A stretch of 64,000 nucleotides of DNA, taken from positions 6,685,001-6,749,000 of the forward strand of contig NZ_CP107996.1 in assembly GCF_036088315.1 (NCBI RefSeq), written 5' to 3'. The notes under the pieces are model-generated. The model was given only the letters and a program-made list of their open reading frames with translations, did no database searches and was not told where the DNA came from. The stretch is from Streptomyces sp. NBC_00344 (GTDB lineage: Bacteria > Actinomycetota > Actinomycetes > Streptomycetales > Streptomycetaceae). This document shows, in pieces, positions 1 through 64,000 of this stretch. The position numbers and the translations under genes were made by a program. Within the stretch, counting starts at the first letter, position 1; the number at the start of each line of letters is the position of its first letter.

Positions 1-121
1 TGATCGAGCCTGCGAAGTTGAAGCCCTCGCACTTGAGGAAGAGGGAGTGCCCGATGACCGACCGGAGATCGACATAGAGATCTTCTTCGTTGAAAGCGTA
101 GGGCACGGATATGACTGACAC
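1..121 (-). CDS. sbnA: SbnA-like 2,3-diaminopropionate synthase, N-terminal part only
   Basis: Partial gene that runs off the left edge; only the first 40 codons are visible. Reading leftward from a GTG at 121, the frame contains YAFNEEDLYVDL and then LFLKCEGFNFAGSI, the typical N-terminus of SbnA-type enzymes (cysteine synthase fold). The PLP-binding lysine that normally follows GSI would lie just outside the window. SbnA joins O-phospho-L-serine and L-glutamate to give N-(1-amino-1-carboxy-2-ethyl)-glutamate, the substrate of SbnB, whose gene lies immediately upstream. A Shine-Dalgarno (GAGGAG) sits about 6 bases before the GTG and fixes the start. It is the last gene visible in the operon, 197 bases after sbnB. 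Confidence 0.85.
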   Translation of the reverse strand, partial: MSVISVPYAFNEEDLYVDLRSVIGHSLFLKCEGFNFAGSI

Positions 122-283
122 GGTGGGCTCCTCATCTGCGGCACCTTCGGACTGCCTGGCCGGCGGTGGCGGTGGCCTCCGCGGCTCCGGGCGCGACGGC
201 GGTCCGAACTGGTGGGATGCGATGCTCTGTTGTGGCGTGCGGTGTGATGCGCTGAACTGTGGCGGCCGGCCGCCGGTACCGGC

Positions 284-302
284 GCTCCCTGCCGGAGGGA
301 GC
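284..302 (-). terminator. small hairpin between sbnB and sbnA
   Basis: GCTCCCT and AGGGAGC flank the 5-base loop GCCGG. The 7-bp stem lies in the 197-base gap after the sbnB stop. It could attenuate transcription into sbnA or protect an mRNA end. It is short and has no T-run, so the role is a guess. Confidence 0.25.
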
Positions 303-318
303 CGGTGGCCGCAGCCGC

Positions 319-1386
319 TCACCCGTACCTGCGCAGTTCATGGAAGAAGCTGTCGACGACCCGCAGATCGCCCGATCGGTTCACCTCGTCGTAGACGTAC
401 TTGCCGACCGCAAGGTCGAGCACACCGAGGCCGAACGGGGAGAAAACGGCGGTACGGTCCGCCGGCACGCTCACCCGGTCGGCCATCACATCGTCCAGCG
501 TTCCGTGCAGGAACTCCCGGCTGCCCGTCAGCTGCTCGGTCAGCTGGGTGGAGGTGGCGGCTCGCAGACAATGCTCGATGTCGTCGACGATGTTGGTCGA
601 GGCGAGCAGAATCTCCGGCGCGAGGTCACGCAGCGATACATGCAGTACCACCGGGTGGTGGTCGAACCAGGAGACATCACTGACATGCGGCTGCGGGGCG
701 ACCGTGGCGAAAACCACCAGATCACTGCAGCGGATCAGCTCCTCAGGGCTGTCGTGCACGGTGATCTGCCCGGCGGCACCCGACTGTTCCAGGTACAGCC
801 GGAAGCCGGCCGCGCTTTCGGCGGACAGGTCGTGCACGCCGATCTCGTCGAACGACCAGCCGGTGCCTTCCAGGAACGTGTGGATGTAGCGGGCGATCAG
901 ACCTGCCCCGAAGAACCCGACGCGCGTCGGGCGAGGGCGGCCACGACTGAGCCGGTCGGCCGCCGAGGCCGCTGACGCGGCCGTCCTGGTGGCGCTGATG
1001 ATCGAGCTCTCCAGGCAGGCGAACGGATAGCCGGTGAGGTGGTCGTTGAGGATGAGCACGGCCGAGGCCCTGGGGATGCCGGATGCCACGTTCGGCGGGA
1101 AGCTGGAGATCCACTTCACTCCGTCCACCTGCGCCGTTCCGCCGATCGAGGCGGGCAGCGCGATGATCCGGGACGACGGACGGTCGGTGAAGCGCAGGAA
1201 GGAGGACGGCGGGTTCACCGACTCACCGGAGCCGTGGAGCTGATAGGTGGCCTCGACCACCTCCACGATCTCCTTTTCCCTTCCGTCCAGGGCTTTCCGG
1301 ACCTGGACTCCCGGGATCACCGCGAAGGACGGCACGGCGGGCGGTTCGGGCAGTGCCGACCGCGCTGCGGCGGGGGCGGTAGTCAT
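319..1386 (-). CDS. sbnB: SbnB-like dehydrogenase of 2,3-diaminopropionate synthesis
   Basis: 355 aa, the usual size of SbnB and the ornithine cyclodeaminase/mu-crystallin superfamily. SbnB oxidises the SbnA product with NAD+ to release L-2,3-diaminopropionate, 2-oxoglutarate and NADH. The substrate-site signature GVKWISSFPPNV (about residues 90-101) and the Rossmann dinucleotide motif GFFGAGLIARYI (about residues 155-166) are both clear. Its start ATG overlaps the stop of the upstream dioxygenase gene (ATGA at 1383-1386), indicating translational coupling. With SbnA next in the operon, this marks a dedicated Dap supply for a natural product rather than general metabolism. In Staphylococcus the pair serves staphyloferrin B; in actinomycetes it serves Dap-containing peptides. 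Confidence 0.93.
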   Translation of the reverse strand: MTTAPAAARSALPEPPAVPSFAVIPGVQVRKALDGREKEIVEVVEATYQLHGSGESVNPPSSFLRFTDRPSSRIIALPASIGGTAQVDGVKWISSFPPNVASGIPRASAVLILNDHLTGYPFACLESSIISATRTAASAASAADRLSRGRPRPTRVGFFGAGLIARYIHTFLEGTGWSFDEIGVHDLSAESAAGFRLYLEQSGAAGQITVHDSPEELIRCSDLVVFATVAPQPHVSDVSWFDHHPVVLHVSLRDLAPEILLASTNIVDDIEHCLRAATSTQLTEQLTGSREFLHGTLDDVMADRVSVPADRTAVFSPFGLGVLDLAVGKYVYDEVNRSGDLRVVDSFFHELRRYG

Positions 1387-2387
1387 GAGAATGTCACCTC
1401 ACGTGTGGGTGAGCAGTCGGTCAGCCGCACCGGATCCGCCAAGGCCACGACCACGTCGCGCGGCCCCGCGAAGGGCTCCCTGCTGTGCGCGGTACGGACG
1501 TTGTCGACCAGCAGAAGGTCACCGGCCTCCCAAGGGTGGCGGGTGGTGTTGGCTTCGTATGCCTCATTGATCAGGCGCACGACGTCCTCGGTGAGGGGGT
1601 CGCCGTTTCCGTAACGCGTATTGAACGGCAGGCCGTCGGGACCGTACTCGTCGATCAGGTACTCCCGCACCTCGGGATCCATCGTCCACTCGTTGAGAAA
1701 GGCGATCTGGTTGAACCAGCAGGGCCGGCCACTGGCCGGATGGTGGACCACTGCGCTGCGACGCTGTCCGGTGCGCAGGCCGCCGACCGGATTCCAGGTA
1801 CATTCGATGGCGTTGGCACGGCAGTAGCGCTCAACGGCTTCCGGATCACTGGTCCCGAAGGCCTGATCCAACGACGCACCGATCTCGTCGTGGTAACTGC
1901 GGGTCAGCAACCAGCCCTCCCGCGCGAACCGTTCGGTCAGGGGCGGCGGCAGGGCGTCGAGTACGGCCGTCGAGTCGGCCACTGCGGTAGCCCCGCCCTC
2001 GGTGGGCGCACCGAGACACGCGAACAGCATGAGGCCGGGAAACTCCAGCGCGTAACTCAGCTCGTGATGCATACACATCGGCTGGTTCGGAGGCCACTTC
2101 GACGAGGAGTACACGCCGTCGGAGTAGACCGCCCGGGGGGCGAAGGCCTCCCGCTCGGCCACTGGAGTGACACCCAACTCCCGGAGTACGGCGGCGACAT
2201 CCGCCGGAGCACGCACCCCGAGGCCGCGGACCAGGACCGACCCGTGCTCGGCGACGGCCGCGCGCAGCGCGTCCCGGTTACCGGCCGTCCAGCGCGCCGG
2301 GTCGTCGGTGGCGCCGACCCGCAGTACCGGAGGTTTGCCGTGGTCCGTATCGAGTTCGGTTGCTGCGATGTGAAGTGAGGCCAACAT
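1383..2387 (-). CDS. SyrP/TauD-family Fe(II)/2-oxoglutarate dioxygenase
   Basis: 334 aa cytoplasmic non-haem iron enzyme of the TauD/clavaminate synthase superfamily. The segment MCMHHELSYALEFPG followed by LFACLGAP is very close to SyrP, which beta-hydroxylates aspartate tethered to an NRPS carrier. His and Glu of H-H-E-L-S supply two of the iron ligands; the distal His and 2-oxoglutarate Arg are probably in TAHSREPF and GPRD near the C-terminus. I chose the ATG at 2387 (preceded by GAGGAAG) because the reading frame further upstream has no protein character and overlaps the NRPS gene. It starts 13 bases after the NRPS stop and overlaps sbnB by 4 bases. The likely substrate is a carrier-bound amino acid, possibly Dap; this is inference. 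Confidence 0.88.
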   Translation of the reverse strand: MLASLHIAATELDTDHGKPPVLRVGATDDPARWTAGNRDALRAAVAEHGSVLVRGLGVRAPADVAAVLRELGVTPVAEREAFAPRAVYSDGVYSSSKWPPNQPMCMHHELSYALEFPGLMLFACLGAPTEGGATAVADSTAVLDALPPPLTERFAREGWLLTRSYHDEIGASLDQAFGTSDPEAVERYCRANAIECTWNPVGGLRTGQRRSAVVHHPASGRPCWFNQIAFLNEWTMDPEVREYLIDEYGPDGLPFNTRYGNGDPLTEDVVRLINEAYEANTTRHPWEAGDLLLVDNVRTAHSREPFAGPRDVVVALADPVRLTDCSPTREVTFS

Positions 2388-2400
2388 CGTGCTCTTCCTC

Positions 2401-5400
2401 TCAGTGGTGGTGGCTGTGGCAGCTGCCGGATGGGGAGCCGGACAGCACGATCTGTGCGACGTCCTGGGTGCAGTTCCGGAGGAAGGACCGGCCGCCGCCG
2501 GCCAGTTCGTGGAGGTCGACGCTGTTCGCCGCCACCTGCCGCTCGTGGTGATGTCGTGGGAAGTCCGCTGTGTGTGGGGCACCGGCCGAGACGACCACGG
2601 TGAGCGGGGCCGACAACTGCACGGCCAGTGGGGTGTCCAGCGCGTCATCGAGCAGCTGTGCGCCCAGGAACACCCGCCGGACATCCACCCCGCGCTCTTC
2701 CAGCCGCCTGGCAGTTGCCACAGCGAACGGCATCCCCGCGGACTGGCCCCACAGCCGGAGCCCGGTCAGACCGAGGCCGATGATCTCCTCTGCGATCTGT
2801 TCGGCGACGAGTGCGGGCGTTTCATCCGCCCCGGCCGTGCCGGGGCCGGGAAGCACTACCGCGTAGAGTGCGGGCCCGCTGCCGTGCAGTGCCCTGGCCA
2901 GGGTTTCGAAGTCATCCGTGTTTCCTTCGCCGCTGGGGAAGCACACCAGGGAACCTGCCTGCGCGCCGCCCGGCTCCGACAACGGACGGAGCAGTCCCGA
3001 GCGATGCTCGGACCCACCGTCGATCAGACCGGCGAGATCGGAGAGGATCGGGTGCCGGGCAACGTCCGTGACAGAGACCAGACGCCCCAGGTCAATCGCG
3101 AGCTTGACGGCTGACAGCGAGGTGCCACCCAGGCCGAAGAAGTCGTCCTGACGGCCTATCCGGTCCTGCGGGACGCCGAGAACCCCGGACCAGGCCGCGG
3201 CCAGCCGCCGCTCGGTGGGTGTGCGCGGTGCGCGGTAGCGTTCCTCGGTCGCTTCGAGTCGCGCCGCCAGTGCTCCCAGCGCCTTCCTGTCGGTCTTGCC
3301 GTTGGCGGTGAGCGGAAGCGCCTCCCGCCGGACGACGACCGAAGGGACCATGTACTCCGGCAGCGACTCACCCAGCTGGGAGCGAAGTTCATCGCCGTCG
3401 AGCAGGTCAGGGCCGCAGCAGAAGGCGACCAGACGTGTGCTGTGCCCCGCCCGCTGGTCGACCACCACGGCACCGTCGTGGACTCCGGGCAGGCGCGCCA
3501 GGGCGCTTTCGATCTCGCCGGTCTCGATGCGGAATCCCCGGATCTTCACCTGGCCGTCCCGACGGCCGAGGTATTCCAGCTTTCCCTCCGGGCGCCAGCG
3601 TCCGTAGTCGCCTCCCCGGAAGAGCCGCTGCCCGGGGTGGTGCGGATCAGGCAGGAAGGACTGCCGAGTGCGCTCGGGATCGTTGATGTAGCCGCGCCCG
3701 ACGCAGACCCCCGAGAAGACAATGGTCCCGGGGGCGCCGAGCGGCACCGGTGTCAGGTGTTCGTCGACGACGTAGACGTGCACATTGTTGACGGGCCGGC
3801 CGAGCGGAACCCGTCCGGCGTCCGGTGCCCGGTCCATGACCTCGTGGTTGGTGTCGTCCGATGTCTCGGTCAGTCCATAGGCGTTGACCAGCCCGACCCC
3901 GGGCTGGACCGCGAACCAGCGCCGGGCCAGTTCGGTGCTCAGTGCCTCGCCGGTTACCGACACGCGCCGCAGGTCCGGCAGTTCGCGGGGGGATTGCTCC
4001 AGGCAGGACACGAAAACTTCGAGGTAGGACGGGACCAGCTGGAGCACGGCGGCCCGGCCATCGGTGATGGTGTCGAGGAAGCGCCGCACGTCCAGCACCG
4101 CAGCCTGTTCGACCAGCAGGGTCCGGCCGCCGGTAAGCAGTGCGGACAGCAGCTGCCACAGCGAGATGTCGAAGCATTGGGGAGCGGTCTGGGCGACCAC
4201 CTGCCCCTCCTGGATCCCGAGGTCGTCGATCTTGGCGTAGAGGTGGTTGAGCATGCCCGCGTGCTCGCACATCGCGCCCTTGGGCTCACCCGTGGAACCG
4301 GAGGTGAAATAGATGTAGGCGATCTGGTCGGGTGCGACGCCGAGACCGGGGTCGCCGTCATGGTGGTCCTCCCGGCAGAGGGCGTCGATGAAGAGCGTCC
4401 GGGCTCCCGGTACCGAGTCGAGGGCCCGGTCGAGGCAGGCGGTGCTGCCGGGTTCGGTCAGCACAGTGCGGCACGCAGCACGCGCCAGCATGGTGGCGAT
4501 GCGGTCGGCGGGGAAATGCGGCTCGACGGGCAGGTACACGCCACCGGCCTTGAGGACGGCGATGACCGCGGCCATCCACTCCAGGTTGCGCTCGGTGACG
4601 ACCGCGACGACGTCCTGGCGGCGCAGCCCTCGTGCGAGCAGGGCGTGTGCCAGCCGGTTGGCGCGCATATTGAGTTCCCGGTACGTCCACTGCCGGTCCC
4701 CGTGGACGGCCGCGACGGCGTCCGGGTGAGCCCGCACTCGCTGTTCGAACAGCTCGTGGAACCGGCGGTCGGGCAGTTCCCGGTGCGGTCCGGCCATTCC
4801 TTCGAGCTGGTACCGGAGCTCCTCGGCGGAGAGCAGGGTCTGCTGCCCGTGCATGGCATCCGGATCGGCGGCGATGAGTGTCAGCGCTGTGACGTAGTAG
4901 CCACCGATTCTCGCGGCGCATTCCGCGTCGAGCGCATCCGCCCGGTACCGCAGTCGCAGTACACCGCGGGGGGAAAGTGCCACCCGCAGTACCGGGTTCC
5001 CCGGGCGATGGTCGTCATCGGCCATATCGCACACGGTCTCGGGGGACTCGTCCGCCGGCTCCTGCCCGGGGGCGCCGGTGGGCAGATCCTGGCGCGCCAG
5101 AACTTCTGCCTCGGCACGGTGCACGTCCAGCAGCAGGGCCCGCCATGAGCCGGACGCGGTCGCCAGCCGGCAACGCAACGGCGCGCCGCCTCGCGCAGGG
5201 ACGTAGCCGGTGGTGACCTCGCTCTCCCCGGACAGCGCGGCAAGCACCTTGGCGTGAGCAGTCAGCAGCATCGAACTCAGGGGAACCTGAAGCCAGTCCG
5301 CCAGCCGGCGAAGGGTGACCAGCACGCGGTCGGGCAGAGCCGTCTCGTGCTCTGCGGTACCGGGCGCCGGGGCACGGGTCCAGCGCGGGATCCTGGTGAA

Positions 5401-5460
5401 GGCGCTCTCGACGAGTACGCCGTGCCGGTTGTCGCCATTGGCCTTCAGGGACGTGTTCAT
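2401..5460 (-). CDS. NRPS: half condensation domain, adenylation, carrier, thioesterase
   Basis: 1019 aa. Residues 1 to about 215 resemble only the acceptor half of a condensation domain; no HHxxxDG motif is present. The adenylation domain spans about 230-735 (YFTSGSTGEPKG, NAYGLTET, GDYGRW, NGKTDRKAL). The carrier motif GLGGTSLS puts the phosphopantetheine serine at about 781, and the thioesterase motif LWGQSAG puts its nucleophile at about 907. By hand alignment to GrsA the ten specificity residues read D-I-W-Q-S-T-A-D-D-K; two acids at 330/331 suit an amino-bearing side chain such as Dap, but I could not match the code. The usual thioesterase GGHFF histidine region reads GGGRSFL, so the catalytic His may be missing. 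The start overlaps the upstream stop (ATGA), so translation is coupled. Confidence 0.93.
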   Translation of the reverse strand: MNTSLKANGDNRHGVLVESAFTRIPRWTRAPAPGTAEHETALPDRVLVTLRRLADWLQVPLSSMLLTAHAKVLAALSGESEVTTGYVPARGGAPLRCRLATASGSWRALLLDVHRAEAEVLARQDLPTGAPGQEPADESPETVCDMADDDHRPGNPVLRVALSPRGVLRLRYRADALDAECAARIGGYYVTALTLIAADPDAMHGQQTLLSAEELRYQLEGMAGPHRELPDRRFHELFEQRVRAHPDAVAAVHGDRQWTYRELNMRANRLAHALLARGLRRQDVVAVVTERNLEWMAAVIAVLKAGGVYLPVEPHFPADRIATMLARAACRTVLTEPGSTACLDRALDSVPGARTLFIDALCREDHHDGDPGLGVAPDQIAYIYFTSGSTGEPKGAMCEHAGMLNHLYAKIDDLGIQEGQVVAQTAPQCFDISLWQLLSALLTGGRTLLVEQAAVLDVRRFLDTITDGRAAVLQLVPSYLEVFVSCLEQSPRELPDLRRVSVTGEALSTELARRWFAVQPGVGLVNAYGLTETSDDTNHEVMDRAPDAGRVPLGRPVNNVHVYVVDEHLTPVPLGAPGTIVFSGVCVGRGYINDPERTRQSFLPDPHHPGQRLFRGGDYGRWRPEGKLEYLGRRDGQVKIRGFRIETGEIESALARLPGVHDGAVVVDQRAGHSTRLVAFCCGPDLLDGDELRSQLGESLPEYMVPSVVVRREALPLTANGKTDRKALGALAARLEATEERYRAPRTPTERRLAAAWSGVLGVPQDRIGRQDDFFGLGGTSLSAVKLAIDLGRLVSVTDVARHPILSDLAGLIDGGSEHRSGLLRPLSEPGGAQAGSLVCFPSGEGNTDDFETLARALHGSGPALYAVVLPGPGTAGADETPALVAEQIAEEIIGLGLTGLRLWGQSAGMPFAVATARRLEERGVDVRRVFLGAQLLDDALDTPLAVQLSAPLTVVVSAGAPHTADFPRHHHERQVAANSVDLHELAGGGRSFLRNCTQDVAQIVLSGSPSGSCHSHHH

Positions 5461-7982
5461 GGCTGCCTCCTTTCCTCACGGGCATCTCCGCGCATCGTCT
5501 GCCGGGCCGGGTTCCCACCCCACTCCACGTGCGGCGGAACGACCTCGCCCTTCATCAGGAAGGAATCCGGTGCGAGGACGGCACCGTCACCCATGGCGAC
5601 GCCGTAATGCACGAAGGCCCCGACCCCGAGCGTGCATCCGTCGGCGATCGTGGTGCGGTCGGACTTGAAGGTGCCGTCTTCCTGGGAATGGGTCTGCACT
5701 ACGCTTCCCGCGTTGAGAGTGCAGCCGTCGCCAATGGCTACCAGCGTCCGCTCGGTCAGGTAGCAGCCGTCGTCGAAGACCCTGCTGCCGATCCGGACGC
5801 CCAGCAGCCGCCAGATGATGCTCTTGAACGGGGTGCCGTTGAAGATTCGCAGGTATGCCTCCGAAGGCACCTTCCAGAAGCGTTCCCGCCTCCAGAAGCG
5901 CGGATCGTAGATCGAGCAGAACAGCGGAGTCAGGGGATGGAACACGGTCACACCGCGTTCGACCAGTACGAAGAACACGGTTCCGGTCGCAACGACCAGG
6001 ACATTGCCCAGCGCGATCGCCCCTGCCCCGAGCGTTTCGTAGAGGTCAGCGGCGACGGCGATGAGCAGCGTGACCCAGAAGAAGTAGAACCAGCGCACCA
6101 GCAGGTAGAGCCCCGCGGTTGCCGCGTTGTGCCTGTTCTTGGCTGCGAGGTGGCCGCTCAACTGATCGCCGCTCTTCAGCGGGTCGAAGGCGCCGTCCCG
6201 CAGGACCGAGCGCGGGATTTCGAAGCTGGGTGAGCCCAGGAGCCCGACGTTTTCACGGACTGCCCCGTCGACGGGGACCATGACCTTCGTCGCGAGGAGA
6301 CAGTTGTCACCCGTTCTGCCCCGTGAGGGATAGGCGATCCTGTTCCCGAGGAAGTTGCGGGGTCCGATCGACGTCCGGGACACGCGAAACGACGTGTTCG
6401 AAAAGTCGGCGTTCATGACCGACAGCCCGTCGGCGACCATCGTGCCGCTCCCGACGGAACTCAGGTACGGGGTCTCGTGTTTCACCTCGGTGCCGAAGTT
6501 CGATCCGGTCTGCTCGATCCGGGACAGGTCGTACCCGAGGCAGCGGAGGTAGTGGACGATGCCGGAACTGTCACCGAAAAGGCGCGTCAGGAAACGGCGG
6601 TTGGTCACGAGCGCGATCACCCGGTGCACCCCGTGGTGGAAGCCGTACAGCGGGTACACCTTGCCCGGCGCGATGGTCCGGCTGAGCAGGCGGGGAACGC
6701 TCGCCACGAGAAGCAGGCCCACAGGTACGGCGGCCAGGAAGAGCAGGGACACCGCGAGGGTGTCGGCGTAGAAGCTCCAGGTCGCGAGGGCCGCAGAGCC
6801 CGGTTGAAGGACTGTGGTGAGCTGGGGGGCCTCGGCCAGCAGCAGGCCCACGCCGCCGACTGCCAGCGGCACGTAGAGGAGCAGCACGGTCAGGAGCTCC
6901 AGGAAGCTGTGCCCCGCCCTCCTCAGGGCTCCACAGGCGGCGGGCTCCACAGTCCGGTAGTCCACATCGGTCCGCTGCGCCGGTGACCCGTGCCAGTGTT
7001 CACCGGCCGGCACCGCCTGCCCGCTGTGCAGCGATGAGGCATGGCCGAGCTGGGCCCGGTCGCCGAGCGAACTCCCGACGTCCAGGACGGTGGCCTCGCT
7101 GATGATCACGTCCTTGCCCAGGGTCACCGCACCGGTCTGGATCAAGCCGGCCCGGGCCCGGTAGCAGTTGAAGAAGGAGTCCTTGCGGATGACGGTGCCC
7201 GCGCCGACGGTGAGCAGATCGGTGCACACAGGCACATTGCGCGAGAAGACCGCGACGCCGGACCCGATTTTCGCGCCGAGGGCCCGGAGGTAGAGCGTGT
7301 AGAGAGGCGAACCGACGAACAGGACAAGCGGGTCCGATCGGATCAGTGTCCTGACGACCCAGAAGCGGACGTACGACAGGCTCCAGACGCGGATCTGCTG
7401 GGGCTTCCAGCGTCCGATGAGGGCCCATTTGGCCAGGACGGGAAGGAAGCACAGTACTGCGAGGGCAACGGCTCCGAAGAGGACCGACCGCAGATACACG
7501 TCGAGGACACCGGAACCGGCGGAGATCCAGTCGTACCCCCGGGCGCTGATGAGAGCGACGAGGTACGCGTACCCGAGGAACATCAGCAGCTGAAGCGTCC
7601 CGCACAGGACGTACTCGGTTCTGGAGGTCGCGACAGGCGTCGGTGCGGCGGTCGGCGCTCCGGACGGGACTGTTGGAGAGGTGTCCGACACGGCGGCCGC
7701 GAGGGCTCCGATCGTCGGGTGCCGGTAGATGTCCTTCATCGAAACCGGCGGCAGACCGGTGTGCTTCCTGACCCGCGCGCAGAAATGCGCCATCACCAGG
7801 GAGTCGGCGCCGAGATCGTCGAAGAAGTGACCTTCGACCGGTACTTGTTCCACACCGATGACGTCCGCCAGCAGCGCGGCGAGGCGTTCTTCGAGACCGG
7901 TTTCCGGGGCACCTGCTCCGCACCGGCCGGCGGGGGATGCCGGCGGATGCGAGGTCAGTGCTGCGACTGGCTTTCCACGCAT
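5457..7982 (-). CDS. Pls-like membrane polymerase without adenylation domain
   Basis: 841 aa integral membrane protein, first gene of the visible operon. Residues about 28-100 are a peptidyl carrier domain with the attachment serine in DDLGADSLV (Ser61). Six hydrophobic segments follow in pairs, separated by three blocks rich in hexapeptide-like turns (for example GAKIGSGVAVFSRNVPV, and GDGCTLNAGSVVQTHS near the C-terminus). This is the order seen in poly-epsilon-lysine synthetase Pls (A-T-TM-C1-TM-C2-TM-C3), but the roughly 450-residue adenylation domain is absent, which accounts for the length difference from Pls (about 1319 aa). I chose the ATG at 7982 because AGGGAG lies about 5 bases before it. 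The missing activation could be supplied by the co-translated NRPS. It may polymerise Dap at the membrane; this is inference from the family. Confidence 0.85.
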   Translation of the reverse strand: MRGKPVAALTSHPPASPAGRCGAGAPETGLEERLAALLADVIGVEQVPVEGHFFDDLGADSLVMAHFCARVRKHTGLPPVSMKDIYRHPTIGALAAAVSDTSPTVPSGAPTAAPTPVATSRTEYVLCGTLQLLMFLGYAYLVALISARGYDWISAGSGVLDVYLRSVLFGAVALAVLCFLPVLAKWALIGRWKPQQIRVWSLSYVRFWVVRTLIRSDPLVLFVGSPLYTLYLRALGAKIGSGVAVFSRNVPVCTDLLTVGAGTVIRKDSFFNCYRARAGLIQTGAVTLGKDVIISEATVLDVGSSLGDRAQLGHASSLHSGQAVPAGEHWHGSPAQRTDVDYRTVEPAACGALRRAGHSFLELLTVLLLYVPLAVGGVGLLLAEAPQLTTVLQPGSAALATWSFYADTLAVSLLFLAAVPVGLLLVASVPRLLSRTIAPGKVYPLYGFHHGVHRVIALVTNRRFLTRLFGDSSGIVHYLRCLGYDLSRIEQTGSNFGTEVKHETPYLSSVGSGTMVADGLSVMNADFSNTSFRVSRTSIGPRNFLGNRIAYPSRGRTGDNCLLATKVMVPVDGAVRENVGLLGSPSFEIPRSVLRDGAFDPLKSGDQLSGHLAAKNRHNAATAGLYLLVRWFYFFWVTLLIAVAADLYETLGAGAIALGNVLVVATGTVFFVLVERGVTVFHPLTPLFCSIYDPRFWRRERFWKVPSEAYLRIFNGTPFKSIIWRLLGVRIGSRVFDDGCYLTERTLVAIGDGCTLNAGSVVQTHSQEDGTFKSDRTTIADGCTLGVGAFVHYGVAMGDGAVLAPDSFLMKGEVVPPHVEWGGNPARQTMRGDAREERRQP

Positions 7983-8550
7983 GCGAACTCCCTGGAGAAG
8001 ATGCGACCACCGTCCTTGCGCCCCTGCGGATTCAGATCCGGTGAGCGCTCGTCGTGCCACACGGCAGTCCTGACGTGTATTCGATGCTCACAGCGGCCTG
8101 GATTGAAGACAGCGGATTTATCTCATATTTCGGATTTGTCTTCCAAGGGGTGGACAATGCTGAGACCGGTACCCGGAGCGCCCCTTCGCCCGGCATCGAT
8201 GGCACGGGGGAGTGTGCGGGCGTGAGGGACGGGCGTGTGGCCACCGATGGCTGAGCGGAGCCCCCGAACCGAGTGGCTCCACCGTCCCGTGTGAGACGTG
8301 GGACGTTCGTCTGCCCGTGGGGCCCTGCTGCGGCCCTGTCTGTGCCCGGGGTGGACTGCTCAGCCGAACGGACCCTGCCCGGCTGCGAGCTCCGAGGTGG
8401 GCCAGCAACCTGGGAGACACGCCTGCCGGCCGGCAGCGCATCTCGTCGCACGCGGGCTCCGAGCCGCGGGGCTGCACCATCGAGGATCGGACGGTTCGAC
8501 ACGTTGTGAGGCGGAGGTCGCACGCGGAACGCGAGAGGCACCAGCCGCGG
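7983..8550. promoter_or_regulatory. divergent intergenic region with AT-rich promoter zone
   Basis: 568 bases between the leftward Dap/NRPS operon and the rightward sigK-like gene. The only AT-rich stretch is about 8111-8150. It holds a direct repeat CGGATTT at 8113-8119 and 8131-8137 (18 bp apart). On the leftward strand it also has TTGGAA about 17 bases before AGATAA, a plausible promoter for the operon. Bases 8160-8550 show no convincing gene and no clear sigma factor promoter. Confidence 0.4.
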
Positions 8551-9111
8551 ATGAGGTCCGACGTGGACCGGCGCGTGGACAGCCTGCTCGTCCAGGCCGC
8601 CCGCGGCGACCAGAAGGCGTTCGCCGGCGTGTACGACGCACTCACCGGGCCGGTCATGGGGCTGGCACGCCGGATCCTGCTCGACGAGGCGCAGGCGGAG
8701 GAGGTGACCCAGGACGTGATGATCGAGGTGTGGCGGACAGCCGACCGGTTCCGTCCCGAGCGCGGCGCCGCGAAGTCGTGGGTCCTGACTCTGGCCCACC
8801 GCAGGGCGGTGGAACGGGTGAGGTCCGCACAGGCCGGCGCGGAACGTGAACGAAAGGCCGCACTCCTGAACGCCCCGACCCCGTTCGACGAAGTATCGGA
8901 AGCCGTCACAGGACGGGAGGAGCGGGCCCGGGTGCACCGCTGCCTCGCCGACCTGGGGAAGCACCATCGTCTGCCGCTGGTGCTCGCCTATTACCAGGGG
9001 CTGACCTGCGCGGAGGTCGCCGCAGCCTTGTCCACACCTGCGGGCACGGTGAAATCGCGTATGCGTTCAGGGCTGCGGAAACTGCGTGCCTGTCTGGAGG
9101 CCGCTCAATGA
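8551..9111 (+). CDS. sigK: ECF sigma factor, SigK type
   Basis: 186 aa RNA polymerase sigma factor of the extracytoplasmic-function class. Region 2 is visible as ARRILLDEAQAEEVTQDVMIEVWR and region 4 as LAYYQGLTCAEVAAAL with TPAGTVKSRM (helix-turn-helix). The spacing and the motif LTLAHRRAVERVRS match SigK of mycobacteria. The ATG at 8551 begins MRSDVDRRVDSLL; the open frame upstream is not protein-like. The gene overlaps the anti-sigma gene by ATGA at 9108-9111, the usual arrangement for a sigma/anti-sigma pair, and is probably autoregulated. The signal it answers to cannot be read from the sequence; SigK/RskA pairs in relatives respond to redox or envelope stress. Confidence 0.9.
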   Translation: MRSDVDRRVDSLLVQAARGDQKAFAGVYDALTGPVMGLARRILLDEAQAEEVTQDVMIEVWRTADRFRPERGAAKSWVLTLAHRRAVERVRSAQAGAERERKAALLNAPTPFDEVSEAVTGREERARVHRCLADLGKHHRLPLVLAYYQGLTCAEVAAALSTPAGTVKSRMRSGLRKLRACLEAAQ

Positions 9112-9839
9112 CGGCAGCCGAGGAAGCGCACCTGGCCATCGGCGCGTATGTCCTGCATGCCCTTGCCCCCGAGGAGGAAGCTGCCTTCGAGAACCACCTG
9201 GCCGGCTGTGACGCCTGCACACGGGAGGTCGCCGATCTGGAGACCACCGCAGCACGCCTGGCTGCCGCAGAAGCGGTGACCCCGCCGGCCGCTCTGCGGC
9301 AGAGGGTCCTCGAGCGGATCGCGGTGACTGGCCAGGAGCAGCAGTTCCGGCGCTCGCGGGACCCGAACCCGGGAACAAGATGGGTCCTGGCCGCCTGTCT
9401 GGCAATGGCGGTCGCACTCGGCGCCACCACGGTCTGGCAGCACGAGGAGGCCAACGACGCCCGCGCCCGAGCTGCGGAAGCCGAGACGGACGCCGCAGCC
9501 CTCACCGATGTGCTCGCGGCGCCGGACGCGACGATCAGGGCCCAGCAGCTGGGAGACGGCGCCACCGCCCGCGTCGTCGCTTCCCGCGCCCAGGACCGGG
9601 CGGTCTTCAGTGCCGCCGGCCTGCCCCGCCTCACACGCGGCCGGGTCTACGAACTCTGGTACGCCGAGGCCGGCCGGCTGCGCCCGGCCGGCCTGCTGCC
9701 CGGCAGTGGCGGCCATCGCACCTATGTGATGGACGGCGAGCTCGGCGACGCCACGGGGGTGGGCATCACTGTGGAACCGGACGGAGGGTCCGGCCGGCCC
9801 ACCACCAGACCTCTGGGACTCATCCCGATCCAGGCGTAG
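9108..9839 (+). CDS. rskA: RskA-family membrane anti-sigma factor
   Basis: 243 aa. An N-terminal zinc-finger-like anti-sigma domain contains HLAGCDAC (H-x3-C-x2-C, about residues 38-45), which binds the sigma factor in the cytoplasm. One membrane segment (WVLAACLAMAVALGATTVW, about 88-106) is followed by an outer RskA domain with GRVYELWY and a conserved C-terminal GPxG-like region. It should hold the SigK-like protein inactive until the outer domain is cleaved or altered. It is co-translated with the sigma gene. The hairpin at 9869-9901 probably ends this transcript. Confidence 0.9.
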   Translation: MTAAEEAHLAIGAYVLHALAPEEEAAFENHLAGCDACTREVADLETTAARLAAAEAVTPPAALRQRVLERIAVTGQEQQFRRSRDPNPGTRWVLAACLAMAVALGATTVWQHEEANDARARAAEAETDAAALTDVLAAPDATIRAQQLGDGATARVVASRAQDRAVFSAAGLPRLTRGRVYELWYAEAGRLRPAGLLPGSGGHRTYVMDGELGDATGVGITVEPDGGSGRPTTRPLGLIPIQA

Positions 9840-9868
9840 CAACCGGCAGCCACCGATGGCCGGCAACG

Positions 9869-9901
9869 GGGCGGAGCGGGCCGTGCGACTGAGCTCCGCC
9901 C
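9869..9901 (+). terminator. hairpin after rskA
   Basis: GGGCGGAGC (9869-9877) pairs perfectly with GCTCCGCCC (9893-9901) across a 15-base loop, 30 bases after the anti-sigma stop. There is no T-run, which is usual for terminators in high-GC actinomycetes. Confidence 0.5.
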
Positions 9902-10088
9902 GCAGGTGACGTCGTTGGTCCGGGGAATGCGGAGCCCACCAGACCGGCGCACTCTTCGGCCGATGGCGATGTCGTAGGGGGCATCCAAAGCATCGCCCGC
10001 CGGATGGTGGCTCACGGTGTTCGGGTGATGACCGAAATGGTCGTCGCCTTCCGTGCCACGCACCTTCAGGGGTCCCGCGGTGGCGGGT

Positions 10089-10313
10089 TCAGCCCGCCTC
10101 GAACCGGTGCGCTTCCGCGCCTTCCCACGCGACCAGCGCGCGACTGTCCAGGGCGCGCATGGGATCTTTGAGTCCGGCATCGGCGAGAAAGGTGGCGAGG
10201 TCGCGGTCGCTGTGCGCCATGCCCAGCTGCTCCTTGCGGCCATTGATGTGCACGGTCACCAGGCGCCCGCCGGTCGGTGTCGGGGCGTGAATGACTATCG
10301 GTGGATTCGCCAT
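10089..10313 (-). CDS. small conserved hypothetical protein
   Basis: 74 aa, no signal peptide or membrane segment. The sequence contains GGRLVTVHINGRKEQLGMAH followed by SDRDLATFLADAGL, a pattern I recognise from small Streptomyces proteins of unknown function with a beta-strand N-terminus and a helical tail. A strong Shine-Dalgarno (GGAGGT) directly precedes the ATG at 10313. It stands alone, facing the end of rskA. No function can be assigned. Confidence 0.7.
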   Translation of the reverse strand: MANPPIVIHAPTPTGGRLVTVHINGRKEQLGMAHSDRDLATFLADAGLKDPMRALDSRALVAWEGAEAHRFEAG

Positions 10314-10537
10314 ACCTCCACCCTGTCGCGTCCCACTCTTTCGCGCATCCTCATCCCGGCTCGCATCCGTGCTCCCGCGGCCCGGCGATGACCTGAAGGT
10401 TGCGGCAGCGTTCGGAGCGGTGGTGACGTGAACCTCGTTGGAACGAAGGAACGTCCGACAGTCCTGGCCACTGTTTCGCCGTGCCCGTCCCCGGGTTCAT
10501 GCGGGGGTGGCGTGATCCCGGTACCCCCGTCGGGTAG

Positions 10538-10615
10538 TCACGCGAAGCCGAGGTCAAGGACGTCCGCCGCATCGAACAGCTTGTCGTAGGCGACGCGAAG
10601 TGCTGTTGTGCCCAT
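10538..10615 (-). pseudogene. 25-codon remnant, possibly of a DinB/maleylpyruvate-isomerase-like gene
   Basis: A short leftward ORF begins 16 bases after the ArsR stop and reads MGTTALRVAYDKLF, then DAADVLDLGFA and a stop. This opening resembles the first helix of Streptomyces DinB/maleylpyruvate-isomerase-like proteins (AL-R-AYD-LLDAA), which often follow ArsR-SRPBCC genes, but the rest is absent. GGGAAG lies about 12 bases upstream of the ATG. It could be a decayed third gene of the operon or chance. The rest of 10314-10631 shows nothing recognisable. Confidence 0.3.
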
Positions 10616-10631
10616 AGCGTCGTGCTTCCCA

Positions 10632-11000
10632 TCAGTCAGGTCGTATGGAGCGCGAATCTCGCTCCGCAGCCTCAGCGACGCGCTTGATGTTCGCCAGCCG
10701 TCGGTCCCAGTCCGCCGCGAGCGAGGCCATCCACTGGGCTGTCACATTCAGCGCGGCGGGCCGCACCGCGTAGCGCACCTCGCGTCCGACCCGGCCGCCG
10801 GTGACCAGCCCGGCCGCGTCCAGGACGGCCAGGTGTTTGACCACCGCCTGCCGCGAGACGGGAAGTCGTTCGGCGAGTGTCGTCGCGGTCGCTTCGCCCT
10901 GTGCGGAGAGCAGATCAAGCAACTGGCGCCGGGTGGGGTCGGCCAGCGCACCGAGGACGCTGTCGACGACCTCGGCTGCGCCGGAACGTTCTTCCGTCAC
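10632..11000 (-). CDS. ArsR-family transcriptional regulator
   Basis: 122 aa winged-helix repressor. The recognition helix region is TTLAERLPVSRQAVVKHLAVLDAAGLV (about residues 39-65), typical of the ArsR subgroup paired with SRPBCC proteins; no metal-binding cysteine cluster is visible, so it is probably not a metal sensor. The gene starts within the stop of the upstream SRPBCC gene (ATGA at 10997-11000). It likely represses its own operon through the two palindromes at 11476-11493 and 11509-11526. Confidence 0.9.
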   Translation of the reverse strand: MTEERSGAAEVVDSVLGALADPTRRQLLDLLSAQGEATATTLAERLPVSRQAVVKHLAVLDAAGLVTGGRVGREVRYAVRPAALNVTAQWMASLAADWDRRLANIKRVAEAAERDSRSIRPD

Positions 11001-11443
11001 GCTTGCGGCTCTTCGGCGCGTGTCTTGAGTGCGCCGAGCTCCAGGGGCCAGCCTCCGCTGTGGTCCTTGAGGTTCTGGCTGCGCAACTCCTCGGACCCGG
11101 CCAGCTCCGCGAACCCGCTTTCGACGACGCGCAGCCGCGTCTGGTCGCCTTCGGGGGTCAAGGTGAACTCCACGAGGGTGCTGTTGTCCTCGCGGAGTTC
11201 CTCCCCCGGGAACGCACTGGTCCAGCGGTACGCCAGATATGACGGCGGATCGACCTTCTCCACCCGAATCGGGAAGTCGCCGTGCTCCGTGTTCCTCGCC
11301 ATCATCGAGTCACCTTCTCTGGCCACGGTGCCGGGCAGACTCGCCTTGTCCGCCACCCAGAATCCGGGCTGGGCCACCAGTGACCAGACCCGCTCCAGGG
11401 GTGCCGCAATCAGGGTTTCGCGTTCGATCCGGTCCTCACTCAT
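10997..11443 (-). CDS. SRPBCC (AHSA1-like) domain protein
   Basis: 148 aa START/Bet v1-fold protein. It opens with IERETLIAAPLERVWSLVAQP and carries PSYLAYRWTSAFPG and STLVEFTLTPEGDQTRLRVVES, the standard layout of the activator-of-Hsp90 (AHSA1) C-domain family. Members bind hydrophobic ligands; the ligand here is unknown. It is the first gene of an operon with the ArsR regulator. The start ATG at 11443 has GGGAGCTCC upstream. The operators lie 32-83 bases before the start. Confidence 0.88.
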   Translation of the reverse strand: MSEDRIERETLIAAPLERVWSLVAQPGFWVADKASLPGTVAREGDSMMARNTEHGDFPIRVEKVDPPSYLAYRWTSAFPGEELREDNSTLVEFTLTPEGDQTRLRVVESGFAELAGSEELRSQNLKDHSGGWPLELGALKTRAEEPQA

Positions 11444-11475
11444 GAGGGAGCTCCTTCGTTCTCACTGCCGCCATT

Positions 11476-11493
11476 TGCAACTACAGGGTTGCA
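11476..11493. promoter_or_regulatory. operator 1 of the SRPBCC-ArsR operon
   Basis: Perfect inverted repeat TGCAAC-N6-GTTGCA. It lies 33 bases upstream of the SRPBCC start codon and is repeated with identical arms 33 bp further upstream, so the two sites face the same side of the helix. This is the expected place for ArsR autorepression. Confidence 0.75.
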
Positions 11494-11508
11494 CGTTGGT
11501 TCCCCAGG

Positions 11509-11526
11509 TGCAACTGGAGGGTTGCA
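11509..11526. promoter_or_regulatory. operator 2 of the SRPBCC-ArsR operon
   Basis: Second perfect copy of TGCAAC-N6-GTTGCA (spacer TGGAGG). See 11476-11493. The rest of the gap to 11799 holds no recognisable gene or signal. Confidence 0.75.
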
Positions 11527-11799
11527 TCTTGATGGGTCAGGCCCTGGCGACGGAGTGATGGTCACCTGTCTGTTGTTCGGGAGCGGGCGTGTGCCGTCGA
11601 CCGGGCCCCAGGCTGTGCCTGGCCCTGTGTGCGGCGGCGCCACTCCTGCCCGCAGTCGTGCGGTGCCCACGGCAAGTCCTGAGGCGGGCGTCTGCGGTAG
11701 GGGGGGTGATGGCCCTGAGCTCCGCGGTGAGCGTGGCGCAGGGTGTCGGCCCATCGCGCTCCGCGCATCACGTCACTGCGACCGGATCCTGAACAGCCG

Positions 11800-12243
11800 T
11801 CAGGTGAAGGGCCCTTCGGTGATGAAGCGCTGAAGGTGCCGGGCGAAGGTCCTGGCTTCGCCCGGCGGCCAGGTGCTGAGGCTTTCGGTGATGTGAGCGG
11901 CCAGGCGCTTGCGCAGTTCTTCGACGGTGCGTTCGCCGAGGTCGGTGAGGATCAGCAGTGACGCCCGCCGGTCGCGGGGGTCGGGTTCGCGCCGCACGAG
12001 TCCGGCCGCCTCCAGCCGGGAGGCGCGGCGAGTGACGCCGGAGCGGTCGATACCCACGTCGGGTGCGAGGTCGGCAGCGCTGCGCGGGCCGGTCCTGGCG
12101 AGCGCACTGAGGAGCGGGTACGTCAGCTCGTCGACCGCCTCGCCCATGCCCTCGGTCAGAGTGCGGTGCAGCTGCGCGCGGGTCGTGCGCTTGAGCAGCA
12201 AGCCGAGTGAGTCGGCGATCTCATGTCCTACCTCGTTCTCCAC
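11800..12243 (-). CDS. MarR-family transcriptional regulator
   Basis: 147 aa winged-helix regulator. The DNA-binding part reads SAADLAPDVGIDRSGVTRRA, then SRLEAAGLVRREPDPRDRRA with the MarR wing signature D-x-R-D-R-R. I chose the GTG at 12243 (VENEVGHEIADSLG), because the open frame continuing upstream crosses the divergent SnoaL-like gene and has no protein character. The gene is divergent from that SnoaL-like gene, and the two GC-rich palindromes between them are probably its binding sites. Confidence 0.87.
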   Translation of the reverse strand: MENEVGHEIADSLGLLLKRTTRAQLHRTLTEGMGEAVDELTYPLLSALARTGPRSAADLAPDVGIDRSGVTRRASRLEAAGLVRREPDPRDRRASLLILTDLGERTVEELRKRLAAHITESLSTWPPGEARTFARHLQRFITEGPFT

Positions 12244-12256
12244 GCCGTTCAGAATA

Positions 12257-12273
12257 GCGTGCGCTGCGCACGC
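12257..12273. promoter_or_regulatory. MarR operator, copy 1
   Basis: GCGTGCGC-T-GCGCACGC, a perfect 17-bp palindrome 14 bases upstream of the MarR start. It shares all arm bases with the second copy at 12295-12317. Confidence 0.7.
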
Positions 12274-12294
12274 GTCCAGTGCTACGGTGCGGGA

Positions 12295-12317
12295 GATGCG
12301 TGCGCAGCGCACGCATC
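12295..12317. promoter_or_regulatory. MarR operator, copy 2
   Basis: A perfect 23-bp palindrome: GATGCGTGCGC, central A at 12306, then GCGCACGCATC. It lies 25 bases upstream of the SnoaL-like start and 41 bp centre-to-centre from copy 1, so MarR probably controls both divergent genes. Confidence 0.72.
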
Positions 12318-12342
12318 GTGATGGTGTTCTGAAGGGATTCTC

Positions 12343-12735
12343 ATGAACCGCACCGGAATGAAGGCCGCTCTCACCGATCTCCTGCTCACCCCCGGCCTCG
12401 GTCTCGACGAGGCCGCCGACCGTCACTTCGCACCGGATTACCGGCAGCGCACCGACGGGAAGTGGGACGAGCGCAGCGACTTCCTCGAGCACATCGCCCA
12501 CCTCCGCACGATCGTCGCTGACGGCTCCGTCCAGATTCACGACGAGCTCTACGACGGAACCCTGTACGCCGACCGGCACACCGTGAACATAACGAAGACG
12601 GATGGTTCCGCCGTGTGTATGGAGGTCTACGTCTTCGGAGAGCTCGCACCCGACGGCCGCTTCCGCCGTATCGAGGAGACCACACTGATGCTCAGTGGTG
12701 CCGAGGGCGACCGAGGCATGGGCAGCGCCCGCTGA
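12343..12735 (+). CDS. SnoaL-like / NTF2-fold protein
   Basis: 130 aa, cytoplasmic. The pattern DEAADRHFAPDYRQRTDGKW, then a strand-rich C-terminal half (VNITKTDGSAVCMEVYVFGELAPDGRFRRIEE) fits the SnoaL-like polyketide cyclase/nuclear transport factor 2 fold, at its usual length. GAAGGG lies 7 bases before the ATG at 12343. The family contains isomerases, hydrolases and binding proteins, so the reaction cannot be deduced. Control by the divergent MarR protein is likely from the shared palindromes. Confidence 0.8.
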   Translation: MNRTGMKAALTDLLLTPGLGLDEAADRHFAPDYRQRTDGKWDERSDFLEHIAHLRTIVADGSVQIHDELYDGTLYADRHTVNITKTDGSAVCMEVYVFGELAPDGRFRRIEETTLMLSGAEGDRGMGSAR

Positions 12736-12961
12736 TCCAACGGCCTGCACTGATGCGGAGAACTCCGTCTGCTTCCGCCTCCCACGTCCTGTGAGAGCTG
12801 CCGGTGTTGGGCAACAGTCGGCAGGACGCGGGCGGCGGAATCCCGCGGGCGCTTGTGATCGCTCGGTGCGGTGCACGGAGTTGCTGCTGATCGCATTCTC
12901 CGGGCCACGCTCCGCCTCCTGGTTGAGCCCCCGGCCCGGCGTCGGACGGGGCGGTTGCGAC

Positions 12962-13513
12962 TCAGCGGTCCACGTACCGGACGACGTTGTGGAACTGCGC
13001 CAGAGCCCCTTCCCGATCTCCCGTCGTCAGGGCTGTGACGAGGAGGCCGCGCGCTGTCCAGACGATGGCTTGGGCGCGGGCACGGGCGGCTTCGGCCGGC
13101 AGGCCTTCGCGAATGCCGAGGGTGGTGAACAGGGTTGTCCAGTCTTCGAGGGAGGCGAGGAATTCTCCGTAGGGTTCGGGGTCCTGGACGGCGAGCCCGA
13201 GGACGTAGAAGAAGGCGCTGACGCGCGGTTGGGCGGCGGGGTCGAGATAGAGCCGTTCCAGCATCCGCAACGCGTCCTGGTGCGTGCCCTGGACGGACAA
13301 GGCCCATAGGGCCTCCTGCTCCTGCTTGCGCAGATCGCTCAGGAGGGCGGCGAGGAAGCCGTCGCGTGAGCCGAAGTGATGGATGAGCATGCGATGGCTG
13401 GTGTCCAGGGACTCGGCGAGTTTGCGCAGGGTCAGATCGCTGAGCCTGCCGCGTTCCTCCAATATGGCCCGCCCCTTGCGCAGGAGCCTGCCGCGAGGCG
13501 TGTCGTCGCTCAT
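12962..13513 (-). CDS. TetR-family transcriptional regulator
   Basis: 183 aa. The helix-turn-helix lies at the N-terminus (LSDLTLRKLAESLDTSHRML, then IHHFGSRDGFLAALL). The remainder is the helical ligand-binding domain. I chose the ATG at 13513 (MSDDTPRGRLL). The gene follows the M20 amidohydrolase gene after 7 bases and is surely in the same transcript. It probably represses that operon through the palindrome at 14859-14873, with a substrate or product of the hydrolase as the possible inducer (inference). Confidence 0.88.
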   Translation of the reverse strand: MSDDTPRGRLLRKGRAILEERGRLSDLTLRKLAESLDTSHRMLIHHFGSRDGFLAALLSDLRKQEQEALWALSVQGTHQDALRMLERLYLDPAAQPRVSAFFYVLGLAVQDPEPYGEFLASLEDWTTLFTTLGIREGLPAEAARARAQAIVWTARGLLVTALTTGDREGALAQFHNVVRYVDR

Positions 13514-13520
13514 GGTTCCC

Positions 13521-14813
13521 CTACTGGGCTCCGGCTTGCCGGACTTCTTGTCCGGAGGTACCGGCCGGCTTGCCGAGCCAGGTGAGACCCCCGACGGCCA
13601 GGGCCTCAACGCCCGTGCTCAGAGTGGGTTCGACGACAGGGGCGAAGTACGGCGAGTGATTGCCGGGAAGGGAACCCGTATCCCCGTCGCGCACCGCTGC
13701 CGCGAAGGTGTCGGCGTCGAGCCCGCCCCAGAACCAGAAGACGGTGGGTGCGTTCGCCGCCGCACCGAAGACGCCGACATCCTCGCTGGCGGAGACCGGT
13801 GGAATGGGCTGCACCCGCTGTTCGCCGAAGTGTTCGGAGAATGCAGTCACCACGGACGCGGTGGCGGCCGGATCACTGACCAGCAACGGGGCGCTGACGT
13901 TCCAGTCCAGTTCCGGTTCTCGCGTGGCCGCCCCCGCGGTGGCCTCGCCGCGGATGACGCGCTCGATGGCGCGATGGACCAGGGTGCGTGTCTCGGGCGA
14001 GTACGTGCGCATGTTGATCCCCAACTCGGCAGTGTCGGGGATGATGTTGTCCTTGGTGCCGGCTTGGAGACGTCCGACGGTGACCACAGCCGTCTCGGCG
14101 GGTGGCACCTCGCGCGCCACTATGCCCTGCAGTCGCGTGACGACGTTCGCGGCCATGAGTACCGGATCTACGGTGGTCTCCGGCCGTGACCCGTGGCCGC
14201 CCCGGCCGTGCAGGGTGACCTGGACGGAGTCGGAGGCGGCCATGATCGGCCCGCTGCCGTAACCGATCACTCCGGCGGGGAGCGGGCCCACGTGCTGTCC
14301 CAGGACGATGTCCGGGACGGGGAATCGCCGGAACAGTCCGTCGTCCACCATCGCCCGGGCCCCGAGGGCGAGTTCTTCGGCGGGCTGGAAGACCACCAGC
14401 AGGGTTCCCGACCACGTCTGCTTCGCTCCTGCCAGCAGTGTCGCTGCGCCGACCAGGCAGGTGGCGTGCATGTCGTGGCCACAGGCGTGCATCACCGGCA
14501 CCTCGCGGCCGTCGGCGCCGGTGGCCCGGGCCGTGCTCGCGTACGGCAGGCCGGTCTTCTCCTCGACGGGCAGCGCGTCGAAGTCGGCGCGCAGCATGAC
14601 CACGGGCCCGCCCCCGTTGCGCAGCACGCCGACAACCCCGGTGCCGCCGACCTGCGTGGTGACCTCGTACCCCAGGGGTCGCAGCTCCTCGGCCAGCCGC
14701 AGCGCCGTGCGGTGTTCCTGGGTCGACAGCTCGGGGTGCGTGTGCAGATCCCGGTAGAGGTCGCCGAGTCGCGCACACAGGGGTGCGAGATCGGCCCACA
14801 CGCTGTCCCTCAC
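13521..14813 (-). CDS. M20-family amidohydrolase (hippurate hydrolase type)
   Basis: 430 aa metal-dependent amide hydrolase. Visible metal-site motifs: MHACGHDMHATCLVGAA, then FQPAEE, and the dimerisation-domain motif GRGGHGSRPETTVDP. It follows the M20D subfamily layout (IAA-amino acid/hippurate hydrolases), cleaving N-acyl amino acids or related amides in the cytoplasm. Two GTG codons are possible (14822 and 14813); the second has AAGGAG exactly 8 bases upstream and is preferred. It is the first gene of an operon with a TetR regulator. Confidence 0.9.
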   Translation of the reverse strand: MRDSVWADLAPLCARLGDLYRDLHTHPELSTQEHRTALRLAEELRPLGYEVTTQVGGTGVVGVLRNGGGPVVMLRADFDALPVEEKTGLPYASTARATGADGREVPVMHACGHDMHATCLVGAATLLAGAKQTWSGTLLVVFQPAEELALGARAMVDDGLFRRFPVPDIVLGQHVGPLPAGVIGYGSGPIMAASDSVQVTLHGRGGHGSRPETTVDPVLMAANVVTRLQGIVAREVPPAETAVVTVGRLQAGTKDNIIPDTAELGINMRTYSPETRTLVHRAIERVIRGEATAGAATREPELDWNVSAPLLVSDPAATASVVTAFSEHFGEQRVQPIPPVSASEDVGVFGAAANAPTVFWFWGGLDADTFAAAVRDGDTGSLPGNHSPYFAPVVEPTLSTGVEALAVGGLTWLGKPAGTSGQEVRQAGAQ

Positions 14814-14858
14814 GAAAACCACTCCTTCGCTCTCCTTCGAGCCGCCCCGGCCGAGCGG

Positions 14859-14873
14859 TGTACCAATGGTACA
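14859..14873. promoter_or_regulatory. TetR operator upstream of the amidohydrolase
   Basis: TGTACCA-A-TGGTACA, a perfect 15-bp palindrome 46 bases upstream of the amidohydrolase start. On the leftward strand it overlaps TATGTA, a possible -10 element. The position suits autorepression by the TetR protein at 12962-13513. Confidence 0.6.
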
Positions 14874-14976
14874 TAGCCTGTGGGCAGAAGCGGGCGGCGG
14901 AGCACCGGCCGCCGTCGTCCGTCAGCCGGTTGACGGTTTCCCGGCGCCGGCGTCGCGCGAGGGGGCAAGCGACGGC

Positions 14977-17124
14977 TCAGCCCGCGGACGTCTTCGGCGC
15001 AGGCTCCTCCCGTTCCGGGTGCGGGTAGGACGGCTGCACGCGCAGAGGTCGGGCCGCCCAGGCGGGAAGGTGCCAGTTCCACGGGCCGAACAGGGAAACG
15101 AGGGACGGAACGAGCAGCATCCGCACGATGGTTGCGTCGAGAAGGATGCCGATACCGAGTCCGGTCGCCAGTGTCTTGAGGTCGGTGCCGGGCCCGGAGG
15201 CGAGCGCCGCGAAGGCGAGGAAGAGGATGAGTGCGGCGCTGGTGACGAGTCGGCCCGTGCGGCCGATACCTTCGATGACGGCGGCATCGGTCGTTCGCGC
15301 GGCGTCGTACTCCTCTCGGATGCGGGACAGGATGAACACCTCGTAGTCCATCGACAGCCCGAACAGGAACGCGAAGACCATGAGGGGGATCCAGAAGGTG
15401 ATGGCCCCGGTGGCCGCGATGCCGAAGATCGCATCAGAGCCGTTACCGTTCTGCCAGAAGATCACCATCAGGCCGAGCGTCGCCGCGAGCGAGATCAGGT
15501 TGAGCAGCACTGCCTTGAGGGGCAGCAGCAGGGAACGGAAGGCCCGGGCGAGCAGCACATAGGTGAGCAGCGCGATGATCGTGAGCATCAGCGGGAAGTT
15601 GCCGTACACCGCGTGCAGGAAGTCGATCTGCGCGGCACCGATGCCGGCGACGCCGATGACCCCGGGGAGGTGCTCCGTGGTGCTCTTGACCCGTTTGACC
15701 ACGTCGACGCTCTTCGAGTTGACCGTCTCGTCTTCCGGGATGACCACGACGATGCTCTGTCCGCCCCGGTTGCCGGCCGGCCCGGAAGGTACGAACGCTC
15801 CGGTCACGCCGTCGACCTTGGCGACCCGGGCGGCGACCGATGCGGCCCGGTCGGTGCTGACCAGGACCTCCATCGGTGTCAGCGCGCCGGTCGGTACGCC
15901 GCCGCGCTCCAGTGTGTTCAGGGTGGTGTAGGCCGGCCCGTTCTTGGCGAGGGACTCCGAGGAGGCAAGGCCGATCTTGATACCGAAGAAGACGACGATC
16001 AGCGCCGCCAGCGCGGCCAGTGCGGTGCCTGCCGCGATCCAGCGGTACCGCACCACGGCGGCGGTCCACCGGCTCCAGGCGCGGCTCGCCCGGTTCTCGT
16101 GGCGGATCTTGGGCCAGTCCACCCGGGGGCCGATACCGCCCAGGATCGCCGGCGTCAGGGTAAGCGTCGTCATCACGCTGGCCAACGGGATGAGCGCCCC
16201 GCCGTACCCCATGCTGCGCATGAACGGGACAGGCAGGACGACCAGGGCGAGCAGGCCGATGGCCACGGTCACGCCGCTGAACACCACCGCATGCCCGGCC
16301 CGTTCCATCGCGACGACGACCGCCTCGTGGTTCTCCCGGCCGCGGTCGCGCTCCTCCCGCCAGCGGGTGACGAACAACAGGGAGTAGTCGATCGCCACGC
16401 CCAGGCCGATGAGGGCGACCAGGAACTGCACGATGAACGAGACATCGGTCGCGTAGGTGAGAGGCAACAGCATCACGAACGTCGCGAGGATCGACACCGC
16501 GGCCACCAGCAGTGGCAGCAGAGCGAGGAAGGAGGCGAACACGAAGGCGAGTACGGCAAGGGCGCCGACGGCACCGAGAAGCGTTTCCCCGAGAACCCCC
16601 TGGCCTCCGCTGTCATTGCCCCCGGAAGCAAGCGTGTCCTGCCCCGTCACACCGACCGTCGCACCGGGCGGCATGGCCTTCTGCGCCGCCGATCGGATCG
16701 GGTCGGTCAGCAGCTTCTGGCTCGGTGACGGGTTGAAACGGTAGAACACCAGGGCATAGGCGGTGCGGTCGTCCTTCGTCCGGAAGGCCTTGTCGCCGGT
16801 GTTCGCCTCGTCGATCACCCGCACATGCGGGACAGCCGTGCCGACTGCCGCGAACCCCCGGCCGACCTCGGCCTCGTGACGGGTGATCGTCTGCCCGGCC
16901 GGGAGCGTGACCGCGACCAGATAGGGACTGGTGTCACCGCCGCTGCCGAAGGCGTGCTCGATCTTGTGTGCTGTCACGGTGCCGGGCTGACCCGGCAGCG
17001 AGAAGTCGATCGTCAGCCGGTCCGTGGTCCGGCCGGCCAGCAGCGCGCCGGCGACCAGCACCAGACCCCAGAACGCCACAACCACCTTGCGATGCCGCAG
17101 AACGAATTCCGCCCACCGTCGCAT
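14977..17124 (-). CDS. MMPL-family RND transporter
   Basis: 715 aa, typical for Streptomyces MMPL proteins. It has the twofold repeat of one N-terminal membrane helix, an outer domain and a bundle of five helices. Signature segments include LIGLGVAIDYSLLFVTRW and FGLSMDYEVFILSRIREEYD, whose charged residues in the membrane are the proton-relay positions of the family. The ATG at 17124 (MRRWAEFVLRHRK) has GGAGGG about 8 bases upstream. Such proteins export lipids or hydrophobic compounds by proton antiport; the substrate is unknown. A promoter can be read at 17156-17183. Confidence 0.92.
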   Translation of the reverse strand: MRRWAEFVLRHRKVVVAFWGLVLVAGALLAGRTTDRLTIDFSLPGQPGTVTAHKIEHAFGSGGDTSPYLVAVTLPAGQTITRHEAEVGRGFAAVGTAVPHVRVIDEANTGDKAFRTKDDRTAYALVFYRFNPSPSQKLLTDPIRSAAQKAMPPGATVGVTGQDTLASGGNDSGGQGVLGETLLGAVGALAVLAFVFASFLALLPLLVAAVSILATFVMLLPLTYATDVSFIVQFLVALIGLGVAIDYSLLFVTRWREERDRGRENHEAVVVAMERAGHAVVFSGVTVAIGLLALVVLPVPFMRSMGYGGALIPLASVMTTLTLTPAILGGIGPRVDWPKIRHENRASRAWSRWTAAVVRYRWIAAGTALAALAALIVVFFGIKIGLASSESLAKNGPAYTTLNTLERGGVPTGALTPMEVLVSTDRAASVAARVAKVDGVTGAFVPSGPAGNRGGQSIVVVIPEDETVNSKSVDVVKRVKSTTEHLPGVIGVAGIGAAQIDFLHAVYGNFPLMLTIIALLTYVLLARAFRSLLLPLKAVLLNLISLAATLGLMVIFWQNGNGSDAIFGIAATGAITFWIPLMVFAFLFGLSMDYEVFILSRIREEYDAARTTDAAVIEGIGRTGRLVTSAALILFLAFAALASGPGTDLKTLATGLGIGILLDATIVRMLLVPSLVSLFGPWNWHLPAWAARPLRVQPSYPHPEREEPAPKTSAG

Positions 17125-17155
17125 TCCGGCCCTCCCATACGCCGTCGATTGCGTG

Positions 17156-17183
17156 ATTCTAGCCTCTTCATCCTTTTTGTCCG
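17156..17183 (-). promoter_or_regulatory. promoter of the MMPL gene
   Basis: On the leftward strand CGGACA (17178-17183), a 16-base AT-rich spacer and TAGAAT (17156-17161) form a good -35/-10 pair, ending 32 bases before the MMPL start codon. Confidence 0.5.
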
Positions 17184-17339
17184 CTATTGCAAAGAAAGGG
17201 CTCTTCGTTCCATCCCGGGGAGGCAGTGCGGGATCGGTGGAACCGGGAATCGGCAATTCAGACCGCGTCGCTCCGCCCGACCCGGCGTCAGAAAGGTGCC
17301 CGTGTTCCCAGGGCGGGGCAACATGCCAGGCTCTGAGGT

Positions 17340-17750
17340 ATGTTGCCCCACAGCGAGCAGACCGCCGGCGAAATCCTGCACCAGCGCGGGTGGCGCAAGG
17401 CATTCACGGTCCAGGAGATGGTCGACACGTGGGGCCGGCTGGTGGGCGAGGTGGAGCAGGGGTACAGCGATCTGGTCGACGAGTACACCAACGACCTCTG
17501 CAGCCGGAACTGGCTCCACGAGGCATGGCCGATCCTCACCGAACGTGTGATCGTGCTCTGGACTCCGCAGATCAAAGCCCTCGACGACCGGTTCAGAGGT
17601 GCCACCGTCTTCGACGACGGCATCGCCGTTTCACAGTTCCACCGGATCAGCGGATTCGACCCCGTCGATATGTGGTGGTGGCGGCGCCACCCGCGCCTGC
17701 TCGTCGGCGACCTCGGTCGCTCGCTCCGCGCTGCGGGCGCCATCGACTGA
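17340..17750 (+). CDS. hypothetical protein, helical and tryptophan-rich
   Basis: 136 aa. No family recognised. The sequence is soluble-looking and helical, with several tryptophans (TWGRLVGEVEQGYSDLVDEY, and PVDMWWWRRHPRLLVGDLGR near the C-terminus). No signal peptide or membrane span. It stands alone between two divergently oriented units. The ATG at 17340 has no strong Shine-Dalgarno. Codon bias and amino-acid composition make it a real gene rather than a chance frame, but no function can be offered. Confidence 0.65.
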   Translation: MLPHSEQTAGEILHQRGWRKAFTVQEMVDTWGRLVGEVEQGYSDLVDEYTNDLCSRNWLHEAWPILTERVIVLWTPQIKALDDRFRGATVFDDGIAVSQFHRISGFDPVDMWWWRRHPRLLVGDLGRSLRAAGAID

Positions 17751-17884
17751 CCTGAGCAGGCCGATATTCCGGTCCTGCCGAAGGGGAAGTGTCCGCGATC
17801 CACTCCGCGGCCGGGGACGAGGAAGCCACGGTGGCGACCCGGCAGTCAGGATGTGTTCAGGTTCCGGCTGCCAGGGTCGGCCTC

Positions 17885-18724
17885 ATGACTGAGACCTCTG
17901 AGACCTCTGAGACGTCCGCGGCGCAGGTCCGCCCCAACGCCGCCCCCGGCAGTCGATTCGTTTGGAGCAAGGTTCCGGAAGTCACCGCATACTTCTGGAT
18001 CATCAAGGTGCTGTGCACGACGGTCGGCGAGACCGCTGCGGATCTCCTGAACGAGAAGCTGGGACTGGGCCTGACCGGCGTGTCGCTGCTGATGAGTCTG
18101 CTGCTGGCGGTGGTTCTGATCGTCCAGTTCCGCACCAGGGCCTACCGGGCCGGCGTCTACTGGCTCGCCGTGGCCCTGATCAGCGTCGTCGGCACCCTGA
18201 TCAGCGACAACCTCACCGACAACTTCGGCGTGCCGCTGGAGACCAGCACCGCCGTGTTCGCGGTCGCCCTCGCCGCAGCCTTCTTCGTCTGGTACGGCCG
18301 TGAGGGGACGCTGTCCATCCACAGCATCGACACGGTCTCCCGCGAGGTCTACTACTGGCTGGCCGTGCTGTTCACCTTCGCGCTGGGCACCGCCGCCGGC
18401 GACCTCGTCGCCGAGAAGATGGCCCTCGGCTATTGGTTCTCCGCCGTCCTCTTCTGCCTCGCCATCGCCGCCGTGGCGCTGGCGCACTTCGCGCTCGGCC
18501 TGAATGCCGTGCTCAGCTTCTGGATCGCGTACATCCTCACCCGTCCGCTCGGTGCCTCGATCGGCGACTACCTGTCGCAGCCGGCCGGGGGCGGTGGCCT
18601 GGGCCTGGGCACCGTGATCACCAGCGTGTTGTTCCTCGCGGTCATCCTCGGCCTGGTCGTCTACCTCTCGGTGACCCGCCGGGACGTCGCCAGGCCCGAG
18701 CCGCTCACGCCGTCGGAAGGCTGA
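17885..18724 (+). CDS. multi-pass membrane protein (COG4705-like)
   Basis: 279 aa. After a short hydrophilic N-terminus with a TSETSETS repeat, it has about eight membrane helices in which a unit is repeated: KVLCTTVGETAADLLNEKLG, then LGTAAGDLVAEKMALGYWFS and LTRPLGASIGDYLSQP. The recurring G-E/D-x-x-A/G-D motif suggests an internally duplicated transporter of the kind annotated as COG4705 membrane-anchored proteins. The ATG at 17885 is chosen because the upstream frame is not membrane-like. Its 3' end overlaps the convergent histidine kinase gene by 20 bases. Substrate unknown. Confidence 0.8.
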   Translation: MTETSETSETSAAQVRPNAAPGSRFVWSKVPEVTAYFWIIKVLCTTVGETAADLLNEKLGLGLTGVSLLMSLLLAVVLIVQFRTRAYRAGVYWLAVALISVVGTLISDNLTDNFGVPLETSTAVFAVALAAAFFVWYGREGTLSIHSIDTVSREVYYWLAVLFTFALGTAAGDLVAEKMALGYWFSAVLFCLAIAAVALAHFALGLNAVLSFWIAYILTRPLGASIGDYLSQPAGGGGLGLGTVITSVLFLAVILGLVVYLSVTRRDVARPEPLTPSEG

Positions 18725-20066
18725 CCACGAACCTCGCGCCCGGGGTGTGTGCCTCATCGTGGTGCACCTCGCCGCCGACAGAGCGGGCCAGGCGTCGCGA
18801 GAGCGACAACCCCAGGCCCGCTCCGTCGTGTCCGTCCCCGGGCTCGGCTCGGCGTCCCGGCTGGAAGAGCTGTGGCGCGAACGTCGCCGGTACACCGGGG
18901 CCATCGTCCGTGACATCGACGCGGACGCCGCCCGCAGACGCGCGGGCCTGGATGTGCACCCGCGAGCGCGCGTACCGCAGGGCGTTGTCGAACAGCGGAC
19001 TGGCGATCCGCTCCAGGAGGGCATCCGGGACCCCGGCCGACAAGCCGGGATCCCGCGCGGTGACGTGAAGCTCCACCGCCCCGGCGGAATCCACCCGGTC
19101 CGCGAGGCGGCGCAGCACCGACAGTACGTCGCTCGCTCCGCGTGTGGTGGCAGAGCTGTCGCGTGCGTCGTCGAGGAGTGTGTCGCAGATCGTGCGCATG
19201 GACACGGCGGCGTCCGCGATGGCCCTGTGCGTGGTCCGGGTATCGGCGTCGGAGCGAGGACGGGCACGCCACCAGTCCAGCTCGGCGATGATCCGGGCCA
19301 GTGGATTACGCAGTTCGTGCGACAACTCCCGGGTGAGCTGCTGCTCGTGCCGGAGCAGTGCGCGGATACGGTCCAGGAGTGCGTCGAGTGACCCACCCAG
19401 CTGCGCGAGCTCGGTGGAGCGGTCCACGCTCCCGAAGCGTTTCTCGGAGGCTACGGCGCTCCATTGAGTGGCGTGTTCGGTCATCGTGCGCACCGGCCGC
19501 AGTGCACGCCCCACCGCCAGACGGGTCAGCGCGTAGGTGCAGACGAGCATGACGGCGTCGAGCGCGAGCGAGGCGATGAGCAGGGAATCGGCCGAACTGC
19601 TGTAGGGGGACAGGTCCAGTGCGGTGACGACGGCCGCGTCCCGGCCTTCGCCGGGAACGGGTCGTGAGCACAGGCGGACCGGGCCATGAACGTTCTTGGT
19701 GAGGCAGTGCCGGCGGGTTCGTGCGGCGAGCTGGTCGGCAGCACGGGTCAGTGGCCCGGTGGCGGCTGCGGACGGTGGCTTTTCGAGCAGCCGACCGCCC
19801 GTGTAGATCCACACGTTGGTGTCCAGCAGTTCCTCGCCGGGTGTCTCCAGGACGTGCACCGCGGAGTCGCTGGTGTCGACGGTCGCTGCGACGGCGGCGG
19901 CCCGGGCCCCCAGTTCGTCGTCGGCCTGGCGCTGGAGGTGATGTCGGACGACGGTGTTGAACACTGCGGTGAGGATCACCATCAGGAGCGTGGCGGTTGT
20001 CAACGCGACCAGGGAGAGCCGGCCGCGCAGAGTCCGCGGCCACCACCACGAGACGAGGGGCCTCAT
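18705..20066 (-). CDS. two-component sensor histidine kinase
   Basis: 453 aa. Two N-terminal membrane helices (about 15-40 and 165-185) flank an outer sensor domain of about 120 residues; a HAMP-like linker is followed by the phosphoacceptor motif LSHELRNPLARI and the ATP-binding boxes PLFDNALRYA (N), VTDDGPGVP (G1) and GAGLGLSLSRRL (G2). It is coupled to the upstream response regulator by ATGA at 20063-20066. The signal is unknown; the neighbouring sugar-modification genes are possible targets. Confidence 0.9.
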   Translation of the reverse strand: MRPLVSWWWPRTLRGRLSLVALTTATLLMVILTAVFNTVVRHHLQRQADDELGARAAAVAATVDTSDSAVHVLETPGEELLDTNVWIYTGGRLLEKPPSAAATGPLTRAADQLAARTRRHCLTKNVHGPVRLCSRPVPGEGRDAAVVTALDLSPYSSSADSLLIASLALDAVMLVCTYALTRLAVGRALRPVRTMTEHATQWSAVASEKRFGSVDRSTELAQLGGSLDALLDRIRALLRHEQQLTRELSHELRNPLARIIAELDWWRARPRSDADTRTTHRAIADAAVSMRTICDTLLDDARDSSATTRGASDVLSVLRRLADRVDSAGAVELHVTARDPGLSAGVPDALLERIASPLFDNALRYARSRVHIQARASAGGVRVDVTDDGPGVPATFAPQLFQPGRRAEPGDGHDGAGLGLSLSRRLARSVGGEVHHDEAHTPGARFVVSLPTA

Positions 20067-20725
20067 GACAGTCGGTGCCCGATGCCGCGCGCGGTGGTGA
20101 CGCTCAGCGTGCTTCCGCTGTCGCGGAGCTTGCGGCGCAGCCGGGTCAGATACTGGTCCAGTGTGTTGGCACTGACCTGGGCACCCTCGGGCCAGCCCGC
20201 CCTGATCAGCTCACGTCTGCGCACGATGCCGCCGTGCGCCGCCATGAGAGCGGCCAGTAGCCGGAACTCCGTGGGTGTGAGTCCGGCCTGGGTGCCCCGC
20301 ACCGTCAGGCTGTGCCGGACCGGGTCCAGGATCACATCACCGCACGCTGCGGTACGAGCTGGGCCGCTGCGCTTGAGGGCCGCCCTCAACCGAGCGGCCA
20401 ACTCCGTGAGATGGAACGGCTTGGGCAGGTAGTCGTCCCCGCCCGCCGAGAAGCCCGCCAGCCGGTCGGTGAGCCGATGATGGGCGGTCAGGAAAATCAC
20501 CGGATAGCGGAAGCCGTTGGCTCTGATCGCCTGGCAGACGTCCCGGCCGTCCGCATCGGGCAGCCCGACGTCGAGCACAGCCGCGTCGACATCGCCCCCC
20601 GCCAGCCGCAGCGCAGTCGCGCCGTCCGGTGCGGGCAAGGTGCGGAAGCCCTCGTCCCGCAGGCCGCGCAGCAGGACATCACGCAGAGCATGGTCGTCCT
20701 CGACGACCAGGATCCTGTGTCGCAT
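20063..20725 (-). CDS. OmpR-family response regulator
   Basis: 220 aa. Receiver domain with acidic pocket (VVEDDHALR), phosphoacceptor Asp in AAVLDVGLPDADG and the conserved Lys in YLPKPFHL, followed by a winged-helix DNA-binding domain (LTPTEFRLLAALMAAHGGIV, ending VTTARGIGHRL). I chose the ATG at 20725, which has GGGAGAGG upstream; the longer frame is not conserved-looking. It is co-translated with the histidine kinase and is divergent from the GtrB-like gene. Confidence 0.92.
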   Translation of the reverse strand: MRHRILVVEDDHALRDVLLRGLRDEGFRTLPAPDGATALRLAGGDVDAAVLDVGLPDADGRDVCQAIRANGFRYPVIFLTAHHRLTDRLAGFSAGGDDYLPKPFHLTELAARLRAALKRSGPARTAACGDVILDPVRHSLTVRGTQAGLTPTEFRLLAALMAAHGGIVRRRELIRAGWPEGAQVSANTLDQYLTRLRRKLRDSGSTLSVTTARGIGHRLS

Positions 20726-20883
20726 ACCTCTCCCTTCGACGTCTCTGCGGGGGTGGGTGCGCATCAGCGGAACCATGGGCCGTGACCATCCGGGGCAGTG
20801 CGTCAGCTTCCCGTGGACTCCGGCCGGCCCCACTCCTGCTGTGTCATACCGGACGTGCGGTGGTTCGCGACCCCACCATCCGA

Positions 20884-20918
20884 CTACAGTCGAGTAGACG
20901 GTCTATGGCACTGTAGAC
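20884..20918. promoter_or_regulatory. cluster of dyads between response regulator and gtrB-like gene
   Basis: CTAC-N6-GTAG (20884-20897) is followed by GTCTATGG-CA-CTGTAGAC (20901-20918, arms match at 6 of 8), and TAGACGGTCTA in the middle is itself palindromic. The half-sites (CTACA/TGTAG) resemble those of BlaI-type operators such as the one at 24095-24107. The rest of 20726-20942 shows no gene. Confidence 0.45.
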
Positions 20919-20942
20919 GATAGCGGGGTGAGGATCGTTCCC

Positions 20943-21014
20943 ATGACCAGCGCGAAGGGGCAACTGAGATTCATTTCCCGCGGCGCCGCTGCCCGCATGA
21001 GAGACACGGAGTGA
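20943..21014 (+). CDS. possible 23-codon leader peptide
   Basis: A short ORF (MTSAKGQLRFIS, then RGAAARMRDTE) begins with ATG 10 bases after GTGAGG. It ends at a TGA placed so that the GGAGTGA of its last codons is also the Shine-Dalgarno of the GtrB-like gene, which starts 6 bases later. That layout suits translational coupling. It could also be chance, since there is no homology to judge by. Confidence 0.35.
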   Translation: MTSAKGQLRFISRGAAARMRDTE

Positions 21015-21020
21015 TCGACG

Positions 21021-22004
21021 ATGGTCCACCTTTCGGTTGTCGTACCGTGCTTCAACGAGGCCGAGGTGATCGACGCGTTTCACACCGCGCTCCTCGCCGC
21101 ACTTGAGCCGACCGGACATCCCTTCGAGATCTGCTACGTCGACGATGGAAGCAGCGACTCGACTCTGGGAAGGCTGCGGCAGCTCGCGGCCGACGACCCC
21201 CGGGTGCACTTCACCTCCTTCAGCCGTAATTTCGGCAAGGAGTCGGCCATGCTCGCCGGTCTGCGGATGACCGCAGGCGATACCGCCGTACTGATGGACG
21301 CCGATCTCCAGCATCCTCCCGAACTCATCCCGCGCATGCTGGAGCTGCACCGGAACGGATACGACCAGGTCATCGCCCAGCGCGACCGTTCGGGCGAAGG
21401 CGCCGTGCGGTCTGCGCTCAGCCGTACCTACTACCGGCTTGTCAGGCGGTGCATGGACGTCGAGGTCGTCGACGGAGCGGGAGACTTCAGGCTGCTCTCG
21501 CGCCGCGCAGTGGATTCCGTGCTCTCGATGCCGGAGAGCAACCGCTTCTCGAAGGGGATCTTCTCCTGGATCGGGTTCGGCTCCGTCAGCTTCACCTACC
21601 AGAACGTCGAGCGTGCGGCGGGCGAGTCCAAATGGGGCGGCCGCCGACTGCTCAACTACGGCATCGACGGGCTGCTCTCCTTCAACAGCCGTCCGTTGCG
21701 CCTGGCAATCCACACCGGCCTCTGCCTGTTCCTCACAGGGTTCCTGTACGCGGGGTGGATCATCACTGACGATCTGCTCAACGGTGTCGACACACCCGGG
21801 TACACGACCCTGCTCACCGCGATCGTCGCGCTGGGCGGCATCCAGCTCGCTACCCTCGGCGTCATCGGCGAGTATGTGGGCCGGATCTACCACGAGTCGA
21901 AGCGCCGGCCCCACTACGTGGTCAGCGAGACCGACAGCCGGTCGAGGAACCGTCCCGCCGGTCCCGCTCTGGAGTGCACTGCGGGCGCGCGGCAGACCTC
22001 ATGA
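21021..22004 (+). CDS. GtrB-like polyprenyl-phosphate glycosyltransferase
   Basis: 327 aa GT2-family enzyme that moves a sugar from a nucleotide donor to polyprenyl phosphate on the cytoplasmic face of the membrane. Motifs: [12 protein letters not shown] at the start, [10 protein letters not shown], and the metal-binding [12 protein letters not shown]. Two C-terminal membrane helices (about 230-255 and 268-290) place it in the DPM1/GtrB group. The start at 21021 has GGAG 9 bases upstream. It overlaps the GtrA gene by ATGA at 22001-22004, so synthase and putative flippase are co-translated. Confidence 0.93.
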
Positions 22005-22450
22005 CCGAGGTGAAGCACAGCCGGTCGCCGAAGGCTCGCTCACTCGGGCAGTTCCTCACCTTCGCAGCAATCGGTATCGCCAACACCGCGGTGTACTACG
22101 CGGTCTACGCCTCCACGAACCACTGGATTCCCTACCTGGTGGCCCATGTCCTGGGCTGGTCGGTGAGCATCACCGGTTCGTTCTTGCTCAACTCGTACAT
22201 CACCTGCCGCACCCGGCCCACCTGGGGGGCCTTCGTCCGCTATCCGCTGTCCGGCGCGGTGAACGTCGTGGGCAGCGGGGTTCTCCTCTGTCTGGCGGTG
22301 AGCCTGCTGGGGATGGACAAGAACATCGCCGCCGTCGCCGCAGGTGTCGTCGTCACACCTGTCTCGTTTCTGCTGGCCAGGTGGGCCATCGACGCCGGAG
22401 CGGCAACTGCCCCCCGGCGCAAGGTCAAGGAAGATGCCTCCCCTTCGTGA
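22001..22450 (+). CDS. GtrA-family membrane protein (putative lipid-linked sugar flippase)
   Basis: 149 aa with four membrane helices, the standard GtrA size. It opens [20 protein letters not shown] and contains [20 protein letters not shown], both family hallmarks. GtrA proteins are thought to flip polyprenyl-phosphate sugars across the membrane after GtrB makes them. Its 3' end overlaps the convergent membrane-protein gene by 26 bases. Together with that gene it would form a three-part system for decorating an outer polymer. Confidence 0.9.
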
Positions 22451-23927
22451 CCCGCTGAACGTGGTAGTAGTCGGCGATGCACACGGCAGGCCAGCCACCA
22501 CGCTTCATACCGAACGGCTCCAGCATCCTGCCCACAGGCAACGGCTTGTATGGGAGGACCCGGGCACCGGCCGCCGACCGCGCCCGCAGCCACCGGTCCT
22601 GGCGGTCCCACCGCTCGGCCCGGACGTGCATATGTCCTCCGAGGGTGTGCAGCGGCCCGGCCAGGGAGAGGCAGACGCCGGAGCACACCATGACCGCACC
22701 CACCGCCGTTGCCACCCGCACCGCTTTGGCCGTCACAGGTGAGCGCCTGCGCAGCGCACGTCCCACCAGGGCGCCGACACCGGTGAGCAGCAGAACGTAC
22801 TGCAGCAGATAGTCGTTCCACGTCCGCTCCGTGGTGAGCAGATGCTGCCCGAAAACGGGGTAGGTGATCACGGTGCAGAGATAGCCGGAGAGGAGGAAGG
22901 CCAGCACCCCTACCCCCGCGAGAAGCAGCGGCCGGCAGGGCCGCAGCGCAAGAATCGTCCGGCCCCGCACAGTCAGTCCCAGCAACAGCCCGGCGGCGAC
23001 GGCGCCGAGGTACTGCCAGGTTGAGAAGATGGTCCCGAGAATATGCACGAAGTGGTGGAGTGACACCGACAGCGAAGCCGGGTCGAGCATCGAGGTCCCG
23101 GCGCCGAATCGCTCACGGCGCCTGCGCGAGCCCGGGGATGTCACCAGGAGCAGTACGCCGATTCCGACGCCGGCCATCGTGGCGAGGGCCCACCCACGGG
23201 CGAGGCGCCCCGCTCGCTCGTCGAACACCTTGCCCGCGAGGAGCGCCACGGCCGCAAGCGCCACCAGGACGACCACGGAGGTCTCCTCGGACAGCGTCCC
23301 CAGAAACGTCCCGGCCGGCACAGCGAAGGCCAGGGCCGCGATCTTGCCGGGGCGCCCACGCGCTAGCAACAAGGGAATCACCGACGCGCAGGCGAGGACG
23401 GGCGCCACCGTGTGTGAGACGGAGGCGGCAGGCCAGTAGAACGTCTTGTACGTATTGGCAGAGCCGAGGAGGAAGACCACCGCCACCATGGATGCGACGA
23501 ACAGCGGCACCCCGCGCGGCGCGCTGAGCCCTGTCCTGCGTGCCACCAGCGCGATCACCGCCCACAGCAGTCCCACCATCAGCGCCGCGCTGACCAGCCC
23601 GAACCACTGATGGCCGGCGACTCCGGGCTTGGCATAGAGCCCAACGAGCCAGCCGTTGACGATTCGGCCGTTGTCCTTGAAGTAGAACTTTCCGGTCAGC
23701 CCGGAGATGCCGTGATCGCGTACGTACGGCAGGAAGCACCATTCGTCCGCACTGGGACGCACATACTGCCCATACCAGACGGCGCCCGCGAGCAAGGCCA
23801 AAGGCCCCAGGCACACCACGACACCCCAGGTGCTCAGCAATCTCGTGAAGGCGGGGCTGCGGCCGCTCTGCGTCCCCGGCCCGGATCCCTCCGGACGCCG
23901 GGGAACACTCGATAGCTCGACCGCCAT
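22425..23927 (-). CDS. DUF6056-like membrane glycosyltransferase candidate
   Basis: 500 aa, about eleven membrane helices. The first outer loop contains [18 protein letters not shown] and [14 protein letters not shown], where the acidic D-E pair is placed like the catalytic Asp of GT-C type transferases; [16 protein letters not shown] and [16 protein letters not shown] follow. I chose the ATG at 23927 (MAVELSSVP); the open frame continues upstream but is not protein-like. It probably transfers the sugar delivered by GtrB/GtrA onto an outer acceptor; this is inference from location and topology. Confidence 0.75.
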
Positions 23928-24408
23928 ATCGCACCACTGCCTTTCGGGGTCACTTCCGGTCGACCCCGAAGACGTGACTTGAGGCTCGTTGCCGGAATCG
24001 GTCTCTCGCTTCGGGATCACCCGGGGGGGATGAACCGCAGGGCATCGGCCAAAGCGGCCCTGCGACGTCGGATGCCTGTGGCACTCCCTTATTTCTACAT
24101 CATGTAGTAGCTTCGGCCCCAGTCCCGGACCCGGAGCCGCCCCAGCGGCGAATGGTGCCGGTCGGCTGCGGCTTCGCGTGCCCGGAACCTGGTTCGGCGG
24201 CAGATCGGAGCTCTCGTCATTGCCGGACCTGGTCTGTAAGGAGCCGATCGGCTGTGTCCCATCACGACAGCCCGGCACGGCACCCGGTCCGGTCGGTGGT
24301 GGCGAGCGGTGAGATCCCGGAGCCGGGCGCGGGAGTAACTTGGGCATCCGGAAATACGAGGCCGAGTCGAACCGATGGCCCACGGACGACGAAGGGGATG
24401 GGGGGAGC
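23928..24408. other. intergenic region upstream of blaI-like gene
   Basis: 481 bases between the divergent DUF6056-like and BlaI genes. The only clear element is the palindrome at 24095-24107 in a short AT-rich stretch. No gene is seen. Confidence 0.6.
24095..24107. promoter_or_regulatory. BlaI-type operator
   Basis: CTACAT-C-ATGTAG, a perfect 13-bp palindrome, extended by TAG on the right. It matches the TACTACA/TGTAGTA half-sites known for actinobacterial BlaI regulators. It lies 302 bases upstream of the BlaI-like gene and 168 bases upstream of the divergent DUF6056-like gene, so it may control both. Confidence 0.6.
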
Positions 24409-24792
24409 GTGAGCGGACAGGACGGCAGAACACCCGGGCGCCGGGCGCCCGGGGAACTGGAGAGCGAGGTGCTGGCGGCTCTCTGGTCGGCCGGGGAAGC
24501 AGTGGGTGCAGGAACGGTGCGCGAGCAGGTGGCAGGAAGGCCCGCGTACACCACAGTGCTGACGATCCTGTTCCGCCTCTACGACAAGGGGCTGGTCACC
24601 CGGAAGCGCGCAGGTCGTGGGTACCTCTACTCGCCGGTGCGCGACGAGGCCGGACACGCGGCGGCGGGCATGCGCAACCTGCTGGAGCACGGCGGTGACC
24701 GGGCTGCGGTACTCGCCCGGTTCGTCTCCGAACTGCCCGCCGAGGACGAGAAGCTGCTCGAGCAGTTGCTGCGCGGGCACCGGGAGGACTAG
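24409..24792 (+). CDS. BlaI/MecI/CopY-family repressor
   Basis: 127 aa. Winged-helix repressor reading GELESEVLAALWSAGEAVGA, then PAYTTVLTILFRLYDKGLVTRK, the family's DNA-binding core, with a C-terminal dimerisation/cleavage region. Start GTG at 24409 is preceded by purine-rich GAAGGGGATGGGGGGAGC. The M56 peptidase gene follows after 2 bases, the standard BlaI-BlaR1-like pair; proteolytic signalling would inactivate this repressor. The target may be the palindrome at 24095-24107. Confidence 0.92.
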   Translation: MSGQDGRTPGRRAPGELESEVLAALWSAGEAVGAGTVREQVAGRPAYTTVLTILFRLYDKGLVTRKRAGRGYLYSPVRDEAGHAAAGMRNLLEHGGDRAAVLARFVSELPAEDEKLLEQLLRGHRED

Positions 24793-24794
24793 AC

Positions 24795-25760
24795 GTGTGG
24801 ATCAGTGGGTTCGGTCTCTGGCTGCCCTTGATGGTCAGCGCGGCCCTCGCGCTGACCGCCCCCGCTGCGGGCCGCAGGCTGCCGCCCCGGACCGCCGCCT
24901 GGCTGCTCACCGCGGCCGCCGTGATCGCCGCCGGCGCCTGGGTGACGGTCTTGGCCATGGTCGGTTTCACCCTGGTCGGCCAGATTCCCGAGGTAGCGGA
25001 GGAGGGGCGGTGGTCGCCTCACGTCCTGGCCGCCGACACCCCGGTCGACCGGCCGGTGGCCGCCGTGTGCGCGCTGGCCGTGCTGGTCTGCGTGGGCGCG
25101 CTGGCGGTGGCGTCCTGGCGCCGGGTGCGGATGATGGTCGAGACCTGGCGCGAGTGCCGGGACCTGCCGGTGGCCGGAGACCTCATGGTCCTCGACGACC
25201 CCGTGCCGACCGCCTTCGCGCTGCCCGGCGCCCCCGGTCGGGTGGTGGTGTCGTCCGGCATGCTTCGTGCGCTCTCCGCCGACGAGCGCCGCGCACTGCT
25301 GGCCCATGAGCGCGCCCATCTGCGCCATCGCCACCACGTCTTCCTGCTGGTGCTGCAGCTCAGCGCTGCGGTCAACCCGCTGCTGCGCCGGGTGGACGGG
25401 GCGGGTGCGTTCGCTCTCGAACGCTGGGCGGACGAGGAGGCCGGCGCCGTCGTCGCCGACCGTCGGCTGGTGGCCCGCGCGGTCGCCCGTGCGGCCCTTG
25501 CCACCCGCAGCGTGCCCGCCGCGGCGATGGCCGCCACTGGTGGCCCGGTCCCGCAGCGGGTGAGAGCCCTGCTCGCCCCGCCCGCGCCGCTGCGCCGCCA
25601 TCTGGCCCTGGCGTTCGCCGCGCTGATGATGGCCTGCTGCGCCAGCCTGGCAATCGCAGGCCACTACATGGACGGCCTGTTCGACGCTGCTGCGCCGGCC
25701 CACAGCACCGGGCCCGCACATGAGGCCCTGCATCGCACAGACCTGACGCCGCGTTCCTGA
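24795..25760 (+). CDS. M56-family membrane zinc peptidase
   Basis: 321 aa. Three or four membrane helices enclose a zinc peptidase domain with the HExxH motif in LLAHERAHLRHRHHV and a downstream glutamate in ERWADEEA. It belongs to the BlaR1/M56 group but lacks the C-terminal penicillin-binding sensor domain, so it probably does not sense beta-lactams directly. Starts with GTG at 24795, directly after the BlaI gene. It likely acts on BlaI or on its own signalling chain. Confidence 0.92.
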   Translation: MWISGFGLWLPLMVSAALALTAPAAGRRLPPRTAAWLLTAAAVIAAGAWVTVLAMVGFTLVGQIPEVAEEGRWSPHVLAADTPVDRPVAAVCALAVLVCVGALAVASWRRVRMMVETWRECRDLPVAGDLMVLDDPVPTAFALPGAPGRVVVSSGMLRALSADERRALLAHERAHLRHRHHVFLLVLQLSAAVNPLLRRVDGAGAFALERWADEEAGAVVADRRLVARAVARAALATRSVPAAAMAATGGPVPQRVRALLAPPAPLRRHLALAFAALMMACCASLAIAGHYMDGLFDAAAPAHSTGPAHEALHRTDLTPRS

Positions 25761-25768
25761 AAGCCGGG

Positions 25769-25920
25769 GGTACCGGTCCATCGCATCACGCAAGAGGTGC
25801 TCACCAACGCCCTCAAGCATGCCGGGTCCGGTACCCGGACCCCGGCTGGCAGTGACCCTGCACGGCAAGCACCTGCGTATCCGGGTACGGGACACCGGGC
25901 CGCCGCGCGGCACCGCACCG
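25769..25920 (+). pseudogene. frameshifted remnant of a sensor kinase ATPase domain
   Basis: Immediately after the M56 gene, one frame reads VHRITQEVLTNALKHAG, the N-box of NarL-type sensor kinases. After a shift near 25820-25845 the next frame reads LAVTLHGKHLRIRVRDTGPP, the strand and G-box that should follow. Neither frame has the remaining kinase domain. A small deletion or indel within a decayed gene explains this best. The rest of the gap to 26128 is featureless. Confidence 0.6.
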
Positions 25921-26128
25921 GATGTGTGGTGGTCAGTCCTCGACGTGCATCCCCGGTGCCCAGGCGCGCCGGAATGCGGGTCAGCAGACGGGAGACGCGT
26001 ATCCGGGAGCTCGCACACTCTTCGTCACGGGCCGTGGCAGACGGGTCACGGGGCTCATCGCCGCCGGCAGTGCGAAGATGGCCGGTCGGCGGTATGGACC
26101 GGGCCGCAGGCTGGGAGGACGTCCCGTC

Positions 26129-26896
26129 TCACGATCCGTATCTACGGAATCCCGATGTGCGCCATTCCCGGCCGTCCGGCAGGACAGCGAGGGCTTCGTA
26201 GCCGTCCAGCGTCTCTACCCAGTCCTGTGCGCCGTCGCCCTGGGCGAACGCGGCGGTGGCATAGGCGTCGGTCAGCGTCAGGCGGGGGCCGATGAGGGTG
26301 AGGGAGACGAACGTGGTGGCGGGTGTGCCGTGGTGCGGGTCGAGAATGTGGGCACCGCGTTCGGCGGTGCCCGATGTGGCGACGGCCAGGTCGCTGTGGG
26401 GGGTCAGGACGGTGGCCAGTTTGCCGGGTTGCAGCGGGTGGGCGATGCCGATGCGCCACGGGGTGCCGGGGGCTGCCCGGCCGCGGAGTCGGAGGTCGCC
26501 GCCGCCGTTGACACAGCTGTGGTGCGCGCCTGCGTCGTAGAGGAGTTGGGATGCGGCCTCGGTGGCCCAGCCCTTGACGAGCCCGGAGGGGTCGAGGGTT
26601 CCTGCGGGAATGATGCTGAACCAGCCGTCACTGTCGTGGGTGGCCCGGGCACAGAGGGACAGGACGTCGTGGACTTCGGGTGGGCAGTCGTCCAGCCGGA
26701 TCTCTCCACGGTCTAGGCGGCTGATGTGGCTGTCGGGCCGGTAGGTCGAGAACACGGCGTCGACCCGGTGAAGTTGCCGTACGGCCTCGGCGAGGGCGCG
26801 GTGGATGGCGGTGGTCGGCCTGTCGCGGACGTCGAAGGAGAAAACGGTGCCCATGACGTGCTCGACGTGGCGCAGTCCGGGTGCGGTGTCAGGCAT
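26129..26896 (-). CDS. apbE: FAD:protein FMN transferase
   Basis: 255 aa, at the short end for ApbE. The enzyme attaches FMN to a threonine of exported flavoproteins. It reads HVEHVMGTVFSFDVRD at the N-terminus, FSTYRPDSHISRL, a central GLVKGWATE, then VNGGGDLRLRG and the C-terminal motif LTLTDAYATAAF that holds the metal ligands. No signal peptide or lipobox is visible at the chosen ATG (26896), so it may act in the cytoplasm or the true start is different. It overlaps the FMN-binding protein gene by 8 bases; that protein is its expected substrate. Confidence 0.9.
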   Translation of the reverse strand: MPDTAPGLRHVEHVMGTVFSFDVRDRPTTAIHRALAEAVRQLHRVDAVFSTYRPDSHISRLDRGEIRLDDCPPEVHDVLSLCARATHDSDGWFSIIPAGTLDPSGLVKGWATEAASQLLYDAGAHHSCVNGGGDLRLRGRAAPGTPWRIGIAHPLQPGKLATVLTPHSDLAVATSGTAERGAHILDPHHGTPATTFVSLTLIGPRLTLTDAYATAAFAQGDGAQDWVETLDGYEALAVLPDGREWRTSGFRRYGS

Positions 26897-27332
26897 GGGC
26901 CTGGTCCAGGGCACTCTGCAGGGACTGCATGTAGCCCTGGCTGGTGTAGCTGGCGCCGGAGACGGCGTCGATGTGCGCGCTCTGGGCGCCGATCGCTTCC
27001 TGGGTGAGGCGGGGCAGGGCGTAGGAGTCGATCTCCTGGTCGCGGCCGTTCTGGTCCGGGGCCCGGAGGACCTTGATCGCGGTGATCTTTCCTTCGGAGA
27101 GGGTGGCGGCGACCTGCACTGCTCCGTACCGGGTGTCGACGGGATCTCCGGTGAACGTGCCCGTCCCCGTGGAGGAACCAGACGTGGCACCCACAGAGTT
27201 GTGCGGGGACGAGGAGGCGGTCGGAGACCGCGGGGCGACTCCCGCAAGGGCGGGGAACTGGTGGGGTTTGAGGGCGAGCAGCGCAACGACGAGGGCGCTG
27301 ATCCCGGTGGTCGCGAGTACGGCTCGACGCAT
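26889..27332 (-). CDS. exported FMN-binding domain protein
   Basis: 147 aa. An N-terminal hydrophobic segment (AVLATTGISALVVALLAL) acts as signal or anchor. The FMN_bind domain ends with DAVSGASYTSQGYMQSLQSAL; the threonine of SGASYT is the expected site for covalent FMN attachment by ApbE. Between the anchor and the domain lies a Ser/Thr/Gly-rich linker (residues about 38-60). Its ATG is at 27332, 11 bases after the reductase-like gene stop. It probably carries electrons on the outer face of the membrane. Confidence 0.9.
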   Translation of the reverse strand: MRRAVLATTGISALVVALLALKPHQFPALAGVAPRSPTASSSPHNSVGATSGSSTGTGTFTGDPVDTRYGAVQVAATLSEGKITAIKVLRAPDQNGRDQEIDSYALPRLTQEAIGAQSAHIDAVSGASYTSQGYMQSLQSALDQAHA

Positions 27333-27343
27333 GACGGTTCTCC

Positions 27344-28708
27344 TCAGAACGCGAAGGACTCGTGGTGGATGCGCCGCGCCGGGACGCCGGCCTCGCGCAG
27401 GGCCTGGATCGCGGTCCGGGCCATACCGGTAGGACCGCACAAGTAGACATCGTGCGCGGCGAGATCCGGCACCAGAACGCTCAGGCCCCGCGCGGTGAGG
27501 GGCGAGGAGAACCCGGTCGGTTCGTCGACGACGTAGTGCACAGTGGCCCTGCGGCGGGCGGCAATAGCGTCGAGCTCACCGCGCAGGGCGAAGTCGTCGG
27601 CCCGGCGCGCCCGGTAGACGAGGGTCACCTCGCCCGGCAGTGTCTCGAAGAGCGCACGCAACGGGGTGACACCGACACCGCCGGCCAGCAGCAGGGCCTT
27701 GGGAGCGGTGCGGCGGTCCGCCGTGAAGGCGCCGTAGGGTCCCTCGGCCCACACGCGGGTGCCCGGCGCCAGGTGGGCGAGTGCGGCACTGTGCCCGCCC
27801 GTGGCCTTGACCGTGATGCGCAGGCGGCCGGGGAGTGCGGGAGCGGAGAGGGAGTAGGGGGTGGCGGTCCACCACAGGCCGCGGGCCATGAACCGCCAGC
27901 GCAGGAACTGCCCCGGCTCGCCCCCCAGTTCGTCGAGATGCTCGCCGGTGAGGTGGACGGAGACCACGTCCGGTGCTTCGGGGTGGACCGCGGCCACCCG
28001 CACGCGGTGGCGCAGTCCACGCCGGACGGGGACGGCGAACCGATACCAGGCGACCAGCGCCGAGACACCGAGGAACAAGGCGTACCAGGCCACCTGGGCG
28101 AGACGGTTGCCGACGAAGTCGGCGCCGTTGGAGAGCTGGTGGCCGAAGGTGAGGAAGACGGCCAGGTAGGTGGCGAAGTGCAGGTAGTGCCAGGTCTCGT
28201 AACTCATTCGGCGGCGGGCCGCGTGGGCAGAGACTATCCCGGTGGCCAGGAACAGCAGGAAGCCGGCCGTGCCCTTGAGCAGGTCGGGGTAGCGCAGGAC
28301 AAGCATGGAGGTCTGACTCACCACGTTCGCGTGGGAGGCCAGCGAGTAACCCCAGATGATCAGCAGGGTGTGGGCGAGGGCCAGAGAAATGGTGCAGCGG
28401 CCGCCCAGCGCATGCCAGCGGGCAAGCCTGTCGGTGCCGATGGTGTGGTCCAGGAGCGGAACACGGGCCATCAGAGCGAGGAGAACCGCGCAGGCGTAGC
28501 CGGCCAGCAGCCCGGTGATGCGCCCCGCGCCGGTCAGCCAGCCCGCCGGGCCGACCACCGATGCCGTGTCGCTCCACCACAGGGCCAGCACTCCGGCGGC
28601 ACCGGCCCAGATCACCAGCTGCGCCAGGAACGGCACTCCGCTGCGGCGCGGGCGTCGATGGCGTACCCCGCGGCTCGCATATCCGGTGGTGGGAAACGTG
28701 TGGGTCAT
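27344..28708 (-). CDS. ferric-reductase-like membrane flavocytochrome
   Basis: 454 aa. Six membrane helices with paired histidines for haem (RWHALGGRCTISLALAHTLL and YETWHYLHFATYLAVFLTFGHQL), followed by a ferredoxin reductase module: FAD-binding ATPYSLSA, NAD(P)H-binding LLLAGGVGVTPLRAL and VYLCGPTGM near the C-terminus. This is the FRE/NOX architecture: it takes electrons from cytoplasmic NAD(P)H and passes them through haem to the outside, probably to the FMN-binding protein encoded next. First gene of a three-gene operon with FMN_bind and apbE. Confidence 0.92.
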   Translation of the reverse strand: MTHTFPTTGYASRGVRHRRPRRSGVPFLAQLVIWAGAAGVLALWWSDTASVVGPAGWLTGAGRITGLLAGYACAVLLALMARVPLLDHTIGTDRLARWHALGGRCTISLALAHTLLIIWGYSLASHANVVSQTSMLVLRYPDLLKGTAGFLLFLATGIVSAHAARRRMSYETWHYLHFATYLAVFLTFGHQLSNGADFVGNRLAQVAWYALFLGVSALVAWYRFAVPVRRGLRHRVRVAAVHPEAPDVVSVHLTGEHLDELGGEPGQFLRWRFMARGLWWTATPYSLSAPALPGRLRITVKATGGHSAALAHLAPGTRVWAEGPYGAFTADRRTAPKALLLAGGVGVTPLRALFETLPGEVTLVYRARRADDFALRGELDAIAARRRATVHYVVDEPTGFSSPLTARGLSVLVPDLAAHDVYLCGPTGMARTAIQALREAGVPARRIHHESFAF

Positions 28709-28764
28709 GGGGCTCCTGCAGATGGGGCTCGTTCCGGCGATGGGCGGCCAGACTCACAGCCCAA

Positions 28765-28781
28765 CCTCTGTGAACCCTCTG
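28765..28781. promoter_or_regulatory. direct repeat, possible response-regulator site
   Basis: CCTCTG at 28765-28770 recurs at 28776-28781, an 11-bp period typical of OmpR-family binding sites. A CTCAGAG inverted half-site occurs about 45 bases further right. It lies between the flavin operon and the divergent two-component genes, so that system may control both directions. Confidence 0.4.
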
Positions 28782-28878
28782 AAACGGCCCCGAGCACCCG
28801 CCTCAGCGCCAATTCATAGGAAACTCAGAGCAACGGCGCACCCGTCGCCCACCCGCCACGAGGGATGCTGGAGCGACC

Positions 28879-29613
28879 ATGGACGATCCACGCACGACAT
28901 CGCTTCTGCACCACCCCGACGGAGAACCCGTACGGATCCTCGTCGTCGACGACGAACCCGACGTCACCGATGTCCTGGCCGGAGTGATGACCAGCGAGGG
29001 CTGGCAGGTCCGCACCGCGGCGGACGGCGCGACCGCACTCGCGACAGCCCGTGACTTCCACCCCGACGCGGTGGTCCTGGACTGGATGCTGCCCGACCTG
29101 AACGGCCTGCAGATCCTGCGGGCCCTCAGACGCGAGGCACCCTGCGTGTGCGTGCTGTTCCTGACCGCCCGTGATGCCGTCGAGGACCGCATCGCCGGCA
29201 TCACCGCAGGCGGTGACGACTACGTCACAAAGCCCTACAGCCTGGAGGAAGTCCTGGCGCGGCTGCGGGGGCTGCTCCGGCGGGCGGGCATGACCGCGGA
29301 TCCGGGCACGAGCCGGCTCACCGTCGGGGATCTCACCATGGATGAGGAAGCCAGGGAGGTCAGGCGGGGCGGCGCATCCGTGGAGCTGTCCCGGACCGAG
29401 TTCGAACTCCTGCGCTTCCTGATGCGCAACCCGCGTCGAGTGGTGTCCAAGGACCAGATCCTCGACCGCGTCTGGGCCTACGACTTCGGTGGGCGCGCCC
29501 ACATCGTCGAGCTCTACATCAGTTATCTGCGCAAGAAGATCGACGCAGGACACCCCCCGATGATCCACACCGTGCGTGGCGTCGGCTACGTACTCAAGCC
29601 GGACGCTCCATGA
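28879..29613 (+). CDS. OmpR-family response regulator
   Basis: 244 aa. Receiver domain with VVDDEPDVTD, the phosphoacceptor Asp in VVLDWMLPDLNG and Lys in YVTKPYSLEE; the C-terminal winged helix reads LSRTEFELLRFLMRNPRRVV, and then YISYLRKKI and VRGVGYVLK. It is coupled to the sensor kinase gene by ATGA at 29610-29613. The divergent placement beside the ferric-reductase-like operon suggests regulation of it. Confidence 0.93.
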   Translation: MDDPRTTSLLHHPDGEPVRILVVDDEPDVTDVLAGVMTSEGWQVRTAADGATALATARDFHPDAVVLDWMLPDLNGLQILRALRREAPCVCVLFLTARDAVEDRIAGITAGGDDYVTKPYSLEEVLARLRGLLRRAGMTADPGTSRLTVGDLTMDEEAREVRRGGASVELSRTEFELLRFLMRNPRRVVSKDQILDRVWAYDFGGRAHIVELYISYLRKKIDAGHPPMIHTVRGVGYVLKPDAP

Positions 29614-31034
29614 GACGTCCCGCACCCCGCACCCTGCGCGCCCAGCTCACCGCAGGACTCGTCTCCCTGCTCGCCCTCGCCTGCCTCGCCGTCGGTATCA
29701 CCACCGCCCTTGCCCTGCGCGGTTTCCTGATGGGGCGCCTCGACGAACAGCTCTCCGCGTCCGGCGGCCGGTTTGCCGCCAGCCTGGAACACGAGGCCAA
29801 GCCCGACGCCGACAATCGCCCTGACACCCGGGGTCAGGCCGAATCCACTTTCGGCGCTCGCCTGCTGAAAGGCACCGTCACCCACGCCGCGGTCGTCGAC
29901 GAAGCCACCGACCGCTCCCTTACTCTCACGCCAGGGGATCGCCGCGCTCTGGCAGGGATCCCCGTGAACGGAAACGGGCACAGCATCCGCCTCTCCAGCC
30001 TGGGGGCCTACCGCGTCACGGCAGTCCGGGGTGACGATCAGGACACTCTGATCACGGGCCTGCCCCTGCACCCGGTGGAAGAGACCGTCCACCGCCTCGA
30101 AGCGGTCGAAGCCGTACTGTTCGGTGCCGCACTCGTGGCCACCGGTATCGCCGGGGCCCTGTGGGTACGGATCTCCCTGCGCCCCCTCCAGAAGGTCACC
30201 GCCCGCGCGGCCGAGGTCGCCGGGCTTCCGCTCGCCAGCGGCGAGGTCGCCATGCCCGGGCCCATCCCCGACACCGACCCCCGCACCGAGGTCGGCCATG
30301 TCGGCACCGCCCTCAATCACATGCTCGGCCATGTCGAAGACGCCCTCGTACGCCGCCAGGCCAGTGAGGAACGCCTCCGGCACTTCGCCGCCGACGCCAG
30401 CCACGAACTGCGCACCCCCGTCGCCAACATCCGCGGCCACGCCGAACTCGCCCTGCGCCACCACGGACCCGTCCCCGCCGAAGTCCGCCACGCCCTGGAA
30501 CGCATCAACGGCGAGTCACAGCGCATGACCCGTCTTGTCGACGACCTGCTCCTTCTCGCCCGCCTGGACGCCGGACGCCCCCTCGAACACGAGCCGGTCG
30601 ACCTGACCCTGCTGATCCTGAACGCGGCAGACGACGCACGCGCCGCAGGTCCCGGCCACCACTGGCTCCTCGACCTCCCCGAAGAACCCGTCACCGTTAC
30701 CGGCGACGCCCACCGGCTCCAACAGGCCGTAGGCAACCTCCTCGCCAACGCCCGTACCCACACCCCGCCCGGCACCAACGTGACCGTCACCCTCACCACC
30801 GATGAGACCCGCACCTCCGTGCAGGTGAGCGACGACGGTCCGGGCATCCCCGAAGAGGTCAGGCCCGAAGTGTTCGGCCGCTTCGTGCGTGCCGACCACG
30901 CCCGCTCCCGCAGCACCGGGAGCACCGGTCTGGGCCTCGCCATCGTCCACGCCGTCATCACCGCCCACGGCGGAACCGCCGCCGTCACCAGTACCCCCGG
31001 CCACACCGTCTTCCGCCTCGTGCTTCCCAACTGA
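29610..31034 (+). CDS. two-component sensor histidine kinase
   Basis: 474 aa. Two membrane helices (about 14-38 and 165-190) flank an outer domain of about 120 residues, followed by HAMP, the H-box ASHELRTPVANIRGHAE, N-box QQAVGNLLANARTH, G1 VSDDGPGIP and G2 GLGLAIVHAVI. Partner of the preceding response regulator. No cysteine- or haem-binding feature is obvious in the sensor domain, so the stimulus is unknown. Confidence 0.93.
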   Translation: MRRPAPRTLRAQLTAGLVSLLALACLAVGITTALALRGFLMGRLDEQLSASGGRFAASLEHEAKPDADNRPDTRGQAESTFGARLLKGTVTHAAVVDEATDRSLTLTPGDRRALAGIPVNGNGHSIRLSSLGAYRVTAVRGDDQDTLITGLPLHPVEETVHRLEAVEAVLFGAALVATGIAGALWVRISLRPLQKVTARAAEVAGLPLASGEVAMPGPIPDTDPRTEVGHVGTALNHMLGHVEDALVRRQASEERLRHFAADASHELRTPVANIRGHAELALRHHGPVPAEVRHALERINGESQRMTRLVDDLLLLARLDAGRPLEHEPVDLTLLILNAADDARAAGPGHHWLLDLPEEPVTVTGDAHRLQQAVGNLLANARTHTPPGTNVTVTLTTDETRTSVQVSDDGPGIPEEVRPEVFGRFVRADHARSRSTGSTGLGLAIVHAVITAHGGTAAVTSTPGHTVFRLVLPN

Positions 31035-31207
31035 CACCGTCCGGCCCGGCCTGAGCACCGATGGATCGCCGCCCGGCATACGTAGGCTTTGAAGGTGCCC
31101 ATAAGCCCACTTGGTCGTCCTGGCCGCAGAGCCGTCAGGCAAGGCCGGGCCGGCAACTCCGGCCATCGTCGCACCTGACCGAACCGACCATGAGAGACGG
31201 AGCATCC

Positions 31208-31984
31208 ATGACATTCCGCGAACTCCACCACCGCGCGGGGCCGCCTCTGCTGCTCCCCAATGCCTGGGACGTCGCCTCGGCGCTCGCGTTTGCCGAGGCG
31301 GGATTTCCCGCTGTCGGCACCACCAGCTTCGGTGTTGCCGCAGCAGACGGCAGCCCCGACGGCGGCCGCGCGTCCAAGGCCGCCACTCTTGCCCTCGCAC
31401 GGCAGCTCGCGCCCCTGCCCGTGTACATCTCCGCCGACATCGAGGACGGCTACGGAGATGACCCCCACCGGGTCGCGGCCTACGCGGAAAGTCTGGGCAT
31501 CGACGGCATCAACATCGAGGACAGCTCCGACGAAAAGCTCATCGCCCCCGAACTGCACGCCGCGAAGGTATCGGCCATCAAGCACCGCGTCCCTGGGCTC
31601 TTCGTCAATGCCCGGGTCGACACGTACTGGTTGGGCCAGCAGGCCACCGTGGTTGCGACACTCGAGCGGGCCCGCGCCTACGTGGCCGCGGGCGCCGACG
31701 GCATCTTCGTCCCCGGCGCAACCGATCCCGCCGACCTCCAGGCCCTGACCGCGGGCATCGACGCCCCCGTCAACATCCTGGCCCACCCCGCGTTGACCCT
31801 CACGGATCTCGGCACGCTCGGGGTACGGAGGGTGAGCACCGGCTCCCTCCCGTACCGCGCCGCTATCGACGCCGCTGTCCATGTGGCTTCGGCCGTCCGC
31901 GACGGCCGGACCCCGCCGCCCGCGACCCCCTATGCCGAGATGCAGCAGCGGCTGCTGCGCTTCACCGAAGCCATCCGTGAGTGA
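31208..31984 (+). CDS. isocitrate lyase/PEP mutase-family enzyme
   Basis: 258 aa TIM-barrel enzyme. The Mg-binding motif ISADIEDGYGDD, the PLLLPNAWDVASA opening and VNARVDTY are standard for this superfamily. The catalytic KKCGH loop of isocitrate and methylisocitrate lyases is not present, so a carboxylase-, hydrolase- or mutase-like reaction on a 2-oxoacid-type substrate is more likely. I chose the ATG at 31208 because GGAG lies 5 bases upstream; an in-frame ATG at 31190 is an alternative. It is a monocistronic-looking gene after the sensor kinase. Confidence 0.88.
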   Translation: MTFRELHHRAGPPLLLPNAWDVASALAFAEAGFPAVGTTSFGVAAADGSPDGGRASKAATLALARQLAPLPVYISADIEDGYGDDPHRVAAYAESLGIDGINIEDSSDEKLIAPELHAAKVSAIKHRVPGLFVNARVDTYWLGQQATVVATLERARAYVAAGADGIFVPGATDPADLQALTAGIDAPVNILAHPALTLTDLGTLGVRRVSTGSLPYRAAIDAAVHVASAVRDGRTPPPATPYAEMQQRLLRFTEAIRE

Positions 31985-32294
31985 CACCGCCGGTGATTCA
32001 TCTCGCCTGCCTGAGTCATCCGCGGATGCAGGGGAGTTGAAAGACACGTCGAAGGCGCCCTGGCGTGGGCCTTCGCTCGGCGCTGAGCTGCGCCTTCCTT
32101 CAGGCCGTGCCTGCTCAATGGCAGCAGCCCTGCAAGCAGGCCTTGGCCCCCTACACAATCCATGCCGAGGCATGGCAGCAGGGGCAGCCGGTCTTCAGCG
32201 CCGACGACACCGGAACAGCCCTGTGGATTTCCGTCACATCGCAGCGCTCTCGCGCCGCTCCTGTCACTTCACCTCTACTCAGCCACAAGATCAG
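31985..32294. other. intergenic, no gene seen
   Basis: 310 bases between two convergent genes. An imperfect hairpin with GAAGGC/GCCTTC arms near 32055-32080 may help terminate transcription. Nothing else is recognisable. Confidence 0.5.
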
Positions 32295-33164
32295 TTATCC
32301 GACAGGTCCTGGCGGGCGTACCGCCGAGATCAGCCCGCCCGGTCCCTCGTCCCGCTGGGGCGGGGTGGTGATCGGGCGGCCGTAGGCGGCGGCGCGGTCG
32401 CGCAGGGTGAAGGCCTCCGCGTCCCAGCCGAGGCGGGAGAGCCAGCCCACCGGGTCCTCGGGCATCTCCCAGACCCACATGGAGGCCGCCGAGCCCGGTG
32501 CGGCGTCGCCGGCGAAGCGTGCGAGCACACCGGGCGAACCCAGGGTCAGGCCCATCCGGCTGCCCGTCGCGGACAGCCCGCCGACCCGGTCGAGCAGCAG
32601 TTCCACCGCGTCCTCGGGCAGGTAGATCAGCAGTCCCTCGGCGATCCACACCGTCGGCAGTGCCGGGTCGTGCCCGGCGGCGGCCAGCGCGCCCGGCCAG
32701 TCCTCGCGGAGGTCCACCGCGACGGTGGTCCGCTCGCAGCCGGGTACAGCGCCCTCCTGGCGCAGCACCGATGCCTTGAAGTCCAGTGGCTCGGCGGTGT
32801 CGACCTCGAACAGCCTGGTGGCCGCGGGCCAGTCCATCCGGAAGGCCCTGCTGTCCATTCCGGCACCGAGCAGGACGACCTGCCGGATACCGGCCTCGGT
32901 GGCCCGGTCCAGCAGGTCGTCCAGGAACTTCGTCCTGATGATGATCGAGGTGACCACCCCGAGCCGGCGCCGCCGTTCGGCTTCGTTGCCGCGCTCGGGC
33001 TGCGGCGTACCCGGGCCGACTCCCCCAGCGGTGGCGAACGCGAGCGCCAGTGGATCCCGGAACAGCGGGTCCTCCCGTGCCGTCTCCATCGCCCTCACCC
33101 GCGCCACGCCCACAGCCGTCGCCCATACCCCGGACGGCGTCACCCGTCCCTGCGCTTCAGTCAT
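32295..33164 (-). CDS. TIGR00027-type SAM-dependent methyltransferase
   Basis: 289 aa. The SAM-binding core reads QVVLLGAGMDSRAFRMDWP and the family signature IAEGLLIYLPEDAVELLL follows; DTAEPLDFK supplies the acidic residue for the ribose. Related to leucine carboxyl methyltransferases, and common as multiple paralogues in actinobacteria. The substrate is unknown. It stands alone; the start ATG at 33164 gives the complete N-terminal VTPSGVWATAVGVARVRA motif. Confidence 0.9.
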   Translation of the reverse strand: MTEAQGRVTPSGVWATAVGVARVRAMETAREDPLFRDPLALAFATAGGVGPGTPQPERGNEAERRRRLGVVTSIIIRTKFLDDLLDRATEAGIRQVVLLGAGMDSRAFRMDWPAATRLFEVDTAEPLDFKASVLRQEGAVPGCERTTVAVDLREDWPGALAAAGHDPALPTVWIAEGLLIYLPEDAVELLLDRVGGLSATGSRMGLTLGSPGVLARFAGDAAPGSAASMWVWEMPEDPVGWLSRLGWDAEAFTLRDRAAAYGRPITTPPQRDEGPGGLISAVRPPGPVG

Positions 33165-33292
33165 ACAGGCAGCCTAACCTGCATGGTGCAGCCGGCTGGT
33201 GGCACCTGCGGCCGGCGGTGCCCGAGACGACGCGGCGGCTGCTGTCGGGCGCGGTCCTGGGCGCGGCGACGTCCCTGAACTTCGGCCCGCGA

Positions 33293-35671
33293 TCACGTGG
33301 GCAGGTTCCATTTCTGGTTGGATCCGTTGTTGCAGTCCCAGATATCGAGTTGGGTGCCGTTGGTCGAGTTGAAGCCGGTGACGTCCAGACAGCGTCCGCT
33401 CGCGGGGTTGACGAGCGTGCCGTTGCTGACCGTCCACTGCTGGTTCCCGGCACCGTTGCAGGTCCACAGGTTCACGAGCGAGCCGTTGGCGGTGCCGCCG
33501 CCGACCACGTCCAGGCACAGGCCGCCACTCTGCACAGCTCCGTTGGCCACGGTCCATTGCTGGGCCGAGCTGCCGTTGCAGTCCCAGAGGTCTACGAGGG
33601 CACCCGGGGTGGTCGACGCGGTGTAGTCGTCCAGGCACTTCGCACTGTTCAGGCCGGAGGTGATCGGGCCGGTCACGGTACCGCCCCCGGCACCGGAGCC
33701 CGGGGTGATGGAAAGATTGTCGAACTGATCAGTGCGATAGCCCTGAATGCCGAGGCCGGCCTGGCCGGTCTGGAACGAGGAGTCGTTCACCGAACCGAAC
33801 TGCTTGCCGTCCAGCTTGGCGCTGATCTGTGCACCCTGGAAGGTGAATGACAGATTGTGCCACTGGCCGGTACCGAGGGCCGTCGTCGTCCCGGTCGCCA
33901 AGGTGTGGTTACTGCCGTCGGCGTACATCTTCTCGATCCACCACTGGCCGGTGTCGCGGACGCGCAGGTAGTACGCGTTCATGTGCGACTGCGGGCGCAG
34001 TTGGGTGTTGGCCCGGCCGAGCAGTTCGGTCGTTCCCGCACCACGCAGGTAGACGTCGGAGCTGACGGTGTAGTTGGACCAGGTGGGGTCCCCGATCAGC
34101 GAGTACGAGTCGGAGTCGTCCTGCCACTCGATCGGCTTGACCGGAGCCATCTGCTGCACGCACTTGCCGGAGCGGCCGGCGCACGGCTGGACCTCGAAGG
34201 AGCCCTGCATGTCGGAGAGGTACTTCGCCTCCGCGCCGATGGCAACGTTGTCAAAGTTGTCGGAGTAGGGGAGGGGCAGCGCGTGAGCGGCAGGCGGTGT
34301 TGCGGTGCCCTTGCCCTGGCCGGCGACAGTGCTGACGGTGTAGACGTAACCGGGCTGCATCGTCATTGTGTACGAGCCGTTGCTCGGCGTGATGTCCTGG
34401 GTGTGGATGAAGGACGAGCCGTTGCTGGGCGAGTTCACGTTGGTCGCCCACACATGGACGGCGCCGGTGGACAGACCACCCTTGACCGAGAAGTTCACGG
34501 TCTGCGACGCGTAGGCGGTCGTGGTCTCCAGAATGGTGGAGTAGTCCGAGTTGTTGGTCGACTTCAGGGTCACGTAGGTGCCGTTCGACTCCGAGCCACC
34601 GATGTAGCCCGACGCTGAATCGATGAACTTCCAGCCGGGCTGGGTGAACTGGGTGACCTGTGCGGTGGCCCAGGTACTCGCCCCGATCTGGTACTTGCCC
34701 GACCACGGGGAGGCGGCGGTGGCGAGACCGACGGTGTCGTAGGGCAGGTTGGGGTAGATCGCGGCGATCAATGGCCAGTTGAAGTAACTGGTCATCCTGG
34801 CATCGATGTAACCACGGGTGATGGCACGGATCAGCGCGGGAGCCCCGGTGTTCATGTCCTGCGAGCCGTTCTCGCTGTCCCACAGGGGCTTGCCGTTCTC
34901 CTTTGCCGCCGTTGTGCTCGAGCAGGTGTGGGCGTTGCCGCCGTCCCCGCCCTCGCACGAGTAGTGCGCGCCGATGATGGACACGGCGTTGTTGAAGGCG
35001 GTGTTCTTGGCCATGTCGTCGGCCACGCCCCAGCCGCTGTCGTCGGCGACGAGCTGAACGCCGTTGTAACCGTGCGAGTTGAGCGCGGAGCGCAGCTGCA
35101 CGAACCAGTCGGCGTCGTGCCCGCGTTCGTTCCAGCCACCGAGATACGTGATGTTCAGGTTGTGCTGCTTGGCGCAGTCCAGCCAGGAGATCAGGTAATT
35201 GATCGTGTCGGTGGACCAGAATCCGCCGTTGATCCAGCCGGGTGCGGCCCAGGCCAGGCCGTAGAGACCAATGTTGGGGTTACGGGCCTTGGCCTGCTCG
35301 GCCAGCCAGAATTCGTAGCCGGCGTCGCAGTTGATGGTGCCCTTGCTGTGCTCGATCGAGGGCTCTGAGCCGTCGGTGGAGTTGGCGTCGCCGCCGATCT
35401 CAAGCTTGAGCAGCTGGAGGTTGGCTCCGTAGCCGGGCTTGAACATGTAGTCCAGGATCTGGGACTGCTCGGTGGCCGGATAGTCCGTCAGCAGACGGGA
35501 GTTGCCGCCGCCACCACTGATCGCGCCTATTCCGTCGAAGGTCCGGCCGCTCTGGCCGCCGTCGACACTGATGGACGTCGTCGCGGCCTGCGCGGGAACG
35601 GCACTCACCGCCAGTACCGCAGCGAGGAGCGTCAGCACCCATAAGGGGGCAAGTCTCCTTAGGTGTCTCAC
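33293..35671 (-). CDS. secreted GH59 galactosylceramidase-like glycosidase with ricin-type lectin domain
   Basis: 792 aa secreted enzyme. A signal peptide (HLRRLAPLWVLTLLAAVLAV, ending AQA) is followed by the GH59 catalytic domain: GIGAISGGGGNSRLL, acid/base Glu in LGGWNERGHD and nucleophile Glu in LWDSENGSQD. A beta-rich middle region follows, and the C-terminal 130 residues are a ricin B-type trefoil (CBM13) with repeated LxDxWDCNG and QQWT motifs. GH59 enzymes release galactose from galactosylceramide or beta-galactosides. The GTG at 35671 has AAAGGA 8 bases upstream and is preferred over the ATG at 35680, which abuts the Shine-Dalgarno. Confidence 0.9.
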   Translation of the reverse strand: MRHLRRLAPLWVLTLLAAVLAVSAVPAQAATTSISVDGGQSGRTFDGIGAISGGGGNSRLLTDYPATEQSQILDYMFKPGYGANLQLLKLEIGGDANSTDGSEPSIEHSKGTINCDAGYEFWLAEQAKARNPNIGLYGLAWAAPGWINGGFWSTDTINYLISWLDCAKQHNLNITYLGGWNERGHDADWFVQLRSALNSHGYNGVQLVADDSGWGVADDMAKNTAFNNAVSIIGAHYSCEGGDGGNAHTCSSTTAAKENGKPLWDSENGSQDMNTGAPALIRAITRGYIDARMTSYFNWPLIAAIYPNLPYDTVGLATAASPWSGKYQIGASTWATAQVTQFTQPGWKFIDSASGYIGGSESNGTYVTLKSTNNSDYSTILETTTAYASQTVNFSVKGGLSTGAVHVWATNVNSPSNGSSFIHTQDITPSNGSYTMTMQPGYVYTVSTVAGQGKGTATPPAAHALPLPYSDNFDNVAIGAEAKYLSDMQGSFEVQPCAGRSGKCVQQMAPVKPIEWQDDSDSYSLIGDPTWSNYTVSSDVYLRGAGTTELLGRANTQLRPQSHMNAYYLRVRDTGQWWIEKMYADGSNHTLATGTTTALGTGQWHNLSFTFQGAQISAKLDGKQFGSVNDSSFQTGQAGLGIQGYRTDQFDNLSITPGSGAGGGTVTGPITSGLNSAKCLDDYTASTTPGALVDLWDCNGSSAQQWTVANGAVQSGGLCLDVVGGGTANGSLVNLWTCNGAGNQQWTVSNGTLVNPASGRCLDVTGFNSTNGTQLDIWDCNNGSNQKWNLPT

Positions 35672-36461
35672 AACTGACATCCTTTCACTGGGAGAATCGC
35701 GCACAGTGTGGTGTCGTGTTCGTTTCCGAGTCAATACTCCCGACAAAAAGACAGAAGTGAACAAGTCAACGGTGGAAGCGCGCGGCGTCGTCGGCTGTCC
35801 GGCCGCGCCGGGAGAGGGAAGCCGTCTTTTGGCGACTGTGGTCGGCATGCCGGACTCTCGCCGAGGTCGCAGCGGTCGAGGGTGGGGGTTGCGCTGTGCG
35901 CACCATCGCGTTTGGCAACGTTGTCATCATGGATCGGACGTGGTGCAGCCCATGAGCCTCCCGAAGGCTCTGGCCGGATGCGGTGGGGTGCATCGACGAT
36001 GCCGGAGAACGCTCTCCGAAACTAACCAGCCGTCATGGCCGCGTCAATGGTCCGGTGATATGGGTCGCCCGGGTGTGCCGTCAGGTCTCCGATGTGCGGC
36101 ACCCCGAAGCCGGGATTCCGTCCAACTGCGCGGCGCACCGGTACGGTTCGATGGACAACGTCAGGCGAGTCAGGACGCCGACGGGGAACGCAGCGCTGCG
36201 TTCCCCGCACCCCGCCAGCAGGCGCTGCCGGGGTGCGGAGTCCTCGCGAGCACCGAGCGGCATCCGACTGACATGACGGCTCAGGACGCCTGTTCGGCGG
36301 CTGCAGCCGACGGGTAGCCGGGCCTGATATCCAGTGAAGGCGCCCTGAATTCCGGCCGAACAGGAAACCGGCGGATGCTGATTCGGTACGCGGACGCAAT
36401 CGGCGCGATCGGAGGCCATCGCCGCGGGCCGCTGCACCCGCCGGCGACGTTCCGCAGCTGC
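35672..36461. other. long intergenic region upstream of the GH59 gene
   Basis: 790 bases. Close to the gene, two TTGACT hexamers on the leftward strand (about 35743 and 35772) could be -35 elements. The LacI-type palindrome at 35913-35926 is the clearest signal. Bases 35930-36461 contain no convincing gene. Confidence 0.5.
35913..35926. promoter_or_regulatory. LacI-type operator upstream of GH59
   Basis: TGGCAACGTTGTCA: a 14-bp near-perfect palindrome (one mismatch) with the central CG and AACGTT core common to LacI-family operators of Streptomyces sugar genes. It lies 242 bases upstream of the GH59 start, so sugar-responsive control is likely. No LacI gene is in the window. Confidence 0.55.
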
Positions 36462-36947
36462 TCAGCTTGTCAGGCCCGCGAACATGCCGGGCTCGTATGA
36501 ACCCCCCTGGTTGCGCACGATCACACCCAGCCGATTGGCCGCGTTGATCATGGCGACCAGATAGACCAGCGCGGCGATCTGGTCGTCGTCGTAGTACTTG
36601 CGTACCTGGTCCCAGGTCTCCTCGGCCACGCCGTGCTGGGCGTCGGCGATGCGGGTGCCGTCCTCGGCGAGCGCCAGCGCGGCTCGCTCGGCCTCGGTGA
36701 ACACGGTGGACTCGCGCCAGGCGGCGACCAGATGGAGCCGGACCGCGGTTTCGCCGGCGGCCGCCGCCTCCTTGGTGTGGTAGTCGACGCAGAAACCGCA
36801 TCCGTTGATCTGGCTGGCGCGCAGCATCACCAGCTCCTGGGTGTCCTTGGGCAGCGGCGATTGCTGAATCGCCAGGCTGACGTTGGCGAACCGCTTGCCG
36901 ATCTTGGCGCCGATCTCGTTGGTCATCAGGTTGAGACGGGGTTCCAT
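36462..36947 (-). CDS. AhpD-like carboxymuconolactone decarboxylase family protein
   Basis: 161 aa, all-helical. The redox/active-site motif is QINGCGFCVDYHTKEA (C-x-x-C followed by H), as in AhpD-type peroxidase-related proteins. Start ATG at 36947 (MEPRLNLMTNE) is preceded by GAGGA. It is divergent from an ECF41 sigma factor and has a readable ECF41 promoter at 37012-37038. AhpD/carboxymuconolactone decarboxylase proteins are the classic partners of ECF41 sigma factors, so this is very likely its target. Confidence 0.92.
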   Translation of the reverse strand: MEPRLNLMTNEIGAKIGKRFANVSLAIQQSPLPKDTQELVMLRASQINGCGFCVDYHTKEAAAAGETAVRLHLVAAWRESTVFTEAERAALALAEDGTRIADAQHGVAEETWDQVRKYYDDDQIAALVYLVAMINAANRLGVIVRNQGGSYEPGMFAGLTS

Positions 36948-37011
36948 GACGTTGTCCTCACTCGTGGACGGGCGCGCCGCGCGGATCGTTTGCGGCGTCT
37001 GACAACCACGA

Positions 37012-37038
37012 GACGCCGGCGATCCGATCCCTGTGACG
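37012..37038 (-). promoter_or_regulatory. ECF41 promoter of the AhpD-like gene
   Basis: On the leftward strand CGTCACA (37032-37038), exactly 16 bases, then CGTC (37012-37015). This differs at one base from the published ECF41 consensus TGTCACA-N16-CGTC. It would give a 5' leader of about 55-60 bases. Confidence 0.8.
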
Positions 37039-37071
37039 CTGAACCGATGTGACCTGCGCAACGGTCATGGG

Positions 37072-37098
37072 TGTCACAGATCAGCGGGGACCGGCGTC
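37072..37098 (+). promoter_or_regulatory. ECF41 promoter of the sigma factor gene
   Basis: TGTCACA (37072-37078), exactly 16 bases, then CGTC (37095-37098): a perfect match to the ECF41 consensus. Transcription would begin about 37105-37107, at or next to the ATG at 37107, so the mRNA is probably leaderless. Confidence 0.82.
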
Positions 37099-37106
37099 TT
37101 GTGTGT

Positions 37107-38069
37107 ATGGCACGATCAAGAGCAAACAGGCAGGATCCCGCCCTGAGCGAGGGCACCGAGCGGACAACGGGCACAGATGCGCCGCTCACTCGCAGCGGTT
37201 CCATCGACTCCGCCACCGAGGTGTTCGTAGCCCACCGCAACCTGCTGTTCACCATCGCCTACGAGATGCTCGGCTCGGCCGCCGACGCGGAGGACGTCCT
37301 GCAGGAGACCTGGCTGCGGTGGGTGGGCGTCGACCTTGGCACGGTGCACAATCAGCGTGCGTTCCTGGTCCGGATCACCACTCGCCAGGCGCTGGACCGG
37401 CTGCGTTCGCTGGCCCGGCGCAAGGAGTCCTACGTCGGCCCCTGGCTGCCTGAGCCGCTGCTGACCGCGCCGGATGTGGCTGAGGACGTGGAGCTTGCCG
37501 ACAGCGTCTCGATGGCGATGTTGCTGGTGCTGGAGACACTCACGCCCACCGAGCGGGCGGTGTTCGTGCTGCGCGAGGTCTTCGAGCTGGAGTACTCAGA
37601 GATCGCCGAAGCTGTCGACAAGAGCCCGGCGGCGGTCCGCCAGATCGCCCACCGGGCACGTGCACACGTCGCCGCGCGCCGTCCGCGCGGGACGGTTTCC
37701 GCAGCGAAGACCCGAGACGCGCTCGAGGCGTTCCAACGAGCGATCAGGACAGGCGAGATGCAGCCCCTTCTCGACATCCTTTCGCCGGACGTCGTTCTGC
37801 TGGGCGACGGCGGCGGAGTGGTGCGGGCAGCGCTGGTGCCTGTCGTGGGGGCCGGCAGGGTATCCGACGTGCTGGGGCGGATCCCCACCGCGGCGTCGCT
37901 GGAGCCGGCACAGGTCAACGGCTACCCGGCGCTGGTTCTCCGGCTCGACGGCGAGATCGACACCGTCATGGCGGTGCGCATCGACGGCGGCCTCATCACC
38001 GGGCTCTACGCCGTCCGCAATCCCGACAAGCTGTCGTACATGGAGCGAGAGACCGTCCTGCGCCGCTGA
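37107..38069 (+). CDS. ECF41-family sigma factor with C-terminal SnoaL-like domain
   Basis: 320 aa. Region 2 (NLLFTIAYEMLGSAADAEDV followed by LQETWLRW) and region 4 (TPTERAVFVLREVFELEYSE, with SPAAVRQIAHRAR) are followed by a SnoaL-like extension of about 110 residues. ECF41 hallmarks are present: WLPEPL in the linker, DGGG in the extension and NPDKL near the C-terminus. In this group the extension replaces an anti-sigma factor and regulates activity. The frame is open from 37071, but that codon lies inside the predicted promoter, so the ATG at 37107 is the start. Confidence 0.9.
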   Translation: MARSRANRQDPALSEGTERTTGTDAPLTRSGSIDSATEVFVAHRNLLFTIAYEMLGSAADAEDVLQETWLRWVGVDLGTVHNQRAFLVRITTRQALDRLRSLARRKESYVGPWLPEPLLTAPDVAEDVELADSVSMAMLLVLETLTPTERAVFVLREVFELEYSEIAEAVDKSPAAVRQIAHRARAHVAARRPRGTVSAAKTRDALEAFQRAIRTGEMQPLLDILSPDVVLLGDGGGVVRAALVPVVGAGRVSDVLGRIPTAASLEPAQVNGYPALVLRLDGEIDTVMAVRIDGGLITGLYAVRNPDKLSYMERETVLRR

Positions 38070-38299
38070 GTCACCGAGTCCACCCGTCCTCGACGGGCCT
38101 GGCGGATCGCTCCGCGGTCGACGGGCATCACGCACACCACCTTCGAGAGGCTGCCGGTCTTCATGACGCCGGAGGCCAGGGTGGCTCCCGTCGGTGCCAT
38201 GATGATCGTCATCGGTGGTTTGCCGCGGCCGGGACGTCTGGCCGCTGACGAGCCCGCCCCCACCAGGGACAGACCGTGCTGTCCATCGAAGGAGTGCAC

Positions 38300-38755
38300 A
38301 TGGAAGAGCAGACACAGCAGGAACAGGCCAGCCCGGAAGTGCACAAGCGCATCCGGACAAGCTTCGACCGCCAGGGGCTGATGAGCCACCTCGGTGCACG
38401 GCTGACCCACATCGCGCCGGGACGGGTGCACATCGTGCTCCCGAGCCGCCCCGAAGTGACGCAGCAGCACGGCTACTTCCATGCCGGCGCCACCAGCGCC
38501 ATCGCGGACAGCGCCGGCGGCTACGCGGCCTTCACGCTGTTTCCCGAGAACACCGACGTGCTCACCGTCGAGTACAAGATCAACCTGCTCGCTCCGGCCG
38601 TGGGCGACCACATGGAGGCGGTCGGAACGGTCCTGAAGTACGGACGCACGCTGACCGTGTGCCAGTTGGAGGTGTTCGGCGTTCAGGACGGCCGGCGGAA
38701 GCTCGTGGCCAACGGGCAGCAGACACTGATCCAAGTGATCAAGCCCGAGCAGTGA
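38300..38755 (+). CDS. PaaI-type hotdog thioesterase
   Basis: 151 aa hotdog-fold acyl-CoA thioesterase. The motif QQHGYFHAGATSAIADSAGG carries the catalytic H-G-x-x-x-G and Asp positions; the strand VEYKINLLAPAVGDHMEAVG follows as usual. Start ATG at 38300 is set by GGAG 7 bases before. It lies on the same strand as the ECF41 gene, 230 bases further on. Substrates in the family are phenylacetyl-CoA and related aryl- or medium-chain acyl-CoAs. Confidence 0.9.
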   Translation: MEEQTQQEQASPEVHKRIRTSFDRQGLMSHLGARLTHIAPGRVHIVLPSRPEVTQQHGYFHAGATSAIADSAGGYAAFTLFPENTDVLTVEYKINLLAPAVGDHMEAVGTVLKYGRTLTVCQLEVFGVQDGRRKLVANGQQTLIQVIKPEQ

Positions 38756-39229
38756 GCTCGCAGCCGTTGCCGCCGGTCCAGGACCAGTTCACCGATGTGG
38801 CGTGGTAACCGGACACACTGGTACCGGCCCTGCTCGTGGAGGGCCTTCACGGTTATGAAGCCGGCCCGGCTGGTTTCAGTCTCTTCCCGATCCACCCTGG
38901 AGCTGTGTTGAATCCGGCTCAATGCTCGTGACGCGTCTGGTTGTCGTTCCTCCGCCGGACTTGAGCAGGGGTGAGCCTGTGCGGCGGATCGCTGACGGGC
39001 CTCCTGCGGCACGAAGTCACCGCCGTCGAAACCCTGGTTCACGCGTGGCAGGGGCGGATATGCTGCTGCCCATGTACATTTCCGATCCGCACTGACAGGT
39101 CATCCGCCCGCTCCCACTTCATCCTCGTGACGAGGAGTCGCTGGTGGGGCGGCACGCCGATCTGCCGTGTCCACGCGTGCCCCGGCCAGCCATGGCCCGG
39201 TCCCGGCGCGCTCACTTCGGAGACCTCCC
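38756..39229. other. intergenic, no gene seen
   Basis: 474 bases between the thioesterase and MFS genes, both rightward. No protein-like frame, palindrome or strong promoter stands out. Confidence 0.5.
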
Positions 39230-40579
39230 ATGACAAGCCCCGCCAGGGGCAGCGCTTCCTATGGCGCTGTCCTCGCGCTTCCCCATGCCCGAAGTCTGTT
39301 CACCGCCGCCATGCTCGCGCGGCTCTGCTACAGCCTGCTGGGCCTCCCGCTGCTGCTCTCATTGCGGGAAGGCACCGGCTCCTACGTCGTAGCCGGCACC
39401 GCAACCGGCCTGTTCGGGCTGGTCACCGCCTTGCTCGGGCCCGCCAGGGCCCGACTGGTCGAGCGGCATCATGCCGCGCTGGTGCTCCTGGCCGTCAGCT
39501 ACACGCTGCTCCTGTGCGCACTGGGCATTGTCTGCGCCTTCCACCTGCCTGCCCCACTCATCATCTGCCTCGCGGTACTGACGGGCGTGTTCCCGCCCCC
39601 TGTAGGGCCACTGATGCGCAGCCTGTGGGGGAGACTGGTCGAGGACGAGATGCAGCGGCAGTGCGCGCTGAGCCTGGACACGGCGGCCGAGTCCACCGTC
39701 TTCGCGCTCGGCCCCGTCCTCGGCGGCTTCCTGGTCTCAGCCTCCAGTGCCCCTGCGGTGGTTGAGGCGTGTGCGGCACTGACGCTGGTCGGCTTCGGCC
39801 TGCTGGCTGCGACCCTGCGGGGGACCCCCGCTGGGGTGCGCCTGACCGCGGCCGTTCGCACCCGAAGTCCTTTGGGCGCTGTGGGGTTCCTTCCTCTGCT
39901 GCTGCCTGTGCTGGGAACCGCGGCGGCGCTGTCCCTCATCGAGATCGCGATCGTTGCCGCCTGGGGCACGGTGGCGGCGGGGGCGCTGACGACGTCGTTC
40001 TCGATCGGCGGCGTCATGGGCGGTCTGGTGTACGGCCGATACCGCTGGCGCGGCGCTCTCGCACGCCGACCGCTCGTGCTGGTCGCTGTCTCTGCCCTCT
40101 GTTACGCGGCTCCCGCGCTGGTCTACGCCGTGCCGGCCACCGGGGTGGCCCTGGTGCTGGCCGGCGCTTGCGCCGACGTCCTCCTGATCACGGTCTACCA
40201 GCTCGTCGAGGTACTGGTTCCCGAGGGTTCTCGCACCGAAGCCGGCGCGTGGGTCAACACCGCCTACAACCTGGGTGCGGCTCTGGGTGCGGCTGCCGGT
40301 GGTGTCCTGGTCGACCGAACTGGTCCGGCCTCGGGATTCGTCGGCGCTACCGGGTTGCTCGGTTGCTGCGTAGTGATCGGCGCTCTGGTCACACCGTGGC
40401 GAAGTGTGACGGGAGCCGAAGTGCCCTTCCGTACCGATCCGCCGGCAGCCGACGAAGGGGCGCCCCCGCCTGAGCCCGGGGTGCCGGGTACGACTACCGC
40501 ATCGTCAGCGGAGACCGGGAGCCACGGGAAAGCCACTGCTCGATCATCCGGTGCGGCTGAGCGCACGCATCCTGAGTGA
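39230..40579 (+). CDS. MFS transporter
   Basis: 449 aa with twelve membrane helices and a hydrophilic 50-residue C-terminal tail rich in Pro, Ser and Thr. The loop after the second helix is weakly conserved (LGPARARLVERHHAAL), and a second-half copy is seen in YGRYRWRGALARRP. The layout matches Streptomyces exporters of unknown substrate. The ATG at 39230 has GGAGACC upstream; the in-frame extension before it is not membrane-like. Two perfect hairpins follow the gene. Confidence 0.87.
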   Translation: MTSPARGSASYGAVLALPHARSLFTAAMLARLCYSLLGLPLLLSLREGTGSYVVAGTATGLFGLVTALLGPARARLVERHHAALVLLAVSYTLLLCALGIVCAFHLPAPLIICLAVLTGVFPPPVGPLMRSLWGRLVEDEMQRQCALSLDTAAESTVFALGPVLGGFLVSASSAPAVVEACAALTLVGFGLLAATLRGTPAGVRLTAAVRTRSPLGAVGFLPLLLPVLGTAAALSLIEIAIVAAWGTVAAGALTTSFSIGGVMGGLVYGRYRWRGALARRPLVLVAVSALCYAAPALVYAVPATGVALVLAGACADVLLITVYQLVEVLVPEGSRTEAGAWVNTAYNLGAALGAAAGGVLVDRTGPASGFVGATGLLGCCVVIGALVTPWRSVTGAEVPFRTDPPAADEGAPPPEPGVPGTTTASSAETGSHGKATARSSGAAERTHPE

Positions 40580-40641
40580 CCGACTTCGGCGGGCTGCGGC
40601 GCTGTACGAAAGACGGCATTCGGCCCCCGAGTTCGTGTGAC

Positions 40642-40665
40642 GTGCGGTGCTCCCGAGCACCGCAC
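40642..40665 (+). terminator. perfect hairpin after the MFS gene
   Basis: GTGCGGTGCTC pairs perfectly with GAGCACCGCAC across CC: an 11-bp stem 63 bases after the MFS stop codon. Likely terminator or mRNA 3' stabiliser. Confidence 0.6.
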
Positions 40666-40733
40666 TTGGTGCGAGTGCCGCCTCGGGCCCTCCGGCACCG
40701 CGCCGGCAGGCTGCGTCCGGGCCCTTTTCGGTG

Positions 40734-40781
40734 GGGCACATGGGCACATTGGCACGTGGGCAATTGGGCACGTGGGCATGT
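40734..40781. repeat. tandem degenerate 8-mer repeat GGGCACRT
   Basis: Six head-to-tail units: GGGCACAT, GGGCACATT, GGCACGT, GGGCAATT, GGGCACGT, GGGCATGT. The last two also form the left arm of the palindrome at 40769-40790. The block lies in the gap before the DinB-like gene and ends 57 bases before its start. Confidence 0.7.
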
Positions 40782-40790
40782 GCCCACGTG
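40769..40790. promoter_or_regulatory. 22-bp inverted repeat upstream of the DinB-like gene
   Basis: CACGTGGGCA and TGCCCACGTG flank the dinucleotide TG. The arms are perfect over 10 bp. It may be a regulator binding site for the DinB-like gene or part of a transcription-termination structure. Confidence 0.5.
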
Positions 40791-40838
40791 GACGGCGCAG
40801 GCCGGGGAGCTGTCCTTATGGTGCGGTAGCGTCCGGAC

Positions 40839-41339
40839 ATGAAAGCCAATGAGTTCTCGACCGCCACCGAGCGGGAAGCCCTCTGCGGCTTTCTTGACAC
40901 ACAGCGCGCCGCGCTGGTTCGGACAATCGATGGTGTTTCCGACACGAGCGCCCGCATAACTCCGACGGCGAGCTCGTTGTCCCTGATGGGCCTGCTCAAA
41001 CACTCCGCACTCTGGGAGCGCAGGTGGTTTCAGGTCATCGTCGCGGGGTGGGTGCTTCCTGGCGAGTGGCCCGAAGCGGAGGGTCAGGACTGGAGTGACG
41101 AGGACTTCCGTGTGGACGAGCAGGACTCGGTGAAGCACTGGACGGGCTTCTTCGAGGAGCAGGTGGCCATCTCACGGGAAATCACCGCAGGTCTGGCGCT
41201 GGAGACTCCGTGCAGCCGACCCGATCTGGCGGACCGGAATCTGCGCTGGGTCCTGCTCCACATGATCGAGGAGACTGCCCGGCATGCCGGCCATGCGGAC
41301 ATCATTCGGGAGAGCCTCGACGGCAGCCGCGGTATGTAG
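40839..41339 (+). CDS. DinB-family protein (DUF664 type)
   Basis: 166 aa four-helix-bundle protein. The first metal-ligand histidine is in LMGLLKHSALWERRWF and the others in LHMIEETARHAGHADIIRE, giving the H-x-x-x-H pattern of the DinB/YfiT family with one more His upstream. Such proteins are thiol-dependent transferases or of unknown role. Start ATG at 40839; a Shine-Dalgarno is weak. The upstream gap carries an unusual repeat/palindrome cluster. Confidence 0.85.
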   Translation: MKANEFSTATEREALCGFLDTQRAALVRTIDGVSDTSARITPTASSLSLMGLLKHSALWERRWFQVIVAGWVLPGEWPEAEGQDWSDEDFRVDEQDSVKHWTGFFEEQVAISREITAGLALETPCSRPDLADRNLRWVLLHMIEETARHAGHADIIRESLDGSRGM

Positions 41340-41521
41340 CGTTCTGTCACAGGCCCGATCCGGCGCAGGGTCCTGCTGACGGCACGAATTCGGCGCCGCC
41401 GCCCGGCGGCTCTTCAGGCGGCCTCCCTTTTCCTCGCCCGGCGCGCGACGGCGCACCAGCGGGTGCGCAGGTTCGCCCCCGCTATGGCGGACGGACGGAC
41501 CGGTTGCCTAGGGTCCTCCCT

Positions 41522-42055
41522 ATGCCCGAGCTGCAGCTGCTTCGTCCGGACCATGTCCCTGCGCTCCTCGCCTTCGAGCGGGAGAATCGTGCCTACTTCG
41601 CGGCGTCCATCCCTGATCGGGGCGAGGACTACTTCGCCCGTTTCGACGAGCGGCATCGTGACCTGCTGGCCGAACAGGGGGCCGGGGTCTGCTTTTTCCA
41701 CGTGCTGATCGGCGCGATGGACGAAGTGCTGGGGCGGGTCAACCTGGTCGATGCGGCGGATGGCGTTGCCGGGCTCGGGTATCGGATCGCAGAACGGGCC
41801 GCGGGCCGGGGGCTGGCCACCTCGGCCGTGCGGGAGGTGTGCGGCCTTGCCGCCGGCACGTACGGGTTGACCGCCCTGCGGGCCGCCACCACCCTCGACA
41901 ACGCGGCGTCCCGAGCCGTGCTGGCCCGTACCGGGTTCGCAGTGACCGGTGAGACGCGGCTCTCCGGTCGACCCGGCCTGACGTATCGTCGCGGCCTCGG
42001 GGATTTCTCCGCTCCGCGTATCGATGTCGGTCACCCCGGTTCGGCGCCGAATTGA
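41522..42055 (+). CDS. GNAT-family N-acetyltransferase
   Basis: 177 aa, similar to RimJ/RimL-type enzymes. The acetyl-CoA-binding segment is YRIAERAAGRGLATSAVREV and the C-terminal signature LRAATTLDNAASRAVLARTG follows. TAGGGT lies only 7 bases before the ATG at 41522 and no Shine-Dalgarno is visible, so a leaderless transcript is plausible. The substrate cannot be told: family members acetylate ribosomal protein N-termini, amino acids or drugs. Confidence 0.88.
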   Translation: MPELQLLRPDHVPALLAFERENRAYFAASIPDRGEDYFARFDERHRDLLAEQGAGVCFFHVLIGAMDEVLGRVNLVDAADGVAGLGYRIAERAAGRGLATSAVREVCGLAAGTYGLTALRAATTLDNAASRAVLARTGFAVTGETRLSGRPGLTYRRGLGDFSAPRIDVGHPGSAPN

Positions 42056-42253
42056 CTCGCGCCCGCAGAGGGCAGCCCCCTGGCTCAGGACCAAGCCGAG
42101 GTCCGCACACGTGCCGGACTCGGCGTCGTGGTCGCCGAATCCGGCGAGGAGGCCGAGCGGCGGTCCGGGCGCGGGCGGAGGCCGACTACCCGCCGGGGGT
42201 ATCGTCGGGAGTTGCGTCTGTCGGGCGCGCTCGATGCGAGGAGGGAATGAGCA

Positions 42254-42685
42254 GTGGCATTCATTGGACACGGGCACACGCGGGGAATCGCGCGACTGCC
42301 TGTGCTCTTTGCGCTCCTGTTCGGTCTGTTCCTCATGCACGGCGCCCCGGCCACCGCTGCTGAAGGCTGCCACGGTGCATCGTCCGCCGCCCGGATGCCC
42401 GCAGGTCACGGCGCAGCGGCGACGGAGTCCGAGCACTCCATGCCGATGGCGCATCTGGGCAGTCAGCGGGCCGGGGCATTCTCGACGGAGCATGGGGCGA
42501 TGTGCGTCTCGACCCCCGCACGCGAAAGGACCCAGTTCCCGGTCGGCGGCCTGGCGAACCTCGGCGCGGTGCCGGCGGCACGCCTGGCAGCTCGCCCTCG
42601 CATCCTCGGCTGCACGGGCCGGCACGGGCCACCGCCGACCGTGGGGCGAAGTCTGCTGATCCAGGTGGGTATCGCGCGGACCTGA
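42254..42685 (+). CDS. DUF6153-like exported His/Met/Cys-rich protein
   Basis: 143 aa. N-terminal membrane segment (RLPVLFALLFGLFLMHGAP) then a soluble part with scattered His, Met and Cys: EGCHGASSAARMPAGHG, ESEHSMPMAHLG, EHGAMCV. Start GTG at 42254 is fixed by GGAGGG about 10 bases upstream. DUF6153 proteins are known only from actinomycetes and have no proven role. The next gene encodes a Met/His-rich lipoprotein, so a part in copper binding outside the cell is a reasonable inference. Confidence 0.8.
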   Translation: MAFIGHGHTRGIARLPVLFALLFGLFLMHGAPATAAEGCHGASSAARMPAGHGAAATESEHSMPMAHLGSQRAGAFSTEHGAMCVSTPARERTQFPVGGLANLGAVPAARLAARPRILGCTGRHGPPPTVGRSLLIQVGIART

Positions 42686-42786
42686 CAGGACGGCGCCGGA
42701 ACCCGGACGACCGGGCCGGTGACGTGACCTGCTCATCCCCCGCGCGCCCGCCCGGCGTGGTGCGCCCACCCGGAAAGACTCTCGGC

Positions 42787-43707
42787 ATGTTCACTTCTTC
42801 CCACTCCGCCGCGCGTCGTCGTGCCCTCGGGGCCGCGACCGCTGCTGCCCTGGCGCTGACGCTGGTCGCCTGCGGCTCCTCCAGCGAATCCTCGATGCCT
42901 GGCATGGACCACGGCACCAAGCCCTCCGCCTCTTCCACGCCGAGGGTGACCCCGTCGACGGGCGGTATGCCCGGCATGGACCACATGGCCGACGGAAGCG
43001 GTCTGTCCGACACCGAGCACGGCTTTCGCCTCACCAGCCGGGACATGACACTGCCGGCGGGCGGACACGCTGCGTATCGGTTCACCGTCACCGGCCCGGA
43101 CCGTAAGCCGGTCACCGACTTCGCCGTGGACCAGACGAAGCGGATGCATTTCTACGCCATCCGAGCGGACCTGACCGGCTTCCAGCACATCCACCCCACC
43201 ATGGCCGAGGGCGGCGCCTGGACCGCCAGGCCGGCCTCCCTGGCGCCCGGCTCCTGGCGGCTGTTCGCCTCCTTCACCCCCGACAGCGGCGCAGGCAGGG
43301 GCCGGGCTCTCGTGCTCAGCCGCACCGTCACCGTCCCCGGCGCGGCGGCCAGGGTCCCGCTGCCTGCCGCAGCCTCCACCGCGGAGACCGACGGGTACAC
43401 CGTCGCCGTCAAGGGCAAGCCGATGGCCGGGATGGCGCACCCGCTGATCGTGACCATCACCAGGAACGGGAAGCCCGTCGCCGGCCTTCAGCCCTACCTG
43501 GACTCGTACGCCCACCTCACCGCATTCCACGAGGGCGACACCGCATTCGCCCATCTCCACCCGCAAACGAAGGTGAACGGTGACCACGGCGGACCGGAAC
43601 TGTCCTTCCACGCCGAACTGCCGAAGTCGGGGAACTGGCGCCTGTTCCTCCAGTTCCGGACTGGTGGGAAGCTGCATACCGCCGCGCTGACCCTGCACGT
43701 CGGCTGA
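42787..43707 (+). CDS. Met/His-rich lipoprotein, probable copper binding
   Basis: 306 aa. Lipoprotein signal peptide ending LTLVACGSS (lipobox V-A-C). The mature N-terminus carries SMPGMDHGTK and GGMPGMDHMADG, methionine-histidine clusters like those of copper-handling proteins. Two beta-sandwich-like halves follow: RMHFYAIRADLTGFQHIHPT and AHLTAFHEGDTAFAHLHPQT repeat an H-x-H-P pattern, suggesting internal duplication. ATG at 42787 has GGAAAG upstream. It follows the DUF6153 gene by about 100 bases and probably acts with it on the outer membrane face. Confidence 0.82.
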   Translation: MFTSSHSAARRRALGAATAAALALTLVACGSSSESSMPGMDHGTKPSASSTPRVTPSTGGMPGMDHMADGSGLSDTEHGFRLTSRDMTLPAGGHAAYRFTVTGPDRKPVTDFAVDQTKRMHFYAIRADLTGFQHIHPTMAEGGAWTARPASLAPGSWRLFASFTPDSGAGRGRALVLSRTVTVPGAAARVPLPAAASTAETDGYTVAVKGKPMAGMAHPLIVTITRNGKPVAGLQPYLDSYAHLTAFHEGDTAFAHLHPQTKVNGDHGGPELSFHAELPKSGNWRLFLQFRTGGKLHTAALTLHVG

Positions 43708-44185
43708 ACTTCCGTGGGACGCAGTGTTGTTGGTGGCGCTTCACCTGTGTCCCGACTGCCCCAGGGCTGCCGGTCGGGCGAAGTCGGGGCTCCTTGCCGT
43801 CATGACCTCGCCCGATCACGGCAGCCGCATGCCGCCGCCTGGTGGAGCTGGGACGAGTCGGTCACAGGAGGTCACGGGGCACGGTCTCGTTCCACGAACG
43901 GGAGAACACCCGGCGGTGGTACTCATATACGTCGAGCGTGGCGTCCACGAGCACTCCGTTTCACTGCACCGCAGCATGGTGCGGGTCTCACCCGTACGTC
44001 CCAGCCCTCCCGGCGGAGACGCATGGTCCAGGCGGCTGGACGATGTGGGCTGTCCGGCGTGCAGCGACGAGTGCGCAGGGGCGTCGGGTGGAGGCATTGA
44101 TATTGTCTGGGTCTGCCGACCAGGGGGAGGGACCCCTGTCGACCGGCGGCTGACACGTCGGCGCGAACGGGGGAGTGGGTTGGTT
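43708..44185. other. intergenic, no gene seen
   Basis: 478 bases between the lipoprotein gene and the RsbW-like gene, both rightward. The frame continuous with the RsbW-like gene is open but does not look like protein. TTGATA at about 44098 could be a weak -35 element. Confidence 0.45.
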
Positions 44186-44629
44186 ATGAGCCTCAGTAGC
44201 GCGATGGGCAGTGACGCCCCACAGGATGTCGTGACGGTGCAGAACGCCGCAGCCGTCTTCGAAGGTGAACCCGGCGACATCGGGGCGGCTCGCCTGTTCG
44301 CGACCGCTTTTCTTCACGCCCACAGCTCACCTGCTGCGCTGCTGGGGACAGCGCAACTGGTCGTCTCGGAGCTGGTGACCAACGCTTTCAAGTACGCGCC
44401 CGGCCCGGTTCTCGTCGAGATCGGGATCCAGCCGGGAGCGGTGGAGCTCACGGTGTGGGACAGCTCCACAACGATCCCGCACGCGGGGCGCAAGAATCCG
44501 GAGCGCATAGGAGGCCACGGGCTGGAGATTGTTCTGGCCCTCACTGAAAGCCTCACAGCCGAATCACACCCGGTCGGTAAGAAGATCACCGCCCGTCTCA
44601 TGAACGAGGCCGCCGACGGCGAGAAGTAA
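44186..44629 (+). CDS. RsbW/SpoIIAB-like ATP-binding protein
   Basis: 147 aa stand-alone HATPase_c domain, one of the many anti-sigma/regulatory kinases of Streptomyces. N-box LVVSELVTNAFKYAPGP, G1 box VWDSSTTIP and G2 box GGHGLEIVLAL are present. It probably phosphorylates an anti-anti-sigma (STAS) protein or binds a sigma-B-type factor; no partner gene is adjacent. ATG at 44186 has GGGGGAG upstream; the longer open frame to the left is rejected. Confidence 0.88.
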   Translation: MSLSSAMGSDAPQDVVTVQNAAAVFEGEPGDIGAARLFATAFLHAHSSPAALLGTAQLVVSELVTNAFKYAPGPVLVEIGIQPGAVELTVWDSSTTIPHAGRKNPERIGGHGLEIVLALTESLTAESHPVGKKITARLMNEAADGEK

Positions 44630-45071
44630 AAGCTGCCCTGTCGGGCGCGGGGTCGCCTCGCCTCCTCCGCGTTCCCGTTGTGCGCAGCAGACGCCGTTGG
44701 GGTCTGTGAGCAGCGCCAGTAGCACCTGCCTGACGTGCCTCTCAGCGTTGATCCCCCGGCTGATGGGCGATGGCTACCCGATCCTTCAGGGATCTCTACG
44801 ACAGACGACAGTTTCCATGGCCTCCGACAGCGCCACAGCGGTTACACCCGTGGTGGAGCGGAGGGCCGAGCCTGCCCCTGCGAGCGGCGGCGGAGATGAC
44901 CGCTGCTCCGTCCGAGCACCGCAACTCCTCCGGGGCCGGCCTGAAACCGGCCGTGCTGTGACCGGGCGCGGGCCTGGCGATAAACCGCTTGACCTGGCCG
45001 CGGGGCGACGCTGCACTGTGGCGGGACACCACGAGTCATGGTGCCGGTATCCCGGGGAGGCAGTGGCAGCA
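44630..45071. other. intergenic, no gene seen
   Basis: 442 bases between two rightward genes. Open frames cross it but none looks like a known protein, and no clear promoter or hairpin was found. Confidence 0.45.
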
Positions 45072-46304
45072 ATGGAGATCCGTCCCACGACCGAGCAGGA
45101 CCTCGACGTCTTCGTCGACACACTCCATGCCGCGTTCGGGCGCTTCCCGGAAACCCCGGCCGAGGGCGGCGGCGTCTGGTGGTCGGCGCTCGAAATGGAC
45201 CGTGGCCTGCTCGCCCTGGCGGCGGACGGGCGGCCCGTCGGCACCGCCGGTGCGTATTCCTTCGAGCTCACCCTGCCCGGTGAGAACCTCGTCCCGGCCG
45301 GCGGAGTGACCGCCGTCGGCGTCCTGCCCTCGCACCGACGCCAGGGCGTGGCCGGCGCGATGATGCGGCATCAGCTCACCCAGCTGCGCGCCCGGGGGGA
45401 TTTCCTCTCCGTCCTGCTGGCGTCCGAGGCCCTGATCTACCGCAGGTTCGGCTACGGACCTGCGACCTACACGCGGCGGCTGACGGTGCCGCGCCACCAG
45501 GGCGCCCTCGCCCTCCCCCGGTCGCGAGGCAGGACCGACGCCCCAGCGAGCGGTTCGGACACCGGCACGATCGAGCTGCTGCGGCGTACCGAGTGCGGCG
45601 AGATCCTGGAAGTGGTCTACGACCGGTACCGCCGCGCACAGCCCGGCGCGCTGTCCCGGCCGCACCGCTGGTGGGCAAGGGGCGCGGGGCAACCCCCGGT
45701 TTCTGCGGCGCCGCGCTACGTCGTCGTCCACCGTGACGCCGACGGCGTCCCGGACGGGTACGCCAGCTATTCCGTTGGCGAACCCGGCACCCTGACGGTC
45801 GACGAGACCATTGCCACCGACGACACCGTTTTCACAGCCCTGGCCCGATGCGTGCTCGGACACGACCTGGTCACTCAGGTCGTGTTCAAGCACTTCCCGC
45901 CCGACCACCCGCTGCGCTGGCAGTTCGCGGACTTCCGCGCCGGACAGGTGAGCAACGACACCGACTGGCTCTGGGTGCGGCTGCTGGACATCCCGCGTGC
46001 GCTGACCGCGCGCGGCTGGTTCGTGGACGGCGAACTCGTTCTCGACGTCGTCGATCCGTTCCTCGGCGAGCACAACCGCTACCTGCTGACCGTCCGGAAC
46101 GGCAAGGCCGACTGCGTCCCGACGGACCGGGAGCCCGACCTGTCCCTGGACGTGAGCGATCTGGGCTCGGTCTACCTCGGAGGCACCGCCCCGAGCACGC
46201 TCGTGCGTGCCGGACACATCCGGGCCCACAGCCCGGGCGCCGCCGCGCTCGCTGACGCCCTCTTCCGCGCCGAGCGGTCCCCGCACTGCCTGCACTGGTT
46301 CTGA
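45072..46304 (+). CDS. Eis-like GNAT acetyltransferase
   Basis: 410 aa, the Eis length. N-terminal GNAT domain with acetyl-CoA site VTAVGVLPSHRRQGVAGAMM and the tyrosine of LASEALIYRRFGYGPAT; a central second GNAT-like domain; and a C-terminal sterol-carrier-like domain. The protein ends in CLHWF: in mycobacterial Eis the C-terminal Phe carboxylate is the general base, so this ending supports a true Eis family member. Eis enzymes acetylate aminoglycosides and lysines at several positions. The ATG at 45072 has GGGGAGG 12 bases upstream; a GTG at 45063 is also in frame. Confidence 0.9.
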   Translation: MEIRPTTEQDLDVFVDTLHAAFGRFPETPAEGGGVWWSALEMDRGLLALAADGRPVGTAGAYSFELTLPGENLVPAGGVTAVGVLPSHRRQGVAGAMMRHQLTQLRARGDFLSVLLASEALIYRRFGYGPATYTRRLTVPRHQGALALPRSRGRTDAPASGSDTGTIELLRRTECGEILEVVYDRYRRAQPGALSRPHRWWARGAGQPPVSAAPRYVVVHRDADGVPDGYASYSVGEPGTLTVDETIATDDTVFTALARCVLGHDLVTQVVFKHFPPDHPLRWQFADFRAGQVSNDTDWLWVRLLDIPRALTARGWFVDGELVLDVVDPFLGEHNRYLLTVRNGKADCVPTDREPDLSLDVSDLGSVYLGGTAPSTLVRAGHIRAHSPGAAALADALFRAERSPHCLHWF

Positions 46305-46809
46305 CCGCGCGCCCGCCGACCCCGCACGGGTCTCGTCAAGGCACCCCACACTGTCGAGCGGCCATCAACCGGGCTGAGCTGGGGGGCCAGGCCGTAGGAA
46401 CGCGAACAGACAAGCTCGCCATCGCCGGCCACGCCGCACTCCGCCTCGTCGCCATCCCCGTCGGGACGCGGTACTGACGAAGGAAGGCGGTGCGTCCGTC
46501 GCAACAGAACAGCGCAAGGTCTTCGATGGAACCGGGGCCTGTGAGGAAGCCCGGTTGGTCAACCAGAGAAAGAGTGGCTCCGGCCGATTTCCTCCGTCGT
46601 GGTTACGGCTTTCGCGCGGCGCCAATGCCAAGGAGAACGTGACAGGCCGCCTGCCCGACCCGACCTGCCCGACCTGCTCGGTCGGCTCACTGCTGTCGCG
46701 CCCAAGCGTATTTCCGCGTGGAGTGGAGGGGCGCACCGCTGCGGGAGGCATCGCCCCCTGGACTGCGGGCAGGCGCTGAGTGAAGACCAGAGAGCCAGAG
46801 GAGCAGGCC
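46305..46809. other. intergenic, no gene seen
   Basis: 505 bases. Several frames are open on both strands but their composition is that of chance reading in GC-rich DNA. No promoter or operator stands out. Confidence 0.45.
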
Positions 46810-47136
46810 ATGCCGGCAGGATCGAGCCAAAAACGAGAGCGGCAGTACGAGCACATCAAGGAAGGTGCAGAGAAGCGGGGGACCTCGGAGGGCCGGGCGA
46901 AGGAAATTGCCTCGCGCACCGTCAACAAGGAACGGGCGCGGTCCGGAGAGGCCAAGACGTCCAGCAGGGTTTCCACGCGTGACCCGAAGTCCGCGTCGCA
47001 GCGGGGCGGCGAGCGCTCGCACAGCGGCCCGCAGGGCCCCACAAAGGACCAGCTGTACGAAGAGGCGAGGAAGAAGAACCTCGAAGGCCGGTCGACCATG
47101 AACAAACAGGAGCTCCGAAAGGCCCTCGGTCGCTGA
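46810..47136 (+). CDS. small basic protein with SAP/Rho-N-like tail (plasmid-stabilisation type)
   Basis: 108 aa, highly charged. It begins PAGSSQKRERQYEHIKEGAE and ends TKDQLYEEARKKNLEGRST, with MNKQELRKALGR last, which looks like a Rho N-terminal/SAP helix-extended-loop-helix motif for nucleic-acid binding. Similar short proteins in actinomycetes are annotated as plasmid stabilisation proteins, without proof. The ATG at 46810 has GGAG 6-9 bases upstream. A hairpin at 47172-47192 terminates the transcript. Confidence 0.82.
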   Translation: MPAGSSQKRERQYEHIKEGAEKRGTSEGRAKEIASRTVNKERARSGEAKTSSRVSTRDPKSASQRGGERSHSGPQGPTKDQLYEEARKKNLEGRSTMNKQELRKALGR

Positions 47137-47171
47137 TCCCCGGCGCCACCTTCAGTCCGCGTCGCAAGGAG

Positions 47172-47192
47172 ACCGAGCCGTGGCGGCTCGGT
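47172..47192. terminator. hairpin between convergent genes
   Basis: ACCGAGCCG and CGGCTCGGT pair perfectly over 9 bp with loop TGG. It lies between the small basic protein gene and the convergent end of the glycosyltransferase gene; it probably works in both directions. Confidence 0.6.
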
Positions 47193-47340
47193 ACGACGGG
47201 GAACCTGTCGCCGGCATCAGCGCGCGGCCGGGCCCGCGGGCGGCGGTGGGACGGACGCCGAACTCCACTTGCTTCGCGGGACCCGGTGTGGCCCGCGCTC
47301 GGGCCGGCGCGGCGCCCGTCCACGGCGCCTTCCCGGCGCG

Positions 47341-48063
47341 TCAGTGCACCGATCCCGTTTCAGCTGCCAACCGGGCCAATTGGTCGCCGAAGCCCCCGAC
47401 AGCCCGGGGGTGCAATCGGCTCGAGGTCTCGACGGGGCAACCCGGGGTGCGCAGCACGCGGTGGCCGCCGCGTACGAGTGCGCTGACAAGAGCGTGGTCC
47501 TCGCCCACGGGAAGGGCGGGAAAGCCACCGACGCTCCGGTAGGCGTCGGCAGCCACCCCGAGGTTGGCTCCGTGGACGTGGGGGTGGTGCCAGGGCCTCC
47601 CGAAGCCGGGTCGTGAAGCGTTGTAGAGCTGATGGTGACGGTCGGCGAGATGGGGGAGCGGAGGCCAGCGGGTGACAGTCACCGTGCCGACAACCGCCTC
47701 CCAGCCGGCGCGTGCCTGGTCGATCTGGAATGCGAGCCAGTCGGGCGGAACGGCGCTGTCGGCGTCAGTGGAGGCGAGCCAGGTAACGGTGGCGGGGGCC
47801 CCGAGTGTGGCCATGGCGTGCTGCGCGGCGGCGGCACGGGCCTTGCCCGGATTCTGGGATCCCAGGTGCAGCACACTCGCACCCGCGCTGCCGGCCACCT
47901 CCGCCGTATCGTCCACGCAGGCATCCGCCGCCACGACCGTCGTCACGTGCAGCCCTGCCAGCGCGGGATGACGTGCGGCGGCGTTGACGGCGGCGAGTGC
48001 GCGCGGCAGAAGCTTCTCCTCGTTGTGCGCGGGGATGAGTACCGCTATCGCTTCCGGCTTCAT
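47341..48063 (-). CDS. GT2-family glycosyltransferase
   Basis: 240 aa, soluble, single GT-A domain. It opens AIAVLIPAHNEEKLLPRALA, has VVAADACVDDTAEVA and the metal-binding DAD in TWLASTDADSAVPPDWL, then GANLGVAADAYRSVGGFP and VGEDHALVSAL. Last gene of a four-gene operon; ATGA overlap with the methyltransferase at 48060-48063. It may glycosylate the product of its partners. Short for the family and lacking membrane helices, so acceptor and donor are unknown. Confidence 0.88.
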   Translation of the reverse strand: MKPEAIAVLIPAHNEEKLLPRALAAVNAAARHPALAGLHVTTVVAADACVDDTAEVAGSAGASVLHLGSQNPGKARAAAAQHAMATLGAPATVTWLASTDADSAVPPDWLAFQIDQARAGWEAVVGTVTVTRWPPLPHLADRHHQLYNASRPGFGRPWHHPHVHGANLGVAADAYRSVGGFPALPVGEDHALVSALVRGGHRVLRTPGCPVETSSRLHPRAVGGFGDQLARLAAETGSVH

Positions 48064-48677
48064 GCCAGCCCTTCTCTCTCCGCCGGCGACGGCGGCCGGG
48101 ACCCGTCCGGGCCCAGCCTGCTGAATGTCTGAAGGACGAAATCGTCCTCGCGGTGGTCGGCTGTGAGGGTCAGGCCGGGCACGTGTGTGAGGACCGATGC
48201 GAGGCCCGTCCCGGTGGTCAGATGTTCCTGAGCCGGATGGTTCCAGTGGACGGTGACCAGGGTGCCACCCGGCTCCAGAGCGGCGACCGAGCGGTGCAGC
48301 AGAAGATCGAGAGCCGCGGTGTCGAAGTAGTAGAGCAACTCGGACAGGACGATGAGGTCGAAGGTACCTGCCGGCCATTGCTCGGGAAGGACCCGGTGCT
48401 CCACCGTCACATGGGAGTGCCCGGCGACACGCTGCGCAGCGGTGGCGACGGCGGTCGCCACGCGGTCACATGCGAGCAGCGCATCGCACCGTCCTGCCAG
48501 CCGCAGCGTCAATTCGCCTACGGAACAAGCCGGTTCGAAAGCACGGCGGTATCGCGGCTGGGCGAGGGCAGCGAGGGTCAGCTCGTATTTGCGGTGCTCG
48601 TACCAGCGCTCGGCCAGGTGCCATGGATCGGGCGAGTGCCGGTACATCGCCTCGAAGTAGGAAGCGGGTGTGCTCAC
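48060..48677 (-). CDS. NodS-like SAM-dependent methyltransferase
   Basis: 205 aa. It begins SYFEAMYRHSPDPWHLAERW, typical of the NodS/class I methyltransferase group, and the SAM motif is FEPACSVGELTLRLAGRCD, with DLIVLSELLYYFD as motif for the acceptor site. NodS N-methylates a de-N-acetylated chitooligosaccharide; here the PIG-L deacetylase encoded just upstream could supply a free amine in the same way. Coupled by ATGA to both neighbours. Confidence 0.88.
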   Translation of the reverse strand: MSTPASYFEAMYRHSPDPWHLAERWYEHRKYELTLAALAQPRYRRAFEPACSVGELTLRLAGRCDALLACDRVATAVATAAQRVAGHSHVTVEHRVLPEQWPAGTFDLIVLSELLYYFDTAALDLLLHRSVAALEPGGTLVTVHWNHPAQEHLTTGTGLASVLTHVPGLTLTADHREDDFVLQTFSRLGPDGSRPPSPAEREGLA

Positions 48678-49447
48678 CGGAACACCACCTCCGCGGGCCG
48701 CAGATGATGGGCGATCTCATCCGGCGGCAGGATCGCGGCGTCACCCGGTTCCGGTCCGAGCGGGCTGATCTGGCTGGTGAAGCACTGGATTGCCGCGGCC
48801 TTCCGGGCCAGCGCAGGGGGAGGCAGGGGAATGCGCGCGGCATCCGACCAGGGCACTCGGTGGTCACCGGGGTGCGCCCAATGCCACATCCAGACCGGGT
48901 AGTGCAGACAGGGCACTCCGGCCGTGTCCGATGCGGTCAGCGCCGCACGGCCCGCGGCCTCGTGGTCGGTGTGGAGGTCCCCTGTCCAAGGTGCGGCGCA
49001 GAGGACCGCCCCCATCATCACGTCGGCAAGCGCGGCGGCGACACGGTCCTCGTGACGGGCGACTTCGGTGTCCGGGACATGGAGGCGGACGATGTCCACG
49101 TCCGCTGCTCCGAGTTCAGCCAGTGCAGCGCGCGTCTCCTTGGCACGTATGCGCGCGAGGGACTCGGGGGTTTCCACGCGGCTGTGGGGATGCGAGCGCT
49201 CTCCATCGGTCACGGTGACCACCGTCAGGTCGAGCTCTGAGGCCGCCAGCAGACTGATGGAGCCGCCAAAACCGAGTACTTCGTCATCCGGGTGGGCCGC
49301 GACCACGACAGCGCGTCCCGAGGCCGGCAGCGCGAGCTGCGGCAGCTCGCTCCACCCGGCCCACTCCCGCCACTCGCTCTCCTCGGTTCCCCGGGCCTGG
49401 ATCAGATCGACGGCCGGCTCCTGGCTCCGGGGCGTCGTGTGTGTCAT
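48674..49447 (-). CDS. PIG-L/LmbE-family deacetylase
   Basis: 257 aa. Zinc motif VVVAAHPDDEVLGFGGSI near residue 50 and a second ligand set in GDLHTDHEAAGRAAL. Such enzymes remove N-acetyl groups from GlcNAc-containing substrates such as GlcNAc-inositol or antibiotic precursors. Second gene of the operon; starts within the stop of the acyl-CoA dehydrogenase-like gene (ATGA at 49444-49447) and its own stop overlaps the methyltransferase start. Confidence 0.92.
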   Translation of the reverse strand: MTHTTPRSQEPAVDLIQARGTEESEWREWAGWSELPQLALPASGRAVVVAAHPDDEVLGFGGSISLLAASELDLTVVTVTDGERSHPHSRVETPESLARIRAKETRAALAELGAADVDIVRLHVPDTEVARHEDRVAAALADVMMGAVLCAAPWTGDLHTDHEAAGRAALTASDTAGVPCLHYPVWMWHWAHPGDHRVPWSDAARIPLPPPALARKAAAIQCFTSQISPLGPEPGDAAILPPDEIAHHLRPAEVVFR

Positions 49448-50493
49448 CGGGTCTCCTCCGGGCGGGCGACGAGACCGCCGAGCTCCGCGAGGTTGCGCTC
49501 GGCGTGGTGCTGGCGAAGATAGACACTCAGGTCGGCGACGTTACGGGCATGACGCAGATCGTGACTCAGAGGTCCGGCGCCCGTGGCCCGGCCTACGTGG
49601 GTCAGCGTCGCACTGCACGCCTCTTCGACGAACGCGCGCACCCGCAGACTGCGCAACCTGGCCGTTCCGCTGCTGTCCAGCGGGTCCTGGTCGATCTCGG
49701 CCGCGGCCTCGTCCAGGAGCACGCCCGCCGCGTGCAGGTGCATCTCGACAGCACCCAGGTGGGCATCGGTGTGCGGGTCCGGCCTGCGATGTGCCGTGCT
49801 CCGCAGGGTTTCGGCGACCGCGAGCGCCCCGCCGTACCAGCAGGCGGCCACACCGATACCGCCGTGCTGGAAGCCCGGGCGCTGTACGTACGCTTCCACG
49901 CCGGCGCCCACCGGGTCGGCCGGCAGGTCCCTGATCCGTACGTCGGGGGTGTCGCTGCCGGCCATGCCGATGGCCTGCCACGTGCCCTTCACGGGTTGGC
50001 AGCCGGGGCCGCCCGTGCTGATCGCGAACAGGCGCCGGCCGTCTTCGGCGGTGGCGGTGATGAGGGCTCGGGTGCAGCTGTGGGCACCTGAGCAGTACTG
50101 CTTGAGACCGTTCAGGCGCCAGCCGGCTCCGGTGTGGGTGGCGGTGACACCTTCGCCGGGTGGTTCCGCCGCCCAGACCCCCCATCGTTCGCCAGGGCCC
50201 GGAGCGGGGCCCCCGAGCTCCGCGAGGATCGCGGTCGCGTCGACATGGCCCTCCACGAGTCGCGCCAGGCAGAGGTCCCGTTGGGCGACGGATCGAAGGG
50301 TGGTCAGTCGTTGCCGGGTGCGGCCGGAACCGGGCAGGGGGCATTCCAACAGGCCGGAGGCAATGTCCGTGACGACGGCCGCGAACTGTTGAGCAGTCTC
50401 GCGCCGGGCCCTTTCCGGGCTGAGCCCGGCATCATCGTCCGGATCAGCAGGCCATTCGAGAGCGGACCCCAGCGGAGTGGAGATGTCATGCAT
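49444..50493 (-). CDS. acyl-CoA dehydrogenase-like flavoprotein
   Basis: 349 aa, a little short for the family (about 380). Middle and C-terminal segments match: GWRLNGLKQYCSGAHSCTRAL is the flavin-contacting strand region, followed by a helical domain with VEMHLHAAGVLLDEAAAEID and a C-terminal RQHHAERNLAELG. I could not identify a catalytic glutamate, so it may be an oxidase, hydroxylase or dehydratase-like variant. First gene of the operon; ATG at 50493 has GAGGAG 8 bases upstream, lying inside the small leader ORF at 50486-50599. Confidence 0.82.
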   Translation of the reverse strand: MHDISTPLGSALEWPADPDDDAGLSPERARRETAQQFAAVVTDIASGLLECPLPGSGRTRQRLTTLRSVAQRDLCLARLVEGHVDATAILAELGGPAPGPGERWGVWAAEPPGEGVTATHTGAGWRLNGLKQYCSGAHSCTRALITATAEDGRRLFAISTGGPGCQPVKGTWQAIGMAGSDTPDVRIRDLPADPVGAGVEAYVQRPGFQHGGIGVAACWYGGALAVAETLRSTAHRRPDPHTDAHLGAVEMHLHAAGVLLDEAAAEIDQDPLDSSGTARLRSLRVRAFVEEACSATLTHVGRATGAGPLSHDLRHARNVADLSVYLRQHHAERNLAELGGLVARPEETR

Positions 50494-50599
50494 ACGAGAA
50501 CTCCTCGGCCCGCGACGGAGAACCCGTATGCCACCGGACCGCGCCCGCATGCGCAGATCCGAAGGACTTCCAGCAGGGGCGGCCGGGCGTGCGGCGCAT
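50486..50599 (-). CDS. 37-codon leader ORF upstream of the acyl-CoA dehydrogenase operon
   Basis: A very strong Shine-Dalgarno (AAGGAG, 6 bases before ATG) opens a frame reading MRRTPGRPCWKSFGSAHAG, then AVRWHTGSPSRAEEFSYA and TGA. Its stop lies inside the first codons of the acyl-CoA dehydrogenase gene (ATGCATGA), an arrangement that would couple the two. One Cys-Trp-Lys patch stands out, but no attenuator pattern is clear. It could be a regulatory leader peptide or a small real protein. Confidence 0.45.
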   Translation of the reverse strand: MRRTPGRPCWKSFGSAHAGAVRWHTGSPSRAEEFSYA

Positions 50600-50993
50600 G
50601 TCGGTCTCCTTGCCATGACAGGTACCAGATGCCGTACGGCCCCGCGCTCTCAGTTTCACCGTGGCGTCATGGTTCCGCTGTCAGCGCCGAGCCTGCGGGC
50701 GGCTTGGTGCGGCCGGCTTTCATACTGTGACATGTGGTGGCGAAGTCGGCTCGCTGCCTTCGGGTGCCCCTCCCGTCCCGATGCATGCGCCCGACCGGGA
50801 GGTCGGTGGCCGCCGCCGAAACCGTCAGGAAGCCCGCTTGTCCCGCTTCGGTGAGGCCGTTCGATAAGCATGTACTTGACACCTCGGGGGTGTACCCGCA
50901 GGGTCGGCCAACGGCCGTGGCCGGGTGGTAAGCCGGCTTGTTCTGTCTGGGGTGACGGCCCTGGTCGGTGTGGGGCTCGTGGTTGCTTCCGGG
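50600..50993. other. intergenic, mostly featureless
   Basis: About 400 bases between the leader ORF and the 3' end of the endonuclease III-like gene. It holds one strong rightward promoter-like element at 50876-50904 but no recognisable coding sequence. Confidence 0.45.
50876..50904 (+). promoter_or_regulatory. orphan sigma-70-type promoter
   Basis: TTGACA (perfect -35), a 17-base spacer, then CAGGGT. No rightward gene follows; transcription would run antisense into the 3' end of the endonuclease III-like gene. The small palindrome AAGCCGGCTT lies about 30 bases downstream. Confidence 0.4.
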
Positions 50994-51677
50994 TCAGTGT
51001 CTGCGGTCCTTGCGCGCCGCCGTACCCACCTTTTCCTTCACGTCTTCCACCACCGACTTGTCCAGCGCGGCCCGCACGAGGGCCGCGGCGAAGACCGCCA
51101 GGTGCTCCGTGGCCACCAGCTTCGCCAGATCGCGGGACTTCGTCGGCAGCCCGAGGCGCTGCGCCCCTTGCACAGCCTTGCCGTCGAGGTAGGGCTCCAG
51201 CTCGGTCCAGATCCCTTGCACCTCACGCAGGAAGATGTCCGCTCCCGCAGGTCCGATCCCGGGCAGTTCCCGGAGAAGCTCCTGCATGCGTGCGGGGTCA
51301 CCGCCGGCTTCCTCGCGCAGACGCCGCAGGTCGCCTCCGTATCGCTGCCGGATGAATGCGGCGCCCTTGCCGAGGGTGGTGGACGTGCTCTCGTCGTAGC
51401 GCCTGTAGTGGCCCGCGCCCAGTGCGTCCACACGCTGCTGCCAGGTGGCGTCCTGCATACGGCGGGGAGTGCGCATGTCCGCCTCGAACAGTTCACGTGC
51501 CGCATCGACGGCGACCGAAGCGCGGATGCGGGCGCTGAGGAGGCAGGCGAGGACGAGCAGTTGGTACAGCGGCTGGGGGGTGTCCCGGAGCCGGATTCCC
51601 GCCTGTGAGGCGTAGGTCCGGCCATGGGTGTCGAGCAAGGCGTGGGCGGTTTCGCGGCGTGCGGCCTTGGGGTTCAT
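50994..51677 (-). CDS. endonuclease III-like DNA glycosylase (HhH-GPD)
   Basis: 227 aa. Helix-hairpin-helix LRELPGIGPAGADIFLREV lies at about residues 139-157. The catalytic aspartate is probably in YLDGKAVQGAQRLG; the lysine that gives Nth its lyase activity (LPGVGRKTA) is replaced, and no iron-sulfur cysteines are seen, so a monofunctional glycosylase or a binding protein is more likely than a true Nth. It is divergent from a LigD-polymerase-like gene, which suggests a shared role in DNA repair. Confidence 0.82.
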   Translation of the reverse strand: MNPKAARRETAHALLDTHGRTYASQAGIRLRDTPQPLYQLLVLACLLSARIRASVAVDAARELFEADMRTPRRMQDATWQQRVDALGAGHYRRYDESTSTTLGKGAAFIRQRYGGDLRRLREEAGGDPARMQELLRELPGIGPAGADIFLREVQGIWTELEPYLDGKAVQGAQRLGLPTKSRDLAKLVATEHLAVFAAALVRAALDKSVVEDVKEKVGTAARKDRRH

Positions 51678-51859
51678 GCCGTCCTCCCTGACCGCATGTG
51701 CGGCGCTTGGACTCCGTACGGCTGAATTGTCTCAAAGCGGGCGGGCAGACGCAGAAGCAGAGGTCAGGCGGATGGGGCGGGTGTCCAACGGTCATCGGCC
51801 GGAAGGCCTGGTACGTGCCGGAGAGAATTCGGGCGGACGGGATGGGGTACCGCATAGTC

Positions 51860-52774
51860 ATGAACGACACGTATCGGGTCCGCGCCGGCCGGCGCACGCT
51901 CTCCGTGCACCGGCCGGACAAGGTGCTCTTCGGGGACGACGGTCTGACGAAGGCGGATCTCGCCGAGTACTACCGGCGGATCGCCCGGTACATGGTGCCC
52001 GAGCTGAAGGGGCGTCCGCTGATGCTGGAACGCCACCCCGAGGGCATCACCGCGCAGCCGCACTTCATGCAGAAGGACACCCCGGAGCACTACCCGGACT
52101 GGGTGCACACCACCGAGGTGGCCAAGGAAGGCGGTACCGTCCGGCACACCGTCTGCGACGACTCAGCCACCCTGGTATTCCTCGCCGACCAGGCCTGTGT
52201 GTCCTTGCACCGCTGGCTGTCCACCACCGCGCACCTGGAGGCCCCCGACCGCCTGGTGTTCGACCTGGACCCGCCGGGGGACGACTTCGGTGCGGTGCGT
52301 CACGCCGCTCGTCTGACGAAGGAACTGCTGGATGAACTGAAGCTTCCCTCCATGCTGATGACCACCGGCTCCAGAGGTCTGCATGTGACGGTCCCGCTCG
52401 ACGGGCGCACCAGTTTCGACGAATGCCACGCCTTCGCGCGGGACGCGGCCGAAGTCCTGGCCGCCCGGGACCCCGGTCGGCTCACCACCGCCGTTCGCAA
52501 GAATCGGCGCGGCGGCCGTCTGTACCTCGACATCCAGCGCAACATCTACGCCCAGACCGCGGTCGCCCCGTGGTCAGTACGCGCCAGGAAGGGGGCACCG
52601 GTCGCCGCACCGCTGCCCTGGGACCGTCTCGAGGACCCTGGACTCACCGCTCGGAGCTGGTCGTTGCGTGATGTGGACGCCATCATGGAACTCGCCGGGT
52701 CCAAGCCCTGGTCCGGCACTGGCCGAAGGCGGTCCCTCTTGGCGGCACGGCAAAGACTGACCAAGCTGCGCTGA
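51860..52774 (+). CDS. LigD-type polymerase-domain protein (NHEJ primase family)
   Basis: 304 aa stand-alone polymerase domain of the archaeo-eukaryotic primase superfamily. Metal-binding D-x-D is in LVFDLDPPGDDFG, with TTGSRGLHVTVPL and the late YLDIQRNIYAQTAVAPWSVR. In end-joining these proteins add nucleotides at broken DNA ends and work with Ku and ligase, not found in this window. ATG at 51860 and 51842 are both possible; Shine-Dalgarno signals are weak for each. Confidence 0.9.
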   Translation: MNDTYRVRAGRRTLSVHRPDKVLFGDDGLTKADLAEYYRRIARYMVPELKGRPLMLERHPEGITAQPHFMQKDTPEHYPDWVHTTEVAKEGGTVRHTVCDDSATLVFLADQACVSLHRWLSTTAHLEAPDRLVFDLDPPGDDFGAVRHAARLTKELLDELKLPSMLMTTGSRGLHVTVPLDGRTSFDECHAFARDAAEVLAARDPGRLTTAVRKNRRGGRLYLDIQRNIYAQTAVAPWSVRARKGAPVAAPLPWDRLEDPGLTARSWSLRDVDAIMELAGSKPWSGTGRRRSLLAARQRLTKLR

Positions 52775-52787
52775 GGGCGAGGACAAC

Positions 52788-52931
52788 ATGCTGGAGAAGT
52801 CCGCCTGCGCCACGGTCGCCGCCCGGTACGTCGAGACGGCGCAGAAGTCCGTCGAGGTGGGCGTCGGCAAACGGGCCGTCCGTGGTGTCGCGCACTACGC
52901 GGTGTGTGCGGGATCTGTACGCGAGTCCTAG
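52788..52931 (+). CDS. possible 47-aa small protein
   Basis: ATG at 52788 follows GAGG by 6 bases. The frame reads [20 protein letters not shown], then [14 protein letters not shown] and [13 protein letters not shown]. The first residues resemble the start of VOC-superfamily proteins (MLEKS-x-A-x-x-TVA), so it may be a truncated remnant. It begins 13 bases after the polymerase-domain stop and its end overlaps the convergent TetR gene by 4 bases. Confidence 0.35.
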
Positions 52932-53518
52932 CCGCCGGTTCCGTACGCGGCCATGAACATGTCCAGCAGCCCATCGACTGCTTCCGCGTCGACGGGGCGG
53001 TTCGACAGCAGGTGGCGGTAGTACAGCGTCCCGCACAGCACCTCGGCGGCGAATTCCAGGTTCACTTCCGCGGCCAGTGCCCCGGTCCGCTGGCCGCGGG
53101 TAATCCGGTCGAGGGTGCTCTGTTCGACGGTGGCCAGAAAACGTTCGTGCACTGTCTCCCGCAGCGTGGAGTCGGCCTGCGCCTCGGCGATGACGGCGCG
53201 GTAGACGGGACCGATCGGTGGGCTGGAGAGGGCGAGGCTGGAGCGCAGGAACTGTTCGCGCAGATCCGCGCGGACGTCGCCGGTGTCGCGATAGTCGAGG
53301 TCGCTGGACCACACGAAACTGAGCGCGTCGAGCAGCAGCGCCGCCTTGGACGGCCAGCGCCGGTAGATCGTGTGTTTTCCGACCCCTGCCCGTCTGGCGA
53401 CCGCCTCGATGCTCAGGCCCGCGTAACCGACCTCCCCGGACAGGTCGAGGGTTGCCTGGAGGAGTTCTTCGGTACGTGCGGCGCCACGGCGCCGCGGGGT
53501 GTCGGGCGTGTCCGTCAT
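52928..53518 (-). CDS. TetR-family transcriptional regulator
   Basis: 196 aa. N-terminal helix-turn-helix [20 protein letters not shown], then [11 protein letters not shown], and a TetR C-terminal helical domain ([19 protein letters not shown]...). Divergent from the DUF1801 gene; two operators that share CGGCACG-N3-CGTGCCG lie in between, one 14 bases from its own start. Self-regulation and control of the DUF1801 gene are likely. Confidence 0.9.
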
Positions 53519-53531
53519 GCCATCACCTTAT

Positions 53532-53548
53532 CGGCACGTGACGTGCCG
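53532..53548. promoter_or_regulatory. TetR operator, copy 1
   Basis: CGGCACG-TGA-CGTGCCG, a perfect inverted repeat 14 bases upstream of the TetR start codon. Confidence 0.72.
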
Positions 53549-53586
53549 TTGACAATGCCGTCGGATGCGCGCAGTATTCCGTCTCG

Positions 53587-53607
53587 ATCGGCACGACACG
53601 TGCCGAT
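53587..53607. promoter_or_regulatory. TetR operator, copy 2
   Basis: ATCGGCACG-ACA-CGTGCCGAT, a perfect inverted repeat containing the same CGGCACG-N3-CGTGCCG core as copy 1, about 74 bases upstream of the DUF1801 start. Confidence 0.72.
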
Positions 53608-53680
53608 GGGGGATGCGATGGCATGTCGCCACCGACCGCCCAGGATTGCGCCATATCCGATCCGCGAGGGGGACCTGCCC

Positions 53681-54133
53681 GTGAGCAGCACCGAGGGCAA
53701 CACGCACGAGGGATTCACGGCCGAGGAACGGGCCGCGATGAAGGACCACGCGCAAGAGCTGAAGAAGGCGGCCCGCCGCAGCTCGCGCGCGGACAAGGCA
53801 GCGGAGGCCGAGCGGGACGTGCTCGCGAAGATCGCCGAGATGCACGGCTCGGACCGGATCATGGCCGAGCGGGTCCACGCCGTCATCGCCGCCACGGCCC
53901 CCGCCCTCGCTCCGAAGCTCTGGTACGGGATGCCCGCCTACGCGCTGGACGGCAAGATCGTCTGCTTCTTCCAGAGCGCGGCGAAGTTCAAGGCGCGTTA
54001 TGCGACGCTCGGGTTCAGCGACCAGGCGAAGCTGGACGAGGGCACGATGTGGGCGGCCGGTTTCGCCCTGACCGAAGTGACGGCCGAGGTGGAGGCTCGG
54101 ATCGCCGCTCTCGTGAAGCAGGCGGTGAGCTGA
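53681..54133 (+). CDS. DUF1801/YdhG-like protein
   Basis: 150 aa. The last 90 residues carry the DUF1801 pattern [20 protein letters not shown] and [19 protein letters not shown]. The N-terminal third is a charged helix ([20 protein letters not shown]). Start GTG at 53681 is preceded by GAGGGGGA. Function is unknown; related small proteins are often with regulators of stress or aminoglycoside response. Control by the divergent TetR protein is likely. Confidence 0.87.
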
Positions 54134-54358
54134 CGGGCTGACACCTCCGGCCCCCGCGTATCCATCCAACGGAGCGTCTCTCGGACCGGCATGACGTGTA
54201 ATCGGGTAGGTGGGCGTGATGTCCGCCCGCGATGCGTCGATCGGATGAGCGAGGCCCGGGCAAGGCAGAGCTGTCTATGATCGATTGCCGAGTTGGCTGC
54301 GGCAGCTCCGAACGACCACGCGGCGCGGCGGCCCGGTGGAGAGGGAAGGACACGGGCC

Positions 54359-55045
54359 ATGGGGCAAGGGAAGACAGGACATGAGGCGGTCAGCGTCCTG
54401 AAAGACGCGTACGGGGCCTTTGCGTGCGTCGTGACCTCGCTCAGCGACGAGGAGTCCTGGCTGCCGAGTGGATGCGAGGGATGGGCCGTGCGGGATCTCG
54501 TCTTCCACTGCGTGGCTGACGCACAGCGGGGACTGGTGGCTCTGCACACACCCGCAGCCGGTCCTTCGGACCGCGATGCCGTCACCTATTGGGCCGACTG
54601 GCGGCCGGGCACAGCTGGTGCGGCCAACGGACGGCGGTACACCCGGGTGGGGGCCAGTATGTTCCTGGACTTCGAGCAGTTGCGAGGACTGTACCTGGAG
54701 ACCGCAGCAGCGGTGCTCACCGCTGCGGAGCGCAGCGATCCCCAGCAACTCGTCGGCACACAGGGACATGTACTCACCGCCGCCGATCTGATGACCACCC
54801 TCACCGTCGAGGCCACGGTTCATCACCTGGACCTCGTGGCTGACCTTCCGGAAGCCGCCCCCCGGCCGAGTGCGGCCGGGCTGGCGTGTGTACGGCTCAT
54901 CCTCGATGGTCTGCTCGGCCATCCGGTACCCGTGAACTGGAGCGACGGGGACTATGCGCGGGCAGCCACAGGCCGGCGGTCACTGACCGCCGCTGAACAC
55001 CTCGAACTCGGCACCGACGCCGACCGGTTGCCACTGTTCGGATAA
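54359..55045 (+). CDS. maleylpyruvate isomerase-like (mycothiol-dependent type) protein
   Basis: 228 aa. DinB-fold N-terminal domain of the TIGR03083 type: LPSGCEGWAVRDLVFHCVAD gives the first metal histidine, TVEATVHHLDLVADLP gives the others. Family members use mycothiol or have unknown roles. ATG at 54359 (MGQGKTGHEAVSVL) has GAGAGGGAAGG upstream; the extra upstream frame is rejected as alanine/arginine-rich noise. It stands alone. Confidence 0.85.
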   Translation: MGQGKTGHEAVSVLKDAYGAFACVVTSLSDEESWLPSGCEGWAVRDLVFHCVADAQRGLVALHTPAAGPSDRDAVTYWADWRPGTAGAANGRRYTRVGASMFLDFEQLRGLYLETAAAVLTAAERSDPQQLVGTQGHVLTAADLMTTLTVEATVHHLDLVADLPEAAPRPSAAGLACVRLILDGLLGHPVPVNWSDGDYARAATGRRSLTAAEHLELGTDADRLPLFG

Positions 55046-55203
55046 CCCCGACACTCTCACGCCGAACGTCCGCCCATCACCCCGCGGAACACCGTGCATA
55101 CGGGCAAGCCCAGGAGGCCGGACCGGGTCCACGCTGAACCGACTCAATGGCCCTCAACGCCGGTACAACCAACATGGCTTATGCCAAGAATCAGGGAGAG
55201 CGC

Positions 55204-56169
55204 ATGCTGTTCCGTCCCACGACCGACGCCGATCGCGACCGCGTTGTCGCTGTTACGGTCGACGAACCCATCAGCTGGATTCCCGCCGACCGCTACCTCG
55301 ATGAACTGGGCCAGGGGATGTACCGGCCGGAGTGGACCTGGATCGCCGAGGACGGCGACCGCGTGGTGGCCCGGGCCCTGTGGTGGGGGCAGCCGGCCAG
55401 TGAGTACCCCATTGCCCTGGACTGCCTGCATGTCGATGCCGCGGTCGACGACCGTACGATGGTCGCTGCCGGGCTGCTCACCGCGAGCCTGAAGGCCTTT
55501 GCCGAACAGGGCGCGCCCAAACTGCCGCTCTACAACGTGACACTGCCGAACGGCTGGCGCGAGGAGGCATCCGTCACGGACGCACTGGCCTGGCGGCGCG
55601 ATGCCGCCGTGGCAGCCGGGCTCACCGACGAGGTGGAACGGCTGCGCCTGGAGTGGACGCCGGACGCAGGCCTCCCGACCGGTGGCGGCCTCACCTTCGC
55701 CGGGGCCTCGGACGAGGAGTTCCTGCGGGTGTTCCGGCAGGTCGCGGTGGGCAGCCTGGACGGCGAGACCCGCAGGAACCTGGCTGCCAAGGGTGTCGAG
55801 GCCACTGCCCGGGACGAGATGGACTTCTATCTCGGCTGTCCGGGGGAGCGCGAGTGGTGGCGGCTGGCCCGCAACGCCCAGGGGGAGACCGTGGGGTTGG
55901 CGATCCCGTCGGCGACCCCGTACAACCGCAACGTCGGTTACCTGGGCATCATCCCCGAGTTCCGCGGCCGCGGTTACGTCGACGGTCTGCTCGCCGAGAT
56001 CACCCGTGTACACGCGGAGGCGGGAGCCGAGCTGATCACAGCCACCACGGACACGGGGAACGCGCCGATGGCCGCCGCCTTCGCCCGGGCCGGCTACCGG
56101 ACTGCTCAGATCCGGATGATCTACTCGGCGCCGGAATCAGCCGGAACCATGGGGCCGCCGGAGTCATGA
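55204..56169 (+). CDS. GNAT-family acetyltransferase, two-domain type
   Basis: 321 aa, with two GNAT-like halves. The C-terminal acetyl-CoA motif is VGYLGIIPEFRGRGYVDGLL and the end signature is TDTGNAPMAAAFARAGYR; the first half is degenerate. The ATG at 55204 is chosen for its Shine-Dalgarno (AGGGAG); an upstream ATG at 55147 lacks one. Substrate unknown. Confidence 0.88.
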   Translation: MLFRPTTDADRDRVVAVTVDEPISWIPADRYLDELGQGMYRPEWTWIAEDGDRVVARALWWGQPASEYPIALDCLHVDAAVDDRTMVAAGLLTASLKAFAEQGAPKLPLYNVTLPNGWREEASVTDALAWRRDAAVAAGLTDEVERLRLEWTPDAGLPTGGGLTFAGASDEEFLRVFRQVAVGSLDGETRRNLAAKGVEATARDEMDFYLGCPGEREWWRLARNAQGETVGLAIPSATPYNRNVGYLGIIPEFRGRGYVDGLLAEITRVHAEAGAELITATTDTGNAPMAAAFARAGYRTAQIRMIYSAPESAGTMGPPES

Positions 56170-56441
56170 GACCCAGTGCCGTGACGCTTCAGGTCCGGAA
56201 GCTGACGTCGCGTTCGGGCGAGGCACCGTAGAGGTGGTGCCGGACCGTGCGGGGGACTCGGAAGCAGCGATCCGACTGGCACGTGGTGTTCAGGGGTAGA
56301 GCGGGGTAGACCGTAGGCCGGAGACATGAAGGAGGATCTCCAGGTACGCGCGCGTCGCCTGTGCAAGCGCGCAGAAGTCATGTGTCATGTACTGGACATT
56401 ACGCATGGTCGTAGTGCGTCAAGGAAAAGGGGACCGACGCC

Positions 56442-57080
56442 ATGAACAGATCTGCCTCCCGGGGCCTCGCCCGTGTGAGCCTCGCGCTGGGTGCCGCAGC
56501 GGCGTCGACCGTGCTGGTCGCGACGGCGAGTGCGGCGGTGCCGGGGACCGCTGCCGGGGACACGGGAAAGCCCGCCCCCTCTCGCGCCGGCACCGAACGC
56601 GGCTGCGCTGTCGCGTACTTCGACCTGGGCGAGACTCTGGTGCACACGGCTGACGACGGGAGTACGAGCTACCAGCCGGGTGCATCCGCCTACCTGCGCA
56701 CGCTGCGGGAACGCCACATCAAGGTCGGGCTGATCACCAACGTGCCGTCCTCCTGGGGCACGACCGATGCCGAGCGCGCGGCCAGGCTGAAGAAGGAGGT
56801 CGACACCAGCTGGAAGGGCTCCGTTCCCTTCGCCTGGGACGACTTCGGCGACCGCATCCTCACCCCGCGCACCGAGGCGGAGCGCAAACCGGCGCCCGCT
56901 CTCTGGGAGCGTGCCAGGGCCAACTCCGGCGGCTGCCACCTCGTCTACCAGGCCGAGACGGCCGAGGAGATCGATGCCGCCGCCTCGCTCGGCTACCTCG
57001 CCTTCCAGGTCGGGCAACCCTCCCGGCCTGCCTTCCTCCCGGCCCGGCTGATCGAGCTCCTCGCGCACCTGCCGCGCTGA
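56442..57080 (+). CDS. exported HAD-like protein with altered active site
   Basis: 212 aa. Signal peptide (LARVSLALGAAAASTVLVAT, ending ASA), then a HAD fold. Motif I reads AYFDLGETLVHT: the nucleophile Asp is kept, but the second Asp of DxD is replaced by Gly. Motif II is LITNVPSS and a late motif with K is ERKPAPALWERA. Exported HAD proteins are unusual, so a non-phosphatase or inactive role is possible. The start ATG at 56442 is at a short distance from GGGGACC. A strong terminator follows. Confidence 0.8.
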   Translation: MNRSASRGLARVSLALGAAAASTVLVATASAAVPGTAAGDTGKPAPSRAGTERGCAVAYFDLGETLVHTADDGSTSYQPGASAYLRTLRERHIKVGLITNVPSSWGTTDAERAARLKKEVDTSWKGSVPFAWDDFGDRILTPRTEAERKPAPALWERARANSGGCHLVYQAETAEEIDAAASLGYLAFQVGQPSRPAFLPARLIELLAHLPR

Positions 57081-57516
57081 CGGCCCGGCCCGGGGAACAC
57101 GAGCACGACGCGCCGGACGGAACAACACGCCCGCACCCGCGGAAGAAGGTGTGCGGGCGTGTTGCTTCGTCCGGGCGGCGGCCTCGGACCCCTCGGTCGG
57201 TCGGTCCGGGTTTCCGAGGATGGTGGCCTGGCGCCCGGGGGTCGCTTCCCTTGCCCGTTGCTGGTGCGGCCTCACTTGTCGGAGGCGGTTCACAGCCGTT
57301 TCGACGAGAAGCGCGTTTCTCCCTGCCCCGGGTCGCCGGGTGCCGGAGAAGTGGGCCCCAGGCCGCCAGGTGTTCGCACGGCTGACACTCGTCCTCGCGG
57401 AGCTGCGGTTCGCCGGTGCGCTGTGCAGCCCGCGTACCGACTGTCGATCCGCCGTCGTCGCAGGAAACGAGAAGCGGTCAGTGTTATGCCGGTTCCTGCT
57501 GGTTTATGGTTGTTCG
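57081..57516. other. intergenic with terminator, otherwise empty
   Basis: 436 bases. After the terminator at 57123-57164 nothing gene-like is seen. TATGGT (57505-57510), 6 bases before the ATG at 57517, may be the -10 of a leaderless transcript of the DUF998-like gene. Confidence 0.5.
57123..57164 (+). terminator. strong hairpin terminator after the HAD-like gene
   Basis: CAACACGCCCGCAC pairs perfectly with GTGCGGGCGTGTTG over 14 bp across a 14-base loop, 43 bases after the HAD-like stop codon. Confidence 0.82.
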
Positions 57517-58101
57517 ATGCGACTTGCTCCCTGGTGGGCCTTGCTCTCCTCCGGGTGTGCCCCTGCGCTTCTGGTCGGTGCCTGGACGATTGCGCAATTG
57601 CGGCAAGGCCCGGGGTACGACCCTGTGAGGCAGACCCTCAGTGTGCTGGCGTCCTACGGAGCCAGCAGCTACTGGCTCATGACGGCGATACTGTTCGGGC
57701 TGGGAACGTGCTACGTGGCCACGGCGCACGGACTTCGTGCGGCGGCATTGGCCGGGCGGTTGGCTCTGGCCGGTGGCGGACTGACGGCGTTCGCGCTGAC
57801 GCTGGTGCCCGCGCCCACCAGCGGCGGGGCACTGAAGCACGGGACTGTGGCCGGAGTCGGCTTCGTACTGCTTGCGGTGTGGCCTCCGCTGGCTGCCGAC
57901 CGTAAGAGCAAATCAGCGCCGTGGGGGTTGCGGTTCGGTGTGTCGCTCACGGCGAGTGCGTTGATGTGCGCGAGCGCGGTGTGGTTCCTGGCCGAGCTGA
58001 AGAGTGGAGGGGCACCCGGCGTTGCCGAGCGTGTGCTGACTTTCGTTCAGGCGCTGTGGCCCTTCGTGGTGGTCATCTCCTGTCAGCGGCGCCCTGACTG
58101 A
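57517..58101 (+). CDS. DUF998 membrane protein
   Basis: 194 aa with six membrane helices. The typical opening is present: ALLSSGCAPALLVGAWTIAQ and then YDPVRQTLSVLASYGASSYW, the DUF998 signature loop. The ATG at 57517 is chosen; an in-frame GTG at 57481 is possible. No Shine-Dalgarno is visible. Function of the family is unknown. It is convergent with katG; a perfect hairpin lies between them. Confidence 0.85.
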   Translation: MRLAPWWALLSSGCAPALLVGAWTIAQLRQGPGYDPVRQTLSVLASYGASSYWLMTAILFGLGTCYVATAHGLRAAALAGRLALAGGGLTAFALTLVPAPTSGGALKHGTVAGVGFVLLAVWPPLAADRKSKSAPWGLRFGVSLTASALMCASAVWFLAELKSGGAPGVAERVLTFVQALWPFVVVISCQRRPD

Positions 58102-58120
58102 CGCACGTACACAACGGACG

Positions 58121-58154
58121 GGCGGTGGCCCCCACAGACATGGGGGCCACCGCC
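58121..58154. terminator. bidirectional hairpin terminator between DUF998 gene and katG
   Basis: GGCGGTGGCCCCCA and TGGGGGCCACCGCC pair perfectly over 14 bp with loop CAGACA. It lies between two convergent genes and probably ends both transcripts. Confidence 0.85.
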
Positions 58155-58240
58155 TGCGCCGGTTCAGGGGCCGCCGGAGCCGGCCGAGTCAGCGGGTCGG
58201 CCGGCGTTGAGCCGACGCAGAGGTCGGCCAGGCGCGCAGA

Positions 58241-61181
<2,941 letters not shown>

Positions 61182-61592
61182 ATGAGTGACCTGCTGGAGC
61201 GACTGCGAGGGCGTGGCTGGCGCATGACCGCGCAGCGGCGTGTCGTTGCGGAGGTGCTGAACGGAGATCATGTGCATCTCACGGCCGACGAGGTACTCGC
61301 CCGCGCGACACGGCGACTTCCTGAGATCTCCCGGGCGACCGTCTACAACACCCTGGGCGAACTGGTCTCCCTCGGCGAGGTCCTGGAGTTCTCCACGGAC
61401 GGCCGGGCCAAGCGATACGACCCCAACGCGCACCATCCGCACCATCACATGGTGTGCTCCGGCTGCGGCACCATCCGCGACGTGCACCCCACCGGCGATC
61501 CGCTGGCCGATCTGCCGTCAGGCGAACGGTTCGGATTCATGGTCTCGGCGGTCGAGGTCACGTACCGCGGCCTGTGTCCGTCCTGCGCCTGA
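61182..61592 (+). CDS. Fur-family regulator
   Basis: 136 aa. Winged helix GWRMTAQRRVVAEVLNGDHV, then RLPEISRATVYNTLGEL; regulatory metal site HHPHHHMVCSGCGTIRDVH and structural zinc cysteines C-x-x-C in CSGCG and CPSCA. This is the FurA/CatR-type redox- or iron-sensing repressor normally found beside katG in actinomycetes, here divergent rather than co-transcribed. ATG at 61182; GTGAGCCGAC upstream gives only a weak Shine-Dalgarno. A perfect hairpin follows at 61650-61684. Confidence 0.93.
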   Translation: MSDLLERLRGRGWRMTAQRRVVAEVLNGDHVHLTADEVLARATRRLPEISRATVYNTLGELVSLGEVLEFSTDGRAKRYDPNAHHPHHHMVCSGCGTIRDVHPTGDPLADLPSGERFGFMVSAVEVTYRGLCPSCA

Positions 61593-61649
61593 CACGCGGT
61601 GCGCCGATCGTCCTCGGCCACGGGCGTCGGACGCCGTGGGACCGCGTCG

Positions 61650-61684
61650 GCGGCGTCCTGCCGGCCACCCCGGCAGGACGCCGC
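61650..61684. terminator. bidirectional hairpin terminator between fur and the MFS gene
   Basis: GCGGCGTCCTGCCGG and CCGGCAGGACGCCGC pair perfectly over 15 bp with the 5-base loop CCACC, between two convergent genes. Confidence 0.85.
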
Positions 61685-61764
61685 ACATCGCGTACCCGGG
61701 ATTCCGGCGTCTGCGAGACGGACATCGTCCTTCCGGAGCCGAAGCCTCTGATCTTCGATGTCCG

Positions 61765-63132
61765 TCAGAGCGGATCAAGCTCGGGGACCGGCTCCCTCGG
61801 TGCCGCGGGCAGGGCCGGGACCTGCTTCGTCCTGGGGCCGAAGACTGCCAGGACGAGCGAGCCGAGCAGCCAGGTGCCCGCGATGAAGAAGAAGACGCTC
61901 CGGTAGCCGGAGCCGTTGTACAGACCGGCGATGATCAGCGGGCCTGCCGCGTTGGACAGGCGCCCGAGGCCGTACGAGATCCCGGTGCCGAGTGAGCGGC
62001 CGTGTGTGTCGAACAGCTCGGGCGAGTACGCGTAACCCAGCGCCGTGTAGCCGCGCTCGAAGAGGTTGACGAGGAAGCCGAAGACGACGATCAGAACCGG
62101 ATTGAACGTCAGCCCGTAGAACAGGCCGCACAGCGCGATGACCGCACCGAACGCCACCAGGCACCACTTGCGCTCGAACCTGTCGGTCACCAGGGCTGCC
62201 AGGTAGGAGCCCAGGGGCGCGCCGACCGTGCTGAGCGCCACGTAGAAGACGGACTTCTCGACGCTGAATCCTTCCTTGGCGAGCAGCGTCGGCGCCCAGC
62301 TCGAGTAGCCGAAGAATCCGATGGTCTGGGTGACCCACAGCACCACGAGCAGCAGCGTCGGCCAGAGGTATTTCCTCTGGAGCAGCATGCGCAGCGGCGC
62401 CTTCTCGCGTACGGGGGCCTCGACAGGCGGCGCTGCGTCGGCGAGGGGCCCCTTCTCGGCGGCGACCTGCTTCTCGATCGCGGTGAGTACGGCGTCGGCC
62501 GCGGCGTGGTCGCCCTTGTTCTCGTACCAGCGCGGAGACTCCTTCAGGTGCCGCGCGAAGAACAGGTAAGCGATGCCGAGAGCACCCCACAGGTAGACCA
62601 GCCGCCACGACCAGTCGTTGAGCGGTACGACGGCGCTGGCGATGAAGTTCGTGACGGGGGTGCCGCAGATGCCGATGACGATGGCGTACGCCTGGAACTT
62701 TCCGCGCACCGCGGCCGGGAACATCTCGCTGACGTAGATGACGGCTACGACGGTCATCGCGGACAGTCCCGCCGAGGTCAGCACCCGGAAGACACCGAGC
62801 GAGACGAGATCCCACGAGAACACCGACGTGAGGGAGAAGACGCCGAACCACAGGGTGGTGATGTTGAGCGCGGTCTTGCGGCCCCAGCGGTCCGCCAGCC
62901 AGGCGGCGACGACGGATCCGGCGAACATGCCGACGAACGACAGGGACGTGACGTACGCCACCTGGTTCACCGTGATGCCCCAGAGCTTGATGAGCCGGGG
63001 GGCGGTGACCGCGAAGCTGTTGATGTCCGCGAATTCGAAGAAGTAGGCGAAGGAGACGGCTACCAGGGTTATCTTGTGGAATTTCGAGATCGGTAGCCGG
63101 TCGAGCCGGTTCTTGGCGTTGGAGTTCAGCAT
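61765..63132 (-). CDS. MFS transporter, aromatic-acid/metabolite:H+ symporter type
   Basis: 455 aa, twelve helices. Loop motifs AAWLADRWGRKTALN (after helix 2) and DRFERKWCLV (second half) mark the sugar-porter/aromatic acid symporter type; SAMTVVAVIYVSEMFPAAVRGK is the classic helix 4-5 signature. The gene follows the lactonase-like gene by 36 bases and probably imports the compound that enzyme acts on or a precursor, such as an aromatic ring-cleavage acid. Confidence 0.9.
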   Translation of the reverse strand: MLNSNAKNRLDRLPISKFHKITLVAVSFAYFFEFADINSFAVTAPRLIKLWGITVNQVAYVTSLSFVGMFAGSVVAAWLADRWGRKTALNITTLWFGVFSLTSVFSWDLVSLGVFRVLTSAGLSAMTVVAVIYVSEMFPAAVRGKFQAYAIVIGICGTPVTNFIASAVVPLNDWSWRLVYLWGALGIAYLFFARHLKESPRWYENKGDHAAADAVLTAIEKQVAAEKGPLADAAPPVEAPVREKAPLRMLLQRKYLWPTLLLVVLWVTQTIGFFGYSSWAPTLLAKEGFSVEKSVFYVALSTVGAPLGSYLAALVTDRFERKWCLVAFGAVIALCGLFYGLTFNPVLIVVFGFLVNLFERGYTALGYAYSPELFDTHGRSLGTGISYGLGRLSNAAGPLIIAGLYNGSGYRSVFFFIAGTWLLGSLVLAVFGPRTKQVPALPAAPREPVPELDPL

Positions 63133-63168
63133 GGGCAGGCCCTTTGCGAGAATGAATGTGGAAGGGGC

Positions 63169-64000
63169 TCAGACACCTTCGCCGGGCCAGTAGAGCCGCA
63201 TCGGATTGTCCACGAGCAGCTTGTGCCGCAATTCGGAGGTTACGGCCACCCGTGGCACGTAGTCGACAAGCAGCGCGTCGTCCGGCATGTGACCGGTGAG
63301 ATTGGGATGCGGCCAGTCGGTGCCCCACAGCACGGATTCCGGGAATTCCTCGACGACCCGCCGCCCGAACGGGACGACGTCGGCATACGGGTCCAGTTCG
63401 CCGTTGACAGCCGGGCGCCCCGTGGCGGTGAGCCGCTCGGGGCAGGTCACCTTCACCCATGCGTCGTTACGGTCCACGAAACGCAGAAAGCGCGTGAATT
63501 CAGGGCCGCCGACGGGCTGCCTCACATCGGGGCGCCCCAGGTGATCGATCACGAGTGGGGCAGGCAGCGACGCGAAGAACCCTTCGAGTTCTTCGAGGTC
63601 CGCGCTCTCGAAGTAGATGACGATGTGCCATCCGAGCGGGGCGATCCGCGCGGCGACCGCCGCCAGCTCCTCTTTCGGCGCGGCGTTGACCAGGCGCTTC
63701 AGAAAGTTGAAACGGACCCCGCGCACACCGGCCGCGGCCAGCTCGGCGAGCTCGGCGTCGGTGACGCCGGGACGGACCGTGGCGATGCCGCGCGCCCGGC
63801 CGCCCGACGCGCGGACAGCGTCGACCATGGCGCTGTTGTCGGCGCCGTGACAGGTGGCCTGGACGATGACGTTGCGGCTGATGCCCAGGTGGTCACGGAG
63901 CGCGAAGAGCTGCTCCTTGCCCGCATCGCACGGGGTGTACTTACGCTCGGGGGCGTACGGGAATTGCGCGCCGGGCCCGAAGACGTGGCAGTGGGCATCG
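63169..64000 (-). CDS. LigI-like 2-pyrone-4,6-dicarboxylate lactonase, N-terminus cut off by window edge
   Basis: 277 codons are visible and the frame runs off the right edge, so the first residues are missing. The amidohydrolase H-x-H motif is near the edge (DAHCHVFGPGAQFPY, then ERKYTP), with QATCHGADN downstream, the strand motif PLVIDHLGRP and LWGTDWPHPNL with the metal-binding Asp region. The set fits LigI, which opens 2-pyrone-4,6-dicarboxylate in aromatic degradation; related lactonases for other acids are possible. Next in the operon is an MFS transporter. Confidence 0.88.
   Translation of the reverse strand, partial: DAHCHVFGPGAQFPYAPERKYTPCDAGKEQLFALRDHLGISRNVIVQATCHGADNSAMVDAVRASGGRARGIATVRPGVTDAELAELAAAGVRGVRFNFLKRLVNAAPKEELAAVAARIAPLGWHIVIYFESADLEELEGFFASLPAPLVIDHLGRPDVRQPVGGPEFTRFLRFVDRNDAWVKVTCPERLTATGRPAVNGELDPYADVVPFGRRVVEEFPESVLWGTDWPHPNLTGHMPDDALLVDYVPRVAVTSELRHKLLVDNPMRLYWPGEGV

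What the first reader, a model, noticed from the sequence alone, without database searches (positions are those of the whole stretch)
5457..7982. Pls-type membrane polymerase that lacks its adenylation domain
Carrier domain, six membrane segments and three acyltransferase-like blocks match the C-terminal two thirds of poly-epsilon-lysine synthetase, but the adenylation domain is missing and the next co-translated gene carries one. A split, trans-loaded homopoly(amino acid) synthetase would be a new architecture.
Basis: partly seen in the sequence, partly recalled or inferred. Interest (0 to 1): 0.75.

Follow-up and report, generated by a model that had tools for sequence, protein, structure and literature searches.

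The report
Split, trans-loaded diamino-acid polymerase cassette
Many actinobacteria carry a polylysine-synthetase-like membrane enzyme that has lost its own amino-acid-activating domain and appears to be fed by a separate partner protein in a conserved five-gene cassette that also makes the likely building block, diaminopropionate; this is a new arrangement of a known kind of enzyme, and its product is unknown.

Summary
Confirmed, on the minus strand. The 841-aa protein is a carrier (T) domain plus a complete Pls/PosA polymerisation domain (TIGR02353, 749.8 bits, cut-off 423.1) without an adenylation (A) domain; the next gene, overlapping by ATGA, encodes A-T plus a decayed TE. No frameshift: 120 of 127 judgeable relatives have no A domain. 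The cassette is wider than reported: T-Pls, A-T(-TE), TauD-type oxygenase, SbnB, SbnA (the last two make L-2,3-diaminopropionate, Dap). Of 123 A-less genes (three cut short by contig ends), 104 have the A-T gene linked on the same strand and 18 of the other 19 have it elsewhere in the genome; one does not. None of three relatives with an intact A domain has it. Pseudonocardia intermediates keep a dead A domain beside the cassette; carriers have multiplied in several lineages. The A code is nearly constant (DIWQSTADDK, 99 of 109). Most likely this is a split synthetase of (possibly oxidised) Dap oligomers whose carrier is loaded in trans. Loading, oxidation and product are inferred; trans-loading of Dap has a published precedent (CmnA/CmnI). 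New variant of a known kind.

The parts
5457..7982 (-). A-less Pls/PosA-type membrane polymerase (T-Pls_C), 841 aa
   Evidence: ORF and ATG; PF00550; TIGR02353 749.8 bits, full length; AF2 model
7689..7889 (-). carrier (T) domain, residues 32-98; Ser61 invariant in the alignment used
   Evidence: PF00550 44.7 bits; S61 invariant in a 35-row alignment
5505..7607 (-). Pls_C polymerisation region, residues 126-826: three repeats of TM pair plus beta-helix-like block
   Evidence: TIGR02353; AF2; hexapeptide acyltransferase matches; 57 positions shared by A-less, A-bearing and one-chain forms, among them Q763, H765, E768, K773
2401..5460 (-). partner NRPS, 1019 aa: N-terminal segment without a Pfam match, then A, T and a decayed TE; overlaps the polymerase stop by ATGA
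3295..4749 (-). adenylation domain, code DIWQSTADDK read by alignment
   Evidence: PF00501/PF13193; same code in 99 of 109 partners
3022..3207 (-). the partner's own carrier domain; Ser present in 109 of 109 partners
   Evidence: PF00550
2461..2949 (-). thioesterase remnant: GxSxG kept, the usual Asp and His missing (end approximate)
   Evidence: PF00975 positions 3-99 of 226; alignment of 61 TE-bearing partners
1383..2387 (-). TauD/clavaminate-synthase-like Fe(II)/2-oxoglutarate oxygenase, 334 aa
   Evidence: PF02668 160.5 bits; HHE and a later His conserved in over 95% of 107 rows
319..1386 (-). SbnB-type 2,3-diaminopropionate biosynthesis protein, 355 aa
   Evidence: TIGR03944 397 bits, cut-off 326.9
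1..121 (-). start of the SbnA-type 2,3-diaminopropionate biosynthesis protein; runs off the window (whole gene L078:16066-17121, 351 aa)
   Evidence: TIGR03945 385.5 bits, cut-off 349.95

Best explanation
The locus is a split, trans-loaded synthetase for an oligomer or polymer of L-2,3-diaminopropionate (Dap) or a Dap derivative. SbnA and SbnB make L-Dap (inferred from family membership). The separate A-T protein adenylates it and loads its own carrier (inferred from intact motifs and a nearly constant diamino-acid-like code). The same A domain then charges the carrier domain(s) of the A-less membrane protein, either directly or after the Fe(II)/2OG oxygenase has acted on the tethered residue (inferred). 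The six-TM, three-block region forms isopeptide bonds iteratively, as in one-chain Pls/PosA (inferred from full-length homology). Shown by sequence: the split, its conservation, the decay of the original A domain in intermediates, the multiplication of carriers, and the near-perfect co-occurrence of the two halves. Not shown: loading, oxidation, product.
For: (1) Complementarity: 122 of 123 A-less genes have the A-T partner in the genome, 104 of them linked on the same strand; without three genes cut by contig ends it is 119 of 120. 0 of 3 relatives with an intact A domain have it at E 1e-150. Counted by hand, 35 of 36 family genomes with an A-less Pls and 21 of 213 others hold the partner (Fisher p 8e-27). 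(2) Fossils: four Pseudonocardia loci (L138, L143, L148, L178) keep an A domain in the polymerase chain beside the cassette. In these and four further proteins of this kind, whose neighbours were not seen, the P-loop Lys is lost in 7 of 7 readable cases and the A10 Lys is lost or the segment missing in 8 of 8; both are intact in all 13 partner, 10 A-bearing and 9 one-chain A domains compared. Dead A domains group with the Pls A lineage; partner A domains form a separate branch, 100/100. Elsewhere no Pls-type A remnant lies upstream: 8 hits in 129 upstream pieces, namely the 3 intact, the 4 dead and a second partner copy at L117. (3) Carriers multiply in A-less forms: 8 ORFs with two, 7 with three (two of them with partial hits) and 2 with four T domains; one protein has six T-like repeats, four with Ser. 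(4) Substrate: SbnA and SbnB above cut-off; code DIWQSTADDK in 99 of 109. A published survey gives DVWQMIGDDK for beta-OH-Dab and finds Dap and Dab codes alike (PMC12283262, passages). (5) Related A-T genes with TauD but without Pls sit beside A-less C-T units in six of 20 fetched loci, one of them partial (L226, L231, L233, L236, L238, L239). (6) Precedent: CmnA-A1 loads L-Dap in trans onto A-less CmnI (PMC12400406, abstract and passages).
Against: No product, transcript or loading experiment is available. One genome (G237, locus L047) has the A-less gene, TauD, SbnB and SbnA but no close A-T gene (none at E 1e-150; best remaining hits about 40% identical). The partner keeps its own carrier in all 109 cases, so it may build something itself. 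Three loci (L136, L137, L169) pair the polymerase and TauD with a different ligase (TIGR03098 in the two scanned), and L136 has a separate carrier-like protein, although their genomes also hold the A-T gene. Of the six Pls-free loci in point 5, only L233 has close SbnA and SbnB genes, and three (L231, L238, L239) have the deviating code DIWQATCDDK, so they are a looser parallel. The closest A-bearing clade includes two proteins fused to an aminotransferase named diaminobutyrate--2-oxoglutarate aminotransferase by their source (P0220, P0227), so its substrate may be Dab. The code is a weak predictor between Dap and Dab.
Confidence: 0.7

Rival explanations
1. The A-T protein and the oxygenase make a small Dap-derived molecule of their own, and the A-less Pls-type protein uses that product differently, for example as an acyltransferase, exporter or capping enzyme rather than a polymerase.
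For: The partner keeps its own carrier (109 of 109) and often a TE (61 of 109). Similar A-T/TauD units, some with SbnB and SbnA, exist in genomes without an A-less Pls. The blocks resemble small acyltransferases.
Against: The A-less protein keeps a carrier domain and multiplies carriers in several lineages, which makes most sense if they are loaded; 57 positions of the polymerisation region are shared with one-chain Pls; the TE is missing in about 46 of 109 partners and decayed in this window.
Confidence: 0.17
2. An ordinary one-chain Pls gene broken by a frameshift or a local deletion, or a dead relic.
For: Dead A domains do occur in some relatives.
Against: Among the 120 listed best hits (one is the window's own protein) none has an intact A3 motif and 95 are shorter than 900 aa. 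No A remnant lies in the 2.5 kb upstream in the window or in 121 of 129 upstream pieces. The gene has its own ATG with a plausible ribosome site by eye.
Confidence: 0.02
3. The TE-type domain, not the A domain, moves Dap from the partner's carrier to the polymerase (an aminoacyl-shuttle arrangement like SyrC or CmaE; recalled, not from a call).
For: 61 of 109 partners carry a TE region with a largely conserved GHSSG, Asp and GGH.
Against: About 46 of 109 partners lack it and this window's copy has lost Asp and His.
Confidence: 0.08

Closest known systems
One-chain homopoly(amino acid) synthetases: Pls (epsilon-polylysine), PDAPs (poly-Dap, S. albulus PD-1, PMC4668381), PosA (delta-polyornithine, PMC10522769)
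   Same: T domain plus TIGR02353-type region with TM helices and three repeated blocks; small diamino-acid substrates; for PDAPs the same proposed monomer and the same kind of Dap supply (NjxA/NjxB, homologues of cysteine synthase and ornithine cyclodeaminase)
   Different: Those carry the A domain in the same chain (PDAPs: one ORF of 4,338 bp); in S. albulus the Dap genes are not near the synthetase. Here A is a separate co-translated A-T protein, with an oxygenase. One-chain Pls of the sampled family are only about 30% identical to the window protein.
Capreomycin/viomycin trans-A system (CmnA-A1 loading A-less CmnI with L-Dap; PMC12400406, passages)
   Same: An A domain charges an A-less carrier on another protein with L-Dap
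   Different: CmnI is a T-C module of a normal assembly line, not a membrane polymerase; no TauD enzyme at that step is described in the passages read
SyrB1/SyrB2-type dedicated A-T protein with an Fe(II)/2OG enzyme acting on the tethered amino acid, delivered to an A-less module (recalled, no call)
   Same: A-T protein, 2OG enzyme and an A-less acceptor carrier
   Different: SyrB2 is a halogenase (recalled); here the conserved HxE motif points to a hydroxylase or desaturase, and the acceptor is a polymerase
Streptothricin ORF19/ORF18 (stand-alone A domain making oligo-beta-lysine; PMC9606270, passages)
   Same: Oligo(diamino acid) made with separate A and carrier proteins
   Different: There the stand-alone A domain mediates chain growth; no membrane polymerisation domain is mentioned in the passages

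Membership tests
Pls/PosA family by NCBI model TIGR02353 | C-terminal region scores above the curated cut-off over the whole model | tested here: met
   749.8 against 423.1 bits, profile 1-695/695
Pls/PosA family by NCBI model TIGR02353 | six TM helices in three pairs with three beta-helix blocks | tested here: met
   AF2 model against the published description; block matches
One-chain homopoly(amino acid) synthetases (Pls, PDAPs, PosA) | N-terminal A domain in the same chain | tested here: not met
   no A domain by Pfam/NCBIfam, no remnant upstream; 120 of 127 judgeable relatives without one
One-chain homopoly(amino acid) synthetases (Pls, PDAPs, PosA) | carrier domain before the polymerisation region | tested here: met
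   PF00550 32-98, Ser61
One-chain homopoly(amino acid) synthetases (Pls, PDAPs, PosA) | makes an isopeptide homopolymer | not testable with these tools
   no product data; 57 positions shared across A-less, A-bearing and one-chain forms
SbnA/SbnB diaminopropionate pathway | both proteins above the equivalog cut-offs | tested here: met
   TIGR03944 397 against 326.9; TIGR03945 385.5 against 349.95
Trans-loading A / A-less carrier systems | A domain on one protein, A-less carrier on another, found together | tested here: met
   122 of 123 A-less genes with the partner in the genome, one exception L047
Trans-loading A / A-less carrier systems | measured transfer to the A-less carrier | not testable with these tools
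   needs in vitro loading
TauD-type Fe(II)/2OG oxygenase | metal-binding HxD/E...H | tested here: met
   PF02668; HHE and a later His over 95% conserved in 107 rows

The most novel reading that the evidence does not exclude
A new class of homopoly(amino acid) synthetase in which the monomer is modified before polymerisation: Dap is bound to the dedicated A-T protein, oxidised there by the TauD-type enzyme, then passed in trans to one or several carriers of an A-less membrane polymerase, giving a poly(oxidised Dap) not yet described in the papers seen here. The one-chain A domain was lost because the monomer now needs an off-polymerase carrier. The oxygenase stays beside the polymerase even in four loci where the A-T gene is not next to it (L047, L136, L137, L169).
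Probability: 0.35. Interest if true: 0.82.

Novelty: new variant of a known kind. Interest (0 to 1): 0.66.

Why it matters
Only a handful of homopoly(amino acid)s are known, and the membrane synthetases described in the papers seen here are one-chain enzymes. The held survey of such enzymes built its similarity network from proteins of 1100-1800 residues (PMC10522769, passage), so A-less forms of about 850 residues would have been left out of it. A common (36 of 249 sampled genomes of the window's family), conserved, split version, with tandem carriers in some lineages, makes two open questions testable: how the polymerisation region takes monomers, since carrier and A domain can now be varied separately, and whether monomers can be tailored before polymerisation. 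It also suggests mixing A-T proteins and polymerases in the laboratory.

Tried and rejected
Frameshift or artefact: rejected by the survey. The published S. albulus PDAP synthetase as the same thing: rejected, it is one chain (PMC4668381, parts 1-3 of 5 read); whether NjxA/NjxB of that strain belong to a cassette like this one was not tested. TE as obligatory shuttle: disfavoured. A residue before the carrier Ser (ADS against ANS) as a mark of trans-loading: no clean split. Literature: the listings of searches showed no paper on an A-less Pls. Only titles and abstract starts were seen, one search listed 15 of 166 papers, and only open-licence papers are held, so such a paper could exist. Foldseek and VIA-align listed no solved Pls; only single blocks matched, which does not exclude other folds. 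The viral library gave one match at E 0.001 or better, a phage acetyltransferase.

Limits: the 'family' searches scored at most the three best candidates per genome. Rows dropped: Pls hits of 400 bits or less, which removes one-chain Pls and a contig-end piece (L119); two duplicate loci (L180, L170) were merged; one partner alignment row without a stop codon in the contig and others under 700 bits were left out of the 109. Three of the 123 (L117, L156, L161; both Modestobacter loci are among them) are cut before or inside the carrier, so absence of A cannot be judged there. Gene calls were heuristic and sometimes chose the wrong strand; counts rest on tblastn. The SbnA query was in a wrong frame and was replaced. 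The tree used the quick method.
Full report

THE CASSETTE. The next gene (5460-2401) overlaps by ATGA and encodes an N-terminal segment without a Pfam match, an A domain, a T domain and a partial TE. It is followed by a TauD-type oxygenase (2387-1383), SbnB (1386-319; TIGR03944, 397 bits, cut-off 326.9) and SbnA, which runs off the window (whole gene in L078; TIGR03945, 385.5 bits, cut-off 349.95). SbnA and SbnB together make L-2,3-diaminopropionate in Staphylococcus aureus (as stated in PMC4668381, part 2).

IT IS A LARGE FAMILY, NOT AN ACCIDENT. Of the 120 listed best protein relatives (of 5084; one is the window's own protein), 95 are shorter than 900 aa and none has an intact A3 motif. In 249 sampled genomes of the window's family, 48 have a match: 36 carry the A-less type (56% identity or more, no A domain), 2 carry an A-bearing form at 54-55%, and 10 only one-chain Pls at about 30% (A status). 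A named scan adds Pseudonocardia, Kibdelosporangium, Geodermatophilus, Blastococcus, Amycolatopsis, Kutzneria, Actinoplanes, Actinacidiphila, Arthrobacter and Kocuria, and Modestobacter with two cut genes. A tblastn control with a Pls-type A domain on the 2.5 kb upstream gave 8 hits in 129 pieces: the 3 intact and 4 dead A domains and a second partner copy at L117; none in the window.

THE TWO HALVES GO TOGETHER. Over 130 unique ORFs scoring above 400 bits, 123 show no A domain (three of them cut, so not judgeable), 4 have a dead one, 3 an intact one. Of the 123, 104 have the A-T gene in the same locus on the same strand, median 101 bases between match ends. Of the other 19, 13 have no cassette gene nearby, 3 have another ligase beside TauD, 2 are limited by contig ends or breaks (L116, L118), and 1 (L047) lacks the A-T gene. 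The A-T gene is present elsewhere in the genome for 18 of these 19; the exception is L047 (genome G237). The three relatives with an intact A domain (L076, L077, L142) have no such A-T gene at E 1e-150. Per genome, counted by hand, 35 of 36 with an A-less gene and 21 of 213 without have the A-T gene (p 8e-27). Of these 21, 18 have matches of 49-62% identity, which belong to other clusters (below), and 3 (G050, G076, G207) only 42-45%.

HOW IT AROSE. In four Pseudonocardia loci (L138, L143, L148, L178) the polymerase still carries an A domain, followed by two carriers, with the cassette beside it. These A domains and those of four similar proteins have lost the A3 lysine (7 of 7 readable) and the A10 lysine or its segment (8 of 8); both are present in the 13 partner, 10 A-bearing and 9 one-chain A domains compared. 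In the A-domain tree the dead domains form one group (100/99), next to the intact A domain of Phytohabitans flavus L142 (weak, 83/63), within the Pls lineage; the partner A domains are a separate branch (100/100). In the tree of the polymerisation region, 15 A-bearing rows form a clade (support 87), L142 is unresolved, and the 8 dead-A rows need three label changes among A-less rows. So the original A domain was probably replaced by an unrelated A-T protein and then decayed, perhaps more than once. Carriers multiplied in A-less forms: 8 ORFs with two, 7 with three (L116 and L137 with partial hits) and 2 with four T domains, and one protein with six T-like repeats, four of them with Ser.

SUBSTRATE AND CHEMISTRY. 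The A-domain code read by alignment is DIWQSTADDK in 99 of 109 partners, DIWQSTTDDK in 9 and DIWQCTADDK in 1, so one substrate is likely throughout. A published compilation gives DVWQMIGDDK for beta-hydroxy-Dab and notes that Dap and Dab codes are alike (PMC12283262, passages). The carrier Ser of the partner is kept in 109 of 109; the TE is missing in about 46 of 109 and in the window has lost Asp and His. The oxygenase keeps its HxE and a later His in over 95% of 107 rows. It is present in 100 of the 104 loci with a linked A-T gene; three of the four without it (L133, L160, L161) end within 2.8 kb of the polymerase, leaving L066.

WIDER CONTEXT. Related A-T proteins (47-62% identical) occur in genomes without an A-less Pls and in one genome with one (G128). 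Of 20 such loci fetched, 18 have a TauD relative, 9 of these also an SbnB relative (one only a short match, L226), and 8 a close SbnA (63% or more); 17 have code DIWQSTADDK and 3 DIWQATCDDK. Six of the 20 have an A-less C-T unit next door: L226, L231, L233, L236 (partial), L238, L239 (L233 also by Pfam). Only L233 of these six has close SbnA and SbnB, and L231, L238 and L239 are the three with the deviating code. So the A-T/TauD pair may be a portable supplier for A-less carriers, with the polymerase as one customer, but this parallel is looser than the Pls survey. Loading of L-Dap in trans onto an A-less carrier is reported for CmnA-A1 and CmnI (PMC12400406, passages).

JUDGEMENT. Split architecture and partnership: about 0.9. 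Direct loading of the polymerase carrier by the partner A domain: about 0.65. Dap-based isopeptide product: about 0.6. Oxidation of the monomer before polymerisation: about 0.35. It works like a Pls, but the one-chain synthetases are defined by an A domain in cis, which was tested and is absent; hence 'new variant of a known kind'.

Noticed in passing
P0038 / L130:10001-13741 (Pseudonocardia nigra): A-less polymerase with three carriers and, after an extra hydrophobic stretch (by eye), two C-terminal peptidoglycan-binding domains (PF01471), hinting at a cell-wall link.
   Followed up: partly
P0111: Six tandem T-like repeats before the polymerisation region; the first two lack the serine.
   Followed up: partly
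L136, L137, L169 downstream of the polymerase: Variant locus: polymerase, TauD, then a stand-alone ligase (scanned in L137 and L169: TIGR03098, 759 bits) and in L136 a carrier-like protein, with no A-T gene next door.
   Followed up: partly
P0220, P0227: One-chain A-T-Pls with an extra PF00202 aminotransferase domain (C-terminal in P0220), named diaminobutyrate aminotransferase by the source; Dab may be the substrate of that sister clade.
   Followed up: no
L047 (G237): A-less polymerase with TauD, SbnB and SbnA but no close A-T gene in a genome listed as 100% complete.
   Followed up: yes
L220, L221, L227, L228, L230, L233, L235: A-T/TauD/SbnB/SbnA unit without a Pls gene; L221, L227 and L233 hold ordinary NRPS genes next door.
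   Followed up: partly
L053, L055, L079, L085 and others: Orphan A-less polymerase copies without cassette genes nearby, in genomes that have the A-T gene elsewhere; neighbours were only looked at by eye.
   Followed up: partly
window 8212-9839, plus strand: Divergent pair that reads, by eye, like an ECF sigma factor and its anti-sigma factor just upstream of the cassette.
   Followed up: no
L191:13126-21765: Orphan A-less polymerase next to a 2,879-aa ORF whose start resembles an AMP-dependent ligase (by eye and a weak tblastn match).
   Followed up: no
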